DNA from: Thermobispora bispora DSM 43833
Lineage (GTDB): Bacteria; Actinomycetota; Actinomycetes; Streptosporangiales; Streptosporangiaceae
Assembly (NCBI RefSeq): GCF_000092645.1
Contig: NC_014165.1
Coordinates: 1,674,001-1,738,000 of the forward strand
Direction of reading: 5' to 3'
Length of the DNA stretch: 64,000 nt
Below are positions 1-64,000 of this stretch, piece by piece. The position numbers and the translations under genes are program-made. The first letter of the stretch is position 1, and every line of letters begins with the position of its first letter. Under the pieces are notes generated by a model. The model made no database searches. It was not told the DNA's origin and saw nothing but the letters and a program-made list of their open reading frames with translations.

Positions 1-138
1 GTGTTCGAGGTGGCCCCCGGGGAGCTCGACGACCTCATCGCGCTGGTTCGCGAGCACATGGGCGGGGCCTACCCGTTGCGGGTGCCGCTCGACGTCTCCA
101 TCGGCACCGGCCCCACCTGGGAGGACGCGGGTCACTGA
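1..138 (+). CDS. polA: DNA polymerase I, C-terminal end (partial)
   Basis: The window opens in frame inside a gene whose last 45 residues include EHMGGAYPLRVPLDVSIGTG and end GPTWEDAGH before TGA at 136-138. This tail (PLxVPLDVSxGxGxxW) is the characteristic C-terminus of bacterial family A DNA polymerases, where it forms part of the polymerase palm. The protein fills gaps during Okazaki fragment maturation and excision repair. polA lying upstream of rpsA and coaE is normal in actinomycetes. Only the 3' end is visible, so nothing can be said about the nuclease domains. Confidence 0.88.
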   Translation: MFEVAPGELDDLIALVREHMGGAYPLRVPLDVSIGTGPTWEDAGH

Positions 139-607
139 CCCGCGCCGCCCGAGGCCGCGCGGCCGCGCCCTGGAACCCCGAGCGCGGCCAAAGCCGGCCC
201 TGCATTCCGGCGGCCGCCCGTCGGCGCTGCCGTACCCCGGGCCGGGGCCCCACCCTGCACTGGGTCGGGGGCCACACCCGCACTTTCCACCATCGGAGCG
301 CGGAGTCCTGGCCGGGAGCCCGTCGGGAGGGCATCCGGTGTCCTCGTCCGCGGCGAGCGCCGAGGGACAGGCGTCCTGGCTCCGTGGCCCCTGCCGGGCC
401 GACCGGGGTCGCCCTCCCCGATCGCCAAGGGTCCGGTCTCAGGCGGAGCGCTGCGGTTCAGCGTCCCAGAGGCATCCCAGGCGCGCCCCGATGGCGGCGC
501 TTTCCGCCCCGGTATCCGGATTTCTGCTGAATACCGTTCTCTTCTGGCGAAGCGGGCGTGATGCGGATATGGGAGTCATGACCAGGTAAAGATATGGTCA
601 AGTATTC
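139..607. other. Intergenic region polA to deacetylase, no gene seen
   Basis: About 470 bases without a convincing gene. The left two thirds are very GC-rich; short frames exist on both strands but their translations are low-complexity Arg/Pro/Ala. The last 80 bases before the deacetylase start are richer in A and T and carry two related pieces (GATATGGGAGTCATG near 563 and GATATGGTCAAG near 591) that may belong to its promoter. No clear terminator or known riboswitch could be recognised. Confidence 0.4.
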
Positions 608-1669
608 GTGCGGACTGTTGCCAAGCTGATCGCACTCACCGGTGCGGGCGTGATCACGGTCACGCTGGTCATTTACGCGCTGCTCCCGCGGTCGGGCGGT
701 CCGAGCGGCCGTACCCAGCCGCCGATGGCGGCCGGGGTGCCCACCGCCTCACCCACCCCGACGCCGGCGACCCCGGAGTCGGCGCGGAAGGTGAAGGCCA
801 ACGAGCTCGGCCTGGTCCCGGTGATCATGTACCACCGGCTCCTCCCGAAGCGGATCGCCTCGATCGACCGGACCCCGGAGCAGTTCCGGCGCGAGCTGAC
901 CCGGCTCGCCAAGGAGGGCTACGTCCCGATCACCGCCGCCGAGTTCGTCTCCGGTGAGATCGACATCCCCGCGGGGATGCACCCCGTCGTGCTCACCTTC
1001 GACGACGGCAGTCCCACCCACTTCGCCCTGGACGAGAACGGGGCGCTCAAGCCGGACACCGCGGTCGGGATCCTCTACGAGGTGGCGGCGCGCTACTCCC
1101 ACTTCCGGCCCGTCGCGACCTTCTGGGTCAACCGGATCCCCTTCGGCCTGACGGATGAGAAGGAGCAGGCCAGGGCCGTGAAGTGGCTCCTCGATCGCGG
1201 CTTCGAGGTCGCCAACCACACGTACTCCCACCCCGACCTGCGCCGGCTCCCCGCGAAGCGGGTCCGGGAGGAGATCGTCCGGCAGGAGCGGGTGCTCAAG
1301 CGGCTGGGCGTGGAGCGATCCACCACCTTCGCCCTGCCGTACGGCTCGCTGCCGCGGCAGCGGGACGTGGCGCGGAAGGGCAAGTGGGACGGGACCCGGT
1401 ACCGCTTCGACGGGGTCTTCCTCGCCGGCTCCGAGCCCTCCGTTTCACCGTTCGCGAAAAGCTTTTCGAGGTATGCGATCCCGCGGATCCAGTCCAACGG
1501 GAAATCCGGGGAATGCCGCCGGTGGTGCAGCCAGTACTGGCTCGACTGGCTGGCCAAGCACCCGGAAAAGAGGTACACATCGGACGGGGATCCCACACGT
1601 ATCTCGATCCCCCGCAAACTTCAGGGCAAGGTCGACCCTGAAGTGGCAAAGGAGGTTCTGGTGTACTAG
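608..1669 (+). CDS. Membrane-anchored/secreted polysaccharide deacetylase (NodB-type)
   Basis: A 353-residue protein from a GTG start. It begins with a basic N-terminus and one hydrophobic segment (residues about 6-26, LIALTGAGVITVTLVIYALL), so it is secreted or held at the membrane, then a Pro/Thr/Ala linker. The catalytic domain shows the two NodB metal-binding motifs: TFDDG at about residue 130 and NHTYSHP at about 203-209. Family members (carbohydrate esterase 4) remove acetyl groups from peptidoglycan or other cell-surface glycans. The later catalytic motifs are less clear, so the substrate is unknown. The gene stands alone between polA and rpsA. The start has only a weak ribosome site, so a slightly later start is possible. 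Confidence 0.82.
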   Translation: MRTVAKLIALTGAGVITVTLVIYALLPRSGGPSGRTQPPMAAGVPTASPTPTPATPESARKVKANELGLVPVIMYHRLLPKRIASIDRTPEQFRRELTRLAKEGYVPITAAEFVSGEIDIPAGMHPVVLTFDDGSPTHFALDENGALKPDTAVGILYEVAARYSHFRPVATFWVNRIPFGLTDEKEQARAVKWLLDRGFEVANHTYSHPDLRRLPAKRVREEIVRQERVLKRLGVERSTTFALPYGSLPRQRDVARKGKWDGTRYRFDGVFLAGSEPSVSPFAKSFSRYAIPRIQSNGKSGECRRWCSQYWLDWLAKHPEKRYTSDGDPTRISIPRKLQGKVDPEVAKEVLVY

Positions 1670-1725
1670 CCAGGAGCCGGCCCCAGGCCGGTACGGGTCG
1701 CGAGACCGCCCGGCCGGCCGTCGAA

Positions 1726-1754
1726 TTGACCCAGCACGCGAGGTCTCATATGCT
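1726..1754 (+). promoter_or_regulatory. Probable housekeeping promoter of rpsA
   Basis: A -35 like TTGACC at 1726-1731 is followed after exactly 17 bases by TATGCT at 1749-1754, which fits the actinobacterial housekeeping sigma pattern (TTGACN, TANNNT). Transcription would start near 1761 and leave a leader of about 140 bases before rpsA, room for regulation of S1 synthesis. Prediction from sequence only. Confidence 0.5.
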
Positions 1755-1900
1755 GATCGCTGCGCTGTGGGCTCGCGCGTGTCTCAGACGGAGCGGGCTC
1801 GCGCTCGGTCATCCGTTGCTTAGAGAGCAGCTATCGGTGAACGAAAAGAGGCCCGCCGCGCTTCTGTTACAAAATCTGTCCGTTCGGAGCACTTCCACAC

Positions 1901-3343
1901 ATGACGAGCAGCACTGAGGCCACCTCGAGCACCCCGCAGGTAGCGGTCAACGACATCGGTTCCGAGGAGGCCTTCCTCGCCGCGATCGACGAGACCATCA
2001 AGTACTTCAACGACGGTGACATCGTTGAAGGCACCGTAGTCAAGGTCGATCGAGACGAGGTCTTGCTCGACATCGGCTACAAGACCGAGGGCGTCATCCC
2101 GTCCCGCGAGCTCTCCATCAAGCACGACGTCGACCCTGCCGAGGTCGTTAAGGTCGGAGACCATGTCGAGGCTCTTGTCCTCCAGAAGGAGGACAAGGAG
2201 GGCCGCCTGATCCTCTCCAAGAAGCGTGCTCAGTACGAGCGCGCCTGGGGGACGATCGAGAAGATCAAGGAAGAGGACGGCATCGTCACCGGTACCGTCA
2301 TCGAGGTCGTCAAGGGCGGTCTCATCCTCGACATCGGCCTGCGGGGCTTCCTCCCCGCGTCGCTGGTCGAGATGCGCCGCGTTCGGGACCTCCAGCCGTA
2401 TGTCGGCCGCGAGCTCGAGGCCAAGATCATTGAGCTGGACAAGAACCGCAACAACGTGGTTCTGTCCCGCCGCGCCTGGCTTGAGCAGACGCAGTCGGAG
2501 GTTCGCCAGACCTTCCTCAACACCCTCCAGAAGGGCCAGGTCCGCAAGGGCGTCGTCTCCTCGATCGTCAACTTCGGTGCGTTCGTGGATCTCGGTGGCG
2601 TCGACGGTCTCGTCCACGTCTCCGAGCTCTCCTGGAAGCACATCGACCACCCGTCCGAGGTGGTCGAGGTCGGCCAGGAGGTCACGGTCGAGGTCCTCGA
2701 CGTCGACATGGAGCGGGAGCGGGTCTCCCTGTCGCTCAAGGCGACCCAGGAGGACCCGTGGCAGCAGTTCGCCCGGACCCACCAGATCGGCCAGGTCGTG
2801 CCGGGCCGGGTCACCAAGCTGGTGCCCTTCGGTGCGTTCGTCCGGGTCGAGGAGGGCATCGAGGGTCTGGTCCACATCTCCGAGCTGGCCGAGCGTCATG
2901 TGGAGATTCCGGAGCAGGTCGTCCAGGTCGGTGACGAGATCTTCGTGAAGATCATCGACATCGATCTCGAGCGCCGCCGGATCTCCCTGTCGCTGAAGCA
3001 GGCCAACGAGGGCGTCGGTGCTGATGTCGAGTTCGATCCGACGCTGTACGGCATGGCGGCGAACTACGACGAGCACGGCAACTACATCTACCCGGAGGGC
3101 TTCGACCCCGAGACCGGTGAGTGGCTGCCGGGCTACGAGAAGCAGCGCGAGGAGTGGGAGCGGCAGTACGCCGAGGCCCAGGCGCGCTGGGAGGCCCACA
3201 AGCAGCAGGTCGAGCGGGCCCGCCGGGAGGCCGCTGCTCAGGCCGAGGCCTACGACGACGGATCGCAGTCGAGCGGAGGCGCGCTCGCCTCGGACGAGGC
3301 TCTTGCCGCCCTGCGGGAGAAGCTGTCCGGCGGTCAGAACTGA
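1901..3343 (+). CDS. rpsA: 30S ribosomal protein S1
   Basis: A 480-residue protein with four S1 RNA-binding domains in tandem, the usual actinobacterial number. Their cores start near residues 40 (EGTVVKVDRDEVLLDIGYK), 125 (TGTVIEVVKGGLILDIG), 215 (KGVVSSIVNFGAFVDLGG) and 300 (PGRVTKLVPFGAFVRVEEG). The tail is charged and rich in Glu, Arg and Ala with a likely coiled coil (about 400-450). S1 helps mRNA bind the small ribosomal subunit. ATG at 1901 begins the typical Ser/Thr-rich N-terminus. Upstream is a good promoter and downstream a strong terminator, so the gene is probably transcribed alone. Confidence 0.97.
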   Translation: MTSSTEATSSTPQVAVNDIGSEEAFLAAIDETIKYFNDGDIVEGTVVKVDRDEVLLDIGYKTEGVIPSRELSIKHDVDPAEVVKVGDHVEALVLQKEDKEGRLILSKKRAQYERAWGTIEKIKEEDGIVTGTVIEVVKGGLILDIGLRGFLPASLVEMRRVRDLQPYVGRELEAKIIELDKNRNNVVLSRRAWLEQTQSEVRQTFLNTLQKGQVRKGVVSSIVNFGAFVDLGGVDGLVHVSELSWKHIDHPSEVVEVGQEVTVEVLDVDMERERVSLSLKATQEDPWQQFARTHQIGQVVPGRVTKLVPFGAFVRVEEGIEGLVHISELAERHVEIPEQVVQVGDEIFVKIIDIDLERRRISLSLKQANEGVGADVEFDPTLYGMAANYDEHGNYIYPEGFDPETGEWLPGYEKQREEWERQYAEAQARWEAHKQQVERARREAAAQAEAYDDGSQSSGGALASDEALAALREKLSGGQN

Positions 3344-3366
3344 CGCCAGGCGATCGTTCGCATGGG

Positions 3367-3394
3367 AAAGGCCCCGCCCTCGGCGGGGCTTTTC
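3367..3394 (+). terminator. Rho-independent terminator after rpsA
   Basis: A perfect 8-bp GC stem (GCCCCGCC at 3371-3378, GGCGGGGC at 3382-3389) with a 3-base loop, extended by an A-tract/T-tract pairing and followed by TTTT. It lies 25 bases after the rpsA stop. Confidence 0.85.
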
Positions 3395-3470
3395 TCGTTC
3401 CAGAGCGGCCGCCGGTGCGTGGGGCCGCCCGGGGACGGCACTCGGCAACTCGAGCGATGGAGGGCATGGC

Positions 3471-3947
3471 GTGGTGGTCGAGGCGCCCGAGGGAGTGCGG
3501 ATCATGCGGGCGCGGCCCGAGGACGCGGGGGAGATCCTCACGGTGCAGCGGGCCGCCTACGTGACCGAGGCGCAGCTGTACGGTGACCCCTTCATCGCCC
3601 CGCTCATCGAGTCGGTCGGCCAGGTCGCGGAGGCGATCGCGACGGGGACCGTGCTGAAGGCGGTCGCCGGCCCACGGATCGTCGGGGCCGTGCGGGGAAG
3701 GCTCACCGGCACCACCTGCCTGGTGGGACGGCTCGTGGTCGCGCCCGACCGGCAGCGCCAGGGGATCGGCAGCGCCCTGCTCACCGCCCTGCACGACAGC
3801 GTCCCCGAGGCGGCCGCCTTCGACCTCTTCACCGGCCACCTCTCCGAGGGGAACCTGCGGCTCTACCGCAGGCTCGGGTACCGCGAGACCAGGCGGGAGC
3901 GAGTGGCGGACCACCTCACCCTGGTCCACCTTCGCTGGGAGCGCTGA
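3471..3947 (+). CDS. GNAT family N-acetyltransferase
   Basis: A 158-residue single-domain protein. [21 protein letters not shown] is the usual first strand and helix of the fold, and the acetyl-CoA pyrophosphate-binding motif is [16 protein letters not shown] (R/Q-x-x-G-x-G/A), followed by LYRRLGYRE, the typical last helix. It should transfer an acetyl group from acetyl-CoA to an amine; the substrate is unknown. GTG at 3471 was chosen because GAGG lies seven bases upstream; a longer in-frame extension into the rpsA terminator region is not credible. It lies just upstream of coaE on the same strand. Confidence 0.82.
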
Positions 3948-3967
3948 GCGATCGGTATGCTGCGGGC

Positions 3968-4609
3968 GTGCTGAAGGTCGGTCTCACCGGCGGAATCGGT
4001 TCCGGCAAGAGCGAGGTGGCCCGCCGGCTCGCCGAGCGCGGCGCGATCGTGATCGACGCCGACAAGATCGCACGCGAGGTCGTCGAGCCGGGCACCCCCG
4101 GGCTCGCCGAGATCGTCCAGGCGTTCGGCGACGAGGTGCTGCGGCCCGACGGCACCCTCGACCGGGCGAGGCTCGGCTCGATCGTCTTCGCCGATCCCGA
4201 GAAGCTCAAGATCCTCAACGGGATCGTCCACCCCAAGGTCGGCGCGCGCATGGCGGAGCTGGAGCAGGCCGCCCCGCCGGACGCCGTCGTCGTCTACGAC
4301 GTCCCGCTCCTGGCGGAGAACGGGCTCGCCCCGCTGTACGACCTCGTGATCGTGGTGGACGCGGCCGACGAGACGCGGATCAAGCGGCTCACCACGCTCC
4401 GCGGCATGCCGGAGCAGGACGCCCGGGCGCGGATCGCGGCCCAGGCGTCCCGCGAGGAGCGCTTGAAGATCGCCGACATCGTGATCGAGAACGAGGGGTC
4501 GCTCGAGGACCTCGACGCCCGGGTCGCCGAGGTCTGGCAGGAGCTGCGCGCCCGCCGCGATCAGGACAACACTTCCTCCGGCCTGAGCCGGCGGACGCCG
4601 GGAAGGTAG
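3968..4609 (+). CDS. coaE: Dephospho-CoA kinase
   Basis: A 213-residue protein catalysing the last step of coenzyme A synthesis, ATP-dependent phosphorylation of the 3'-OH of dephospho-CoA. The P-loop is [13 protein letters not shown] (residues 5-17), and [21 protein letters not shown] and VYDVPLLAE are family motifs. Start GTG at 3968. Its last 49 bases overlap tail to tail with the 3' end of the large WD40 gene on the other strand, so the final residues (after about RRDQDN) may have been replaced when the island downstream was inserted. In relatives coaE is commonly followed directly by uvrB; here 8.5 kb lies between them. Confidence 0.95.
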
Positions 4610-7600
4610 CCGTCCAGTTCGCCCGGTTCGAACCGGCACAGATCGATCACGTACCAGAACTGGCCGGCGACCTCGCCTTCGGACTTGTACAGCCCGGTCG
4701 GCGTGAACGCGGCCCACCCTTCGGGAAGCCCCAGCAGCGTGGCCCGCTGCCGCGGTCCGGCGAGGTCCCACAGGATGACCAGGCCGTCATCGCCCGCGCT
4801 GGCGAGCAGTTCCCCGGAGGGGTGGAAGGCGACGGAGCTGATCCGCTTGGTGTGCCCGGTGAGGGCGTGCAGCTGTACGCCACGCGCCGGATCCCACAGC
4901 CGGATGGCGAGGTCGTCGCCCGCGGTCGCCAGCAGGTTACCGTCCGGGCTGAAGGCGGCGGTCCAGAGCCGTCCTCCGCCGTGCTCCAGTACGTGGAGGC
5001 AGTCCCCGGAGGGGACACGCCAGAGCCGGGCGGTGCCGTCATTGCTCGCGCTCGCCACGAGCTCGCCGGAGGGGTGGAAGGCGACCGCGTATACCCGGTC
5101 CTTGTGCCCGGACAGCGTCGCCGTGCACTCGCCCGTGACCATGTCCCACAGCCGGACGATGCGATCATCGCAGCCGGTCACTATGAGGCGGCCGTCAGGG
5201 CTGAACGCGATCGAGCGGACCCGGCCCCGGTGCTCGGTGAGGTGGAGCTCCTGTCGTCCGCTGGCGCGGTGCCACACCCGGACACTGTCGTCGTCGTTGG
5301 CGGTGGCGAGCCGGGTGCCGTCCGGGGTGAACGCCTGCGCCCACACGTGATCGGTGTCCACGTTGAGCTCGCGCGCATAGCCGTCTGACGTCGGATCCCA
5401 GAGATACACGCCCCCGTCGTTGCTGGTGGTGGCGAGCAGGGACCCGGCCGGACTGAACACGGCCGACTCCAACCGGTCCCCGGTCCCGGTGAACGACCGG
5501 ATCCGGCGCCCGGTCTGTGGGTCCCACAGCCGCACATAGCCGTCGCTACCGCAGGCGGCGAGCATACGGCCGTCGGCGGAGAACGCCACCGAGTTGATCC
5601 GGCGGCCGTGGCCGCGCAGTACCCGCCGGCACCGCCCAGTGCGCGGATCCCACAGCCGGATCATGCCGTCGCTGCTGCTGGTCACGAGCCGGTGTCCCTT
5701 GGGATGGAAGGCGAACGGCCAAACCGAGCCCCGGTGCCCGCTGAGCTCGGCGAGCTGCTCGCCGCTCGCCGACCAGACCCGGACGACACCCTCGCTGTCT
5801 CCGGTCACGAACAGCTCACCGGACGGGCTGAACGCCACATGGTAGATCGCGCCCTCGTGGCCGCTGAGCGTGCCCATGAGCTGTCCGGTGTGGGGATCCC
5901 ACAGCCGGACGGTTCCCTCGGTGTCGCCGGAGACGAGCGCGTGACCGTCCGGGTGGAAGGCGATGGCGCAGATTCCACCAGGGTGACCGGTGAGCCGATG
6001 GAGGAGCTCACCGGTATAGGGATCCCAGAGGCACAGCACTCCCTGACCGTCCCCTGCGGCGAGGAGGCGGCGCTCCGGGGAGAGGACCAGCCGGTAGAGC
6101 GCCCCGCTGTGACCACGCAGTTCATGCCTGACCTTTCCGGTGGACAGGTCCCAGACCCGGATCGTGCCGTCCGCGTCCCCCGTGATCAGCCGCCCGCGGA
6201 GGAACACCGCGCCGTTGATCGGCGGCGTGTGTCCCCGCAGCTCCAGCATGAGCTCACCCGCTGACCACACCCGTACCACGCCGTCGGCACCGCCGGCCGC
6301 GACCAGGTCGCCGAAGAGGGCCACCGGCCAGGCGCCGTTCGGATTCCCCTGGAGAACATGCCGCATCTCCCCGGTGTGCGGATCCCATATCCGGACCGTG
6401 CCGTCACTCGCCCCGGTCAACAGCCCGGCCGAGCCGTACGCGACCTTGTACACCCGGCCCCGATGACCACGGAGGGTGCGCAGTGGATTGCCGGTCGCCG
6501 CTTCGCAGATGAGCACCCCACCGTCGTCGCCGCCCACGGCGAAGACTCCTCCATCTGGGCGGTACGCCACCGGTTCAGGCAGCCTGACGGGCTGGTCGTG
6601 GAATCCGGACTGGACGCCGACCGATTGCGGTGCCACCTGGACTTCTACTTGATCATCGGTGTCCGGGCGGGGTGCGATGGCCGCGCCGTACAGCTCGGGT
6701 GCGCCGTCCGGGACGCCGGTCGCGTCGATGACCGCGGCCCGGTCCCATCGGCTCCCAGTGATGACGACGTCCCGCACATCGGCCCGCATGAGCCTCGCTC
6801 GGGTCAGATCGGCACCGGTGAGGTCAGCCCCGGCGAGTTTCGCGTTGTCCAGCCGGGCGCCGATGAGCCGGGCGTTGCGCAGCACCGCGCGCTCCAGGTT
6901 TGCGCGGACCAGCTGTGCCTCAGTGAGGTCCGCGCCGGTGAGATCCACCCCGGAGAGATCCCGGTGCGAGAGGTCCTCGCCCCGCAGCAGGGCTCCGCGC
7001 AGGTCGGTCCGGGCCGCGGTGCGCAGCCGGTTGGTCACCTTGAGCGCGTTAGCGCGCGCCGCTACGCCCGCGTCCGGGGAGGCGAGGGTGCGCGCCGCCC
7101 AGGCCTGGAGCTCCGCTCCCTTGGCCAGGTCGCAGAGGAACTCTATGGTGAGCTCGGACAACGGCCGCAAGGACAGTTCCTTGAGGTGGTGCGCCAGGTG
7201 CCGGGCCACCAGCCACTCGGCGACCGATTCGTGGATGAACCCGAACAATCCCTCGTCCGTGCGGACCAGCAGGCTGCCCGAGCCGATCGCGTGGACCGTC
7301 TGGCCCACGGACATGCGGGCGCCCGCCTCGGCCTCATCGTCGGTGAGCTCGGTGAGGAGGGTCGCCGCGACGTCGTCGAGCTCCGACCGTTCGAGATACG
7401 TCTCGCCGGTCTTCCACAGCCGCACGGCGAGCGTGGTCACCGCCCGCCACAGCTCGTCAAGGGTGAGCCCGCCCGGCGCACCGGCCAAGCGGGTGCGGCT
7501 CTCCTCGTGCCTCAGCCAGTGATCCAGAATCTCCTGGTAGAGCGATGCGGCGCTGATCGTCCCCCCGGCTTGGGCGACCGCGCGCACCCGTTCTTCCGGC

Positions 7601-9984
7601 AGATCAGCGATGAAGCTCAGCATCCGGGGGTTGCTCGCGAGATCGAGCAGGTTGGATATTCCGCCTAACAGCGTCATCCGGTCGTCGGCCGCCTGCTGCG
7701 AGCCGTACCGGTTGACCAGAAAGGCGCGGATCTGCTCGGTGGTGAAGCCCTCGATGCTCAGCACCCGATGGGTCGGCAGCCGCTCGACCCGTTCCCCGAG
7801 GGCGGTCATCACCTGCCCTCGTGATTGGAAGTGCTGGGTACGGGCGGCAACGACGATCTTCGCCTTGTCCTCGGCGGCCTGCAGCAGGGTGTCGAGGTGA
7901 TCGGCGGCCCGCTCGTAGGTGACCCGGGTGACGAGCTCGTCGAAGCCGTCGAGGAGGAGCACGATCCGGCCCTGGCGGAGCATGTAATGAAACGCCTTGA
8001 CATCGATCAGCTCCTCGCCGTGGTTCGTCAGGTGCGACGCGACCAGAGAGTCGACCGCCTGCGACTTGTCCAGGTTGCGCAGCTCGATCAGCAGCGGGGT
8101 GAGGTGGGGGAGTTCGCTGGGGATCCGGCGGGCCAGCTCGCGCATCGCGAATGTCTTGCCCGTGCCGAAGTCGCCGAGGAGCAGGATGAACCTGCCGTGG
8201 TCGCCGGCGAGCAGCCGCATCAGCTCCCCGGTGAGGTCGTCGCGGATCGCGCCGTCGGACCGGCCGAGCTCGCGGAACCGGAACCGCTGCGGCACATACA
8301 GCTCGGGCGGGTAGCGCCGATCGGCGTTCAGCCGCCGGGTCTGCTTGGCCACGTGGTCCGACAGGTCGAGCAGCCCTTGGAACTCCGTGAAGCTGCGCAG
8401 CCGCAGACCGCGCCGCAGCGCTTCGTTACGGAGGGCCTGGGGCGGCGTCGGCCCTTGGTAGACGAGCTCGGAGCCGTGCTCCAGGCCGATGGTGTGCACG
8501 AGGCTCAGGAACGTCTCCACCTGCTCGCGGGTGACGGCGCCGGCGTGGGCGCCGATGAGGAACTGGCGGACGAAGCCGTCCTCGGCGTGGGTGACGAGCA
8601 GGTAGGGAGGGTCGCCGTCCACTCTGCGGATCTTGGCCCGTTCGAACCGGGCCCGGCAGACCTCAATGATCCGGTCGAGCAGCCGGGCGGCAGGATCATC
8701 GGCCTGAGTGGGCTCACCGGGGGCGTCCTCAGCGGGCTCGGGCGGGGCGGGCGACGCCCCGGGCCGGCGCAGCAGGCGGTACGGCAGGATCTGGGGCCGT
8801 CCGGTGACGAGGGGATCGCGTCCACCACCGCGGGTCCACCGGCGCAGGCCCTCTGGAGTGATCTCGATGAGCTGGTGGTGGCCGGGCGCGAGCGCGGGCA
8901 CGCACGGCCGTCCACCGAACTCCCAGACCTCCTCCGTTGCGCCGTCGCGTGGGTCATGGCCGTGGACCAGCAGGTCGAGCCGGGAGCCGAGCAGACGCTG
9001 CAGGCTCTCTGAGTCACGGAGGCGGTCCGGGGGATGGGCGATGACACCGATCCTCAGCCGATCGCCGTGCGGCCGGAGCCGCTCGGCGAACCACGCCGCT
9101 TGGGCTTTGCCGACGAGGCCGTAGTCGTCCTCCGCGCGGTGGCTCATCGCGATCGTCGAGTTGAGACCCGCCACCACGGTGCGGAGCTCGGGCAGCTCGA
9201 ACAGCGTCCACGGCTGGGCGGTGTCGAAGATCGTTCCGTCGAGCCCTTGGTAGAGCTCCTTGAACAGGCTGGCGAAGTGCTTCCACTTCGGCCAGTACGG
9301 CGGCGTCGGGCGCACGTCGTCCGCCTCGCAGCCGGTGAAATAGGCCTCGCAGGCCTTCTTGTTAACGTCCCGCGGGCCAGGAACGATGATCAGGCGGTTG
9401 GCCTCCAGCCCGAGCAGCACCCGCAGTCCGGTCAGGAATCCGAGCGCCTGCTCGTACTCACGTGGGACCCCGGACTCGGTGAGGTCGCCGGTCACGATGA
9501 GCAGGTCCGGCCGGGGCGCTCCGGCGTCGGCGAGCCGGGTGAGGTCACCCCAGATGCTGGCCTGCAGCTCGCCCGCCTCCAGCGGTTCGTCGCCCTTCGG
9601 CAGCCCACGGCCGAAGCGCGGCCCGGCGATGTGCAGCAGGGTGATCGAGTCCGCACTGGCCGGCCGGTCCGCCGTCGGGAAGGGGGGCGGGGCCACCGGG
9701 GTGCGCCGGAGTTGAGGGCCGCTGACGGCGTCGACCACGGCGTGCGCGGCCGGGGTCTCCGGATCGAGCGGGAATCCGGGCCGCTTAGCGGGCTTGGCCC
9801 GGCCGACCAGCGCCTGCTGGATCCTGGTCAGCAGGAGCCGCCGCGCCTCCTCCGCGTCGGTCACGCCCACGAGGTCTATCCAGGTGATCGTGCCGAGCAG
9901 GCCTTCGAGCGGGACGTCCTCCAGCCGCACTGTCACCAGCTTGCTCGACGGATTGTCCGGATCGGCGCGCACGCCGCCTGCCAT
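4561..9984 (-). CDS. Giant NACHT NTPase: TIR remnant, degenerate phosphoesterase, NACHT, pentapeptide and WD40 repeats
   Basis: 1807 residues. Residues 1-70 ([24 protein letters not shown]) match the C-terminal half of TIR domains whose first half is encoded just upstream in another frame. Residues about 110-390 resemble a calcineurin-type metallophosphoesterase, but the metal ligands are altered (LHIAGPRFG for LHISDLHFG, PGPRDVN for GNHDVN, HGHDP for GHxH); only VTGDLTE is normal. A NACHT/STAND ATPase follows, with Walker A GDFGTGKT near 609 and Walker B LLLDGFDE near 680. Residues 1000-1068 are pentapeptide repeats (A-D/N-L). Residues 1130-1750 hold about 15 WD40 units, enough for two seven-bladed propellers. 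A small C-terminal domain has [14 protein letters not shown]. Such TIR-STAND proteins sense invaders through the repeats and act through NAD-cleaving TIR domains. The gene overlaps coaE tail to tail. Confidence 0.85.
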
Positions 9985-10226
9985 TCGAGCCGGCCGTACC
10001 GGGAGCGCAGGTAGTTGCGGCTCAGGACGGCGACGACCAGGTCGGCCTCCCGGACGCCGCGGTCCATGAAGTCGATGAAGTTGGTCCCGGGCACGAAGTC
10101 CCAGGCCTGGAGCATGGTGCGGTACCCCGCATCCTCGAGCTGCCAGGCGATCCAGGTCGCCCAGCGCTCGTCGGCGGGGGAGTAACTGATGAAGATCTGG
10201 ATCCCCTCGCCCAGCCGAGCGGTCAT
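9933..10226 (-). CDS. TIR domain N-terminal half, separated from the NACHT protein by a frameshift
   Basis: From ATG 10226, 97 residues begin with the TIR box IQIFISYSPADERWATWIAW and continue through FMDRGVREADLVVAVLSRNY and YGRLEWQAA, which holds the Glu expected at the NADase active site. After WQAA the frame reads out to a stop at 9933, while the missing second half of the TIR domain continues one frame over in the 1807-residue gene, whose ATG (9984) lies inside this one. Adding a single G near 9968-9971 would restore [14 protein letters not shown], the form expected in relatives. So this is a broken gene, a sequencing deletion, or two coupled proteins. An in-frame TTG 42 bases upstream is less likely as start. 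Confidence 0.75.
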   Translation of the reverse strand: MTARLGEGIQIFISYSPADERWATWIAWQLEDAGYRTMLQAWDFVPGTNFIDFMDRGVREADLVVAVLSRNYLRSRYGRLEWQAACAPIRTIRRASW

Positions 10227-10270
10227 GACGCCAGTATCACCGCTCAAGCTGATCGTTTCGAGAGGCAATC

Positions 10271-10291
10271 ATCGGCTGAGCCGATAATCGG
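10271..10291. promoter_or_regulatory. Overlapping palindromes upstream of the TIR gene
   Basis: ATCGGCT-G-AGCCGAT (10271-10285, 7-bp arms) overlaps CCGAT-A-ATCGG (10281-10291), giving three half-sites of ATCGG or its complement in 21 bases, 45 bases before the TIR start codon. It looks like an operator for a dimeric repressor. No partner protein can be named. Confidence 0.35.
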
Positions 10292-10441
10292 AGGTTGCGG
10301 ACGTGGCGGTGGCCGGATTCCGGGTGTCCTGGTTCGTCTCGCATGGCCGGACCGGCGCCGATGGCCTAGCGAGGCATGGCTGCTCCGGCGGCCGATCCGC
10401 CGCGTTGATCGTTGTACCCGGTCGTGTCCGCGTCCGCCGGC

Positions 10442-11266
10442 TCAGGCGCGTGGGAGCGCGTCGGCGAGGGACTTCGCCTCGGCCACGATGGCAAGGAGGG
10501 GCTCGATCAGGGCGGGAGCCGCGGCGATGAAGCTCCTGGCCTCGGGCGGGGCGTCCACGTCCGCCTCGAAGGGCCCACCGTCAAGCCCGCGGATCTCCAG
10601 CCCGGCCTCCTGGGCGATCAGCGCCCCGGCGGGCAGGTCCAAGGCCTCGGCCTGGTAGCCGATCATGCCGTCGATGTCGCCCCGGGCGAGCATCGCCCAG
10701 CTCAACAGCGGGGCCCAGAGCTGGAGCACGCGGCGGGCGCGCAGCTCCATGGTCATCTTGAGCGCTCTGACCTGAGAGTCCTGCCGGGGCACCCCGTGGC
10801 CCTGCGTCCAGGCGAGCACCGGGCCGTGCGGCAGGTCACGGCGGGGCGGACCGGTCAGCGGTCCGGTGGGCCCGAGCGCCCCCGCGTCGCGCACCGCCGA
10901 CCAGGTGTGCCCGCGGACGGGATCATGGACCACTCCCACCACCGGGCGCCCGCCACGGCACAGCGCCAGCCCCACCACGTACGCGTGGAGGCCGATCGCG
11001 ATGTTGTTCGTGCCGTCCAACGGATCGATGAGCCACGTCCACTCACCACTGCCGTGCACGCCCGACTCCTCAGCGATCACCCGATGGGTGGGGAACGCGC
11101 CGAGCACCCGGTTGATGAGGACCGCCTCGATGGCCAGGTCGAGGTCGGTGACCACGTCGCCGGAGTCGCCCTTCGGCCGGACGCGTAGGCGGCCCGCTGA
11201 CTCGCGCAGCATCGCCCCCGCGGCCTCCGCCGCCTCTATGGCTACCCTTCGCGCGTACTTCCACAG
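10442..11266 (-). CDS. Inositol monophosphatase family phosphatase
   Basis: About 274 residues of the Mg-dependent, Li-sensitive phosphatase family (inositol monophosphatase, fructose bisphosphatase, CysQ). Family signatures are present: GDVVTDLDLAIE, EES, the metal-binding WLIDPLDGTNN, and a C-terminal AEALDLPAGALIAQEAG where the usual WDxAAG is relaxed. The substrate could be an inositol phosphate, a nucleotide such as PAP, or another sugar phosphate. The start is unusual: CTG at 11266 is preceded by GAGGAGA at good distance, and no ATG, GTG or TTG lies in a sensible place. The frame is also open upstream into the last part of the cupin-like gene, so the two are fused in the present sequence. 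Confidence 0.78.
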   Translation of the reverse strand: MWKYARRVAIEAAEAAGAMLRESAGRLRVRPKGDSGDVVTDLDLAIEAVLINRVLGAFPTHRVIAEESGVHGSGEWTWLIDPLDGTNNIAIGLHAYVVGLALCRGGRPVVGVVHDPVRGHTWSAVRDAGALGPTGPLTGPPRRDLPHGPVLAWTQGHGVPRQDSQVRALKMTMELRARRVLQLWAPLLSWAMLARGDIDGMIGYQAEALDLPAGALIAQEAGLEIRGLDGGPFEADVDAPPEARSFIAAAPALIEPLLAIVAEAKSLADALPRA

Positions 11267-11885
11267 GTGTCTCCTCGCGAGTCTGGCGGCGCGGGCGGTC
11301 TCCGCGGCATCGCAGCGCTCACGACGGACCCGGTGCGGGGGAGTGGTGATCGGGCCGAGCGACAGGTCGCGGTGACCGGGAATCTGCCGGCCGAGCGCCA
11401 CCGTGGCGGCCTCGCCTCCCTCCGGGGCGAGGCTGATATGAAACAGGCCGGCGCCAGTAGGTCTGACCTGGGCCGAACCGCTCTTCGCGCACGGTAGCGT
11501 ACCTGACCGTCCTCTCGGTTGGCTGGATGACATCCCAGTCCGCCGCCGAGACGACCTCGAATACGCGGTGGGTGGGATCCGGTGTCTCGTCGATCACGGA
11601 GATGTGGACGTTGGCCACTCGTCCGTAGAGGACGTGGCTGACCAGCTCCCAGCTGTGGCAGTGCACCGGCGACGTTGTGACGCGCGCGCTCCTGATCCGC
11701 TGCGACCAGATGTGCACGCAGACTCCATCGCCTCCGGCGCGCTCCAGCGGCAGGCAGAGGAAGCCCAGCGGATGCCGGACGGCGGTCACGCCGGTGCGGC
11801 CGGCCGCGATGTCGCCGAGCACGTCCAGTGCCCACTCGCGTACCTGTCCACCGGCGATGAGCCCGGCCACTTCGTCGTAGGTCAT
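11267..11885 (-). pseudogene. Cupin-like hypothetical protein, frameshifted
   Basis: From ATG 11885 the frame gives a plausible globular protein (HPLGFLCLPLERAGGDGVCVHIW, SPVHCHSWELVSHVLYGRV) to FGPGQTYW and then degenerates into Arg/Gly/Pro. The expected continuation ([48 protein letters not shown]) is encoded in another frame from about 11460 down to 11270. HCHSW and the small beta-rich pattern suggest a cupin-type barrel; the function is unknown. One extra base or two missing bases near 11455-11468 explain the break. The second half runs in frame straight into the phosphatase gene with no stop. Its start overlaps the upstream stop by ATGA, so the genes form an operon. Confidence 0.65.
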
Positions 11886-12463
11886 GGCGCGTACGGATTC
11901 TTGGCGCGGACCGCTTTCTTGATCACGTCCACGACGTCTCGATCGGTGAAGGACCGGGGCAGGGGCAGGTCGATCCGGTCGAAGAGCTTGCGGACCTCTT
12001 CGACCGTGGGCTCCTCGCTGAGCGGGACGGCCCTATATCGCTCGATCGGCACCTGGCGGGCCTGCTGGAAGCTGGTGCGCAGCTCGGTGAGGCAGCTCTC
12101 GTAATAGAAGCTCTTCGTGTAAGCGATCATGGCCCGGTCCGGGCTTTCCACCGTGACGATCACCGCACGGCTGGACAGATCCCAGCGGAAGGTGGTCATC
12201 ACGGAGGAGAGCCCCACGCCGATGTCGAGCAGGCCGTACCGCTGCCGGTACCAGAAGGCGGCGAGAACGGTGGCGAACGACTCCTTCCTCGTCCGCTCAG
12301 TCGTCCACACCTCGCCCGTGTCGTCGGGCAGATCCGACAGCGAGCGCCGGTAGTGGGCGTAGGCCTCGCAGACCTCCTCGTTCGTGGGATCGATGATCTC
12401 GACGCGCAGGGTGATGGGGCGCTTATCCTGCCGGGCCGCCGCGACGATCTCCGGTATGGTCAC
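11882..12463 (-). CDS. Soluble C-terminal half of a two-TM membrane protein (frame-split)
   Basis: 193 residues from GTG 12463, which overlaps the previous stop as GTGA. It begins TIPEIVAAARQDKRPITLRV, EIIDPTNEEVCEAYAHYRRS and has no recognised domain. The upstream gene ends in TTYWAFKGG, after which the other frame reads GTGTYLRAVTIPEI; joined, these give a continuous YWAFKGGTGTYLRAVTIPE segment, so both pieces appear to be one ancestral protein cut at a run of eight Gs. EIIDP and the YAHYR pattern suggest a nucleotide- or ligand-binding fold such as SLOG or TIR, but this is a guess. It overlaps the cupin-like gene by four bases. Confidence 0.6.
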   Translation of the reverse strand: MTIPEIVAAARQDKRPITLRVEIIDPTNEEVCEAYAHYRRSLSDLPDDTGEVWTTERTRKESFATVLAAFWYRQRYGLLDIGVGLSSVMTTFRWDLSSRAVIVTVESPDRAMIAYTKSFYYESCLTELRTSFQQARQVPIERYRAVPLSEEPTVEEVRKLFDRIDLPLPRSFTDRDVVDVIKKAVRAKNPYAP

Positions 12464-12915
12464 CGCGCGCAGATAGGTGCCGGTGCCCCCCCCTTGAACG
12501 CCCAGTAGGTCGTGCCCCGCCGTGCCTCCGCGTGCGCCTGGGCGATCTCCTTTCTGCTGGTGAGGATTCGCACGACCGACATGTCCTCGAGCGTTCGCTG
12601 GGCCCGGGTCAGCACCTGCTCGAGCTCGTCCAGGCGGTTCAGCTGGAGCTTGGCCAGCGCGTCGGACGTCCGCTGCATCGCCAGCTCTACCGGCTCCTGC
12701 CGTACGCGGTCGCGCAGCAATGTGGTCGTGACCAGCGCGAGCACGGCGAGGGTGGCGCCGCTGACCAGCTGGGAGCGGGTATCGTCGGCGATGACGTTGT
12801 CGGGCAACAAGCCGAGTACGGCAACGGCGACGGCGAGTATCAGGGCGATTGCGCCGTCGATGTTCTTGACCGCCCAGTTCACGGAACGCTGGACGGTCTC
12901 TCTAAACCTCGCCAT
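12460..12915 (-). CDS. Membrane N-terminal half with two TM segments (frame-split partner)
   Basis: 151 residues from ATG 12915 (an ATG at 12942 is the alternative). Two membrane segments are visible: GAIALILAVAVAVLGLLPD and LVSGATLAVLALVTTTLL, followed by a charged helix (RVRQEPVELAMQRTSDALAK). It ends WAFKGGAPAPICAR in a frame that departs from the expected sequence at the G8 run (12486-12493, read as C on the plus strand). The zero-frame codons there spell G GGG GGG, the form of a -1 slippery heptamer, so the ribosome could reach the downstream 193-residue part and make one membrane-anchored protein. First gene of the minus-strand operon that runs to the phosphatase. Confidence 0.6.
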   Translation of the reverse strand: MARFRETVQRSVNWAVKNIDGAIALILAVAVAVLGLLPDNVIADDTRSQLVSGATLAVLALVTTTLLRDRVRQEPVELAMQRTSDALAKLQLNRLDELEQVLTRAQRTLEDMSVVRILTSRKEIAQAHAEARRGTTYWAFKGGAPAPICAR

Positions 12916-13089
12916 ATATTCAGCCCCACATCGAGTGATCACCCCGTCCGAGATCGTAACCGAGCGGTTAACTCTGGAAAAGGTCGAGTCAAGACGGGGA
13001 GGCCGTCAGCCGTTCCGAAAATGTCCGGCGGGGGACGTAGGTTAGACAGACGTGGCCGTCCGGGTCGGCGACGCGAGGAGTGGTGAGCG

Positions 13090-15198
13090 ATGGGATCTCT
13101 GATCGAGCTGCCGCGGAAGGACGGGCGGTTCCAGGTCGTCACCGACATGACCCCGTCCGGTGATCAGCCCGCGGCGATCGCGGAGCTGGAACGCCGGATC
13201 AAGGCCGGCGAAAAGGACATCGTTCTGCTCGGTGCGACCGGGACCGGAAAGACCGCGACCATCGCCTGGCTCATCGAGCGGGTGCAGCGCCCGACCCTGG
13301 TCATTGAGCCGAACAAGACGCTCGCCGCGCAGTTCGCCAACGAGCTGCGCACCATGCTCCCGCACAACGCGGTCGAGTACTTCGTCTCGTACTACGACTA
13401 CTACCAGCCCGAGGCGTACGTCCCGCAGACCGACACCTACATCGAGAAGGACTCCTCGATCAACGAGGAGGTGGAGCGGCTGCGGCACTCGGCGACCTGG
13501 TCGCTCATCTCCCGCCGGGACGTGGTCGTGGTCGCCTCGGTCTCCTGCATCTACGGCCTGGGTACGCCCGAGGAGTACGCCAACCGGATGCTCCGGCTCA
13601 AGGTCGGCCAGGAGATCGACCGCGACCAGCTGCTGCGCAGGCTCGTCGACATGCAGTACACCCGGAACGACGTCTCGTTCACCCGCGGCACGTTCCGGGT
13701 GCGCGGGGACACGATCGAGGTCATCCCCGTCTACCAGGAGCTCGCCGTCCGGATCGAGATGTTCGGTGACGAGATCGAGCGGCTCTGCACCCTGCACCCG
13801 CTCACCGGCGAGGTGCTCGGGGAGGACGACGAGGTGCCGATCCTGCCCGCGTCGCACTACGTCGCCGGCCCGGAGCGCATGGAGCGGGCGATCGCGTCGA
13901 TCGAGGCGGAGCTCGCCGAGCGGCTCGCCGAGCTGGAGCGGCAGGGCAAGCTGCTCGAGGCGCAGCGCCTGCGCATGCGCACGACCTACGACATCGAGAT
14001 GATGCGGCAGATCGGCACGTGCTCCGGCATCGAGAACTACTCCCGGCACATCGACGGCCGGCCGCCGGGCAGCCCGCCGCACACCCTGCTCGACTACTTC
14101 CCCGAGGACTTCCTGCTCGTCCTGGACGAGTCGCACCAGACCGTGCCGCAGATCGGCGCGATGTACGAGGGCGACGCCTCGCGGAAGCGGACCCTGGTCG
14201 AGCACGGCTTCCGCCTCCCGTCCGCGCTCGACAACCGCCCGCTGAAGTGGGAGGAGTTCCTCGAGCGCATCGGCCAGACCGTTTACCTGTCGGCCACGCC
14301 CGGGCCGTACGAGATGTCGCGCTGCCAGGGCGACGTGGTCGAGCTGGTCATCCGCCCGACCGGCCTGGTGGACCCGGAGATCGTGGTCAAGCCCACCAAG
14401 GGGCAGATCGACGATCTCATGGAGGAGATCCGGGTGCGGGCGGAGCGCGGCGAGCGGGTGCTCGTCACCACGCTCACCAAGAAGATGGCCGAGGACCTCA
14501 CCGACTACCTGCTGGAGAACGGCATCCGGGTCCGGTACCTGCACAGCGAGGTGGACACGCTGCGCCGGATCGAGCTGCTCCGCGAGCTCCGGCAGGGCGA
14601 CTACGACGTGCTCGTCGGCATCAACCTGCTCCGCGAGGGTCTCGACCTGCCCGAGGTCTCGCTCGTCTCCATCCTCGACGCGGACAAGGAAGGGTTCCTG
14701 CGGTCGGAGACCTCGCTGATCCAGATGATCGGCCGGGCCGCGCGGCACGTCTCCGGCCAGGTGCACATGTACGCGGACAAGATCACGCCCGCCATGCAGC
14801 GGGCGATCGACGAGACCAACCGCCGCCGCGCCAAGCAGCTCGCCTACAACAAGGCCCACGGCATCGACCCCAAGCCGCTGCGGAAGAAGATCGCCGACAT
14901 CCTGGACACCCTGGTCCGGGAGGACGCCGACACCGCCCAGCTGCTCGGCAACGGGCGCCAGCAGGCGCGGGGCAAGGCGCCGGTGCCCGGGGTCCTCTCC
15001 CAGACGCCGGGGAAGCACGCCAAGGAGATCGTCGGCGAGATGCCGCGGGAGCAGCTCGAGGCGCTGATCGAGTCGCTCACCGAGCAGATGCGGGCCGCCG
15101 CCGCCGACCTCCAGTTCGAGCTCGCCGCCCGGCTCCGCGACGAGATCAAGGAGCTCAAGCGGGAGCTGCGCGACATGCGCGAGGCCGGGGTGCGGTAA
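13090..15198 (+). CDS. uvrB: Excinuclease ABC subunit B
   Basis: A 702-residue DNA damage-recognition helicase of nucleotide excision repair. Walker A is GATGTGKT (about residues 46-53). The beta-hairpin that holds DNA follows it ([20 protein letters not shown]), the DEAD-like box is LVLDESHQT, helicase motif VI is QMIGRAARH, and the C-terminal UVR domain that binds UvrC is at about 655-690 ([19 protein letters not shown]). Length and motifs are normal. UvrB receives damaged DNA from UvrA and recruits UvrC. ATG at 13090 is preceded by GAGGAGTGGTGAGCG. It resumes the core block interrupted by the 4.6-12.9 kb island. Confidence 0.97.
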
Positions 15199-15485
15199 CC
15201 CACCGGCGCCGAGAACGGGTCCCGCGAGCGGACCGCCGTCCGGCGTGCCGCGCCGCGGGCGACCCGGAGCCGACCCGTGTGCCCAGGGAGTCGACCGCGT
15301 GCTCACGGAGCGCTGCGGCGCGAGAGGAAGGCGTCGGCGACCGCAGAGCCGACCTGCGCCCACGGCGTGATCTCGTGCCCGGTACGTCTTCGGCTCCCTC
15401 GCCAGGCCGGCCGCCGGGCGTGTCGTCGCCCCACCCCGGCGGGGCCGTAAGGGACCCCGCGGTACCCCGGCAATCGCGAAGGGCG

Positions 15486-18175
<2,690 letters not shown>

Positions 18176-18176
<1 letters not shown>

Positions 18177-18811
18177 TGGCGGAGCACATGGACGAGGTGG
18201 AGCAGGTCGCCGACGCCGCCGAGTCGTGGGAGGTCGTCGCGACCAAGGAGTGGTTCTCCGGGCGGGTCATCTCGCTGCGCACCGACACGGTGGTGATGCC
18301 GGGCGGGGTGACGGCGGACCGCGACTACGTCGTCCACCCCGGCTCGGTGGGGGTGGTCGCGCTCGACGATCGGAACCGGGTGCTGCTGATCCGCCAGTAC
18401 CGCCACCCGGCCCGCCGCCTGCTCTGGGAGCTCCCCGCCGGCATCCGGGACGTCCCCGGTGAGCACCCGGTGGACTGCGCGGCGCGCGAGCTCGCCGAGG
18501 AGGCGGGCTACCGGGCGCGCACCTGGCACACCCTCGTGGACATCCTCACCTCGCCGGGGATGTGCGACGAGCGCATCCGGATCTTCCTCGCCCGGGACGT
18601 GGAGCCGATCCCGGAGGAGGGCAACTCCTTCGTCCGGGAGCACGAGGAGGCCGACATGCCGGTGGTGTGGGTCCCGCTGGAGGAGGCCGTCCGGAAGGTG
18701 TTCACCGGAAAGATCCACAATTCTCCCGCGGTCGCGGGTATCCTCGCCGCATACGTCGCTTCCGCCGACGGATTCAAGGGACTGCGTCCCGCCGACGCGC
18801 CGGAAGCCTGA
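18176..18811 (+). CDS. NUDIX hydrolase, ADP-ribose pyrophosphatase type
   Basis: A 211-residue NUDIX enzyme. The Nudix box reads ELPAGIRDVPGE then CAARELAEEAGY, with one extra residue between the first Gly and Glu as in many actinobacterial NudF-type proteins. LLIRQYRHP and TSPGMCDERIRIFLARD are typical of the ADP-ribose pyrophosphatase group, which splits ADP-ribose and related sugar nucleotides. Its ATG shares a base with the pyrG stop (TGATG). It is followed 23 bases later by xerD. Confidence 0.85.
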
Positions 18812-18834
18812 GGTCCCTGCGGTGACGGAGAGCC

Positions 18835-19776
18835 GTGCTGACCGAGCCTGAGGCGGTGCTGTCGAGCTACCTGAACCACCTCGCGGTGGAGCGAGGGCTG
18901 TCCGCCAACACGGTCGCGTCCTACCGCCGCGACCTGCGCCGGTACCTCGACCACCTCAAGGCGCGGGGTCTCCGCACGCTCGCCGAGGTCCGCGAGGACG
19001 ACGTGGCCGCGTTCCTCACCGCGCTGCGCGAGGGGGACGCCGACCACCCGGCGCTGGTGGCGAGCTCGGCGGCGCGGGCCTTCTCCGCGGTGCGCGGCCT
19101 GCACCGGTTCGCGCTCCGCGAGGGCCTGACCCGGCACGACCCCGCGCACGCCATCCGGCCTCCTCGGCAGCTGCGCCGCCTGCCCAAGGCGATCAGCGTC
19201 GAGGAGGTGGAGCGGCTGATCGCCGCGTGCGGCCCGGACGGCTCCCCGCTCACCCTGCGCAACCGGGCGCTGCTCGAGCTGCTGTACGGCACGGGCGCCC
19301 GGATCTCGGAGGCGGTCGGCCTCGCCGTGGACGACGTGACGACCGGCGCGCCGACTGATCCGGCGCGGGACCAGGTACGGCTGCGCGGCAAGGGCGGCCG
19401 GACGAGGATCGTCCCGCTCGGCCGGTACGCCCGGCAGGCGCTCGACGCCTACCTGGTCCGGGCGAGGCCGCAGCTCGCCGCGCAGGGCCGGGGGACGTCG
19501 GCGCTCTTCCTCAACGCGCGCGGCGGCCGGCTCACCCGGCAGGGGGCGTGGGAGGTGCTCCAGGCCGCGGCGGAGCGGGCCGGGCTGTCCGGGGTCTCCC
19601 CGCACATGCTGCGCCACTCGTTCGCGACCCATCTCCTCGACGGCGGAGCCGACGTCCGGGTCGTCCAGGAGCTGCTCGGCCACGCCTCGGTGGCCACGAC
19701 CCAGGTGTACACGCTGGTGACGGTCGACCGGCTCCGGGAGGTGTACGCGGCTGCCCATCCCCGGGCACGGGGTTGA
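18835..19776 (+). CDS. xerD: Tyrosine recombinase XerD
   Basis: 313 residues. The N-terminal SAM-like core-binding domain is about residues 5-95 ([20 protein letters not shown]). The catalytic domain carries the family residues: Arg in GTGARISEA, Lys in [30 protein letters not shown] (H-x-x-R), the later His in [11 protein letters not shown] and nucleophile Tyr in TQVYTLV. It resolves chromosome dimers at dif with XerC. GTG start at 18835. The position next to parA and scpAB is the standard actinobacterial segregation cluster, and the length is normal, so this is not an integrase of a mobile element. Confidence 0.93.
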
Positions 19777-19900
19777 TGGCCTCCGGTTGGCTGGGAGATC
19801 CTTTCCTGGATTATCGTGCCCTTGGCGCGCCGCCTTGCTGCACACGTGTCGACCCTTTACATTCGATCGGGTTCGAGGCCGTCAGGGAGGACCAGATAAG

Positions 19901-20797
19901 GTGACTGCGACCACAGAGGCGACGTGGAACGCGGGTATTCCCGGCGGTGCGATCGGGCCAACCGGCCGTCCTCGTCCGGTGTTCCCGGAGCCGACACCCC
20001 CGGAGAAGCACGGTCCGGCGCGTGTCGTCGCCATGGTGAACCAAAAGGGCGGGGTCGGCAAGACGACCACCACCATCAACCTGGGCGCGGCGCTGGCCGA
20101 GGTCGGCCAGAAGGTGCTGCTCGTCGACTTCGATCCGCAGGGCGCGCTCTCCGTGGGGCTGGGCATCGACCCCCGCGTGCTCGAGACGACGATCTACGAC
20201 CTGGTGATGGAGGACCCGGACGTCACGGTGGAGGACGTCCTCCTCGACACCCCGGTCGAGAACATGCAGCTCCTGCCGAGCAACATCGACCTGTCCGGTG
20301 CGGAGATCCGGCTGGTCAACGAGGTGGCGAGGGAGTACGCCCTGCAGCGGGCCCTGCAGCCGCTCCTGCCGCACTACGACATCGTGCTGATCGACTGCCA
20401 GCCGTCGCTCGGCCTGCTCACCGTCAACGCGCTCGCCTGCGCGCACAGTGTGATCATCCCGCTGGAGTGCGAGTTCTTCGCGCTCCGCGGTGTGGCCCTG
20501 CTGATGGAGACGATCAGCAAGGTCCAGGAGCGCGTCAACAAGAACCTGCAGATCGACGGCCTGCTCGCGACGATGTACGACCCGCGCACCCTGCACGCGC
20601 GGGAGGTCCTTCAGACGATCATGCAGGGCTTCGGCGACAAGGTGTTCCACACCGTGATCAACCGGACGGTTCGCTTCCCTGACGCGACGCTCGCCGGAGA
20701 GCCGATCACCATCTTCGACCCCGGGTCGATGGGCGCCGCCGCCTACCGTGACCTCGCCCGGGAGCTGCTCGCCCGCTGGTCGTCCATGAACGGCTGA
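19901..20797 (+). CDS. ParA/Soj-type chromosome partitioning ATPase
   Basis: 298 residues. A disordered N-terminus of about 40 residues precedes the deviant Walker A motif MVNQKGGVGKTTTTINLGAA; FDPQGALSVGLG and VLIDCQPSLGLLTVNAL are the other ParA motifs. ParA ATPases bind DNA cooperatively and move ParB-bound cargo. This copy belongs to the scpAB cluster rather than the origin-proximal parAB pair, and no parB is seen next to it, so its partner is unclear. GTG at 19901 follows AGGGAGG. Confidence 0.9.
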   Translation: MTATTEATWNAGIPGGAIGPTGRPRPVFPEPTPPEKHGPARVVAMVNQKGGVGKTTTTINLGAALAEVGQKVLLVDFDPQGALSVGLGIDPRVLETTIYDLVMEDPDVTVEDVLLDTPVENMQLLPSNIDLSGAEIRLVNEVAREYALQRALQPLLPHYDIVLIDCQPSLGLLTVNALACAHSVIIPLECEFFALRGVALLMETISKVQERVNKNLQIDGLLATMYDPRTLHAREVLQTIMQGFGDKVFHTVINRTVRFPDATLAGEPITIFDPGSMGAAAYRDLARELLARWSSMNG

Positions 20798-20953
20798 TGG
20801 CGGGGTTTCCGGCAGGGCGTGCGGTGAGCACGGCCGGTGCGCCCGCCGGCGGTGCCGCCGCCCGGTCCCGCTGCGTCCCGGCCGGGACGCGGCCCGGCGC
20901 GTACAGGTCACGGGAGGCCCGCCGGTGACGCCACGCGTCGCGGAGGACGGCCC

Positions 20954-21823
20954 GTGGGCGTGACCCGGCAGCAGGAGGCGGAGCAGGAGCAGGGCCCCCA
21001 CGCCGGTTTCCAGGTGCACCTGGACGTCTTCGAAGGCCCGTTCGACCTGCTGCTCGCGCTCATCGCCAAGCACAAGCTCGACATCACCGAGGTCTCCCTC
21101 CACAAGGTCACCGACGAGTTCATCGCGTACATCCGCTCGCGCGGGCCGGAGTGGGACCTCGACCAGGCGAGCCACTTCCTGCTCGTCGCCGCCACCCTGC
21201 TTGACCTGAAGGCGGCGCGGCTGCTGCCCACGGGGGAGGTCGAGGACGAGGAGGACCTCGCCCTGCTCGAGGCCCGGGACCTGCTGTTCGCCCGGCTCCT
21301 GCAGTACCGGGCGTACAAGGAGGTCGCGAAGATCTTCGCCGAGCGGATGGCGGACGAGGCGCTGCGCTTCCCCCGCAGCGTGCCGATGGAGAAGCGGTTC
21401 GCCGACCTGCTCCCGGAGCTCGTGCTCGGCATCGGCCCCCAGGAGCTCGCCAAGATCGCCGCACGGGCCCTGACGCCGAAGGCCCCGCCCAAGGTCCCGG
21501 TCGAGCACATCTACCAGCCGCTCGCCAGCGTGCGCGAGCAGGCGTCTATCCTGATCGAACGGCTGCGGAGGGTCCAGCGGGCCACGTTCCGTGCGCTCAC
21601 CGCCGACTGCGCCGGGCTCCACGAGGTCGTCGCCCGGTTCCTGGCGGTCCTCGAGCTGTACAAGGAGGGCGCGGTCTCCTTCGACCAGGTCGAGCCGTTC
21701 GGCGACCTGTACATCACCTGGACGGGGACCGCGGACGGCGACATCACGATCGGCGACGACTACGGGTCGGGCAAGCCCGCCGGGGAGGGCGGCGCGCCCG
21801 AGCGGGCGGACGCCACGTCATGA
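20954..21823 (+). CDS. scpA: Segregation and condensation protein A
   Basis: 289-residue kleisin subunit of the SMC condensin complex. The N-terminal motif FQVHLDVFEGPFDLLLALI binds the SMC neck, and the C-terminal winged helix (LELYKEGAVSFDQVEPFGDL) binds the SMC cap. GTG at 20954 was chosen because GGAGG sits seven bases upstream; GTG at 20960 is an alternative. It ends overlapping scpB by ATGA, which suggests translational coupling. Confidence 0.93.
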   Translation: MGVTRQQEAEQEQGPHAGFQVHLDVFEGPFDLLLALIAKHKLDITEVSLHKVTDEFIAYIRSRGPEWDLDQASHFLLVAATLLDLKAARLLPTGEVEDEEDLALLEARDLLFARLLQYRAYKEVAKIFAERMADEALRFPRSVPMEKRFADLLPELVLGIGPQELAKIAARALTPKAPPKVPVEHIYQPLASVREQASILIERLRRVQRATFRALTADCAGLHEVVARFLAVLELYKEGAVSFDQVEPFGDLYITWTGTADGDITIGDDYGSGKPAGEGGAPERADATS

Positions 21824-22647
21824 CGACGGAACCGGGAGCCGCCGGGCGCCGGCCGCCCGGCGGGTCCCGGCAGGACGGACGAGGAGCGATGGAGATCAGC
21901 GAGGCGCCTGACCAGGACCACCACGCCGCCCCTTCGGAGGCCGCCGGCCGGGGCGCGCCGGAGCCGGTCCCACCCGGTACGGCGGACCGCCCGGGCACGG
22001 GGGACCGGTCCGGCACGGCGGATCAGCCGGGCGTGACGGACCGGCCCGGTGCGGACGACCGGCCCGGCACCGGCGCGCCCGGGGACGGCGCGGCCGACCG
22101 GCCGCCCGAGCTCGACGTGCGGGCGGCCCTGGAGGCGATCCTGATGGTCGTGGACGAGCCGGTCCCGGAGGCGGACCTCGCCAAGGCGGTGGACCTCCCC
22201 GCCGACCGGGTCCGGGACATCCTCGCCGAGCTCGCCGCGGAATACACGGCGGCCGGCCGGGGGTTCGACCTACGAGAGGTCGCCGGAGGCTGGCGGATCT
22301 ACACCCGGCCCGAATACGCCCCCGTGGTGGAGCGGTTCGTCCGGGACGGTCAGCAGGCACGGCTGACCCAGGCCGCACTCGAGACGCTCGCCGTGGTCGC
22401 CTACCGCCAGCCGGTGTCCCGGGCCAGGGTCTCGGCCGTGCGCGGGGTCAACAGCGACGGCGTCATGCGGACCCTGGTCGCCCGCGGCCTCATCGAAGAA
22501 GCGGGCACGGATCCGGAGAGCCAGGCGGTGCTCTACCGGACGACCAACTACTTCCTGGAGAAGCTGGGGTTGCGGAGCCTCGACGAGCTCCCGGAACTCG
22601 CCCCATTCCTCCCGGATGACGTGGAGATCCTTGAGGAGAATCAGTGA
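21820..22647 (+). CDS. scpB: Segregation and condensation protein B
   Basis: 275 residues. The C-terminal two thirds are the tandem winged-helix ScpB core (VRAALEAILMVVDEPVPEADL, LTQAALETLAVVAYRQPVSRA, LLITRGLIEEAG-like segment), which dimerises and binds ScpA. The first 90 residues are a Gly/Pro/Asp/Arg stretch with a repeating TADRPGT-like unit, probably disordered. Four-base overlaps link it with scpA and rluB. Confidence 0.93.
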   Translation: MTTEPGAAGRRPPGGSRQDGRGAMEISEAPDQDHHAAPSEAAGRGAPEPVPPGTADRPGTGDRSGTADQPGVTDRPGADDRPGTGAPGDGAADRPPELDVRAALEAILMVVDEPVPEADLAKAVDLPADRVRDILAELAAEYTAAGRGFDLREVAGGWRIYTRPEYAPVVERFVRDGQQARLTQAALETLAVVAYRQPVSRARVSAVRGVNSDGVMRTLVARGLIEEAGTDPESQAVLYRTTNYFLEKLGLRSLDELPELAPFLPDDVEILEENQ

Positions 22648-23924
22648 AGAGCAGGCGTTACACCCCGTCCGGTGAGGGACGCGGTAAGAGCCGGGGCACC
22701 GGCCCGAAGGACGGTGCCCGCCGCGGCGGTCTCGGCAAGCCCCGCCGCACCGTGGAGGACGACGCCCGGAAGCAGCGCGGCCGCGGCGGCCCGCGCGCCG
22801 CGGGCGCCCGGTCCGGCCAGGCCCGGGCCGTCCCCGGCGGTGAGAGCGGCGCCGCGGCGCGGCGTGAGAAGCGCACCGGGCGGCCCGCGGACCGGCCGGC
22901 GGCGCGCGCCGGGCGGAGCGGCGTGCGCGCCAGGTTCGGCCGCTCCGGGGCGCGGCAGCGGCCGTGGCGCGAGGACCCGGCCACCGCGCCGGAGGAGGCC
23001 CGCGCGTCCGGGCCCGGGCGTGCCGCCGAGCGCCATGAGGAGCGCCGGGAACGCCCCGCCGCGGCCGCGCGGCGCGGCCCGGCCACGCCCCGAGGCGACC
23101 AGGCCGGCGACCGCCGGGAGGAGGAGTGGCTCCGTGAGCCGGTGCGCGACCCGGACTTCGACGACGGCCACGCCGAGGAGCGCGACACCACCGAGGTTCC
23201 GGGCGGCGAGCGGCTGCAGAAGGTGCTCGCCCGGGCGGGCGTGGCGAGCCGCCGCGCCTGCGAGGAGCTGATCGGCCAGGGCCGGGTCACCGTGGACGGC
23301 CAGGTGGTGCGCCGCTACGGCGCCCGGGTCGACCCCGAGCGGCAGATCATCCGCGTGGACGGCAAGCGCATCCCCACCTCCACCGGCCTCGCCTACTACG
23401 CCTTCAACAAGCCGGCCGGCGTGGTGAGCACCATGGACGACCCCGAGGGCCGGCCCTGCCTGGCGGACTACGTCCAGGACCTCGCGCCGCGGCTCTTCCA
23501 CGTCGGCCGCCTGGACACCGCCACCGAGGGCCTGCTGCTGTTCACCAACGACGGCGAGCTCGCCCACCGGCTCACCCACCCGAGCTACGGGGTGCGGAAG
23601 AAGTACATCGCCAAGGTGGCCGGGCCGGTGCCCCGGAAGCTCGCGCGCACCCTGCGCGCGGGCGTGGAGCTCGAGGACGGCAAGGTCACCGTGGACGGCT
23701 TCACCGTCATCCAGCAGCACGGGCGGCAGGCGCTCGTCGAGATCGTGCTCCACGAGGGCCGCAAGCACATCGTCCGGCGGCTGATGGAGGCGGTCGGCCA
23801 CCCGGTGCTCGAGCTCGCCCGGATCGAGTTCGGCCCGGTGAAGCTGGGCCGGCTGAAGCCGGGCACGGTACGGGCCCTGACCCTGCGGGAGATCGGGGAC
23901 CTCTACGCCGCGGTCGGGCTCTGA
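22644..23924 (+). CDS. rluB: 23S rRNA pseudouridine synthase (RluB/RsuA family)
   Basis: 426 residues. The first 185 residues are an Arg/Gly/Ala/Pro-rich basic extension. The S4 RNA-binding domain starts at ERLQKVLARAGVASRRACEE and is followed by the catalytic domain with the Asp-bearing motif GRLDTATEGLLLFTNDG. The family isomerises uridine in helix 89 of 23S rRNA. Start GTG 22644 overlaps scpB (GTGA). The long basic tail occurs in other actinomycete members and probably aids RNA binding. Confidence 0.9.
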   Translation: MKSRRYTPSGEGRGKSRGTGPKDGARRGGLGKPRRTVEDDARKQRGRGGPRAAGARSGQARAVPGGESGAAARREKRTGRPADRPAARAGRSGVRARFGRSGARQRPWREDPATAPEEARASGPGRAAERHEERRERPAAAARRGPATPRGDQAGDRREEEWLREPVRDPDFDDGHAEERDTTEVPGGERLQKVLARAGVASRRACEELIGQGRVTVDGQVVRRYGARVDPERQIIRVDGKRIPTSTGLAYYAFNKPAGVVSTMDDPEGRPCLADYVQDLAPRLFHVGRLDTATEGLLLFTNDGELAHRLTHPSYGVRKKYIAKVAGPVPRKLARTLRAGVELEDGKVTVDGFTVIQQHGRQALVEIVLHEGRKHIVRRLMEAVGHPVLELARIEFGPVKLGRLKPGTVRALTLREIGDLYAAVGL

Positions 23925-24028
23925 TCCCGGAGACGGGAGACTTTCGTAACCCGGGCATAATGGCGGTCAGGCGCGCGCTGGGCTACGGCGCCGTTCATCG
24001 AGCGATGATCGGGAGCTAGGGGAACCAC

Positions 24029-24388
24029 ATGGTGCGGGCGATCCGCGGTGCCATTCAGGTCGACAGCAACGATCGTGAGGCGATCCTCGCCGGCACGACC
24101 GAGCTGGTGACCGAGGTGATGGAGCGCAACCGGCTCACCAAGGATGACGTGATCAGCGTCATATTCACCTGCACGCCGGATCTGAACGCCGAGTTCCCCG
24201 CGCTGGCGGCGCGGAAGCTGGGCTTCCACGACGTCCCGTTGCTCTGCGCGTGCGAGATCGACGTGCCCGGCGCGCTGCCCCGGGTGGTGCGCATGATGGC
24301 CCATGTGGAGACCGACAAGCCGCGCAGCGAGATCCAGCACGTGTACCTGCGCGGCGCCGTCGCGCTCCGCCTGGACATCGCCCAGTGA
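24029..24388 (+). CDS. aroH: Chorismate mutase, AroH class
   Basis: A 119-residue protein of the trimeric AroH fold. VRAIRGAIQVDSNDREAI and the central FTCTPDLNAEFPALAAR are family signatures; Arg7 and the later Arg-rich helix line the active site. It converts chorismate to prephenate, feeding the tyrA product encoded next. It has ATG 24029 preceded by GATCGGGAGCTAGGGGAACC. Confidence 0.92.
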   Translation: MVRAIRGAIQVDSNDREAILAGTTELVTEVMERNRLTKDDVISVIFTCTPDLNAEFPALAARKLGFHDVPLLCACEIDVPGALPRVVRMMAHVETDKPRSEIQHVYLRGAVALRLDIAQ

Positions 24389-24513
24389 CCCGGGGCCGGT
24401 GACCCGGCGGGGCGCCGCGGTACGCCGGGCGCGGTGACGGAGGACAGGACGCGGAGCGGGCGGCCGGGGCGACCGGCCGCCGGGAACGAGACGGCACGGC
24501 AGGGACCAGCACC

Positions 24514-25605
24514 ATGACTCCCACTGAGGGCGGGACGATCGCCAGCGTGGTCATCGTCGGCACGGGCCTGATCGGCACCTCGATCGCGCTCGCGCTGCGC
24601 GGCCGGTCCGTCCGGGTCTATCTCGCCGACCGTGACCCCGCCGCGGTACGGCTCGCCCGGGAGCTCGGTGCCGGAGAGGAGTGGACGGGAGAGCAGGCGG
24701 CCGACATCGCCGTCATCGCGGTCCCGCCCCAGTACGTGGCCCAGCAGCTGCTCGAGCTGCAGAAGCGCGAGGCCGCCCGGGTCTACACGGACGTCGCCAG
24801 CGTGAAGGCGCTGCCGATCTCCGAGGCCGAGCAGCTCGGGTGCGACCTGTCCAGCTACGTCGCCGGGCACCCGCTCGCCGGCCGGGAGCGGTCGGGCCCG
24901 GTCGCGGCGCGGGCGGACCTCTTCCTCGGCCGCCCCTGGGCGTACTGCCCCACACCGGAGGCGTCCCCGGACGCGGTGCGGGCCGTACGGGAGCTGATCG
25001 AGCTGTGCGGCGGCAAGCCCGTGGAGGTGGAGGCCGCCGAGCACGACCGCGCGGTGGCGCTCGTCTCGCACGCCCCGCACGTGACCGCGGCCGCGGTCGC
25101 CGCGCGCCTGGCCGAGGCGTCCGAGACCGCGCTCGGCCTGTGCGGGCAGGGGGTGCGCGACGTCACCCGGATCGCCGCCGGCGACCCGGCGCTGTGGACC
25201 GGGATCCTCTCCGGCAACGCCCTGCCCGTCGCCGAGGTGCTCGAACGGATCGCGGCCGACCTCATGACGGCGGCGCGGGCCCTGCGCGGGCTGCCCGCCG
25301 GGGGTTCCGCGGCGGCCGTCACCGACCTGCTCCAGCGCGGGGTCCGGGGCACCGGGCGGATCCCCGGCAAGCACGGCGGACCGGCCCGCACCTACGCCGT
25401 GCTCCAGGTGGTCATCGGCGACCGCCCCGGCGAGCTCGCCCGCCTGGTGCAGGCCGCCGGGGAGACCGGGGTCAACATCGAGGACATCCGGCTCGAGCAC
25501 GCCCCCGGGCTGCCGCTGGGCGCGGCCGAGCTGTACGTCCAGCCGGAGGCCGCGGCCGTGCTCACCGAGGCCCTGCGGGCGCGCGGCTGGCAGGTGTCGG
25601 CCTAG
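24514..25605 (+). CDS. tyrA: Prephenate dehydrogenase with C-terminal ACT domain
   Basis: 363 residues. The Rossmann NAD-binding motif is VVIVGTGLIGTSIAL near residue 12, and AGHPLAGRERSGP and TAAAVAARLAE belong to the substrate-binding helices. The C-terminus (about 290-363, YAVLQVVIGDRPGELARL) is an ACT domain, likely for feedback by tyrosine. The enzyme oxidises prephenate to 4-hydroxyphenylpyruvate. It lies directly after aroH, so the two form a tyrosine branch pair. Confidence 0.93.
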   Translation: MTPTEGGTIASVVIVGTGLIGTSIALALRGRSVRVYLADRDPAAVRLARELGAGEEWTGEQAADIAVIAVPPQYVAQQLLELQKREAARVYTDVASVKALPISEAEQLGCDLSSYVAGHPLAGRERSGPVAARADLFLGRPWAYCPTPEASPDAVRAVRELIELCGGKPVEVEAAEHDRAVALVSHAPHVTAAAVAARLAEASETALGLCGQGVRDVTRIAAGDPALWTGILSGNALPVAEVLERIAADLMTAARALRGLPAGGSAAAVTDLLQRGVRGTGRIPGKHGGPARTYAVLQVVIGDRPGELARLVQAAGETGVNIEDIRLEHAPGLPLGAAELYVQPEAAAVLTEALRARGWQVSA

Positions 25606-25734
25606 CCCGCACCCGCGGCCGCCCCGGCCCCGGTGCGCGGCCGCGCTCGGGTGCGCGCCGGTCCGCCGGTGCGCGGCGCATCGCCGAATCCCGGTAGCCT
25701 CATGCAGGACGGATCGGAAGGGGAGGAGTGGCCG

Positions 25735-26460
25735 GTGGCGGGACTGGTCGTCGCCATTGACGGACCGTCGGGGTCGGGCAAGTCGAGCGTCTCCCGGGGT
25801 GTGGCCCGGGAGCTGGGCCTGCGCTACCTCGACACGGGCGCCATGTACCGCGCGGTGACCTGGTGGATGCTCCAGAAGGGCGTGGACGTCGGCGACCCGG
25901 CGGCGATCGCGGCCCGCGCCGGTGAACCGTCGCTCACCGTGGGCACCGACCCCGGCGCCCCCGCCATCGCCGTGGACGGCGTCGACGTGAGCGGGCCCAT
26001 CCGCGGCCCCGAGGTGACCTCGGCGGTCTCGGCGGTGAGCGCCGTCCCCGAGGTGCGGCACCGGCTGGTCGCCATGCAGCGTGAGATCATCGCGCGCTCC
26101 CTGGAGACCGGGGGGATCGTGGTGGAGGGCCGGGACATCGGCACCGTGGTCGCGCCCGACGCGCCCGTCAAGATCTACCTGACCGCGAGCGCCGAGGCCC
26201 GCGCCCGGCGCCGCTCGGCGGAGCTGGCCGGCACCACGGTCGAGCGGCAGAAGGCCGAGCTGGCCCGGCGCGACACGCTCGACTCGACCCGCGGGATCTC
26301 CCCGCTGACCAAGGCCGCCGACGCCGTGGAGCTGGACACCACCCCGCTCACGCTCGACGAGGTGATCGCCGAGGTGCTCCGGATCATCAAGGAACGGACC
26401 GGCCCGGGCGAGCCGGAGCGCCCGCTCGTCGGCGAGGGGCCGCGGCCGATGGGACCCTGA
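25735..26460 (+). CDS. cmk: Cytidylate kinase
   Basis: 241 residues. P-loop [16 protein letters not shown] at the N-terminus, the CMP-binding [30 protein letters not shown] and the lid RRRSAEL. The enzyme phosphorylates CMP and dCMP. GTG at 25735 is preferred because GGGAGGAG lies seven bases upstream; ATG at 25702 would add 11 residues. It is followed 28 bases later by der, the usual order. Confidence 0.94.
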
Positions 26461-26488
26461 TCCGGCTGGATCGGGAAGGAAGCAGCCG

Positions 26489-27919
26489 ATGGGGCGGAGT
26501 ATGGACGTGACGGGGGAGTACGTGGACGAGGACGGCTGGGTGGAGGCCGATCTCACCGAGATCACCGGGGAGGGCGGGGAACGGCCCGACCCGGGGCGGC
26601 TCCCCGTCGTCGCCGTGGTGGGACGCCCGAACGTGGGCAAGTCCACCCTGGTCAACCGGATCCTCGGCCGCCGCGCCGCGGTGGTCGAGGACGTGCCCGG
26701 CGTCACCCGGGACCGGGTGGCCTATGAGGCGTCCTGGCAGGGCCGCCGGTTCACCCTGGTGGACACCGGCGGGTGGGACCCGGACGCCACCGGGATGGCG
26801 CTGCGGATCGCCGAGCAGGCGCAGGTCGCCGCGGAGCTCGCCGACGTGGTGCTGTTCGTGGTGGACGCCACGGTCGGCGTGACCGACGCGGACGAGGCCG
26901 TGGGCTCGGTGCTCCGCCGCTCGGGCAAGCCGGTCCTGCTCGTCGCCAACAAGGCCGACAACCAGCAGGTCGAGCTGGAGGCCACCGCGCTGTGGTCGCT
27001 CGGCCTCGGCGAGCCGTACCCGATCTCGGCTCTCCACGGCCGGGGCACCGGCGACCTGCTCGACGCGATGCTCGACGCCCTGCCCACGCCCCCGCCGCAG
27101 GAGGCGGGCGCGCCCCGCGGGCCGCGCCGGGTGGCGCTGGTCGGCCGGCCGAACGTCGGCAAGTCGTCGCTGCTCAACCGGATGGCCGGGGAGGAGCGGG
27201 TGCTCGTCGACCCCATGCCGGGCACCACCCGCGACCCAGTGGACGAGCTCATCGAGCTGGGCGGCAAGACCTACCGGTTCGTGGACACCGCCGGCATCCG
27301 CCGCCGCGACCGCGAGCTGAAGGGGGCCGACTTCTACGCGGCGATGCGGACCCGCTCGGCGCTGGAGCGGTCGGAGGCCGCCGTGGTGCTGATCGACGCC
27401 TCCGAGCCGCTGACCGAGCAGGACCTGCGGATCATCTCGCTCGTCGCCGAGTCGGGCCGGGCCATGGTCCTCGCGTTCAACAAGTGGGACCTGCTCGACG
27501 AGGAGCGGCGGTACTACCTGGAGAAGGAGATCGACCGCAAGCTCGTCCGCACGCCCTGGGCGATCCGGGTGAACATCTCGGCGAAGACCGGCCGCCACGT
27601 GGAGAAGCTCGGCCCGGCGATCGACCGGGCCCTGGAGTCCTGGGGGACCCGGATCCCCACCGCGCGGCTCAACCAGTTCATCGGCGACCAGGTGCGGGCG
27701 ACCCCGCCGCCGGTGCGCGGGGGCAAGCAGCCGAAGATCCTCTTCGTCACCCAGGCGTCGATCGAGCCGCCCACGTTCGTGTTCTTCACCACCGGCTTCC
27801 TGGAGGAGACCTACCGCCGGTTCCTGGAGCGCCGGATCCGCGAGGAGTTCGGCTTCGTCGGCTCGCCGATCCACATGGTGATGAAGATCCGCGAGAAGCG
27901 GAAGGAGAACAAGCGGTAG
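26489..27919 (+). CDS. der: GTPase Der (EngA)
   Basis: 476 residues with two GTPase domains in tandem, the hallmark of Der: first P-loop [16 protein letters not shown] near residue 45, second [14 protein letters not shown] near 219. NKAD and NKWD are the G4 motifs, and the C-terminal KH-like domain ends with a Lys/Arg tail. It is needed for assembly of the 50S ribosomal subunit. Good ribosome site GGAAGGAAGC before ATG 26489. Confidence 0.96.
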
Positions 27920-28022
27920 CCCCTGGCCACGCCCTCCCCGGCCTCATGGCGGCGGGCGATCGAGCGGCGCGACATCGCCCGCCGGCCCGAGCGGCACACC
28001 CCCGTTCCTTGCCGGTCCCGTC

Positions 28023-29468
28023 TCACGCGCCCGGCTCCTGCGGCCGGGCGTGGCGGGGCAGCAGGTACGACAGCCCGAACGTGAGCGCCAGCAGCCCCAC
28101 CTCGACCCACGCCGTGAGCTGCATGGCCGAGCCGAAGCTCCACCGGTCGGCGAGGAGGTGGAAGAAGAGCGTGCCGAGCACCGCGGTGCCGAACGCGCCG
28201 CCGAGCTGCTGGACGGCGGTCAGCGTGCCGGAGGCGGAGCCGGACTCGTGCGGCTCGACACCGGCGAGCACGATGTCGAAGAACGGCGCCATGACGAGCC
28301 CCATGCCGATGCCGGCGAGCGCGAGGCCGGGGGCGAACCGCAGGGTGGAGACGTCCGTGCCGGTCAGGTGAACGGTGAGGGCCAGGACGGCCGCGCCGGC
28401 CGCCATGACGAGCGTGCCGATCTGCAGCAGGGCGCGGCCGAGCTTCTCTTGCAGCCCCGACATGGCCAGGCCGAAGCCGACGACGCCGCCGAGCGCCTGC
28501 GGCAGCGCGGCGAGACCGGCCTTGAGCGGGCCGAAGCCGAGCCCGAGCTGCGCGTAGAGGGTGAAGACGAGGCCGAAGCCGATCAAGCCGGAGAAGAACG
28601 CGAGCCCGGCCACCAGGCCGCCGGTGAAGGCGCGCTTGCGGAACAGGCTGGGCGTGACGAGCGGGTCGCGGCCTGAGGCGGTGCGGTGGGCCTCGTACCG
28701 GCCGAAGAGGGCGAACACCGCGATCGAGGCGGCCATCGACACGAACGTCCAGGCGGGCCAGCCCAGCTCGCGGCCCTGGATGAGCGGGAAGACGAGCAGG
28801 AACGAGGCGAGCGAGACGAGCCCGACACCCGGCAGGTCGAGGCGGGTGGCGGCGGGGGAGCGGTACTCCGGCAGGTAGCGCAGCGCGGCGAGCACGGCGG
28901 TGAGGCCGAGCGGCAGGTTGATCAGGAAGATCATGCGCCACCCGGTGCCGAAGAAGTCGGCGTCCACCAGCCAGCCGGCCAGCACGGGACCGCCCGCGGA
29001 CGAGATCGCCAGGACGGGCCCGAACATGCCGAACGCCCGGCCCACTTCGTAGGGTGGGAACATTTCCTTGATCAGCCCCAGGCCCTGGGGGATCATCACC
29101 GAGCCGAACAGGCCCTGCAGCACGCGGCTGGCGATCAGTATCTCGGGGCTGACCGCGACCCCGCACAACAGTGAGGCGAGGGTGAAGCCGGAGGCGCCGA
29201 TCACGAACATGCGCTTCTTGCCGTACAGGTCGCCGAGGCGCCCGCCGGTGATCAGGCCGACGGCCATGGCGAGGGTGTAGCCGGCGCCGAGCCACTGCAC
29301 GAGGCTCTCCGAGCCGCCCAGGTCCCGCCGGATGGTGGGGGCGGCGATCGTGGTGACGAGGCCGTCCAGGAGGTCCATCACCTCGGCGGCGAGGATCACG
29401 AACAGGGCGATCCACCGCCATCGGTACGGGCGTACCCCGGCCTGCGCAGAGGTGGCGGTCACGGTCAT
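28023..29468 (-). CDS. MFS drug:proton antiporter, DHA2 (EmrB/QacA) family
   Basis: 481 residues with about 14 hydrophobic segments. Motifs of the 14-TM DHA2 group are present: MDLLDGLVTTIAAPTIRRDLG in TM1 (D1-like motif), GGRLGDLYGKKRMFVIG between TM2 and TM3, and VLAGWLVDADFFGTGWRMIF (W-R-x-I-F-x-I-N-L-P). It should export a hydrophobic compound using the proton gradient. It is divergent from a TetR gene with an operator region between them, the normal arrangement for a substrate-induced efflux pump. It converges on der. Confidence 0.9.
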   Translation of the reverse strand: MTVTATSAQAGVRPYRWRWIALFVILAAEVMDLLDGLVTTIAAPTIRRDLGGSESLVQWLGAGYTLAMAVGLITGGRLGDLYGKKRMFVIGASGFTLASLLCGVAVSPEILIASRVLQGLFGSVMIPQGLGLIKEMFPPYEVGRAFGMFGPVLAISSAGGPVLAGWLVDADFFGTGWRMIFLINLPLGLTAVLAALRYLPEYRSPAATRLDLPGVGLVSLASFLLVFPLIQGRELGWPAWTFVSMAASIAVFALFGRYEAHRTASGRDPLVTPSLFRKRAFTGGLVAGLAFFSGLIGFGLVFTLYAQLGLGFGPLKAGLAALPQALGGVVGFGLAMSGLQEKLGRALLQIGTLVMAAGAAVLALTVHLTGTDVSTLRFAPGLALAGIGMGLVMAPFFDIVLAGVEPHESGSASGTLTAVQQLGGAFGTAVLGTLFFHLLADRWSFGSAMQLTAWVEVGLLALTFGLSYLLPRHARPQEPGA

Positions 29469-29502
29469 GAACGATCTCCTTCGATAACGGTGTTCCAGTA
29501 AA

Positions 29503-29552
29503 CGAACAGCGTTTTACAAGCGAACATCGTTTTAATGACGAACATAGTTCGT
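29503..29552. promoter_or_regulatory. TetR operator region between the MFS pump and its regulator
   Basis: The 102-base divergent gap holds a palindrome ACGAAC-ATA-GTTCGT (29538-29552) and two direct copies of CGAACAGCGTTTTA / CGAACATCGTTTTA (29503-29516 and 29521-29534), the first of which also reads AACG-AACAG-CGTT as an inverted repeat. CGAAC half-sites in several arrangements, in an AT-rich stretch that must contain both promoters, fit binding by the adjacent TetR protein. Confidence 0.65.
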
Positions 29553-29570
29553 GTCAAGTATGCTGTTCGT

Positions 29571-30386
29571 ATGGCGGATCGCGCAGGAGAGGAGGGCATC
29601 CCGGCGCCGCCGTGGCGCAAGAGGCGCAAGCCGGCCCAGCCCAAACGGCAGCTCAGCCTGGATTTGATCATCGAGGCCGGCCTGCGGATCCTCGACACCG
29701 AAGGGCTCGGCGCGCTCAGCATGAGGCGCGTGGCCCAGGAGCTCGACACCGGTCCGGCCTCGCTCTACGCCCACGTCGCCAACAAGGACGAGCTGCTGGA
29801 GCTGCTCTACGACCGGGTGCTCGGCGAGATCCGGCTCCCGGAGCGCGATCCGGCCCGCTGGAAGGAGCAACTGCGCGCGTACGCGCTGGAGATGCACCGC
29901 GTGCTCAAGGCGCACCGCGACGTCGCCAGGGCGGCGCTGGCCACCATCCCCACGGGTGAGAACTCCGTGCGCACGGGCGAGTTCGTCTTCGGCCTGCTCG
30001 TGGAGGCGGGCATGCCGCCCAGGGAGGCGGCCGTGGCGCTTGACCGGCTCTCCCTCTACGTCGTCGGCGACGCCTACGAGGCGTCGCTGCACCATGCCCG
30101 CATGCGCGCGGCCGGCTTCACCGACAAGCGCGAGTACTTCGAGTCGTGGATCGGCCAGATCAAGAGCTACTACCGGGCGCTGCCGCCCGAGCGGTTTCCC
30201 CACCTCACCAAGCACGTCGACGACCTGGTGGACGCCGGCGGCGAGGAGCGCTTCCGCTACGGGCTCGAGCTCATACTCGACGGCATCGAGGCGCGCATGA
30301 CGGGCACCAAGGCGCAGGAGGCCTCAGGCCCACGTGCCCAGGCCCCGCCCGGCCTGCCGGGCGGGGCCCGTCGTTCACCCGCATGA
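29571..30386 (+). CDS. TetR family repressor of the adjacent MFS pump
   Basis: 271 residues. A basic N-terminus precedes the helix-turn-helix (LIIEAGLRILDTEGLGALSM, RRVAQELDTGPASLYAHVANK), followed by a TetR_C type ligand domain (LYDRVLGEIRLPERDPARW onward). It likely represses the divergent MFS gene and itself. ATG 29571 was chosen; the frame is open 36 bases upstream but would run through the operator. The stop lies after a strong hairpin (30341-30368), so the last 20 residues (PRAQAPPGLPGGARRSPA) come from terminator-like DNA and the original stop may have been lost. Confidence 0.87.
   Translation: MADRAGEEGIPAPPWRKRRKPAQPKRQLSLDLIIEAGLRILDTEGLGALSMRRVAQELDTGPASLYAHVANKDELLELLYDRVLGEIRLPERDPARWKEQLRAYALEMHRVLKAHRDVARAALATIPTGENSVRTGEFVFGLLVEAGMPPREAAVALDRLSLYVVGDAYEASLHHARMRAAGFTDKREYFESWIGQIKSYYRALPPERFPHLTKHVDDLVDAGGEERFRYGLELILDGIEARMTGTKAQEASGPRAQAPPGLPGGARRSPA
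30341..30368 (+). terminator. Strong GC hairpin at the 3' end of the tetR gene
   Basis: A perfect 13-bp inverted repeat (GGCCCCGCCCGGC and its complement) with a 2-base centre, lying inside the last codons of the TetR frame. No T-run follows, so termination would be of the I-shaped kind common in actinomycetes. Confidence 0.6.
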
Positions 30387-30565
30387 CGACGACCGCGCAG
30401 AGGAATGCGGTGCCGGACGGGTGCCGCCCGCGCTCGCCGGGCATGGAGCGTCGGCCTTCCGGCGCTGGTGACGCTGACGGCGTTCGAGGCCAGGCGGTCG
30501 GCTCCGGCCGTCATCGCCGCCGAGCCTCCGGCCCGCCCTGGCGCCCGCGCCGGTACGGCAGTGCC

Positions 30566-32107
30566 TCAGCCGGCGGTGGCCTGATCCGGAGCGCGCCGGG
30601 CCGCGCCCGGCACGCCCGCCTGGGCCTTCCCGGCCGGCAGGGCGAGCGCCAGGACGGCGCCGAGCAGGCAGAGCCCGGAGGTCATCAGGAAGATCTCCGT
30701 GTACTCGGTGTGCAGCGCGGCCTTGACCCGCGCCGTGTACTCGTCCAGCCGCCGGGCGTACTCGGCCGGGTCCACCCCGAACGGCAGCGGCGTGTCGAGG
30801 TGCGCGGTGAGCGACCGGAACCGGTGGAACCCCCAGGCGGAGAGCGCGGCCACCCCGAGCAGCATGCCCATCATCCGCGCCACCACGACCGCCGCCGAGG
30901 CCACGCCGTGCCGTACCGCGGGCACGACCCGGAGCACCGCCGAGGAGACCGGGGCGATCACCACGCCCAGCCCGGCCCCGGCGAGAACGAGCGGGATGTC
31001 GAGCCACAGCCCGGGCGCGGAGAGGTCGGCCGGCCAGCGCGAGATCACCAGGTAGCCGACCGCGGCCACCGCCATCCCGGCCGCGGCCACGGCGCGTTCC
31101 CCGAGACGCCGGGCGAGCACCCCGCCGAGGAACGAGGCGACGGAGAGCGCGACGAGGAACCGGGTGAGGATCAGCGCGCCGCCCACCGCGTCCCGGTCGA
31201 GCAGGGTCTGCGCCACGAGCTGCATGTCGACCAGGGTGACCAGCAGGGCGGCCCCGGAGAGCAGGCTCACCCCGAGCGTGGCGAAGAACGGCCCGCGCGG
31301 CACCCCGGTGAGGTCGAGCAGCCGCACCGGCGAGCGGATCTCCCACCAGGCGAAGACGGCCGCCACGGCCGTGCCGGCCACCACGCACGGCACGCCCCAC
31401 GGCGGCAGCACCGCCTGGTCCGGGGCCGGGTTGTACAGCCCGGCCACCAGCAGGCCCAGGGCGAGCGCGAGCAGCGCACCGCCGAGGACGTCCACCCGCC
31501 CGTCGTCCGCCGCCCCCGCCGCCTGGCCCGGCCGGCGCCCGCCGGGCACCGCCCAGTGCACGGCCAGCGCGGCGGCCACGGTGAGGGGGATGTTGATCCA
31601 GAAGATCCCCCGCCAGCCCAGCACCGCGGCGATCCCGGCGCCGTAGAGCGGGCCGAGCACGCTGCCGAGCTCCTGGGCCGCCCCCACCGCCCCGAGCGCC
31701 ACCGGCCGGCTCCGCTCATCCCAGAGGTCGCCGACGAGCGCCAGGGTGATGGGCAGCAGCGCGCCGCCCGCCACCCCCTGCAGGGTGCGCCCGGCCACCA
31801 GCCACGGGACGTCCGTGGCGAGCGCGGTGATCGCCGACCCGGCCGCGAACCCGGCGAGGCAGAGGTGGATCAGCGGCCGCCGGCCGTACCGGTCGGAGAG
31901 CCGGCCGAGCAGCGGCATCGCCGCGACGTACCCGAGCAGGAAGCCGGTGATGATCGGGGTCGCGCGCTCCAGGCGGTTGAGCGGGACGCCCACGTCCGCG
32001 GCGACCTCGGTGAGGACGGTGACGACCACGTAGGCGTCGAGCGAGGCGAGCAGCACGGCGCCGCCGGCGGCGCCCAGCGTGACCCGTCGTCTCCACGGGG
32101 CGATCAT
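30566..32107 (-). CDS. MFS transporter of the DHA2 family, P55-like partner of LprG
   Basis: 513 residues with 14 predicted membrane segments. [21 protein letters not shown] and [17 protein letters not shown] are the TM1 and loop 2-3 motifs, and [19 protein letters not shown] is the TM5 antiporter region. Start ATG 32107 overlaps the lipoprotein stop (ATGA). In mycobacteria the lprG lipoprotein and the P55 (Rv1410c) DHA2 pump form a conserved operon that moves triacylated lipids and lipoglycans to the outer envelope. The same pairing and order here suggest the same job rather than drug efflux alone. Confidence 0.85.
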
Positions 32108-32760
32108 GACGTGGGCGGCTCGATCGTGACGGGGGCGTCGTAGTCCCGCATGGTCACCGTGACCATGCCGCCGGAGAGCGGGAGCTCCATCTTGAGCAGG
32201 CGGCTGCTCTCCCGGTCGATCCAGAGGGTCGCGTTCACGCCCTGGGCGATGCCGGGGATGAGCTTGGCGAGCATGCTCTGGGACAGGGTCGCGGCGACCC
32301 GGTACGCGTCGGCGCCGCCGGCCTTCTCCGCCGCCTCCGTGCGGACCTCCTGCGCGGCGGTGAGCAGCTCACCCACCCCGGTGAGCACCTGCGACGGGTC
32401 GTAGATCGCGGTGAGCTGGCTCCGCGGCATGGTCTGGAACCCGCCGGTGGGGCCCTTGAAGTGCACGGTGTCCCCGACCAGCACGAACTCGAACTCCTGG
32501 AGCCCGGCGAGCTCCAGCTGGAGGGTGCCCTTGGCGTCCCCCTCCCTGGTCAGCACGGCGTCGACGTTCTTCACCTGTACGGCCGGCCGGTCCTTCGTCT
32601 CCAGGGTGAAGGCGACGGACCGCACCGCCGCCATGGCCTCGGCGGACTTCCGCAGCAGGTCCGGCCCGTCCGGGAGCGCGGGTCCGTCGTCCGCCGTCGT
32701 GGCGGTGCATCCGGTCAGCAGGAAAAGGGCCGCGAGGACCAGCCCGAACAAGCTTCGCAC
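32104..32760 (-). CDS. lprG: LppX/LprAFG family lipoprotein, LprG-like
   Basis: 218 residues. The signal peptide [18 protein letters not shown] ends in a lipobox (LLTGC) with Cys18 as the lipidated residue. The mature part is the LppX/LprG half-barrel, which in mycobacteria holds a lipid in a hydrophobic pocket ([19 protein letters not shown] and [20 protein letters not shown] fit the family). It probably carries glycolipid or triacylglycerol from the membrane MFS pump encoded next, with which it overlaps by four bases. Probably co-transcribed with the marR gene 55 bases upstream. Confidence 0.8.
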
Positions 32761-32815
32761 AGCCGGATCGTAGCGAGGGGACGGCCCCCGCCGTCCACCC
32801 TCCGGAGATCACGGT

Positions 32816-33295
32816 TCAGCCGCGGGCGCACCGGTGGGCGCGGACCGCCTGCAGGCGGTCCACGATCGGGGTGAAGGCCTCCTCCAGGGTGCGGATCTGC
32901 TCCGGGGTGAGCTGGTCGATGAAGTGCTTGCGCACCGAGGCCACGTGGTCCGGCGCCACCCGCTGGACCGTCTCCCACCCGGCCTGGGTGAGCACCGCGA
33001 ACGTGCCACGCCGGTCGTGCTCGCAGCCCTCGCGCGTCACCAGCCCGGCGGCCTCCATCCGGGTGATCTGATGGGAGAGCTTGCTCCGCGACTGGATGGT
33101 GGCGTCGGCGAGCTCGCTCATCCGCAGCCGATGCCCCGGGGACTCTGAGAGACGGACGAGGATCTCATAGTCGCTGAGCGAGAGACCCTTCGCCTGGAGC
33201 TCGCGATCGAGCTGGTGGATCAGCAGCCGGTGCGCGGCCAGATAGGCACGCCACGCGCGCTGCTCCTGAGCGCTGAGCCAGCGCGGAGCCTCCAT
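32816..33295 (-). CDS. MarR family transcriptional regulator
   Basis: 159 residues. The winged helix is central: LSLSDYEILVRLSESPGHRL, MSELADATIQSRSKLSHQIT and the wing GLVTREGCEHDRRGTFAVLT with the conserved D-x-R. The N-terminus PRWLSAQEQRAWRAYLAAH is typical of actinobacterial members. ATG 33295 is chosen by comparison with relatives; ATG 33307 is four codons earlier. It heads the likely marR-lprG-MFS operon and may control it. Confidence 0.85.
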   Translation of the reverse strand: MEAPRWLSAQEQRAWRAYLAAHRLLIHQLDRELQAKGLSLSDYEILVRLSESPGHRLRMSELADATIQSRSKLSHQITRMEAAGLVTREGCEHDRRGTFAVLTQAGWETVQRVAPDHVASVRKHFIDQLTPEQIRTLEEAFTPIVDRLQAVRAHRCARG

Positions 33296-33616
33296 GACGA
33301 AAAGCATAAGATCGCGAACCCCCGGTCCCGCGGGAGGGGTGGTGCCCCAGGTTCGGCGTCTTCGGCGACGGCCTTCGCCGCCGCCGGGCCCCGGTTCCGG
33401 AGGCGTCCACCCCGGCGCCCGCGGCCGGGGAGAGCGGGTCGGGCGGTCATGCCCTCCGCCCCCTCCTCCGCGCGCACTCCCGGGGACCGTGGTCCGGGGC
33501 ACGCCGGCCGGCGGTCGCCGCCGGTGCCGCGCCGGCCGTACCGAATCGCCCCCTCCCGCCCGGCCGGGCGGGCAGGATGGGGGAGGGGGCGGGCACCGCG
33601 ATCATCAGGAGGCACC

Positions 33617-34246
33617 ATGTCCGAGGGGTTCATCGAGGTCACCTCAGCGGCCGAGCTGCGCGCGCTGGTGGGGGAGCCGAAGCAGCGGGCGCTCGCCAAG
33701 GAGCGCACCGCACTGCACGACCGCGACATCGAGTGGCTCGCCGCCTCCCCGTACTGCCTGATCGCCACCTCGGGCGCGGACGGCACCTGCGACGTCTCCC
33801 CCAAGGGGGATCCGCCCGGCTTCACCCTCGTGCTGGACCGGAAGACGATCGCGATCCCGGACCGGCCGGGCAACCGCCGGGCCGACGGGTTCACCAACAT
33901 CCTGGAGAACCCCCACGTCGGGCTAATCTACCTCGTGCCCGGGCGGACGGAGACGCTGCGCATCAACGGCCGGGCGCGCGTGCTCCGGGACGCGCCGTTC
34001 TTCGACCGGATGATCGTCAAGGGCAACCGGCCCCGCCTCGCGCTGCTCGTGGAGATCGAGCAGGTCTTCTTCCACTGCGGCAAGGCCGCCCTGCGCAGCG
34101 CGCTGTGGGACCCGGGCACCTGGCACCCCGACGCGCTCCCGCCGTACCCGCGGATCGTCAAGGACGTCCAGCACACCGAGGAAACCCTGGAGGAGCTGGA
34201 GCGCTACTACGGGGCGGAGTACCTCGATCGGCTCTACACCTACTGA
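33617..34246 (+). CDS. Pyridoxamine 5'-phosphate oxidase family flavoprotein (MSMEG_1061 type)
   Basis: 209 residues with the split-barrel fold: LAASPYCLIATSGADGTCDV, SPKGDPPG, RPGNRRADGFTNILENPHVG. This fits the FMN-dependent PPOX-class MSMEG_1061 subfamily, whose reaction is not established. It has a strong ribosome site (AGGAGG) before ATG 33617. It is divergent from the marR gene; the 321 bases between (33296-33616) are GC-rich and show no gene. Confidence 0.82.
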   Translation: MSEGFIEVTSAAELRALVGEPKQRALAKERTALHDRDIEWLAASPYCLIATSGADGTCDVSPKGDPPGFTLVLDRKTIAIPDRPGNRRADGFTNILENPHVGLIYLVPGRTETLRINGRARVLRDAPFFDRMIVKGNRPRLALLVEIEQVFFHCGKAALRSALWDPGTWHPDALPPYPRIVKDVQHTEETLEELERYYGAEYLDRLYTY

Positions 34247-34477
34247 GGCCGCCGCCCTGGGACGGCCGCACCTGCCGGGCCGCCAGCCGCGCGGCGGACA
34301 CCGGACGGCAGCGCCGGCCGCCAGGGGCCGCTTCCGGGGCCCGGCCCGCCGGCGGACATCCGGCCGTTCGCCTCGCGGTCACCGGGCCGTACCGCACCGG
34401 TTACCCGGGGGCGTCTGGCGCACCGGCGGTGCCGTGTAGCAGTATCTGTCCGCGTTCTCCTACGTTGCGGAGGCGGA

Positions 34478-34723
34478 ATGGCACAGGTGGAGCGCGCCAC
34501 GGGCGGCCTCGCGCTGCTCGGCCGCCCGGCGCCGATGAGCGAGACGGCACCGGCCCCGGTACCTGACCCGTTCCCCGCCGAGACCGTACGCGACCCCCGG
34601 CCCGGGACCCACGGGCGGCGAGCGGGGCGCGGCCCGATCCCGGGCGGGCTCGCCGCGGTGCCCGCCGGGCCGGTACGGCCCCGCGGTCCCCGGACCCCCG
34701 ACCCGGAGCCGGTGGCCGCATGA
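34478..34723 (+). CDS. Possible 81-residue Pro/Arg-rich leader protein
   Basis: From ATG 34478, preceded by a good ribosome site (GCGGAGGCGGA), an 81-codon frame ends in ATGA with the start of the TPP enzyme gene. The protein is Pro, Arg, Ala and Gly rich with no domain (AQVERATGGLALLGRPAPMS). Coupled stop-start and the Shine-Dalgarno argue for translation; composition argues that it may be only a leader frame. Not recognised. Confidence 0.35.
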   Translation: MAQVERATGGLALLGRPAPMSETAPAPVPDPFPAETVRDPRPGTHGRRAGRGPIPGGLAAVPAGPVRPRGPRTPDPEPVAA

Positions 34724-36522
34724 ACGTGGCCGAGGCCGTCGGCGCGATCCTCGCCTCCCTCGGCGTCCGGATGGCCTTCGGCGTCGCCGGCAGCGGGAAC
34801 TTCCACGTCACCAACGCCCTCATCCGGCACGGCGTGCGGTACGTCGCGGCCCGGAACGAGGGCGGTGCGGCCACCATGGCGGACGCCTACGCCCGGATGA
34901 GCGGCACGGTGGCCGTGCTCAGCGTCCACCAGGGCCCCGGTTTCACCAATGCGCTGACCGGCATCACCGAGGCGGCCAAGAGCCGCACCCCGCTGCTGGT
35001 CCTCGCCCCCGAGCCCGTGTCGCCCCACTCGAACTTCCGCATCGACCAGCCCGCGATCGCCACGGCCGTCGGCGCGCACGTCGCCCGGGTGGGGTCGGCG
35101 GCGACCGTGGTCGACGACACGGTGATGGCCTTCCTCGCCGCGCTGCTGGGCCGGCGGACGGTCGTGCTCGCCCTCCCGCTCGACGTGCAGGAGGAGGTGC
35201 TGCCCGAGGAGGCCCGGGACGGCGTGGCCGAGCTGCTGGCCCGCCGCGGCGACGTCCGGGCGGCCGCCCGGCTGTCGGCCGGGTGGGGGATCACCTTCCC
35301 CGCCGAGGAGGACGCGTTCGCCGACCCGGAGCCGGCCGCCCGCACCACCAGCCGGACCGGCGCCGCATCAGCGGCCCGCCCCGGCCTGGTGGCCGAGCCC
35401 GCGGAGGCGATCGACCGCCTCGCCGGGCTGCTGGTGTCGGCCGAACGGCCCGTGTTCGTGGCCGGCCGCGGCGCCCGGGGCACCCACGCCGAGCTCGAAG
35501 CCCTGGCCGAGCAGGTCGGCGCGCTGCTCGCCACCACGGCCGTGGCCAAGGGCGAGTTCCAGGGGAGCCCGTGGAACCTGGACGTGATGGGCCATTTCTC
35601 CTCACCGGCGGCGGCCGAGCTCATCCGCGGCGCGGACCTCATCGTCGGCTGGGGCTGCTCGTTCACCGCGGGGACCACCCGGAACGGCACGCTCATCGGC
35701 GAGCGGGCGAGCGTGATCCAGGTCGACCTCGACCGCGACGCCATCGGCGTCCGGTACCCGGTCGACCTCGGGGTGATCGGCGACGTGCGGGAGACCGCCC
35801 GGGCGGTGCTCGCCGCCCTCACCGGGCGGGCGTGGCCCTGCGCCCCGGACGAGCGGCGGCGGACCGGCTACCGCACCCCCGAGGTCGGCAAGCGGATCGC
35901 CACCGAGGTGCGCTGGCGCGACATCCCGTACGCGGACACGAGCGGGAACGGCCGGATCGACCCGCGCACGCTCACGATCGAGCTCGACGACCTGCTCCCC
36001 CCGGAGCGGATCGTGGCGGTCGACTCGGGCAACTTCATGGGCTACCCGGTGATGTTGCTGTCGGTCCCCGACGGGGACGGGTTCTGCTACACCCAGGCGT
36101 ACCAGTCGGTCGGGCTCGGCCTGGCCACCGCGATCGGCGCGGCGCTCGCCCGGCCGGACCGGCTGCCCGTGGCCGCCCTCGGCGACGGGGGCGCCCTGAT
36201 GGGCATCAGCGAGCTGGAGACCGTGGTGCGCCTCGGGCTGCCGATGGTCATCGTGGTCTACGACGACGAGGCCTACGGCGCGGAGGTGCACCACTTCGGC
36301 CCGCAGGGTGAGCCGCTGGACACGGTCACGTTCCCGCCCACGGACTTCGCCCGGATCGCCCGCGGGTTCGGGTGCGACGCGGTCACCGTGCGGAGCAGGG
36401 CGGACCTGGTCGGGGTCGCCAAGTGGCTGCACGGCCCCCGCGACCGGCCGCTCCTCGTCCACGCGAAGATCACCAAGGACGTGGCGGCCTGGTGGCTCCC
36501 GGACGTGTTCCGCGTCCGCTGA
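34720..36522 (+). CDS. Thiamine pyrophosphate-dependent enzyme, acetolactate synthase-like
   Basis: 600 residues with the three domains of the acetolactate synthase/benzoylformate decarboxylase group. The N-terminal PYR domain (VAEAVGAILASLGVRMAFGV, with catalytic-type Glu in AARNEGGAATMADAYAR) is followed by the central domain (VFVAGRGARG) and the C-terminal PP domain (GDGGALMGISELETVVRLGL then YDDEAYG). The TPP motif GDG...N here ends with Asp rather than Asn. Reaction unknown: likely a 2-oxo acid decarboxylase or carboligase. ATG 34720 overlaps the small upstream frame. No small regulatory subunit is nearby, so it is not the branched-chain ilvB. Confidence 0.8.
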   Translation: MNVAEAVGAILASLGVRMAFGVAGSGNFHVTNALIRHGVRYVAARNEGGAATMADAYARMSGTVAVLSVHQGPGFTNALTGITEAAKSRTPLLVLAPEPVSPHSNFRIDQPAIATAVGAHVARVGSAATVVDDTVMAFLAALLGRRTVVLALPLDVQEEVLPEEARDGVAELLARRGDVRAAARLSAGWGITFPAEEDAFADPEPAARTTSRTGAASAARPGLVAEPAEAIDRLAGLLVSAERPVFVAGRGARGTHAELEALAEQVGALLATTAVAKGEFQGSPWNLDVMGHFSSPAAAELIRGADLIVGWGCSFTAGTTRNGTLIGERASVIQVDLDRDAIGVRYPVDLGVIGDVRETARAVLAALTGRAWPCAPDERRRTGYRTPEVGKRIATEVRWRDIPYADTSGNGRIDPRTLTIELDDLLPPERIVAVDSGNFMGYPVMLLSVPDGDGFCYTQAYQSVGLGLATAIGAALARPDRLPVAALGDGGALMGISELETVVRLGLPMVIVVYDDEAYGAEVHHFGPQGEPLDTVTFPPTDFARIARGFGCDAVTVRSRADLVGVAKWLHGPRDRPLLVHAKITKDVAAWWLPDVFRVR

Positions 36523-36967
36523 CGGCGCCGGCCCGCCCTCACGCCGGTGTGGACCTCGCGGTACGGCACGCCGCGGGACCCGGCGCCAGCCTGCGGGGAT
36601 GGCCGCCGGCCGCGGCGATCCATGACGGCCCGGCCCAGGCGTCGTGCGCGAGGTGCGCCATACCGCGGCTCGGCACGGTCCGGGAACCCGGCACGAATCG
36701 GGACGCGGTTGGGCTCGGCGAGCGCGGCTGAGCGCGGCCCGGGCATGCGGGGCTCAGCGCCGCCCGGCACGGGCGGCTCACCGGCATGCCGCACGTTCAG
36801 CCTCCCTGGCGCGGGGAAGCTCACCGGCGCCGCACGCTCAGCGTCGCCCGGCACGGGCGGCTCACCGGCGCGCCGTACGGGTACCACCCTGGTCAGGCGG
36901 GCGGGCGTGCGGCCTGGCCCGGCGCCCGTCCGCCGCCGCGACGTCCCGCCGCGGGGGGTGAGGTGCG
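36523..36967. other. Intergenic region with tandem repeat
   Basis: About 445 bases with no credible gene. Its right half contains three tandem units described separately at 36753-36879. The rest is GC-rich with Arg/Ala/Gly-only translations. Confidence 0.45.
36753..36879. repeat. Three tandem copies of a 41-43 bp unit
   Basis: Units at 36753-36795, 36796-36836 and 36837-36879. Copies 1 and 3 are nearly the same (CTCAGCG, then CGCCCGGCACGGGCGGCTCA, then CCGGC); copy 2 is diverged but keeps TTCAGC and CTCACCGGC at the same places. CGCCCG-GCA-CGGGCG is itself an inverted repeat, so each full unit can form a hairpin. Confidence 0.7.
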
Positions 36968-37393
36968 ATGGAGCGGATGACCGAGGCCGAGTGGCGCGAG
37001 TTCGTCATGGCGGGGACCAAGACCGGGAAGCTGGCGGTCACGCGCGCCGACGGCCGGCCGCACGTGACCCCGGTCTGGTTCGCGCTCGACGGCGACGACG
37101 TGGTCTTCACCACGCACGAGACGAGCGTGAAGGCGCACGCCCTGCGGCGCGACCCCCGGGCGGCGCTGTGCGTCGACGACCAGCGCCCGCCCTACTCGTA
37201 CGTGCTCATCGAAGGGACCGCCACCCTCTCCGCGGAGCTGGAGGAGGTGCTCCGCTGGGCGACCCTGCTCGGCGGCCGGTACATGGGGGAGGACCGGGCG
37301 GAGGAGTTCGGCGAGCGCAACGGCCGGCCGGGTGAGCTGCTCGTCCGCCTCCGGATCGGCAATGTGATCGCCTACCGCGCGATCGCCGGATGA
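36968..37393 (+). CDS. PPOX class F420-dependent oxidoreductase
   Basis: 141 residues of the split-barrel flavin/deazaflavin-binding fold: GKLAVTRADGRPHVTPVWFA, SVKAHALRRDPRAALCVDD, YVLIEGTATL. The pattern fits the TIGR03618/Rv1155-like F420-dependent group that reduces small substrates with F420H2. ATG 36968 has GAGGTG upstream; ATG 36977 is an alternative. It stands alone. Confidence 0.82.
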   Translation: MERMTEAEWREFVMAGTKTGKLAVTRADGRPHVTPVWFALDGDDVVFTTHETSVKAHALRRDPRAALCVDDQRPPYSYVLIEGTATLSAELEEVLRWATLLGGRYMGEDRAEEFGERNGRPGELLVRLRIGNVIAYRAIAG

Positions 37394-37693
37394 GCCGGTA
37401 CGGCCCGGCACGGTCCGCGCGCCCGCCGGGCCGGGACCGGTGTGGCTTCACCCGAGGCCCGGACGGCTCCCCGGACGCCCGGAGCCCTCGGCACGCCGCG
37501 ACGAGGCCCGGCCCGGGAGGCTTCGGGGAAACCCCGGCGACGGGGCCGCGGGCGGGGCCGGTGCGCCCACGGTAAGGCTCGCCCGCCATCGAGACCCCGG
37601 CTCGTGAGTCCCGCCCGGGAGGCCCGGCCACCAGCGGGTCCGGAACGCGACCGGCCCGGGCGGGGCGGCACCGCGGGCGGGGCGGCGCCGCCT
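37394..37693. other. Intergenic region, nothing recognised
   Basis: 300 bases of extreme GC content between two convergent genes. Several short GC inverted repeats could act as terminators, but none stands out. No gene seen. Confidence 0.4.
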
Positions 37694-38149
37694 TCAGCGG
37701 CGGCCCGCTCCCCGCGCTGATCGCCGCAGCGCCGCGGCGAGCGCGGCGCCGTACACCGCGTGGGCGGCCGCCATGACCAGGGGCCGGCCGGGGCGGGGGT
37801 CGCGGGAGGCCGGCGGCAGGATGTTCAGGGCGGGCAGCCAGCCCTGGTAGCTGCCGGCCCAGATCAGCAGCCCGTAGGCCACCCCGAGCGGCAGCCGGGC
37901 CGGTACCCGCCGCGTCAGCAGGCCGAACACGGCCCCGGCCGTGGCCCCGAAGCCGAGGTGGGCGAGCACGGCGAGCGGCCGCTCCCCGGCCTTGGGTCGG
38001 CGCTTGTGCCCGGGGAGCAGGGCCCGGACGATGTGCTTGGGCGGCTGGCCCGGCATGAGCCCCGTCTTCTGCCCGGCGAGCATGACGCCGCTCATCGCCG
38101 CGGTGGCGAGCGCGCCGCTGGCGGCGCCGCGGGCGAGCGTGGAGATCAT
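37694..38149 (-). CDS. Small integral membrane protein of unknown function
   Basis: 151 residues with about four hydrophobic segments (GAASGALATAAMSGVMLAG, AVLAHLGFGATAGAVFGLL, LPLGVAYGLLIWAGSYQGWL, VMAAAHAVYGAALAAAL). It resembles the DUF6789-type membrane proteins with a conserved TAAMSGVM segment near the start and a P-P-K-x-I motif. ATG 38149 follows AAAGGAGC, an excellent ribosome site. Function unknown. Confidence 0.72.
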   Translation of the reverse strand: MISTLARGAASGALATAAMSGVMLAGQKTGLMPGQPPKHIVRALLPGHKRRPKAGERPLAVLAHLGFGATAGAVFGLLTRRVPARLPLGVAYGLLIWAGSYQGWLPALNILPPASRDPRPGRPLVMAAAHAVYGAALAAALRRSARGAGRR

Positions 38150-38330
38150 GGGCGCTCCTTTCCGCACGCGATCCGGCCCCGGCCGGGCCGGCACCGCCCG
38201 GCCGTACGGCGCGGCGGCCTCCGCGGCCGCACCGCGCGCCTGGACCGCAGGCCGTGGGCCGCGCGCCCTCCGGCGGGTGCGCCGGGATGAACCGCTCACG
38301 CCACCGGGGTACTCCCCCGTGGCGCGGACG

Positions 38331-39170
38331 TCATTCCTCGCCCCCGCCGGCGGGGGGCTGCCGCTCCCCGGTGCCCGCGAGCCGGTCGTAGGGGAGCACC
38401 GGCCCGTCATGGCACGCGCGCAGCGAGCCGTACGGCGTGCTGATCCGGCAGCGTCCGCAGGTGCCGCTGGCGCAGCGGAGCATGGAGTGGACGGCCACCT
38501 GGATCGACGAGGCCGGCATGCCCCGCTCCACGAGCACGGCCGCGGCCGACCGGGCCATGGGCAGCGGCCCGGCGAGCAGGGCGGCGCTCCGCGCGGGGTC
38601 GAACGCCGCGGTGCGCGCGGCGGCCGCCATGTCCGGCAGCCCGTCCGCCTCGATCGTGGCGTTCGCGAGCTCCGGCCACGGGCTCCCCCCTCCGGAGCCC
38701 GGGGCGGTGCCGCCCGCCCACACCCGCACCCGGCCGCCGCCCGCGCGTTCGATGACCGGCCGGGTCAGCGGCAGGCCGCCGTCCCACGCGATCACCAGCA
38801 CGTCCTTGCCGGTGACACGTTCCAGGTTCCAGCCCTTTCCCAGCGGGCCGCGCACCTCCAGGCGCTCGCCCACGGCGCCCACCGGTGGCCCGCACGGCAC
38901 CCACAGGGTGAGCACCTCGATCAGGGACGCGTCCTCGCCCGAGCCGTTCCCGGCGGGGGTGACATCGACCACGGGGATCCGGGCGCCGCCGTGGGCGGGC
39001 AGCACCCAGTACTGCCCCGGGACGCTCCGGGCCGCCGCGGTGCCCGGCGTCCCGCCCGTGTCGCCGGCCAGCCGCAGCCTGACCTTCCCCGGCCCCTCCA
39101 CCGAACGGCCCACGATCCGAAAGGGCCGCTGAGCCGGTGCCCTGCTCAGCGGCCGGCGCTCACCGCGCAT
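38331..39170 (-). CDS. Ferredoxin reductase-like protein with C-terminal [2Fe-2S] site
   Basis: 279 residues arranged like the electron-transfer subunits of dihydroorotate dehydrogenase or NiFe hydrogenase (HydG). The barrel domain (PGKVRLRLAG, VRGPLGKGW) is followed by a nucleotide-binding domain (VLVIAWDGGLPLTRPVIERA) and a C-terminal cluster-binding motif MLRCASGTCGRCRISTPYGS ending LRACHDGPV (C-x4-C-x2-C-x11-C). The usual flavin motif RxYS is not visible (RIPVVDV instead) and the G-x-G-x2-P loop is altered, so flavin and NAD binding are uncertain. No partner enzyme is next to it. Confidence 0.7.
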   Translation of the reverse strand: MRGERRPLSRAPAQRPFRIVGRSVEGPGKVRLRLAGDTGGTPGTAAARSVPGQYWVLPAHGGARIPVVDVTPAGNGSGEDASLIEVLTLWVPCGPPVGAVGERLEVRGPLGKGWNLERVTGKDVLVIAWDGGLPLTRPVIERAGGGRVRVWAGGTAPGSGGGSPWPELANATIEADGLPDMAAAARTAAFDPARSAALLAGPLPMARSAAAVLVERGMPASSIQVAVHSMLRCASGTCGRCRISTPYGSLRACHDGPVLPYDRLAGTGERQPPAGGGEE

Positions 39171-39490
39171 GCCCAGCCCTCGTCACTGGTCTTCCCTCCG
39201 TCTCGATCCGGGGACTCCGGCGCCCCAGGCTGACGATCCCGCCGCCCGGGCACAAGGGCCGAAAGTCCTTGAGTGGTCTCCGATGCCGCCGAGCCGCCGC
39301 GGTCACGGCGGCTACGTCCAGGGTTCATTCCCCGGTGCCGGCGCCCCGCCGACCCGCCGGGCGCCCCGGGAACGCCCAGGCCCATGACCGCCCCGACGCC
39401 CGCCGCCCGGGCGTGGAGCACCGGTGATCCGAGGGGCGGTCGTTAGCATCGACACCGAACGATCACGTCCGACGAGACCGAGAGAAGACC
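39171..39490. other. Divergent intergenic region, 320 bases
   Basis: Lies between the reductase-like gene and the monooxygenase gene. It must hold both promoters. No convincing gene or operator was seen. Confidence 0.4.
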
Positions 39491-39823
39491 ATGATCTTCA
39501 TTACCGCGAAGTTCCGGGTCCGGCCTGAGCACGCCGACGAGTGGCCGGAGATCACCGCCGAGTTCACCCGGGCGACCCGCGCGGAACCGGGCTGCCTGTG
39601 GTTCGACTGGTCGCGCAGCCTCGACGACCCCAACGAGTACGTCCTGGTGGAGGCCTTCCGGGACGCGGACGCCGGGGCGGCGCACGTGCAGTCCGAGCAC
39701 TTCAAGCAGGCCCAGCAGACCCTGCCGCGCTACCTGCAGGAGACGCCCCGGATCATCAACACCACGATCCCCCAGGACGACTGGTCGCCGCTGACCGAGA
39801 TGGCCGTGCCCGAGCAGGGCTGA
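39491..39823 (+). CDS. Antibiotic biosynthesis monooxygenase (ABM) domain protein
   Basis: 110 residues of the dimeric ferredoxin-like ABM fold: MIFITAKFRVRPEHADEWPE, REPGCLWFDW-like segment (AEPGCLWFDWSRSLDDPNEY) and VEAFRDADAGAAHVQSEHFK. Typical of putative quinol monooxygenases (YgiN-like) that act without metal or cofactor. GAGAGAAGACC precedes the ATG. It stands alone before a bidirectional hairpin. Confidence 0.85.
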   Translation: MIFITAKFRVRPEHADEWPEITAEFTRATRAEPGCLWFDWSRSLDDPNEYVLVEAFRDADAGAAHVQSEHFKQAQQTLPRYLQETPRIINTTIPQDDWSPLTEMAVPEQG

Positions 39824-39834
39824 GCCGGCGACCG

Positions 39835-39870
39835 GACGCCAGGGGCCGCGGGAACCGGGCCCCTGGCGTC
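39835..39870. terminator. Bidirectional hairpin between convergent genes
   Basis: A perfect 13-bp inverted repeat (GACGCCAGGGGCC and its complement) with a 10-base loop, in the 62-base gap between the monooxygenase gene (+) and pruA (-). No T-run, as is common in these genomes. Confidence 0.75.
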
Positions 39871-39885
39871 ACCCTGTCCGGCCGG

Positions 39886-41565
39886 TCAGCCGGAGTAGCC
39901 GAGCCCCTTCAGGTCGGGCTGCCGCCAGCCCGACTGCGGGATGTCCCCCCGGTACTCGCCGGTGATCACCGGCGGGACGAAGGCCTCCTTGATCGCGCGC
40001 GGGCTGACCCACCGGATCAGGTTGAAGATCGAACCCGCCTTGTCGTTGGTGCCGGAGGCGCGGCCGCCGCCGAACGGCTGCTGGCCGACCACCGCCCCGG
40101 TGGGCTTGTCGTTGATGTAGAAGTTGCCGGCGGCGAAGCGCAGCCGCTCGGTGGCCTCGGCGATCGCCTTCCGGTCCTGCGCGATGATCGACCCGGTGAG
40201 CCCGTACGGCGCGACGCCCTCCATCTGGCCGAGCACCGCGTCGTAGTCGGCGTCGTCGTAGACGTACACCGCGAGGATCGGGCCGAAGTACTCCTTGACG
40301 AAGACCTCATCGGCGGGGTCGGAGCACTCCAGCACCGTGGGCCGGACGAAGTAGCCGGTGGAGTCGTCGTAGGAGCCGGTGAGCACGGTGATCGAATCGA
40401 CCCCGCGGGCCCGGTCGATCGCGGCCTTGTTCTTGTCGAAGGCGCGGCGGTCGATGAGCGCGCCCATGAACGTGCCCGGGTCGCTCGCCACGTCGCCGAC
40501 CGTGAGGGACTCGGCGAGCGACACGAAGTCGTCCCGCATCCGCGTCCACAGGGAGCGGGGCACGTACGCCCGGGAGGCGGCCGAGCACTTCTGGCCCTGG
40601 TACTCGAACGCGCCCCGGATCAGCGCGGTGGTGAGCACCTCGATCGAGGCCGACGGGTGGGCGACCACGAAGTCCTTGCCGCCGGTCTCGCCGACCAGCC
40701 GCGGGTAGCTCCGGTACCGGGAGATGTTCTCCCCGACCGTGCGCCACAGGTGCTGGAAGGTGGCGGTGGAGCCGGTGAAGTGGATCCCGGCCAGGTCGGG
40801 GTGGACGAGCGCCACCTCGGAGACGGCCGGGCCGTACCCGGTGACCATGTTGATCACGCCCGGGGGCAGGCCGGCCTCCTCCAGCAGCCGCATGGTGAAG
40901 TGCGCGGCGAACTGCTGGGTGGGGGACGGCTTCCACACCACCACGTTGCCCATCAGCGCGGCCGAGGTCGGCAGGTTCGCGGCGATCGAGGTGAAGTTGA
41001 ACGGCGTGATCGCGAGGACGAAGCCCTCCAGCGGCCGGTACTCCATCCGGTTCCACATGCCGGGGGCCGACAGCGGCTGCTCGGCGAGGAGCCGCCGCGC
41101 GTAGTGGACGTTGAACCGGAAGAAGTCGATCAGCTCGCAGGCGGCGTCGATCTCGGCCTGGTAGGCGGACTTGGACTGGCCGAGGATGGTGGCCGCGTTG
41201 AGCGTGGCCCGCCACGGGCCGCTGAGCAGGTCGGCCGCCTTGAGGAAGATCGCGGCGCGGTCCTCGAACGACATGGCGCGCCACTCGGCGGCCGCGCCGA
41301 GCGCCGCGTCGATCGCCGCGCGCACGTCGTCCGCGGTGGCCTCGGCGGTACGGCCCAGCAGCGCGGCGTGGTTGTGCGGCTGCACCACGTCGATGGGGGC
41401 GCCGCCGGCCATCCGCCGCTCGCCGCCGATGGTCATCGTGAGGTCGAGGGGCGACCCGGACAGCTCCTTGATGCGGCCGTCCAGCGCGGCGCGCTCCGGG
41501 CTGCCGGGCGGATAGCCGTGGACCGGCTCGTTCGCCGGGACCGGTACCTCAGTGATCGCATCCAT
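39886..41565 (-). CDS. pruA: 1-pyrroline-5-carboxylate dehydrogenase
   Basis: 559 residues of the aldehyde dehydrogenase superfamily. Catalytic residues are in RLVGETGGKDFVV (Glu) and YQGQKCSAASRAYVP (Cys); AITPFNFTSIAANLPTSAAL and NDKPTGAVVGQQPFGGGRAS are typical of the P5C dehydrogenase type. It oxidises glutamate semialdehyde, the product of PutA, to glutamate with NAD. ATG 41565 is preceded by GAGAGG and lies two bases after the putA stop, so the pair is an operon. Confidence 0.94.
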   Translation of the reverse strand: MDAITEVPVPANEPVHGYPPGSPERAALDGRIKELSGSPLDLTMTIGGERRMAGGAPIDVVQPHNHAALLGRTAEATADDVRAAIDAALGAAAEWRAMSFEDRAAIFLKAADLLSGPWRATLNAATILGQSKSAYQAEIDAACELIDFFRFNVHYARRLLAEQPLSAPGMWNRMEYRPLEGFVLAITPFNFTSIAANLPTSAALMGNVVVWKPSPTQQFAAHFTMRLLEEAGLPPGVINMVTGYGPAVSEVALVHPDLAGIHFTGSTATFQHLWRTVGENISRYRSYPRLVGETGGKDFVVAHPSASIEVLTTALIRGAFEYQGQKCSAASRAYVPRSLWTRMRDDFVSLAESLTVGDVASDPGTFMGALIDRRAFDKNKAAIDRARGVDSITVLTGSYDDSTGYFVRPTVLECSDPADEVFVKEYFGPILAVYVYDDADYDAVLGQMEGVAPYGLTGSIIAQDRKAIAEATERLRFAAGNFYINDKPTGAVVGQQPFGGGRASGTNDKAGSIFNLIRWVSPRAIKEAFVPPVITGEYRGDIPQSGWRQPDLKGLGYSG

Positions 41566-41567
41566 GG

Positions 41568-42476
41568 CTAACCTCTCACAGCGCGCAGGAAGAAGGCGAC
41601 GTTGGCCGGGCGCTCGGCGAGACGGCGCATGAAGTACCCGTACCAGTCGTCGCCGTAGGGAACGTAGACCCGCACCCGGGCCCCGGATTCGATGAGCTCC
41701 CGCTGGCGGTCCGGCCGTACCCCGTAGAGCATCTGGAACTCGTAGGCGTCCCGGTCGCGGCCGTGCTGGCCCGCGAGGACCTCGGCGATGGCGATCAGGC
41801 GGTCGTCGTGGGTGGCGACCATGGGGTAGCCCGTGCCGGCCATCAGCACGCGCAGGCACCGCACGTACGCCCGGTCGACCTCGGCCTTGCTCTGGTAGCC
41901 GTGCGACGGCGGCACCCGGTAGGCGCCCTTGACCAGCCGCACCCGTGCGTCCGCGAGGTCGCGGCAGTCGGCCTCGCTGCGGTAGAGGCAGGACTGGATC
42001 GCGACACCGGTCTCGGGGTAGTCGGCGCGCAGCGCCTGCAGGGTCTCCAGGGTGGCGTCGACGGTGGTGTGGTCCTCCATGTCGAGGGTGACCATGGAGC
42101 CGCAGGCACGGGCCGCCGCGCAGATCTGGCGGGCGTGGTCGAGCGCCATGCCCCGGTCGAGGGTCTGCCCGATGGCCGACAGCTTCACCGAGACCTCGGC
42201 CCGCTGGCCGAGCCCGAGCGGCTTGAGCGCGTCGAGCAGCGTGACGTACGCCTTGGTGGCGAGCACCGCGGTCTGCTGGTCGGTGACCTCCTCGCCGAGG
42301 TGGTCGATGGTCACGGTGAGCCCCGCGCCGGTGAGCCGCCGCACCACCGTGATCGCGTCGGCGGTGGTCTCCCCGGCGACGAACCGATCGACGACCCTGC
42401 GGGTGGCGGGGAGCTCCGACACGGCCTTGCGCATCAGCGGGCTGCGCGAGCTCGCGAGAAGCAGGGAGCGAAGCAT
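41568..42476 (-). CDS. putA: Proline dehydrogenase
   Basis: 302-residue monofunctional FAD-dependent proline dehydrogenase (beta-alpha barrel). LTGAGLTVTIDHLGEEV, SVKLSAIGQ, VTLDMEDHTTVDATL, RLVKGAYRVPPSHGYQSK and YEFQMLYGVRPDRQRELI are signature segments. It oxidises proline to pyrroline-5-carboxylate, passing electrons to quinone. It is co-transcribed with pruA and divergent from a PucR-type regulator. Confidence 0.94.
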   Translation of the reverse strand: MLRSLLLASSRSPLMRKAVSELPATRRVVDRFVAGETTADAITVVRRLTGAGLTVTIDHLGEEVTDQQTAVLATKAYVTLLDALKPLGLGQRAEVSVKLSAIGQTLDRGMALDHARQICAAARACGSMVTLDMEDHTTVDATLETLQALRADYPETGVAIQSCLYRSEADCRDLADARVRLVKGAYRVPPSHGYQSKAEVDRAYVRCLRVLMAGTGYPMVATHDDRLIAIAEVLAGQHGRDRDAYEFQMLYGVRPDRQRELIESGARVRVYVPYGDDWYGYFMRRLAERPANVAFFLRAVRG

Positions 42477-42532
42477 GAGCTCAGGCTAGGTCCGCAGGTC
42501 ACACGGGGCCACGGACAACCGCAACAGCCTTT

Positions 42533-42548
42533 TCATACAGATGTATGA
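42533..42548. promoter_or_regulatory. Palindrome at the regulator start, likely operator for proline genes
   Basis: TCATACA-GA-TGTATGA, perfect 7-bp arms with a 2-base centre, in the 64-base gap between putA and the divergent regulator gene and touching the proposed ATG of the regulator. It is AT-rich in a GC-rich setting. A regulator bound here could control both directions. Confidence 0.55.
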
Positions 42549-43668
42549 CAATGGTGGGGTGCAGCGGATAGCCGAGGAGATCGCCCGGCTGCTCGACGCG
42601 TCGGTCACCCTGGAGGACCGCGCCTTCCAGCTGCTCGCGTACGGCGCGCAGAGCGACGACATCGACGCCGTGCGCCAGGAGTCGATCCTGCGCCGGCGCG
42701 CCTCGCCCGAGGTGCGCGCCCACTTCGAGTCGTACGGCATCGCTACCGCGACCGGCCCGGTCCGGATCCCCGGCATCCACGGCATGCGGGGCCGGATCTG
42801 CGTGCCGCTCCGGCACGGCGGGGTCACCTACGGGTACCTGTGGCTGCTCGACTCCGGCACGATCACCGACGAGCGGCTCGCCGCCATCGCCCCGCTGGTG
42901 GACCGGGCCGCCGCGATGCTCGCCATGGAGGCCCGCGGCCGGCACGTGCCGCTCGCGGACCTGTTCTCGGCCGACCCGGCGCGGCGGGCCGCGGCCGGTG
43001 AGGCGATCGGGACCCGGGTCGACGGGCCGGTCTGCGCGCTCGCGGTGCGGACCGGGGCGGCGGGCGCCGGCTCGCTCTTCGTCGGCGCGCTGCGGACCCT
43101 GCCCCGCGGCGTGCTCATCGACCCCAGCCTGGACGAGCCGGTGCTGCCGGTGCTCGCCCCCGCCGCGCACGCGCCGCAGGCCGCGCGGATCCTCCGCGAC
43201 CAGCACGGCACGGCCGCCGGGATCGGCGGGCCGCGCGACGACGTGGAGGAGGCGTGGGAGAGCTGGCGGGAGGCCCTGCTCGCGCTCCGGGTCGCCGAGC
43301 ACGTCGAGCGGCACGCCCCGATCGCGGACTGGCCCGAGCTGGGGATCTTCCGGTTCCTCGCCCGGCTGCCCCGCCGGGACCTCGCCGCCCTGGCCGCCGA
43401 GTCGGCGGCGCTGCGGTCGGCCGGGCCCGAGCTGGCCCGCACCGTGGAGGCGTACCTCGACCACGCCGGGCACGTCCAGGAGACGGCGGCCGCGCTCGGC
43501 GTGCACCGGCAGACCCTCTACTACCGGCTGGGCCGGGCGGAGGAGCTCACCGGGCTCGACCTGGCCCGCGGGGAGGACCGCCTCCTGCTCCACCTGTCGC
43601 TCAAGGCCGCCGCGCTGACCGGCCCCCCGCGTCCCGGGGAGCCGGGCGGGCGCGGGCAGGCGCAGTAG
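42541..43668 (+). CDS. PucR/CdaR family regulator, probable activator of putA-pruA
   Basis: 375 residues. The N-terminal sensing part (VQRIAEEIARLLDASVTLED, GRICVPLRHGGVTYGYLWLL) resembles a GAF-like domain. The C-terminal PucR helix-turn-helix reads YLDHAGHVQETAAALGVHRQ and TLYYRLGRAEELTGLDL. Homologous regulators next to proline dehydrogenase genes activate them in response to proline. The first ATG (42541) lies in the palindrome; GTG 42559 (start of VQRIAEE) is a good alternative that would leave the operator upstream. Confidence 0.82.
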   Translation: MYDNGGVQRIAEEIARLLDASVTLEDRAFQLLAYGAQSDDIDAVRQESILRRRASPEVRAHFESYGIATATGPVRIPGIHGMRGRICVPLRHGGVTYGYLWLLDSGTITDERLAAIAPLVDRAAAMLAMEARGRHVPLADLFSADPARRAAAGEAIGTRVDGPVCALAVRTGAAGAGSLFVGALRTLPRGVLIDPSLDEPVLPVLAPAAHAPQAARILRDQHGTAAGIGGPRDDVEEAWESWREALLALRVAEHVERHAPIADWPELGIFRFLARLPRRDLAALAAESAALRSAGPELARTVEAYLDHAGHVQETAAALGVHRQTLYYRLGRAEELTGLDLARGEDRLLLHLSLKAAALTGPPRPGEPGGRGQAQ

Positions 43669-43808
43669 CGGGCGGCGAGCCCCATCGGGCGCACCGGGGC
43701 GCCGCGCGCGGGCGGGGTGGCGGGCGACAGCGGTGTGCCGGGCACGCGGGCGGTCACCGGACGCGAACGGCGCCGGGTCACCGGCCGGCTCGTGGCGCGG
43801 CCGGGGTG

Positions 43809-44858
43809 TCACGCGCAGGCCTTCTCGTAGACCCGGAGCAGCTCCATGCTGATCCGCTCGAGCGAGTAGCGGGACCGGGCCCGGTCCGCGGCGGCGTAGC
43901 CGATCGCCGTCCGGAGGGTGGCGTCCCGCAGCAGCAGGCGGATCCGCTTCGCCACCTCCAGCGGCCGGTCCGGGCGGATGAGGAACCCGGTCACCCCGTC
44001 CACGATCGAGTCGAGGTGGGCGCCGGTGGCCGAGGCGATCACCGGGACCCCGCACGCCATGGCCTCGAGCGCCGCGATGCCGTTCGGCACCGTGGGGGAG
44101 AGCGAGAGCACCAGGTCGGCGCTGCGGATGAGCTTCGGCATGGTGGCGTGCGGGACCGTGCCGAGCAGCTCCACCCGGTCGGCCACGCCGTGGCTACGGG
44201 CGAGGTCGCGGAGCCGGCGGATGCTGAGCTCGTCCCCGCCGGCGATGAGCAGCTCGGCGTCCGGCACCGCGATCAGCGCGTTGACCGCGGTGTCCGCCCC
44301 GGTGTGCCCGATGTGCAGGAGCCGCGGCCGGGTGCCGCGCGGCAGCGCGGGCCCGTGCCGGCGGAAGCGCTCGACGTCCACCCCGTGCGGGACGACCGAG
44401 ATGTTCGTGCGGGGCACGCCCATCTTGATGAGCTCGGTCTTCTCGTCCCCGCAGACCGCGATCACCGTCTTGGCCCGGCGGCCGATCGCGCACTCCAGGC
44501 GGCGCACCGGGCCGGGCGCCCGGTCGCCCTGGAGGATGTTGAGGGTCTGGGTGACCGGCACGTCCAAGCCCTCCGACCCCGCGATGGCGGCGAGCCCGCT
44601 GGTCCACGAGTGCGCGTGGATGATGTCGGGCCGCTTCTTGTGCCACCGCCGCCGCAGCGCGGCGCTGAAGTCCGGCAGGTAGGGGAGGAGATCGCTCTCC
44701 GACAGCTCGACGTCCGGCCCGGCCGGGACGTGTTCGACGCCGGCGCCCTTCACCTTGGCACGCGTGTACACGGTCACCCGGTGGCCGCGCGCCAATTGCC
44801 GGGCGATGGCTGGCGTTTCCGGGCTGAGCCCGTGAGCGCAGACGATCGCAATGTCCAT
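43809..44858 (-). CDS. Glycosyltransferase family 4 protein
   Basis: 349 residues with the GT-B fold. The N-terminal acceptor domain includes RPDIIHAHSWTSGLAAIAG. The C-terminal donor domain has VVPHGVDVERFRRHG and the EX7E-type signature in PTVPNGIAALEAMACGVPVI. It retains a nucleoside-diphosphate-sugar mode of action; acceptor unknown. ATG 44858 follows GTGAGG at a fair distance. It stands alone. Confidence 0.83.
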   Translation of the reverse strand: MDIAIVCAHGLSPETPAIARQLARGHRVTVYTRAKVKGAGVEHVPAGPDVELSESDLLPYLPDFSAALRRRWHKKRPDIIHAHSWTSGLAAIAGSEGLDVPVTQTLNILQGDRAPGPVRRLECAIGRRAKTVIAVCGDEKTELIKMGVPRTNISVVPHGVDVERFRRHGPALPRGTRPRLLHIGHTGADTAVNALIAVPDAELLIAGGDELSIRRLRDLARSHGVADRVELLGTVPHATMPKLIRSADLVLSLSPTVPNGIAALEAMACGVPVIASATGAHLDSIVDGVTGFLIRPDRPLEVAKRIRLLLRDATLRTAIGYAAADRARSRYSLERISMELLRVYEKACA

Positions 44859-45194
44859 GGCACACCTCACGGCACGAACCGCTCGTCGGGGAGGCGCTTC
44901 GCCCGGGAGTGGCCGTCAGCAGGTCATAAAGTCTCTTCCATGCCCTGATTCGCCCTAAACGTCCTTTCTGGGAAAAAGATGGAGTTCTGTCGGGAGTGCG
45001 AGGTCTGTGTCGTGCCGTAAGCCCGGGCCGTTGGGGCGCGTCAGGGTGTGCGTCACGGTGCGCGCGGAGGGTAACGGCGCCGTCGCGGGTACATACCGGG
45101 AATTTCACCGGCCGTTCGTGAGCCGGCCGTACATCTGGGTAGGAGGGGCGGTCCATGAGGAGTCAGTCGGATCCGCGGCGACCGGAACGGGGGC
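44859..45194. other. Divergent intergenic region, 336 bases
   Basis: Between the glycosyltransferase (-) and the HATPase gene (+). Contains an AT-richer core near 44930-44990 likely to hold the glycosyltransferase promoter. No gene or RNA recognised. Confidence 0.4.
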
Positions 45195-45626
45195 GTGGCT
45201 CTGGTGAGCGGGCGCGGCACCTGCGCGTGTGCCGGCGGTGCGGTGCGTGAGATCACCTTCACCCGCACCGAGCTCCGCGACGTCCGCCGGATGGCCGCGG
45301 CCGAGGCGCGCCGCCTCGGCATGGACGAGGACGCCACCGCCGAGCTCATGGTCGCGGTGAGCGAGGTGGCGACCAACGCCGTGCTCCACGGGGCACCGCC
45401 GGCCACGGCGCGCGTCTGGGATGAAGGCGGCGAGCTCGTGGTCGAAATCCGCGACGAGGGCCGCACCTGGCGGCCGGAGGCGCCACCCGGGCTGACCCGC
45501 CCGGCCGGCCTCTCCACCGGCGGCATGGGGCTGTGGGTCGCCCGCCGGCTCTGCAAGGACCTGAGCGTCGAGACCGGACCCGGCGGCACGACCGTCACCA
45601 TGCGTTTCACCCTGCGGAGCGGGTAA
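45195..45626 (+). CDS. Histidine kinase-like ATPase (anti-sigma factor RsbW type)
   Basis: 143 residues with the GHKL ATPase motifs: N box ELMVAVSEVATNAVLHG, G1 VVEIRDEG and G2 STGGMGLWVARRLC. Stand-alone domains like this act as serine kinases and anti-sigma factors in actinomycetes. It has GTG 45195 as start; a second GTG at 45204 and one at 45240 are possible. No sigma or anti-anti-sigma gene is adjacent. It is followed ten bases later by an NADH dehydrogenase gene and is probably co-transcribed with it. Confidence 0.78.
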   Translation: MALVSGRGTCACAGGAVREITFTRTELRDVRRMAAAEARRLGMDEDATAELMVAVSEVATNAVLHGAPPATARVWDEGGELVVEIRDEGRTWRPEAPPGLTRPAGLSTGGMGLWVARRLCKDLSVETGPGGTTVTMRFTLRSG

Positions 45627-45635
45627 GGGGTCGCC

Positions 45636-46976
45636 ATGACCGTCCCACGCATCCTCATCGTCGGCGGCGGATACGTCGGCATGTACACCGCCCTGCGCCT
45701 GCAGCGCAGGCTCCGGCCCTGGGAGGCCCAGGTCACCGTCGCCGACCTCGACTCCTACATGACGTATCAGCCGTTCCTGCCCGAGGCCGCGGCCGGCAAC
45801 ATCGAGCCCCGCCACGTGGTCGTCCCGCTCCGCCAGGTCCTGCCCCGCTGCCGGATCCTCAGCGGGCGGGTCACCTCGGTACGGCTCGCCGACCGGGTGG
45901 CGGAGTTCAGCCCGCACGACGGGGCGGACTTCACGATCGAGTACGACTACCTGGTCTTCGCCCCCGGGTCGATCTCCCGGCTGCTGCCGATCCCCGGGCT
46001 CGCCGAGTGGGGCATCGGCTTCAAGACCGTGGAAGAGGCCATCCACCTGCGCAACCACGTGCTCGGGCAGCTCGACCTGGCCGCCTCCACCCCCGACGAG
46101 GCGGTGCGGCGCCGCGCGCTCACCTTCGTCTTCGTCGGCGGCGGGTACGCCGGCGTCGAGGCCCTCGCCGAGCTGGAGGACATGGCGAGCGACGCCTGCA
46201 AGTACTTCAAAGGCATCCGCAACAGCGACATGCGCTGGGTGCTCGTCGAGGCAACCGACCGCATCCTCCCCGAAGTGGGGCCGGACATGGGGCGGTGGAC
46301 CGTGCGGCAGCTGCGCGCCCGCGGCATCGACGTCCGCCTCCGCACCCGGCTCGTCTCCGCGGAGAACGGCCACATCGTGCTCGACGACGGGGACGAGTTC
46401 GACGCCGATACCCTCGTCTGGACGGCCGGGGTGAAGCCCAACCCGCTCGTCTACGAGGGGGACCTGCCGCTCGACGACCGCGGCCGGGTCCGCGCGGACG
46501 CGTTCCTCCGGATCGTGGGCACCCGCTTCGCGTTCACCGCCGGCGACGTGGCCGCCGTGCCCGACCTCACCCGGCCTGGGGACTACTGCCCGCCCAACGC
46601 CCAGCACGCCGTACGGCAGGGCAAACGGCTCGCCGACAACCTCATCGCCACGATCCGCGGCGAAGAGCTCAAGCCGTACCGGCACCGGCAGCTCGGCTCG
46701 GTCGCCACCCTCGGGCTCTACCGCGGGGTGGCCCAGGTCTACGGCAAGGAGGTCCGCGGCTTCCCCGCCTGGTTCCTGCACCGGACCTACCACCTGGCCC
46801 GGATGCCCACGCTGAACAAGAAGAGCCGCATCCTGGCCGACTGGACCCTGGGGCTGTTCTTCCCCCGGGAGATCGTGTCCCTCGGCGCGATCCAGCACCC
46901 GCGCCAGGAGTTCACCCTCGCCGCCCGCACCACGGGGCCGGGCCGTACCGCCGGGCAGGAGGTGCGGACGCGGTAG
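45636..46976 (+). CDS. Type II NADH dehydrogenase (NDH-2)
   Basis: 446 residues. FAD-binding Rossmann motif ILIVGGGYVGMYTALRLQ at the N-terminus, second dinucleotide fold FVFVGGGYAGVEALAELEDM near residue 165, and the FAD-contacting FAFTAGDVAAVPDL. C-terminal amphipathic segments (FPAWFLHRTYHLARMP) attach the enzyme to the membrane. It passes electrons from NADH to quinone without pumping protons. GTG/ATG context: ATG 45636 after AAGGGGTCGCC. Confidence 0.9.
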   Translation: MTVPRILIVGGGYVGMYTALRLQRRLRPWEAQVTVADLDSYMTYQPFLPEAAAGNIEPRHVVVPLRQVLPRCRILSGRVTSVRLADRVAEFSPHDGADFTIEYDYLVFAPGSISRLLPIPGLAEWGIGFKTVEEAIHLRNHVLGQLDLAASTPDEAVRRRALTFVFVGGGYAGVEALAELEDMASDACKYFKGIRNSDMRWVLVEATDRILPEVGPDMGRWTVRQLRARGIDVRLRTRLVSAENGHIVLDDGDEFDADTLVWTAGVKPNPLVYEGDLPLDDRGRVRADAFLRIVGTRFAFTAGDVAAVPDLTRPGDYCPPNAQHAVRQGKRLADNLIATIRGEELKPYRHRQLGSVATLGLYRGVAQVYGKEVRGFPAWFLHRTYHLARMPTLNKKSRILADWTLGLFFPREIVSLGAIQHPRQEFTLAARTTGPGRTAGQEVRTR

Positions 46977-47478
46977 CGGCGGGCCGGTGGCGTTGTTACG
47001 GCGCGGGCGTCCGCAAGATCAAGGTAAGGCAGAGGAAGAACACGCACAGCGGAAGCCAGGGGGACGGCACCGCCGGGCCCCTGCTCATCCTGCGCCGTGC
47101 CGTCGCGGGCCGCGAGCGGTGACGCGGCCGCGGGCCTGCGGGCCGGTCCGGGCGTGCGGGCGAGCGGCTGCGGTCCGTGAGTCGGATCGATCGTGCGGGC
47201 AAGCGGCGGCAGGCCTGTGGACCGGTCCGGTCGTGTGGGCGAGGCAGCTGCGTGCCGCGGTGCGGTGGTGGGCCTGCGCGCCGTAGGGACGGCCTGGAGC
47301 ACCTTGTGAACGGAAACCGCACCCGGCGCGGGGTACCGCTCGGCCGCCGATCGGCGGTGAGGAGGAAGCGGCGGTGCCGCTCAGCCGGGCAAGGGTGAGA
47401 AGGCATCGGCGGTGCCGCCGGCCGGCTATAGGTGGGCCGGTTAGCGGTGAGGGGAAGCGGCCGCGGCCGGCACGGCGG
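46977..47478. other. Intergenic region, nothing recognised
   Basis: About 500 bases between convergent genes. Short frames translate to Arg/Gly/Ala sequence only. There are loosely repeated GC words (for example CGGTCCGGTCGTG, CGGTCCGGGCGTG) but no clean repeat, RNA gene or terminator. Confidence 0.45.
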
Positions 47479-48135
47479 TCAGGAGGCGCGGCCGGGGTAG
47501 AGCGCCCGGTACCAGATCGCGCTCAGCGTCTCGATCGCGGTCTCGTCGTCCGGCGGCGCCACCCCCGCGTCGCCGCCGGCGGCGAGCCACACCCAGCAGA
47601 ACGACTCCAGCATCGAGACGATCGCGGAAGCGAGGATGCCCGGGTCGAGATCCAGCCGGTGGCCTGATGCCTCGGCGTCCCGGATCACCTCGAGCACCGT
47701 GCGGATGCGCGCAGCCCGCAGCTCCCGCCAGCGCTCGGCGAAAGCCGGGTCGGTCATCGACAGCTGGAACAGGCCGACCATCTCGCCGAGATGCGCGCGG
47801 TAGGTGGTCCAGTACGCCCGGACGGCCGAGCGGACGGCCTCCCGGGGATCGCCGGTGTGGGCCGGTGGCTCGGCGGGCGGCAGCCGGTCCAGGAGCGCCG
47901 TGAGCAGCTCTTCCTTGCCGTCGTAGTAGGTGTAGAAGGACCCGGAGGACTTCCCGGCCGCCCGCGTGATGTCGGAGATCTTGGCGTTGAGGAAGCCCTT
48001 CTCCGCGAAGACCCGGCGGGCGGCGTCGAGCAGCGCGGCCTCGGTGCGCCGCCCCTTCGGCGTGGCCGGCGCGAGCCGGTTCCGGCGCGCCGCCGGGCCG
48101 CTCGGTGCCTCCCGGTCTGGGCCGGCCGATCTCAC
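47479..48135 (-). CDS. TetR family transcriptional regulator
   Basis: 218 residues. The DNA-binding part is RTEAALLDAARRVFAEKGFL, ISDITRAAGKSSGSFYTYYD then GKEELLTALLDRLP. The ligand domain (YWTTYRAHLGEMVGLFQLSM, MLESFCWVWLAAGGD) is typical. GTG 48135 overlaps the upstream stop as GTGA, so it is coupled to the HTH gene. Target unknown. Confidence 0.85.
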   Translation of the reverse strand: MRSAGPDREAPSGPAARRNRLAPATPKGRRTEAALLDAARRVFAEKGFLNAKISDITRAAGKSSGSFYTYYDGKEELLTALLDRLPPAEPPAHTGDPREAVRSAVRAYWTTYRAHLGEMVGLFQLSMTDPAFAERWRELRAARIRTVLEVIRDAEASGHRLDLDPGILASAIVSMLESFCWVWLAAGGDAGVAPPDDETAIETLSAIWYRALYPGRAS

Positions 48136-48620
48136 GCGCCGTCCCCGGGCGAGGCCGTACCGGATGCCTGTTGCGCGGCCGTGTCGGACGCGTTCTGCTG
48201 GGCGGCCTCGAGCGCGGCACGGGCCTCGGCGAGCACCCGGGCGATGTGCGAGTCGCCGCCCGCGGGCACCTCGCGGAACCCGTGCTCGGGGTCGTAGGTG
48301 ATGTCGAGATCGTTGCTCACGAGCCGGTCCGCCCAGCGGAGGGCCGTGTTGAGCTTCTCCTTCGGGATGGTGCGGCCCTGCGCCACGGCCGAGAGGTTCC
48401 TCAGGTTGGTCGCCGGCCCGCTCTGGCTGTGCTCGCGCTTGAGCTTCCACGGCAGCGCCCGGCTGTGATCGGTCATCGGCTTCGACAGCCCGGCCGCCCG
48501 TTTCGCCTGCAGCACCCCGGACTCGGTCACGCCGAAGTACTCGGCGATGCGCGCGTTCGACCAGCCCTCTGCGGTCAGGCGCCGCAGCTCGTCCTTGTCG
48601 ATCCGGGGCTTCCTTCCCAC
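48132..48620 (-). CDS. Helix-turn-helix protein of unknown role
   Basis: 162 residues. An N-terminal resolvase-like or MerR-like HTH (LTAEGWSNARIAEYFGVTES, GVLQAKRAAGL) is followed by a region with conserved WKLKREHSQSGPATNLRNLS and a C-terminal Ala/Gln helix. Such proteins recur in actinomycetes, also on actinophages and plasmids, and the function is unknown. It overlaps the TetR gene by four bases and lies 180 bases from tRNA-Pro. Confidence 0.65.
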   Translation of the reverse strand: MGRKPRIDKDELRRLTAEGWSNARIAEYFGVTESGVLQAKRAAGLSKPMTDHSRALPWKLKREHSQSGPATNLRNLSAVAQGRTIPKEKLNTALRWADRLVSNDLDITYDPEHGFREVPAGGDSHIARVLAEARAALEAAQQNASDTAAQQASGTASPGDGA

Positions 48621-48802
48621 GGTCGCAAGCCTAGAGGACGCGGCCGCGCCCTGATCGGCGGATGGCGCATACCGTCACGATCTGCGGGAACACCGGGAAC
48701 AAGCCGCGGCTGCGGAACGCTTCAACCGCTGGGAGCGGCCTGCGGTACGCAACAGGCCGGAATCTGCGCTAAGGTTTGGTGCAGCCGGTAGTACACGCCG
48801 GA

Positions 48803-48876
48803 CGGGACGTGGCGCAGTTTGGCAGCGCACTTGACTGGGGGTCAAGGGGTCGTCGGTTCAAATCCGGCCGTCCCGA
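48803..48876 (+). tRNA. tRNA-Pro (anticodon GGG)
   Basis: A full cloverleaf: acceptor CGGGACG paired with CGTCCCG (48869-48875), D arm GCGCAG...TTTGGCAGCGC, anticodon stem CTTGA/TCAAG around loop CTGGGGG (anticodon GGG), T loop GGTTCAAATCC. Discriminator A at 48876; CCA is not encoded. It reads proline codons CCC and CCU. Confidence 0.95.
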
Positions 48877-48948
48877 CCGCAGTTCAGAGGCCGTTTCCCA
48901 CCTGGGAGCGGCCTCTCCCATTTCTCTGGATGTCCGATTTTGGGAGCA
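48834..48948 (+). repeat. Left copy of a 115-bp direct duplication (tRNA 3' half plus downstream)
   Basis: From the tRNA anticodon loop to 72 bases past the tRNA. A diverged second copy (roughly 80-85 percent identical) lies at 51448-51561 in the same orientation. tRNA 3' ends are classic integration sites, so this pair looks like attL/attR of an old element. Confidence 0.7.
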
Positions 48949-49093
48949 AGTCACCGGCATCGTACCGGCGGAGGAACTCGTCGCCGGACATGCCCAGCTC
49001 CGCACGCGTCACCTCGTCGAAGAACTTGCGCCCCTCTTCCTCGGTGAGCTCGACCACAGCGCACGAGCTGGCGTTCGATGTGGTGCTGGACAT
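48884..49093 (-). CDS. Small acidic protein, 3' end replaced at the tRNA-Pro repeat
   Basis: 69 residues from ATG 49093. The centre, VVELTEEEGRKFFDEVTRAE and LGMSGDEFLRRYDAGD, is a recognisable small actinobacterial protein of unknown function that sits in regulator clusters. Its last 19 residues come from the duplicated tRNA-downstream DNA, so the original C-terminus was probably lost at the recombination point. AGAGGAAG precedes the ATG. Confidence 0.6.
   Translation of the reverse strand: MSSTTSNASSCAVVELTEEEGRKFFDEVTRAELGMSGDEFLRRYDAGDLLPKSDIQRNGRGRSQVGNGL
48886..48922 (+). terminator. Hairpin after tRNA-Pro
   Basis: AGAGGCCG (48886-48893) pairs with CGGCCTCT (48909-48916), with an inner CCC/GGG pair, then a pyrimidine-rich run CCCATTTCTCT. 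It terminates the tRNA transcript. A diverged copy follows the duplicated tRNA fragment near 51492-51540. Confidence 0.7.
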
Positions 49094-49361
49094 GACGTCG
49101 CTTCCTCTACAGCGGGCCTACTTGCATCGTCGTCGCGGATTTGCCTTTCCTGTCGAGCAAGGTGGAGTCTTCGGCCAGCCGTAATCGGGTTTTGTGCCGG
49201 TTTGATTCCCTTGCGTCGTCCTTATCGTGCCCCCCTGGTGGTGCCGGCCTGTGGGGGTGGCCCCCGATCGGCCGGTGGTTGCACCTGCTCGCACCGTTCG
49301 CCGTGTTGTCCGGCCGGCCGGGGCCTGGCACGCCCATAGAGCGTGCCTCATCGGGGGTGGA

Positions 49362-49646
49362 TCAGGGTGGTGGTGGGATCTCCGTGCCAGGTACAGGCTG
49401 GTGCTCCCCGTACATGCGCACCAGGGTGCGCACGTGCAGGGGGCATTCCGCGCGGGTCTCTACGCGGCCGCTGGTGTCCTCCTTGGTCGCCACCCATACG
49501 TTGCCGTAGATGGTGTATCTGGCGATGATCTCCTGGTCGCAGAAGCGGCACGTGGCCCGTGTCCCGTCGGGGACCACTCGCTCGGGGGCGAGGCGGTAGA
49601 GCTCGTCCGACCGGTCCCCGCGGGGAAGCCGGTCATCGCGTTCCAC
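49362..49646 (-). CDS. Small putative zinc-binding protein
   Basis: 94 residues from GTG 49646. It contains CRFCDQEIIARYTIYGNVWV and then AECPLHVRTLVRMYG, a C-x2-C ... C-x2-H arrangement that could bind one zinc. Function unknown. It overlaps the preceding small gene by 14 bases in another frame, so both are coupled. Pairs like this often neighbour XRE regulators in Streptosporangiales and Streptomyces. Confidence 0.6.
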   Translation of the reverse strand: MERDDRLPRGDRSDELYRLAPERVVPDGTRATCRFCDQEIIARYTIYGNVWVATKEDTSGRVETRAECPLHVRTLVRMYGEHQPVPGTEIPPPP

Positions 49647-49839
49647 CCTGCGCGTTCGCGGCCAGGCGTTCCTGCTCGGCGATGACCTCGCGCAGCTGGT
49701 CGACGGTGCGCGCGGCGCCGATCGCCTCGGCGGCCTTGGGGAACGGCTGGTGCCGGGTCGCCCACCAGCGGCCGGCGTCGGACCGCCAGATGCGCCAGCC
49801 GGGCACGGTGGCGTGGTTTGCGGTGGCGGGGTAAGCCAC
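49633..49839 (-). CDS. Small conserved actinobacterial protein
   Basis: 68 residues from GTG 49839 with GGAGG seven bases upstream. Sequence AYPATANHATVPGWRIWRSD, AGRWWATRHQPFPKAAEAIG, TVDQLREVIAEQERLAA. Trp-rich N-terminus and a C-terminal helix; no known domain. It is probably in one operon with the 94-residue protein and perhaps with the XRE regulator upstream, 141 bases away. Confidence 0.6.
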   Translation of the reverse strand: MAYPATANHATVPGWRIWRSDAGRWWATRHQPFPKAAEAIGAARTVDQLREVIAEQERLAANAQGGTR

Positions 49840-49980
49840 GGTTGCCTCCGGTGTGCTGAACGCACCGCACTGGGACCGTGCGGGCGCGTGCGTTACGCAA
49901 CATCAGGGCAACGCCCTGTAACACCGGGTGGAGGGTAATCTCGAACCCCGCCGGGAAGTTGCAGGGAGGAAACCCAGCTA

Positions 49981-51186
49981 CTACACCACGCCGATGCGGT
50001 AGGCCAGGCCGCGGAGGTCCCGCGCGCCCGTGGCCCTGCGCGCCCGCTCAAGCTGCGTCGACACCAGCTCACGTACCAGCGGGTTGTGGTGCACCCGCGG
50101 AGGATCCAGCCGTTCGGCGGCGCGCAGCTCCTGGACGAACTCCCGCGTGTTGCCGAGCATGGCGTGCGCCCGGGCGAGCTCGATATGGAGTGCGGAACGC
50201 CGCCCTTGGGGGAGCATGGACAGGTCCGCGGTCTCCACGCGCTGCAACGCCCGCCCAGGCTCCCCGGTTTCGACGGCGAGCATGCACTGCCAGACGGCCA
50301 CGTTGGCCGGCCCGAACCACTGCCATGCGTCCGCGTGGTCGCCGATCCGGTCGGCGATGCGGGCGGCCTCGTCGGCCTGCTCGCCTGCTGCGGTGTGGTC
50401 GCCGTCGATCACGGCGGCGAGGGCGGCCGACAGGCGCAGCATCCCGTACACCTGGTGCGCGCGCCGGTCGTCGCCGAGGTGGGCTTCGATCGAGTCGGCG
50501 ACCCGGCCGGTCTCTCGCAGGGCGCGTGAGCGGCCCACCGAAAGCTGCGCGTGCGCCGCGGGGAACGCGGCTTCCGCGGCGGCGATGGGGTCGCCGAGCA
50601 TCTCGGCGGCCTGGACGGCGCGGTCGGCGGCGATCCACGCGAGCTCCCACCGGCTGTTGTTGCGGAGCAGGAAGGTTGCGGCGGCGCAGGCGTCGATCAG
50701 CAGTCGCAGCGCCCGCGCCTTGGTTTGCTCGTCGCCGGTGTTGACGTGGACGTGCAGCTCGGCGATCAGGTCCGGCAGGAGCCGGCTCTGGGCGATGTGG
50801 TCGGAGGCGCGCCGGGCGGCGAGTAGGGGCCCGTTTGCGACCGCGGTGAGCTCTTCCAGCGGGCGGGCCGGCACGTCCGGTGGGCTGGTGAGCCGGGAGC
50901 CCAGCAGGACCTCGCGCAGGCGGGTGAGGTCGCCGTACCCGCGCATGCGCGGGATCATCGACGCGCCCTCTCCGAGCAGGTCGGATGCGGACACCTGGAG
51001 CGCGTCTGCGATCGCGGCGATGTCGCGCCGCTTCTCCAGGGGGAGGACCCCGTTCTCCACCCGGGACAGCCAGCTCTTGGATCGGCCGATGAGCCCGGCT
51101 AGCTGATCGAGGGTCATGCCCCGGTAGTGGCGGGCGCGGCGGACGTTCTCGCCAATGCGTCGGTAGTCCGTGTTAGCCTCGGGCAT
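49981..51186 (-). CDS. XRE family regulator with TPR-like C-terminal region
   Basis: 401 residues. The helix-turn-helix is at residues 10-65 (RIGENVRRARHYRGMTLDQL, GLIGRSKSWLSRVENGVLPL). The rest is all-helical with tetratricopeptide-like pairs (AWIAADRAVQAAEMLGDPIA, DEAARIADRIGDHADAWQWF, LHIELARAHAMLGNTREFVQ). This architecture is common and expanded in actinomycetes, often beside small DUF genes. ATG 51186 is chosen; an upstream GTG adds a non-conserved extension. It lies within the interval bounded by the tRNA-Pro duplication. Confidence 0.8.
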   Translation of the reverse strand: MPEANTDYRRIGENVRRARHYRGMTLDQLAGLIGRSKSWLSRVENGVLPLEKRRDIAAIADALQVSASDLLGEGASMIPRMRGYGDLTRLREVLLGSRLTSPPDVPARPLEELTAVANGPLLAARRASDHIAQSRLLPDLIAELHVHVNTGDEQTKARALRLLIDACAAATFLLRNNSRWELAWIAADRAVQAAEMLGDPIAAAEAAFPAAHAQLSVGRSRALRETGRVADSIEAHLGDDRRAHQVYGMLRLSAALAAVIDGDHTAAGEQADEAARIADRIGDHADAWQWFGPANVAVWQCMLAVETGEPGRALQRVETADLSMLPQGRRSALHIELARAHAMLGNTREFVQELRAAERLDPPRVHHNPLVRELVSTQLERARRATGARDLRGLAYRIGVV

Positions 51187-51447
51187 AGCAGGCCCTGTCC
51201 TTTCCGAGGTGCTGACACCCCTCAGGCTAAGGCCAGGGCCTTTTCCATGCCATGTGTTGACCGCATTACGGTCTCGCACGTTGGCGTTGCGGCCGCCGTG
51301 CTAGTGGGTGGGGTGGCGGTTTGTCGGGTTGATGCGTGAGTATGGCACCGGGGCGGCACGCCGCAAAGTGCCGCAGAGGACACCCGGAAACCGGCCTGAC
51401 CTGCGGAAGCGACGGATTACCTGGGCCGACGTTTTGACCTTTTCTTT

Positions 51448-51561
51448 ACTGGGGGTCAAGGGGGCGTCGGTTTAAATTCGGCCGTCCCGACGCTGGTCAG
51501 AGGCCGTTCCCGAGATGGGAGCGGCCTTTCTCGTTTCTTTAGATGTCCGGTTTTGGGAGCA
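51448..51561 (+). repeat. Right copy of the tRNA-Pro duplication (att-like, tRNA remnant)
   Basis: Copy of 48834-48948 with the anticodon loop, T arm and acceptor 3' strand, then the terminator-like hairpin. The 5' half of the tRNA is absent and T-loop bases are mutated (GGTTTAAATTC), so it is not a functional tRNA. The surrounding 51187-51687 stretch has no other gene; a small inverted repeat CGGCAC/GTGCCG is at 51354-51373. Confidence 0.7.
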
Positions 51562-51687
51562 GAATGGGAGTGGAGGCTTGCTCCCATGGGAGCGGCACGG
51601 CTCGCGCCCACTGAACGGCCCACGCCGACCTGGCAGCCTGGACCAGGGTGACCTTGCCCCGGAGCGACTGCAGCAGCCGATCCAAGA

Positions 51688-52269
51688 ATGGAACCGGTGA
51701 TCGGCGCGGTACCCCGAACTCACAGTGCTCGTACTCCTCCAGGGCGGCCCGGGCGGTTCAGCTTCGATTACGACCCGAACCGCTGGACCGTTCCCTGGGA
51801 CGCCTGGGGACGCCTGTTCGCCGAGGCGAAGAAGGACATCGGCGTGCTGGTGTACGCCGGGCTGTTCCTCGCCGACGACGCGGGCATCGTGCGCATGTTC
51901 GCCGAGAAGGCGGCCGCCGGGGTGCGGGTGCGCATCCTGCTCGGGGACCCCGACAGCCCCGAGGTCGCCCGGCGCGGCACGGACGAGGGCATCGACGAGG
52001 CCATGGCCGCCAAGATCCACAACGCGCTCGTGCTGTACCGGCCACTTCTGGGGCGGGAGAACGTCGCGATCCGCCTGCACCGCACCGTGCTGTACACCTC
52101 GATCTACCGCGGGGACGATCAGCTCCTGGTCAACACGCACGTGTACGGCACGCCCGCGGCCAACGCCCCCGTGCTGCATTTGAGAAAGGTGCCCGGCGGG
52201 AACATGGTCGCCACCTACCTGGCCAGCTTCGAGCGGGTCTGGGAGCAGGCCCGCCCGGTAGAGTCGTGA
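51688..52269 (+). pseudogene. DUF5919-like protein, N-terminal HTH missing
   Basis: The protein from about residue 25 (RFSFDYDPNRWTVPWDAWGR, IGVLVYAGLFLADDAGIVRM, VRVRILLGDPDSPEVARRGT, RLHRTVLYTSIYRGDDQLLV) matches the C-terminal domain of actinobacterial XRE-type proteins with a phospholipase D-like fold. Relatives carry an HTH in front of it; here the upstream DNA is the tRNA-Pro duplication and unrelated sequence, and residues 1-24 do not fit the family. So the regulator part was probably cut away. The ATG at 51688 may still drive expression. The stop is three bases before the NUDIX gene. Confidence 0.65.
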
Positions 52270-52272
52270 CCC

Positions 52273-52749
52273 ATGGCCGGCCGGATCGACTACTACGACG
52301 ACCCCGACGCCCCCGCGCCGAACAGCCTGGTCCCGTCGGTGAACGTGGTGGTCACCAACGACGCGGGGGACATCCTGATGATCCGCCGCTCGGACAACGG
52401 CAACTGGGCGCTCCCCGGCGGGGCGATCGATCTGGGCGAGTCGCTGAAACAGGCCGCGGCACGGGAGACGTTGGAGGAGACCGGCGTCCGCTGTGAGATC
52501 ACCGGCCTGGTCGGGATCTACACCGATCCCAAGCATGTGATCTTTTACACCAGCAACGGGGAGGCCCGGCAGGAGTTCTCCATCGTCCTCACCGCCCGGG
52601 CGGTCGACGGTGAGCCCACGCCGAGCAGTGAGTCCACCGAGGTGCGCTGGGTGCCCCGCGACCAGGTCGAAGGCTTGCCGATGGACCGGTCAATGCGCCT
52701 GCGGATCGGCCACTTCCTGGCCGGCACCGGTTTGCCGTACCTGGGCTAG
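52273..52749 (+). CDS. NUDIX hydrolase
   Basis: 158 residues. The Nudix box is GGAIDLGESLKQAAARETLE then ETG (GX5EX7REUXEEXGU form). NVVVTNDAGDILMIRRSDNG before it and VRWVPRDQVEGLPMD after it are typical. Substrate unknown. It belongs with the DUF5919 gene and the HD-domain gene in a set seen together in other actinomycetes. Its last 160 bases overlap the HD gene on the other strand. Confidence 0.87.
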   Translation: MAGRIDYYDDPDAPAPNSLVPSVNVVVTNDAGDILMIRRSDNGNWALPGGAIDLGESLKQAAARETLEETGVRCEITGLVGIYTDPKHVIFYTSNGEARQEFSIVLTARAVDGEPTPSSESTEVRWVPRDQVEGLPMDRSMRLRIGHFLAGTGLPYLG

Positions 52750-53287
52750 GGGCCGCCTCCACGGCGCGGGCCGCGGCGAGGATGCACGGCGTGGCCGCGG
52801 CGATCGAGCGGCTGACCAGGTGGCCCGGGCCGTAGCGGGAATGGATCTCGGCCAGCCGCTCGGGCACGGACAGGTGCCGCCCATCGGGGCCGGTGGTCAT
52901 ATCGCAGTAGGTCAGCGCATCGGCCAGCAGCGACCGCTCCGGCGGGGGGAACTCGCTGAGCAGGGTCTCGGCCAGGCCGCGTTCGGTCGCCTCGAAGGTC
53001 GCACACGAGTGATGGGCCACCAGCCGGCACAGCATCGCATCCGCCCCGGCGACATCCCGCAGGTAGCGGGCGCCGTCGAGCGGGTGGAACCCGGTCGTGG
53101 CCAGGTCGGGCGCGTACCCGATGTCGTGCAGGTAGGCGGCGGCGGTCAGCGTGCCGGCCTCCTCACCGAGGATCGGGGCGAGCATGGCGGCCCGGGCCGC
53201 CACGCCCTGGGTGTGCGCCCACCGCCGGGGCAGCCGCTCGGCGAGCAGCCGCCGCGCCAGTTCCCGCGCCCACTCCACATCTGCCAC
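52589..53287 (-). CDS. HD domain hydrolase, with 3' overrun into the NUDIX gene
   Basis: 232 residues from GTG 53287. Metal-binding HD motifs are present: RWAHTQGVAARAAML (His), AAYLHDIGYAPDL (HD), LVAHHSCATFE (HH) and LADALTYCDMTTGPDGRHLS (D). The natural end should be near CILAAARAVEA; the last 55 residues are low-complexity and lie antisense to the NUDIX gene, so the original stop seems lost. It should hydrolyse a phosphate ester or nucleotide. Converges with NUDIX. Confidence 0.8.
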   Translation of the reverse strand: MADVEWARELARRLLAERLPRRWAHTQGVAARAAMLAPILGEEAGTLTAAAYLHDIGYAPDLATTGFHPLDGARYLRDVAGADAMLCRLVAHHSCATFEATERGLAETLLSEFPPPERSLLADALTYCDMTTGPDGRHLSVPERLAEIHSRYGPGHLVSRSIAAATPCILAAARAVEAAPSPGTANRCRPGSGRSAGALTGPSASLRPGRGAPSAPRWTHCSAWAHRRPPGR

Positions 53288-53321
53288 GTGTCGACTGTAG
53301 GCTTCCCGGCCTGGCACCGGG

Positions 53322-53812
53322 CTAGGCCGGAGGGTCAGACGTCCCAGGACGTCTTGGGGGTGGGCAGACGAACCGGCCCTTCCCGTGGTGGGAGACGATC
53401 AGGCCGGCGCGTTCCAGCTCTGCGAAGGCGTGCCGTACGGTGTGGCGCGACACGTCGTACAACCAGGCCAGCTCGGCCTCGCTCGGCAGCGGATCCCCGG
53501 CGCGAGATCGCCCCGTTTGATCTTCTGCTCCAGCTCGCTGGCGATCACCTGGTACCTGTAGGAGGCGGTGACGGTCTGGGCGCCCGCCCGGACCAGGCGA
53601 CCTTTGGGAGGGGACGGTCAGGATCAGCCCGTCGGCTTCCAGGGCTTCCAGCGCGCGGCGGATCGTGTTCCTGGCGACGCGGAACTCCGCCGACAAGGCG
53701 GCCTCCGACGGCAGGATCGAGCCCGCCGGGTACGCCCCGGTGGTGATGCGCTCGCGCAGCGGGCGGCGACCTGCCGGTAGACGCGCCATCCGGTCAGCCA
53801 GCCACCCCGCAT
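53322..53812 (-). pseudogene. GntR-type regulator with two winged helices, three frame changes
   Basis: Two winged-helix domains are readable: LRERITTGAYPAGSILPSEA, RVARNTIRRALEALEADGLI, and later DPLPSEAELAWLYDVSRHTV, RHAFAELERAGLIVSHHGKG. The linker between them is scrambled; the expected KGRLVRAGAQTVTASYRYQV and IASELEQKIKRGDLAPG is present one frame over between about 53605 and 53494. An extra base near 53605 and a lost base near 53494 cancel each other. The start region is also shifted: ATG 53812 leads into WRVYRQVAA in another frame, broken near 53762. ATG 53789 still opens a 155-residue protein. Confidence 0.7.
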
Positions 53813-53813
53813 C

Positions 53814-54083
53814 TCAGGCTCCATGGGCATCGGCGACCTTCGACAGGTCGATGCTGAGCTCGCCTTGTTCTCCCTCGCGCCAGCCGTCGCGCGCCGCCTG
53901 CTCGATCCGGTCGGCCGCCGGCCCCAGGCGCAGGCAGGATACGCGCTCGTCGTGCTGGTCGCCCCAGTAGAACCAGAAGAAGGCCGTGTGCACGTAGACG
54001 CGGCGGGGCTTGTCGGTGCGAGCGCGAAGCGTCTTCCCATCGGTGCAGATGAGTGGCCCGTTTACGCGTTGCAGCGTCCCGCC
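53814..54083 (-). pseudogene. Hypothetical protein remnant without a start
   Basis: An open frame ending TGA 53814 reads like a real protein: LICTDGKTLRARTDKPRRVY, VHTAFFWFYWGDQHDERVSC, LRLGPAADRIEQAARDGWRE. Upstream it hits a stop at 54084 with no start codon, so the 5' part is shifted or deleted. It sits two bases before the ancestral gntR start, so they were one operon. Function unknown. Confidence 0.55.
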
Positions 54084-54192
54084 TCACCCGCACAAGGGGC
54101 GCGTCCGATCGATATCGGTCCAGGTGCAGGTCCAGCGCTTAGCCGCGGGCTACGCCTCCTGTCGCTGAAGACAGTGTCGCAGACTCGCCGGC

Positions 54193-54387
54193 TCACTGCT
54201 GATCCACAGAAAAACTATTGTATCGCAGAAAATCTGTGAGTACAGTCACGGGTGTACGCCACAGAAAGTGACGATCCGATGACATGCAGTTGACTGCGGA
54301 AGCAGCGGGATTCTGTACGCGCAGGTCATCGGCGATCTGGAGGTAGGCGGCCTGTCCCCGTGCAGCCACCGCGCACATCCTCCTCAT
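54193..54387 (-). pseudogene. Fragment of a GntR-type gene start
   Basis: From ATG 54387 the frame gives RRMCAVAARGQAAYLQIADD and LR, the usual first helix of GntR regulators (AYLQIADDLR), then unrelated sequence to a stop. Probably the 5' stub of a second gntR-like gene. The region downstream (54190-54300) is unusually AT-rich. Confidence 0.35.
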
Positions 54388-54409
54388 GAGATCGAGATTG
54401 GGGTCGTGG

Positions 54410-54745
54410 ATGACCGACGGGTTCGGACTGGTGGTCCGCTTTACGTGTAAGGATCAGACGAGTGCTGAGGCGTTCGATCGGCTGGTCGCGGAGACGGCGG
54501 AGAAAATCCGCGCGCACGAGCCGGGGATGCTTGTCTACGCGGTGCACCAGGTGGAGGGGCGGCCGCTGCAGCGGATCTTCTACGAGCTTTATGCCGATCG
54601 GACCGCCTTCGAATCGCATGAGGCGCAGCCTCATGTGCAGCGGTTCCTGGCAGAGCGGGAGCAGTATCTGAGCGCGATCGAGGTCGACTTTCTTACCCCG
54701 CAGGTGGCCAAAGGGCTTCCCGGCGGAGGGAGTGACAACCAGTGA
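54410..54745 (+). CDS. Antibiotic biosynthesis monooxygenase (ABM) domain protein
   Basis: 111 residues of the ABM fold: FGLVVRFTCKDQTSAEAFDR, RAHEPGMLVYAVHQVEGRPL, IFYELYADRTAFESHEAQPH. Likely a dimeric YgiN-like protein. It is not close in sequence to the copy at 39491. It overlaps the XRE gene that follows by four bases (GTGA), so the two are co-expressed. Confidence 0.82.
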   Translation: MTDGFGLVVRFTCKDQTSAEAFDRLVAETAEKIRAHEPGMLVYAVHQVEGRPLQRIFYELYADRTAFESHEAQPHVQRFLAEREQYLSAIEVDFLTPQVAKGLPGGGSDNQ

Positions 54746-55977
54746 CCGATCTCGAAGGGCTGACCTTCGGCGCGCGCGTCAAGGAGCTGCGGCAGCGCAG
54801 GGGCATGTCGCAGAAGGAGCTGGCCGCCGAGGTGGGCCGGTCCGAGAGCTGGGTGTCCCAGGTGGAGCGCGACGTGCAGCCGGTCGAGCGGCTTTCGGTC
54901 ATCCAGGCTCTGGCCAATGCGCTGGGTGTCTCCGTCCAGGTCCTCCGTCCCGAGGCGAGCTCGTCCGCCCCGGGATCACAGCAGACCGTGGAGAAGAATG
55001 ATCTTGATGGTCTGCGGATGGCACTGACCGGGCACCCGGCGCTTCCCGTGCTCATTGAGGCAGAAGAACCAGCGCAGGTCATCGACGTGGATGCCTTGTC
55101 GCATGGGGTCGACCGGGCATGGGCACTGGCGCATGCGTCCCGGTTCGCGGAGCTGACGGAGACCCTTAAAGAGCTACTGCCTCGCCTGGAGGTGGCTGGC
55201 CGGCAGGCGCTTGAAGAGCAACGGACCCGGGTCCACCGGCTTCGAGCACGCACCTATCAGGCCATGGCCGCGGCGTTCGCCCAGCAGGGCGAAGCCGATG
55301 CCGCATGGGTCGCCGCCGACCGGGCGCTCGCCGCCGCGGAGCAGTCCGGCAACTCCCTTGAGGTGATCGCCGGGCACTTCCGCATGGCACACGCCTTCGT
55401 GGGACTGCGGCGCTACGAGCAAGCCGAACGCGTCGCCCAGACCGCCATCACCGCACTGCGCCCACGCATCGTACGTGAAGACTGCAGGCCGGAGGAACTG
55501 TCGCTGTTCGGCGCCATGCACCTGGTCCTTGCCGTCATCGCGGCCCGGGAAGGAGCACGAGCCACCGCACGGGCGCGCATCGACGAAGCCCGGAAGATCG
55601 CCGACCGCCTCGGGCAAGACCGCAACGACTTCAACACCGAGTTCGGGCCTACGAACGTGCGGATTCACGCCGTCTCGGTCGCTGTCGACCTTGGGGACGC
55701 CGGTGAAGCCCTTGAACTGACAGAGGAGGTAGATCCATCCGGTCTCTCCTCGGAACGACAAGCCCGTTTTCTCCTCGACGTCGCTAGAGCGCACACACAG
55801 CGGCAGCACATCGGCGAAGCGGTCGCCACACTGACCCGCGCCGAGGAACTGGCCCCGGAAATGGTCCACGGACATCCTCAGTCGCGGAAAACCATTCGCG
55901 ATCTAATCCAGCTCTCCGGCCGACGAGTGCCCGCGGAGTTGACCATGCTCGCCCGCCGCGCAGATGTCGCGCCCTAG
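54742..55977 (+). CDS. XRE family regulator with TPR-like C-terminal region
   Basis: 411 residues. HTH at residues 9-65 (FGARVKELRQRRGMSQKELA, EVGRSESWVSQVERDVQPVE), then helical repeats (AAWVAADRALAAAEQSGNSL, FRMAHAFVGLRRYEQAERVA, FLLDVARAHTQRQHIGEAVA). Same architecture as the protein at 49981. Starts with GTG. It follows the ABM protein and precedes the CRISPR trailer end. Confidence 0.85.
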   Translation: MTDLEGLTFGARVKELRQRRGMSQKELAAEVGRSESWVSQVERDVQPVERLSVIQALANALGVSVQVLRPEASSSAPGSQQTVEKNDLDGLRMALTGHPALPVLIEAEEPAQVIDVDALSHGVDRAWALAHASRFAELTETLKELLPRLEVAGRQALEEQRTRVHRLRARTYQAMAAAFAQQGEADAAWVAADRALAAAEQSGNSLEVIAGHFRMAHAFVGLRRYEQAERVAQTAITALRPRIVREDCRPEELSLFGAMHLVLAVIAAREGARATARARIDEARKIADRLGQDRNDFNTEFGPTNVRIHAVSVAVDLGDAGEALELTEEVDPSGLSSERQARFLLDVARAHTQRQHIGEAVATLTRAEELAPEMVHGHPQSRKTIRDLIQLSGRRVPAELTMLARRADVAP

Positions 55978-56562
55978 GCCAGAGATCCGTTACAGCTTTC
56001 CCTACGTCTTCAAGCCGCTGCTTGCGCGGCGGGGCAGGGCCCGAGGCACTCGAGAGAACGGGGAAGAGCGCAGCACGGCTCCGGTGCGCCACTCAGATCC
56101 ACGGCCGGCCAACTTGCACGTGCCGAGCTGAGCCACCTTTGGGCCGCGCGACCTGCCTTCAGCGGGCGTGTGGCCTCGTTGGGGCCGATCCCCCTCGGCG
56201 CGCGCGCCTCGTTCTCAGGCAGCATTGCCGAGTGGGCATTGGGCTCTGCCCAAAACCCCGGGGCGTCCGGCTCCGAGAAGCCCTCAAGATCACGAAGAAG
56301 CATTCAGGTGGTGCCCATGCATGTGCCGGGGGAGAGGTCCTGATATTCCCGCCCGTCATCGACTCGGGCAAAGCCCAGAAGGACCGGCTCCTGCGGGTCA
56401 AGCCCGGCTGTGCTGGCAGGGCAACCGGCGCGCGTGGAAGGTTACGGGTCAAGTACACACGAATCGGGGCTTGACCCTCCGTCGCCGGCCTGTTGTCCCT
56501 GGGGCGGGGCGACGGCAGACGGGAAGATCAGACATGGGTGTCCCACTTAGGGTGCTGGTGAC
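55978..56562. other. Region between the XRE gene and the old end of the CRISPR array
   Basis: 585 bases. No frame looks like a protein; translations mix Pro/Arg/Gly runs. GGGTCAAG occurs twice (near 56395 and 56447). It is the trailer side of the array, so relics of older repeats could be present, but only the one at 56563 is recognisable. Confidence 0.45.
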
Positions 56563-59500
56563 GGATCATCCCCCCGCGCACGGGGAGCACTTCCTCGACG
56601 AAGCGCGTGATCTTATAGCCACGGGATCATCCCCGCGTGCGCGGGGAGCACTCGCCGAACCGGGATGCGGCACGAATCTCGAGGGGATCATCCCCGCGTG
56701 CGCGGGGAGCACGTATGAATCGCTCCAATCGCCTACGAGCTCACGGGATCATCCCCGCGTGCGCGGGGAGCACGTCCTCGCCCCGCAGCATGATCGTCAG
56801 AGCCAGGGATCATCCCCGCGTGCGCGGGGAGCACCCTGGCGAAACGGTGCCGGGTACGACGTCGTGGGGATCATCCCCGCGTGCGCGGGGAGCACCCGCC
56901 GCCGATTGCTAACCCCAATGGGCCCTCGGGATCATCCCCGCGTGCGCGGGGAGCACCACACCCGCCCCGGTGACACCGTGCTCGACCCGGGATCATCCCC
57001 GCGTGCGCGGGGAGCACACAGGGTGGCCCCGGGGAGGGCGTACAGGCCGGGGATCATCCCCGCGTGCGCGGGGAGCACCTAGTCCTCTCCGGAATTACTC
57101 AGGATCATCCCCGCGTGCGCGGGGAGCACCGGAATCGGGCCTCTGAGCGCCACGCAGAGGCGGGATCATCCCCGCGTGCGCGGGGAGCACACGGTGGTGC
57201 TGCCCTCCCTTGTGCGGTAGAAGGGATCATCCCCGCGTGCGCGGGGAGCACACAGGGTGGCCCCGGGGAGGGCGTACAGGCCGGGGATCATCCCCGCGTG
57301 CGCGGGGAGCACGACGTCGACCTGGACCTGCGGGAGATCCAAGTGGATCATCCCCGCGTGCGCGGGGAGCACGACAAGCGCGAGTCCTCTCATCTGATCC
57401 CCCGGGGATCATCCCCGCGTGCGCGGGGAGCACACCGGCGTGCCCGTTAAGGGTGGGGGTGCCCGGGGATCATCCCCGCGTGCGCGGGGAGCACCCGCGC
57501 GCCGTCTTCGGTTTGTCCTGGCCGGCGGGATCATCCCCGCGTGCGCGGGGAGCACACGTTGACGGGTGCGAGCAGCGTGGACTTGGCGGGATCATCCCCG
57601 CGTGCGCGGGGAGCACACGTTGACGGGTGCGAGCAGCGTGGACTTGGCGGGATCATCCCCGCGTGCGCGGGGAGCACGGAATCCGCCACTTCGTCGAACC
57701 CTGCGGTCCGGGATCATCCCCGCGTGCGCGGGGAGCACGCGAGGACCTTGGGCTGCTTCCACACGCCGTCGGGATCATCCCCGCGTGCGCGGGGAGCACC
57801 TCGACGACGCCCCGGCCGGCACCCCCCAGCGGGGATCATCCCCGCGTGCGCGGGGAGCACGGGTCGTCTGGATCTGCGAGGGCGAAAAGGATGGGATCAT
57901 CCCCGCGTGCGCGGGGAGCACACTCGGTAAACCCCGGAGTCTCTAAGAAGACTGGGATCATCCCCGCGTGCGCGGGGAGCACCTGCCTCGATCGCCCGCA
58001 TCCAGGGAGTCTGAGGGATCATCCCCGCGTGCGCGGGGAGCACCGGTCCGGCCAAGTGGTGTCCGTGACCGCGGAGGGATCATCCCCGCGTGCGCGGGGA
58101 GCACCCGGTGCGCTGGCGTTCACCGGCTCGTAGATGGGGATCATCCCCGCGTGCGCGGGGAGCACGTGCTCGCCCGCCTCGCCGAGACCACCACCCGGGG
58201 ATCATCCCCGCGTGCGCGGGGAGCACCAGGCGATCGCCGAGTTCCGTGCGGGGTACCAGGGATCATCCCCGCGTGCGCGGGGAGCACTGCGGCTCGGGGT
58301 CGTTGATCAGTTTGTATCCGGGATCATCCCCGCGTGCGCGGGGAGCACGCGAGGACCTTGGGCTGCTTCCACACGCCGTCGGGATCATCCCCGCGTGCGC
58401 GGGGAGCACTCGACGAGGATGGCGTTTTGCGCCGCCACCGCGGGATCATCCCCGCGTGCGCGGGGAGCACCCCGCATGCGCGGGGAGCAGGTAATTGCGT
58501 TGGGGATCATCCCCGCGTGCGCGGGGAGCACTCCGCCTGGAGCACCGGGACGGGGATGACGCGGGGATCATCCCCGCGTGCGCGGGGAGCACACCCCGGT
58601 CGAACCGGTCAAACCGGTGATCGAGGGATCATCCCCGCGTGCGCGGGGAGCACTTTGTGCGGGGCCTGCGGGGGGGCGGGCAAAAGGGATCATCCCCGCG
58701 TGCGCGGGGAGCACCGGGGCTTGGGCCGGCCGCAGGGTGACCGGGCGGGATCATCCCCGCGTGCGCGGGGAGCACACACTACGACAAAAGACCGACACCT
58801 GTCACGGGGGATCATCCCCGCGTGCGCGGGGAGCACGTGTCCCGGCTAGCGCCATCTCCTGCCGTCCAGGGATCATCCCCGCGTGCGCGGGGAGCACTTC
58901 GGGTCTCGGTTAAGCGGCTTGGGTGCCAAGGGGATCATCCCCGCGTGCGCGGGGAGCACGTTCCAGCACTTCGCGATCAGTCTCAGCTCCGGGGATCATC
59001 CCCGCGTGCGCGGGGAGCACCGCTACTTCGACCTCAAGCCCGCCCACCGTCAGGGATCATCCCCGCGTGCGCGGGGAGCACATCACTTGCCAATGGCACA
59101 TGCAGTTTGGTGCGGGATCATCCCCGCGTGCGCGGGGAGCACACAGCCCACCCCTCACTCTCGTGGGCCCGGCCGGGATCATCCCCGCGTGCGCGGGGAG
59201 CACCACCCGGCCTCGTTCTGGTACGTCAAGGCGCCGGGATCATCCCCGCGTGCGCGGGGAGCACTGCGCGCCTGCCGGGAACGTCGGGTGCGTAACGGGA
59301 TCATCCCCGCGTGCGCGGGGAGCACCTCCCTCGACGACGAGCGCTCGCCAGCCGGAAGGGATCATCCCCGCGTGCGCGGGGAGCACAGGTAGGGGGTGAG
59401 CCGCAGCCTGGGTTTGACGGGATCATCCCCGCGTGCGCGGGGAGCACGATACGCCCGTAGCCGGTGGCAGATCACCACCGGGATCATCCCCGCGTGCGCG

Positions 59501-61406
59501 GGGAGCACAGGTGCCGTAGCTGGTGGTGACGATCATTCCGGGGATCATCCCCGCGTGCGCGGGGAGCACACCACCTGCAACGTGGCGTGCCGCAAGGCGG
59601 CGGGATCATCCCCGCGTGCGCGGGGAGCACCGCTCCTGGCGGATCTGCTCGGCGAGCTCGTGGGGATCATCCCCGCGTGCGCGGGGAGCACAGTTCAGCT
59701 CCGGACTGAACGCTCTGGCGTGGGTGGATCATCCCCGCGTGCGCGGGGAGCACAGTTCAGCTCCGGACTGAACGCTCTGGCGTGGGTGGATCATCCCCGC
59801 GTGCGCGGGGAGCACTGGAGACCGGCAAGAGCGGGGGAACCGTCGAGGGGATCATCCCCGCGTGCGCGGGGAGCACCTCGGCCCGGACCCGGCGAAGCTC
59901 GGCCTGCCGGGATCATCCCCGCGTGCGCGGGGAGCACAGGTGCTGGGCGCGGGTCATGGCGATGGCCCCGGGATCATCCCCGCGTGCGCGGGGAGCACGA
60001 CTGGGAGATGGACGATGCCGAGTTCGAGCGGGGATCATCCCCGCGTGCGCGGGGAGCACTCGTGCGGTGGATGGTGCGGACGGACATGCCGGGGATCATC
60101 CCCGCGTGCGCGGGGAGCACACCGGCGAGCGCTCGAGCGCTCATGAGCGGTCGGGATCATCCCCGCGTGCGCGGGGAGCACCACTTCACCCAATCCTGGT
60201 AGGCAGCCACCGGGGGATCATCCCCGCGTGCGCGGGGAGCACCCCCCGGCAGCCGGCCGGGTCGACGCCGAGACGGGATCATCCCCGCGTGCGCGGGGAG
60301 CACCTTTGCGCCCTCACTCCGCACAGCCGCGCCGAGGGATCATCCCCGCGTGCGCGGGGAGCACTTCGATTCCCTCGACCAGGGCCAGCAGCTCCCGGGA
60401 TCATCCCCGCGTGCGCGGGGAGCACACGTCCACCGGGGAGGTGGACATCCAAGGGCGGGGATCATCCCCGCGTGCGCGGGGAGCACCCAGCTGCTGAACC
60501 GTCATATCCCTCCTCCCTGGGATCATCCCCGCGTGCGCGGGGAGCACGACCGCTGCCACTCCTCCCACTTGTCCTGGAGGGGATCATCCCCGCGTGCGCG
60601 GGGAGCACGCCCGGGCTCACGGCAGCAAACCCGCGCCGGCGGGATCATCCCCGCGTGCGCGGGGAGCACCGCGCTCCAAGAAGCAGGAGGCCGTGTACCG
60701 GGGGATCATCCCCGCGTGCGCGGGGAGCACAGGAACAGGTCGCCCGGCTGGGTGCCCGTGGGGGGATCATCCCCGCGTGCGCGGGGAGCACCCCGCTCTG
60801 AGCTGGGCAAAGACGGCGAGAAGGGGATCATCCCCGCGTGCGCGGGGAGCACGTCGACGGCACCGAGGAGGCGGCGGGCCTCGTTGGGATCATCCCCGCG
60901 TGCGCGGGGAGCACGTCGTATCGGGGGAGCCCATGAGGCGCTCCCCGGGATCATCCCCGCGTGCGCGGGGAGCACACGATCGTCCGCAAGGACGACCCCG
61001 AGTTCGAGGGATCATCCCCGCGTGCGCGGGGAGCACCTCCCGGGGCTGACTTGCCATCGTGAGCCATCGGGATCATCCCCGCGTGCGCGGGGAGCACCCG
61101 CACTGCCGCAGCGAACACGTACCGACACTGGGATCATCCCCGCGTGCGCGGGGAGCACATGACGGTGGCGCGTCTGCCCCGCCAGCTGAAGGGGATCATC
61201 CCCGCGTGCGCGGGGAGCACAGCTTGGCCGCCTGCCTCGCGGCCTTCATCAGGTTGGGATCATCCCCGCGTGCGCGGGGAGCACCGGGAACCGCTGGAGT
61301 TCACCGACCTGTCGATGGGATCATCCCCGCGTGCGCGGGGAGCACGCCGGATGCCGGACAACGTCGTAGCAATCGACGGGATCATCCCCGCGTGCGCGGG
61401 GAGCAC
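56563..61406 (-). CRISPR. Type I-E CRISPR array, 80 repeats and 79 spacers
   Basis: Repeats of 28 bp begin GGATCATCCCC, have centre GCGTGCGC and end GGGGAGCAC on the plus strand, spaced 61 bp apart. On the minus strand they start GTGCTCCCCGCG and end GGATGATCC, the usual actinobacterial I-E form with a hairpin. The cas2-cas1 genes and leader lie to the right, so the newest spacer is at 61346-61378 and the oldest at 56591-56623. The oldest repeat (56563-56590) is degenerate in the centre (CCCCCCGCGCACGGGG). Most spacers are 33 bp when counted with the repeat's 29th base; exceptions are 57079 (23), 57313 (32), 58898, 59692, 59754, 60853, 61159 (34) and 61221 (36). Four spacers occur twice. Confidence 0.98.
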
Positions 61407-61562
61407 GCTTCCCGACCTGCGCGTTTATCGCGCGCAGGCGCGGATTTCCACCACTTTCAGAGGATCGGACATTTTGGACTATTAGGAGAGGGGGTCGTAG
61501 CTGGGGGACGGTCGTTCTCGATGGGCGGCGCTGAGAGCACCGTGGACACGAGCCACTCTCCC
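61407..61562 (-). promoter_or_regulatory. CRISPR leader with inverted repeat next to the first repeat
   Basis: 156 bases between the newest repeat and cas2. An inverted repeat CCTGCGCG-TTTATCG-CGCGCAGG (61416-61438, 8-bp arms) lies 9 bases from the first repeat. An A/T-rich patch (61440-61485, including ATTTTGGACTATTAGG) follows and would hold the array promoter on the minus strand. This is the expected place for spacer integration and host-factor binding. Confidence 0.7.
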
Positions 61563-61913
61563 TTAGCGTCGGCCGTATCGGTGCCGGCGCGCGGCTTTGC
61601 TCCAGCCGCTCGGGGGAGGGGTTGCGGAGACGGCGGGCTGTTCTTTCGGGCGCCGGATCAGAATGAGACCGTCGTGATCGACGGGCTGCCATTTATGATC
61701 ATGAGTCTTGAAGGTGAATCCTTGCTCATTGTCCGTGGTATAGGCGAGAAGAGCCCGCCCCGTGTTCGCATACCTGCACACTTCTCGCCATAGTGCTTCC
61801 CGGATCCGGGCCGACGGCCCGCCGATGAAGACACCGGGGGAAATCTCGATCAGCCAGCGAGTCACGAAGCCTCGCAGCCCGGCCGGACAGCGGGTCAGGA
61901 TCAAGACCGTCAC
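61563..61913 (-). CDS. cas2: CRISPR-associated endoribonuclease Cas2e
   Basis: 116 residues of the type I-E Cas2 group: TVLILTRCPAGLRGFVTRWL, EISPGVFIGGPSARIREALW, LAYTTDNEQGFTFKTHDHKW. It forms the Cas1-Cas2 integrase core. GTG 61913 overlaps the cas1 stop (GTGA). Slightly longer C-terminus than usual, Arg-rich. Confidence 0.95.
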   Translation of the reverse strand: MTVLILTRCPAGLRGFVTRWLIEISPGVFIGGPSARIREALWREVCRYANTGRALLAYTTDNEQGFTFKTHDHKWQPVDHDGLILIRRPKEQPAVSATPPPSGWSKAARRHRYGRR

Positions 61914-62893
61914 CAGGTCACCTCGCCGCCCTCGCCGAGATCGGTGAAGAGGATGTCGTCGGCATAGTTGCGACCCGATTCCACCTCAATGCCGTGGTCG
62001 CTTTGCAGCATCACCCGGTCCATGTCCTCCTCGGTGGGATCAGCCCCGCCTTCGGGGAGAAGCAGATCCTTGATGTCCTCCACACAGCGTTGGAGCAGGC
62101 CGATTTTGTTGACCTTGTCTCGGATCGCCCGGCGGGTGCGGGAGCCCACGTCCTGTGCGCTCTCCGCGGCGACCTCGAACGCGACAGGAATGGCCACCTC
62201 GGTCTTGTAGAGATCGGCGATATCCAGCACGAACGCCAGTTCATGCCCCGAATGAATGAAGCCCAGGCCGGGAGCACAGCCCAAAGCCGCCACCGCGGTC
62301 TGCGCGATGCCGTACATGCACTGGGCGGCCGCCGTGATCGCCTGATTGACCGGATCACTCGAGCCGAAGTCTCCGGGCACGTACTCCCGGCCCTTCCAGC
62401 GGATCCCGACTCTCGCGGCCTCTCTGCGGTAGCACTCCCTGACCCGCCGCCCTTCTCGGCCGAGGAGCTCCCGCCGGGTGAATCCGGCCGGATCCTCATC
62501 CGGGAAGCGCTTGCGGTACATCTCCCGGGCCACGTCGAGCCTGGTCCGGTGGTTGGCCCACTTGGTCGCCTGCGCCTCCACCAGCGCGGAGGAACGGGTG
62601 AGGGATCTGCCGCCCGAATAGAACCGGACCCCGTTCTCCCCGACCCACACCACCCCCGCCCCGCTGTCGCCGAGCAGGCTCATCGCCTGATGCGTGACGC
62701 GGGTACCCGGGCCGAGCAGGAGTGTTCCGATCGTGGCCGACGGGATATGGATGACGCCCTCGGCGTCCTCAGCGGTGAGGGCGTTGTCCTCCCGGTGGAT
62801 GGTGCAGCGCTCGAGGTAGACGAACGAGAGGCGGTCCCCGGCGCGGGTGAGCTCCCACGGGGAGGACGCACCCCGCTTGCCGACGGTGGTCAT
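61910..62893 (-). CDS. cas1: CRISPR-associated integrase Cas1e
   Basis: 327 residues of the I-E Cas1 type: RLSFVYLERCTIHREDNALT, VHIPSATIGTLLLGPGTRVT-like segment, GDSGAGVVWVGENGVRFYSG, and the catalytic Glu/His/Asp region in GFIHSGHELAFVLDIADLYK. It inserts new spacers at the leader. It overlaps cas6e upstream and cas2 downstream by four bases each. Confidence 0.96.
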   Translation of the reverse strand: MTTVGKRGASSPWELTRAGDRLSFVYLERCTIHREDNALTAEDAEGVIHIPSATIGTLLLGPGTRVTHQAMSLLGDSGAGVVWVGENGVRFYSGGRSLTRSSALVEAQATKWANHRTRLDVAREMYRKRFPDEDPAGFTRRELLGREGRRVRECYRREAARVGIRWKGREYVPGDFGSSDPVNQAITAAAQCMYGIAQTAVAALGCAPGLGFIHSGHELAFVLDIADLYKTEVAIPVAFEVAAESAQDVGSRTRRAIRDKVNKIGLLQRCVEDIKDLLLPEGGADPTEEDMDRVMLQSDHGIEVESGRNYADDILFTDLGEGGEVTW

Positions 62894-63582
62894 GAGTCAC
62901 ACCGCGCCAGGGTCAACAGGCCGCAGCCGTAGGCCTTCGCCCGGCCGAGCCCTCGGGTGAGGGTCCGGCGGAGGGCGTCCGGGTCTGTCACCTCGAGCAG
63001 CCCGTCGTAGGTGACGGTGACCAGGGTCACCCTGTCCCGGCCGTTCCGGGTGAAGGTGAGCCTCTGCCGTTCGTGGATGACCAGCTCATGCTCATCGCCC
63101 TCGGGGAGCAGCCGCTTCTCCGGGGGCTTCTCGACCACTCTGAAGCCGGCGGCGTCCTGGCGTTGCAGGAGCCAGCGCACCTGGTGGCGAGGGCTGACGT
63201 GAGCGGTGATCTTCGTGGGCTCGGCGTCCGTGCGGCGGGCGAGGTGAACCGGGTTGGCGGTGAGCCGGAACGCCCAGCGGTCGCCCTTGGCCAGCCGGGA
63301 GAGAAACGGCGCATAGTCGTAGGTCTCCCATCGGCCGGTCTCGGGCCAGCCGGCCTGCTCGACCAGATGGGTCAGATCGGGCTTCGCCGGGCTGACGATG
63401 AAGAGGTAGGTCTCGGCCCGGCTGTTCCGATCGACCCGCCACAGCACCCGCGGCCCGCCGGACGGAGCGGGTGGCGGCTCGGCGAAGGCGGACATCACCG
63501 CCGCATGCAGCCGTTGCGGGGAGGAGAGCAACCGGCGAGCCCCGACTCGCGCGGTGTTGAAGCGGAATCGGGTGAGGTACAT
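62890..63582 (-). CDS. cas6e: CRISPR RNA endonuclease Cas6e (Cse3)
   Basis: 230 residues. YLTRFRFNTARVGARRLLSS, LHAAVMSAF (with the catalytic-type His), RVLWRVDRNSRAETYLFIVS and the C-terminal glycine-rich loop RGLGRAKAYGCGLLTLA are family signatures. It cuts pre-crRNA at the base of the repeat hairpin and stays in Cascade. ATG 63582 shares one base with the cas5 stop (TGATG). Confidence 0.94.
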   Translation of the reverse strand: MYLTRFRFNTARVGARRLLSSPQRLHAAVMSAFAEPPPAPSGGPRVLWRVDRNSRAETYLFIVSPAKPDLTHLVEQAGWPETGRWETYDYAPFLSRLAKGDRWAFRLTANPVHLARRTDAEPTKITAHVSPRHQVRWLLQRQDAAGFRVVEKPPEKRLLPEGDEHELVIHERQRLTFTRNGRDRVTLVTVTYDGLLEVTDPDALRRTLTRGLGRAKAYGCGLLTLARCDS

Positions 63583-64000
63583 CACGCATCCCTCAGGACG
63601 GATGTCGGGTCGTGGTCACGGCGGGCGGCCGGGTTGCGCACCGTCGCGCGCGCGTGGCGGATGCCGCGCAGCGCGTACCGGCGGTGCAGGGGGTCGAAGG
63701 TGATCGGCTGGTCGCGCAGGCTGCCGGTCTGCTCCTCGGCCACCGCGGGCTCGATGAGGAGCTCCAGATCGACCTCTGCCTCGCGGTGGCGTCGCTGGTA
63801 CCAGCGCGCCGCCCGCCACTCCTCCGTTCCGAGCGCCTGTTCCAGCGTGAGCTCGTGCCGGACGCCGAGGCTGATCGGCCGGGCCGGCGGGCACGAGCGG
63901 CGCCCCAGGTAGGGAAGGAAGACCGGGTGGAGCAGGGACCGGTGGAGCTCCTCGATGATGCCGGGCTCGCCCTCGACGCCAGCGACGAACACGGCGTCCG
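63582..64000 (-). CDS. cas5e: Cascade subunit Cas5e, partial
   Basis: The visible C-terminal 138 residues include EELHRSLLHPVFLPYLGRRS and CPPARPISLG, the classic Cas5e core, followed by an Arg-rich tail (RDQPITFDPLHRRYALRGIR). Cas5e binds the 5' handle of crRNA in Cascade. The 5' end lies beyond the window, where cas7, cse2, cse1 and cas3 would be expected. Confidence 0.92.
   Translation of the reverse strand, partial: DAVFVAGVEGEPGIIEELHRSLLHPVFLPYLGRRSCPPARPISLGVRHELTLEQALGTEEWRAARWYQRRHREAEVDLELLIEPAVAEEQTGSLRDQPITFDPLHRRYALRGIRHARATVRNPAARRDHDPTSVLRDA

What the first reader, a model, noticed from the sequence alone, without database searches (positions are those of the whole stretch)
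58471..58503. A spacer that contains CRISPR repeat sequence
The 33-bp spacer begins CCCGCATGCGCGGGGAGCAG on the plus strand, a near copy (two differences) of 20 bases of the array's own repeat, followed by 13 unrelated bases. In crRNA orientation it reads unrelated DNA followed by CTGCTCCCCGCGCATGCGGG, like the spacer/repeat border of another actinobacterial I-E array. It may have been taken from a CRISPR array on a foreign replicon, so the system would target competing CRISPR loci or risk targeting itself.
Basis: partly seen in the sequence, partly recalled or inferred. Interest (0 to 1): 0.75.

Follow-up and report, generated by a model that had tools for sequence, protein, structure and literature searches.

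The report
CRISPR spacer copied from CRISPR DNA
One entry in this heat-loving compost bacterium's CRISPR memory is itself a piece of a foreign CRISPR repeat, so the defence seems to have recorded a rival CRISPR locus or a viral decoy of one, and the guide RNA made from it may be cut short by the cell's own machinery.

Summary
Confirmed. The 33-nt spacer at 58471-58503 of a type I-E array (genome length matches Thermobispora bispora) holds 20 nt matching its own repeat at 18/20. It is the clear outlier among 220 distinct spacers, expected about 0.001 times by chance. Length and period are normal, and neither substitution occurs in any repeat of the three arrays, so it is a genuine spacer, not a decayed repeat.

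The repeat half is letter-for-letter the first 20 nt of real foreign I-E repeats, for example on conjugative plasmid pSP01 and in arrays of family relatives. It is also exact in a solitary viral unit resembling RNA anti-CRISPRs. The whole protospacer was not found, so the source is unknown: a foreign array border is most likely (0.6), a repeat mimic second (0.27).

Self-targeting is unlikely, because the unique 13 nt are the seed. New here: with the next repeat's first G the spacer forms a complete Cas6e-type hairpin, predicting a 12-nt guide or a misfolded precursor (folding only). Nine other in-register hairpin spacers were found; two look repeat-derived.

The parts
58471..58503 (-). the 33-nt spacer (crRNA sense on the minus strand), 48th of 79 from the leader end
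   Evidence: sequence read directly
58471..58490 (-). repeat-like 20 nt, crRNA sense CTGCTCCCCGCGCATGCGGG; PAM-distal end of the guide
   Evidence: 18/20 to own repeat; 20/20 to foreign I-E repeats
58491..58503 (-). unique 13 nt CCAACGCAATTAC at the guide's 5' (seed) end
   Evidence: no match of this border in genome contigs or viral contigs
58470..58485 (-). complete six-pair stem hairpin CCCCGCGCATGCGGGG formed by the spacer plus the first G of the following repeat
   Evidence: sequence; folding; cleavage by Cas6e is inferred
58504..58531 (-). perfect repeat preceding the spacer in the transcript
58443..58470 (-). perfect repeat following the spacer in the transcript
56563..61406 (-). type I-E CRISPR array, 80 repeats (79 perfect, the leader-distal one with 3 mismatches), 79 spacers; leader on the high-coordinate side
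61563..61913 (-). cas2e
   Evidence: NCBIfam TIGR01873
61910..62893 (-). cas1e
   Evidence: NCBIfam TIGR03638
62890..63585 (-). cas6e (cse3/casE); cas5e, cas7e, cse2, cse1 and cas3 follow, mostly beyond the window end
   Evidence: NCBIfam TIGR01907 and others

Best explanation
A genuine type I-E spacer captured by Cas1e-Cas2e from foreign DNA that carried an I-E CRISPR array with a repeat beginning CTGCTCCCCGCGCATGCGGG. The protospacer straddled a spacer/repeat border: the last 12-13 nt of a foreign spacer plus the first 20 nt of the foreign repeat, most likely on a plasmid or another transferred segment. SHOWN: the sequence, its register, its outlier status, that such foreign repeats exist including on a conjugative plasmid, and a complete cas operon beside the array. 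INFERRED: the source, and that it was incoming DNA. Consequence, inferred and supported by folding only: the guide's seed lies in the 13 unique nt, so it can address only that one foreign border and not the own repeats; and because spacer plus next repeat's first G form a complete Cas6e-type hairpin, the precursor can be cut there, giving a crRNA with about a 12-nt guide and a normal 3' hairpin, or can misfold with the next repeat. The spacer is therefore probably a weak or dead memory rather than an efficient weapon.
For: 18/20 to own repeat, about 0.001 expected by chance; normal length and 61-nt period. The 20 nt are exact in 20 repeats of the fetched pSP01 stretch, 7 of pNBC_00162_1 and 1 of the Streptomyces sp. 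Alt3 plasmid, and in 12 of 30 fetched family loci, 10 of which are arrays or array remnants. Phage repeat clusters keep the repeat's first five bases in only 5 of 36 units, so an intact 5' end leans to an array. Complete I-E operon. Hairpin forms with probability 0.98 at 37 C and 0.90 at 60 C before the next repeat is made.
Against: The whole protospacer was found nowhere (partial BLAST matches only). The exact repeat half also exists as a solitary viral unit (L010). The best flank match (10 of 13, Streptomyces clavifer plasmid L012) lies in an irregular two-unit element, but that locus was picked by BLAST and may be chance. No array spacer tried (27 of 75 distinct in this array) matched a phage record, so the host's mobile elements are hardly sampled. 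Repeat masking by folding is not special: 26 of 232 units mask more at 37 C, 22 at 60 C. Cas6e cleavage inside the spacer is not measured.
Confidence: 0.6

Rival explanations
1. The protospacer was a phage- or plasmid-borne solitary or degenerate repeat (an RNA anti-CRISPR, Racr, or its like): the host remembered the gene of a CRISPR decoy. The 13 unique nt would be the decoy's upstream flank.
For: CTGCTCCCCGCGCATGCGGGG is exact in two viral contigs, one a solitary unit before a terminator-like hairpin (L010). Of 11 viral contigs with CTGCTCCCCGCGCNNGCGGGG, nine are solitary, paired or irregular units and two regular arrays. Streptomyces phages Ignacio and ZL12 carry six and three degenerate units between genes. 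The 13 nt are less G+C-rich (46%) than the first 13 nt of spacers on average (70%; 6.8% are as low), which would suit a promoter side but proves nothing.
Against: Only 5 of 36 units in 10 hand-picked viral clusters keep [CG]TGCT before the stem; here the 5' end is intact. No viral contig holds the border.
Confidence: 0.27
2. A degenerate own repeat left by rearrangement: a unit collapsed so that 20 nt of a repeat became part of a spacer.
For: The array does show duplications and one short 23-nt spacer, so it recombines.
Against: Register is exact (33 nt, 61-nt period). None of the repeats in the three own arrays (83, 101 and 53 copies in the fetched loci, three of them in two loci) has C at position 1 or T at position 15. 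More than one event would be needed.
Confidence: 0.05
3. A chance resemblance: an ordinary G+C-rich hairpin such as a terminator captured as a spacer.
For: Hairpins do enter spacers: among the nine other in-register cases at least three (Streptomyces griseosporeus, Salmonella diarizonae, Rhodovulum adriaticum) look like terminators or unrelated palindromes.
Against: Here identity runs through CTGCT upstream of the stem, 20/20 to real repeats; 2 of 400,000 null spacers reach 18/20.
Confidence: 0.04
4. Self-acquisition from a variant repeat of an own, now lost, array.
For: The genome holds an orphan array remnant at 105594-105621, so arrays have been lost here.
Against: That remnant and all present repeats lack both substitutions.
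Confidence: 0.04

Closest known systems
Ordinary type I-E spacers against plasmids or phages
   Same: 33-nt unit in register in an array with a complete I-E operon.
   Different: Most of its length is I-E repeat sequence, so it carries a complete repeat-type stem (with the next repeat's first G).
RNA anti-CRISPRs / solitary repeat units (PMC10651486)
   Same: DNA that mimics the host repeat; a viral solitary unit (L010) has the identical 21 nt.
   Different: Here the sequence is a spacer inside a host array, not an independent viral gene; whether it was taken from one is open.
Virus-borne mini-CRISPR arrays and stand-alone repeats (PMC6858448, passages seen)
   Same: CRISPR repeats on viruses and plasmids that could serve as protospacers.
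   Different: Archaeal viruses; the passages I saw describe virus spacers against other viruses, not host spacers against repeats.
In-register hairpin spacers of Kitasatospora griseola (L140) and a Dehalococcoidia (L147)
   Same: Normal-length spacer containing part of an I-E repeat: about 19 nt of the 5' half (L140), or hairpin plus 6 of 7 nt of the 3' tail (L147).
   Different: L140 is in the opposite orientation and in a degenerate array; L147 covers the other half of the repeat. Their sources were not found either.

Membership tests
type I-E CRISPR array spacer | lies between two intact repeats at the normal period and length | tested here: met
   33 nt, 61-nt period, both flanking repeats perfect
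type I-E CRISPR array spacer | associated with a type I-E cas operon | tested here: met
   eight cas genes, each with its best NCBIfam model of the I-E type or Cas3 (the full-length Cas3 model is below its cut-off, the Cas3 core and HD domain models are above)
type I-E CRISPR array spacer | has a protospacer with a PAM in foreign DNA | tested here: inconclusive
   no protospacer found
spacer derived from a foreign I-E repeat | repeat part identical to a real foreign repeat | tested here: met
   20/20 in plasmid arrays and in 12 of 30 fetched family loci
spacer derived from a foreign I-E repeat | complete protospacer found at a spacer/repeat border | tested here: inconclusive
   not found in the collections searched
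RNA anti-CRISPR target (Racr-derived spacer) | complete protospacer found in a solitary or degenerate repeat unit with promoter and terminator | tested here: inconclusive
   repeat half found in L010, flank different
Cas6e substrate inside the spacer | forms the repeat-type stem-loop | tested here: met
   0.98 at 37 C and 0.90 at 60 C in the nascent RNA; outcompeted by a longer hairpin when the next repeat is present
Cas6e substrate inside the spacer | is cleaved by Cas6e | not testable with these tools
   needs RNA data

The most novel reading that the evidence does not exclude
The array has recorded the gene of an RNA anti-CRISPR: the host turned a virus's decoy copy of a repeat into a target, yet the memory brings the decoy's Cas6e hairpin with it and so shortens its own guide. 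Repeat mimicry would then be partly shielded from CRISPR memory, an 'un-rememberable gene' effect that can be tested.
Probability: 0.2. Interest if true: 0.75.

Novelty: new variant of a known kind. Interest (0 to 1): 0.42.

Why it matters
It raises a question that my paper searches did not turn up: can CRISPR immunity remember a CRISPR repeat, on a rival plasmid or in a viral decoy, without spoiling the guide RNA it makes? A spacer holding the repeat hairpin should be cut or misfolded in the host's own crRNA pathway. That predicts that such spacers are rare, biased in orientation or phase, and that repeat mimics are hard targets. These predictions can be tested by array surveys and in laboratory E. 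coli K-12.

Tried and rejected
Conserved flank shared by plasmid and phage units (GGCATCGC...CTGCTCCCC), suggested by the S. clavifer plasmid and phage ZL12: 14 viral contigs matched and, as printed, none had the repeat hairpin; dropped. Relaxed source searches CGCAANTACCTGCTCCCCG (1 contig) and ACGCAATTACNTGCTCC (14 contigs): none was followed by the hairpin. Best flank match among 970 repeat borders in fetched loci: 10 of 13 in L012, next 8; L012 had been selected by BLAST with this spacer, so no weight is put on it.

Idea that this spacer uniquely masks the next repeat by folding: rejected; 26 of 232 units are lower at 37 C and 22 at 60 C.

Idea that the neighbouring spacer (58532-58564) is also repeat-derived: it is not among the 12 best of 232 in the window test.

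Idea that in-spacer repeats are common: the triple-hairpin pattern matched 58 stretches of genome contigs; 10 lie in arrays by spacing, one of them a short-spacer duplication, leaving nine in register, two with clear repeat identity beyond the stem. The pattern needs an intact stem, so partial cases are missed. Sources of other hairpin spacers in phage records: four tried, three without a match and one (Tessaracoccus) matching only its repeat-like part in Streptomyces phages; a piece of L147's spacer had 0 viral matches.

PAM: not determined; 27 of the 75 distinct spacers in this array were compared with phage records and none matched.

Full report
WHAT WAS CHECKED. The window is bases 1,674,001-1,738,000 of a 4,189,976-bp single-contig genome. 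That length equals the published genome of Thermobispora bispora R51T, a compost organism growing at 50-65 C (PMC3035289, passages seen); the identification rests on this match. The array spans 56563-61406, its repeat on the crRNA strand reading GTGCTCCCCGCGCACGCGGGGATGATCC; 79 of 80 repeats are perfect and the leader-distal one has 3 mismatches. Eight cas genes of a type I-E operon (cas3, cse1, cse2, cas7e, cas5e, cas6e, cas1e, cas2e) lie between this array and a second one. A third array lies near 2.74 Mb and an array remnant at 105594-105621.

THE SPACER. At 58471-58503 the crRNA-sense spacer is CCAACGCAATTAC followed by CTGCTCCCCGCGCATGCGGG. The latter differs from the own repeat's first 20 nt only at position 1 (G to C) and position 15 (C to T). 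Of 232 listed spacers (220 distinct) it is the clear outlier: 17/18 against the own repeat, next 14, then 13. In a Markov null 2 of 400,000 random spacers reach 18/20 on either strand, so about 0.001 are expected among 220. Its length is modal (200 of 220). A decayed own repeat is unlikely: exact register would have to be restored, and none of the own repeats carries either substitution.

WHERE THE REPEAT HALF OCCURS. The whole protospacer was not found: CAACGCAATTACNTGCTCCCC had 0 matches in genome contigs and 0 in viral contigs; the 32-mer with up to 3 mismatches was found in 1 of 341 family genomes, the window's own, at this spacer. The repeat half alone is well known to nature. In the fetched stretches it is exact 20 times on pSP01, a plasmid of Streptomyces sp. 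PAMC 26508 typed as conjugative with the array beside cas3, 7 times on pNBC_00162_1 and once on the Streptomyces sp. Alt3 plasmid. BLAST with spacer and borders, at the lax limit E 10, touched 93 plasmid records, 77 Streptomyces, and 23 phage records, 18 Streptomyces. The 20-mer TGCTCCCCGCGCATGCGGGG (which leaves out the repeat's first base) occurs in 55 of 341 family genomes, the own included. Of the 30 loci fetched there, 27 are arrays, array ends or two- to three-unit remnants at the 61-nt period, one (L177) is the pair also seen in viral contig L009, and two (L174, L188) are irregular or solitary. Twelve of the 30 hold the full 20/20. In the eight stretches fetched from the relatives G318-G321 the loop is the same but the first base is G or A, not C.

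VIRAL REPEATS. CTGCTCCCCGCGCATGCGGGG is exact in two viral contigs. In L010 it is a solitary unit downstream of a TACAGT region and before a terminator-like hairpin. Of 11 viral contigs with CTGCTCCCCGCGCNNGCGGGG, two (L216, L217) look like regular arrays with the 61-62-nt period; nine are solitary, paired or irregular units. The pair-hairpin pattern gave 38 viral contigs, among them clusters of 2-5 degenerate units; phage Ignacio has six units and ZL12 three, in stretches without annotated genes. They resemble RNA anti-CRISPRs (PMC10651486: abstract, three sections and passages seen). By its own method text, the finder of that work discards clustered repeats and solitary ones with partial repeats within 100 bp, so multi-unit clusters of this kind would be left out. 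Promoter and terminator calls here are by eye. Only 5 of 36 units in 10 hand-picked clusters keep [CG]TGCT before the stem; the spacer's intact 5' end therefore leans towards an array source.

DOES IT TARGET ITSELF? In type I-E the seed is the guide's 5' end (general knowledge), here the unique 13 nt. In the fetched own-array loci 103 sites match at 22/33 or more, one being the spacer; of the other 102 (a few counted twice) the best has 26/33, and the best seed match is 6 of 8. Priming by poor matches is not excluded, and the PAM is not determined.

WHAT THE HAIRPIN DOES TO THE GUIDE. The spacer's CCCCGCGCATGCGGG is completed to a six-pair stem by the next repeat's first G. Before the next repeat is transcribed it forms with probability 0.98 at 37 C and 0.90 at 60 C. 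With the next repeat present the best fold is one long hairpin joining spacer and repeat (-34.6 kcal/mol at 37 C; the two bare separate stems evaluate to -25.4), and the canonical repeat stem falls to 0.006 (37 C) or 0.09 (60 C). This masking is not special: 26 and 22 of 232 units are lower. Inferred from the known habit of Cas6e to cut at the 3' base of the stem (general knowledge): a product of 8-nt handle, 12-nt guide and 21-nt hairpin, about 41 nt instead of 61. A passage in PMC7296934 says that I-E Cascade with spacers shortened by 6 or 12 keeps Cas3-mediated degradation at a markedly reduced rate; here the loss would be 20. So the memory is probably weak. None of this is measured.

RECURRENCE. 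A three-hairpin pattern over genome contigs gave 58 stretches. Ten lie in arrays by spacing; one is a short-spacer duplication (L129); nine have a hairpin inside a normal-length unit. Clear repeat identity beyond the stem is seen in two: Kitasatospora griseola (L140, about 19 nt of a CTGCT-type repeat, opposite orientation, degenerate array) and a Dehalococcoidia (L147, 6 of 7 nt of the repeat's 3' tail, same orientation). The other seven look like terminators or are ambiguous. Family genome G209 (L048) adds a further in-register case; it and Tessaracoccus (L131) carry the same GCAT-loop hairpin as our spacer but do not match their own repeats beyond it. Searches for sources gave nothing beyond repeat-like parts.

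VERDICT. The point most worth a test is that a spacer taken from a repeat brings a Cas6-type site into its own guide. My paper searches (one library, open licences only) listed nothing on host spacers against repeats or Racr genes; listings and passages were seen, not whole texts.

Noticed in passing
L013 (phage Ignacio), L014 (phage ZL12), L059, L061, L071, L073, L076, L077, L081, L089, L092, L094, L212, L213, L215: Phage and viral contigs carry clusters of 2-6 degenerate I-E-like repeats at irregular or short spacing in apparently intergenic DNA, some followed by terminator-like hairpins: candidate multi-unit RNA anti-CRISPRs of a kind that a solitary-repeat search would discard.
   Followed up: partly
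L048 (family genome G209) and L131 (Tessaracoccus caeni): Arrays whose in-register spacers hold the foreign hairpin CCCCGCGCATGCGGGG, with the same GCAT loop as the finding's spacer but unlike their own repeats.
   Followed up: partly
L039 and L129 (family genome G089; Nocardiopsis alborubida): Near the start of an array, two tandem units with a repeated very short spacer (about 10 nt, CACACACACA).
   Followed up: no
genome 105594-105621 (L035), outside the window: Orphan repeat with one mismatch, followed by sequence like the other arrays' trailer: an array remnant far from the three arrays.
   Followed up: partly
window 56563-61406: Duplicated spacers within the array (four spacers occur twice, two of them in tandem) and one short 23-nt spacer, signs of recombination within the array.
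   Followed up: no
L012 (Streptomyces clavifer plasmid) and L014 (phage ZL12): Both have an irregular repeat pair with a similar short spacer of about 20 nt containing GGCATCGC, the plasmid copy next to cas3.
   Followed up: partly
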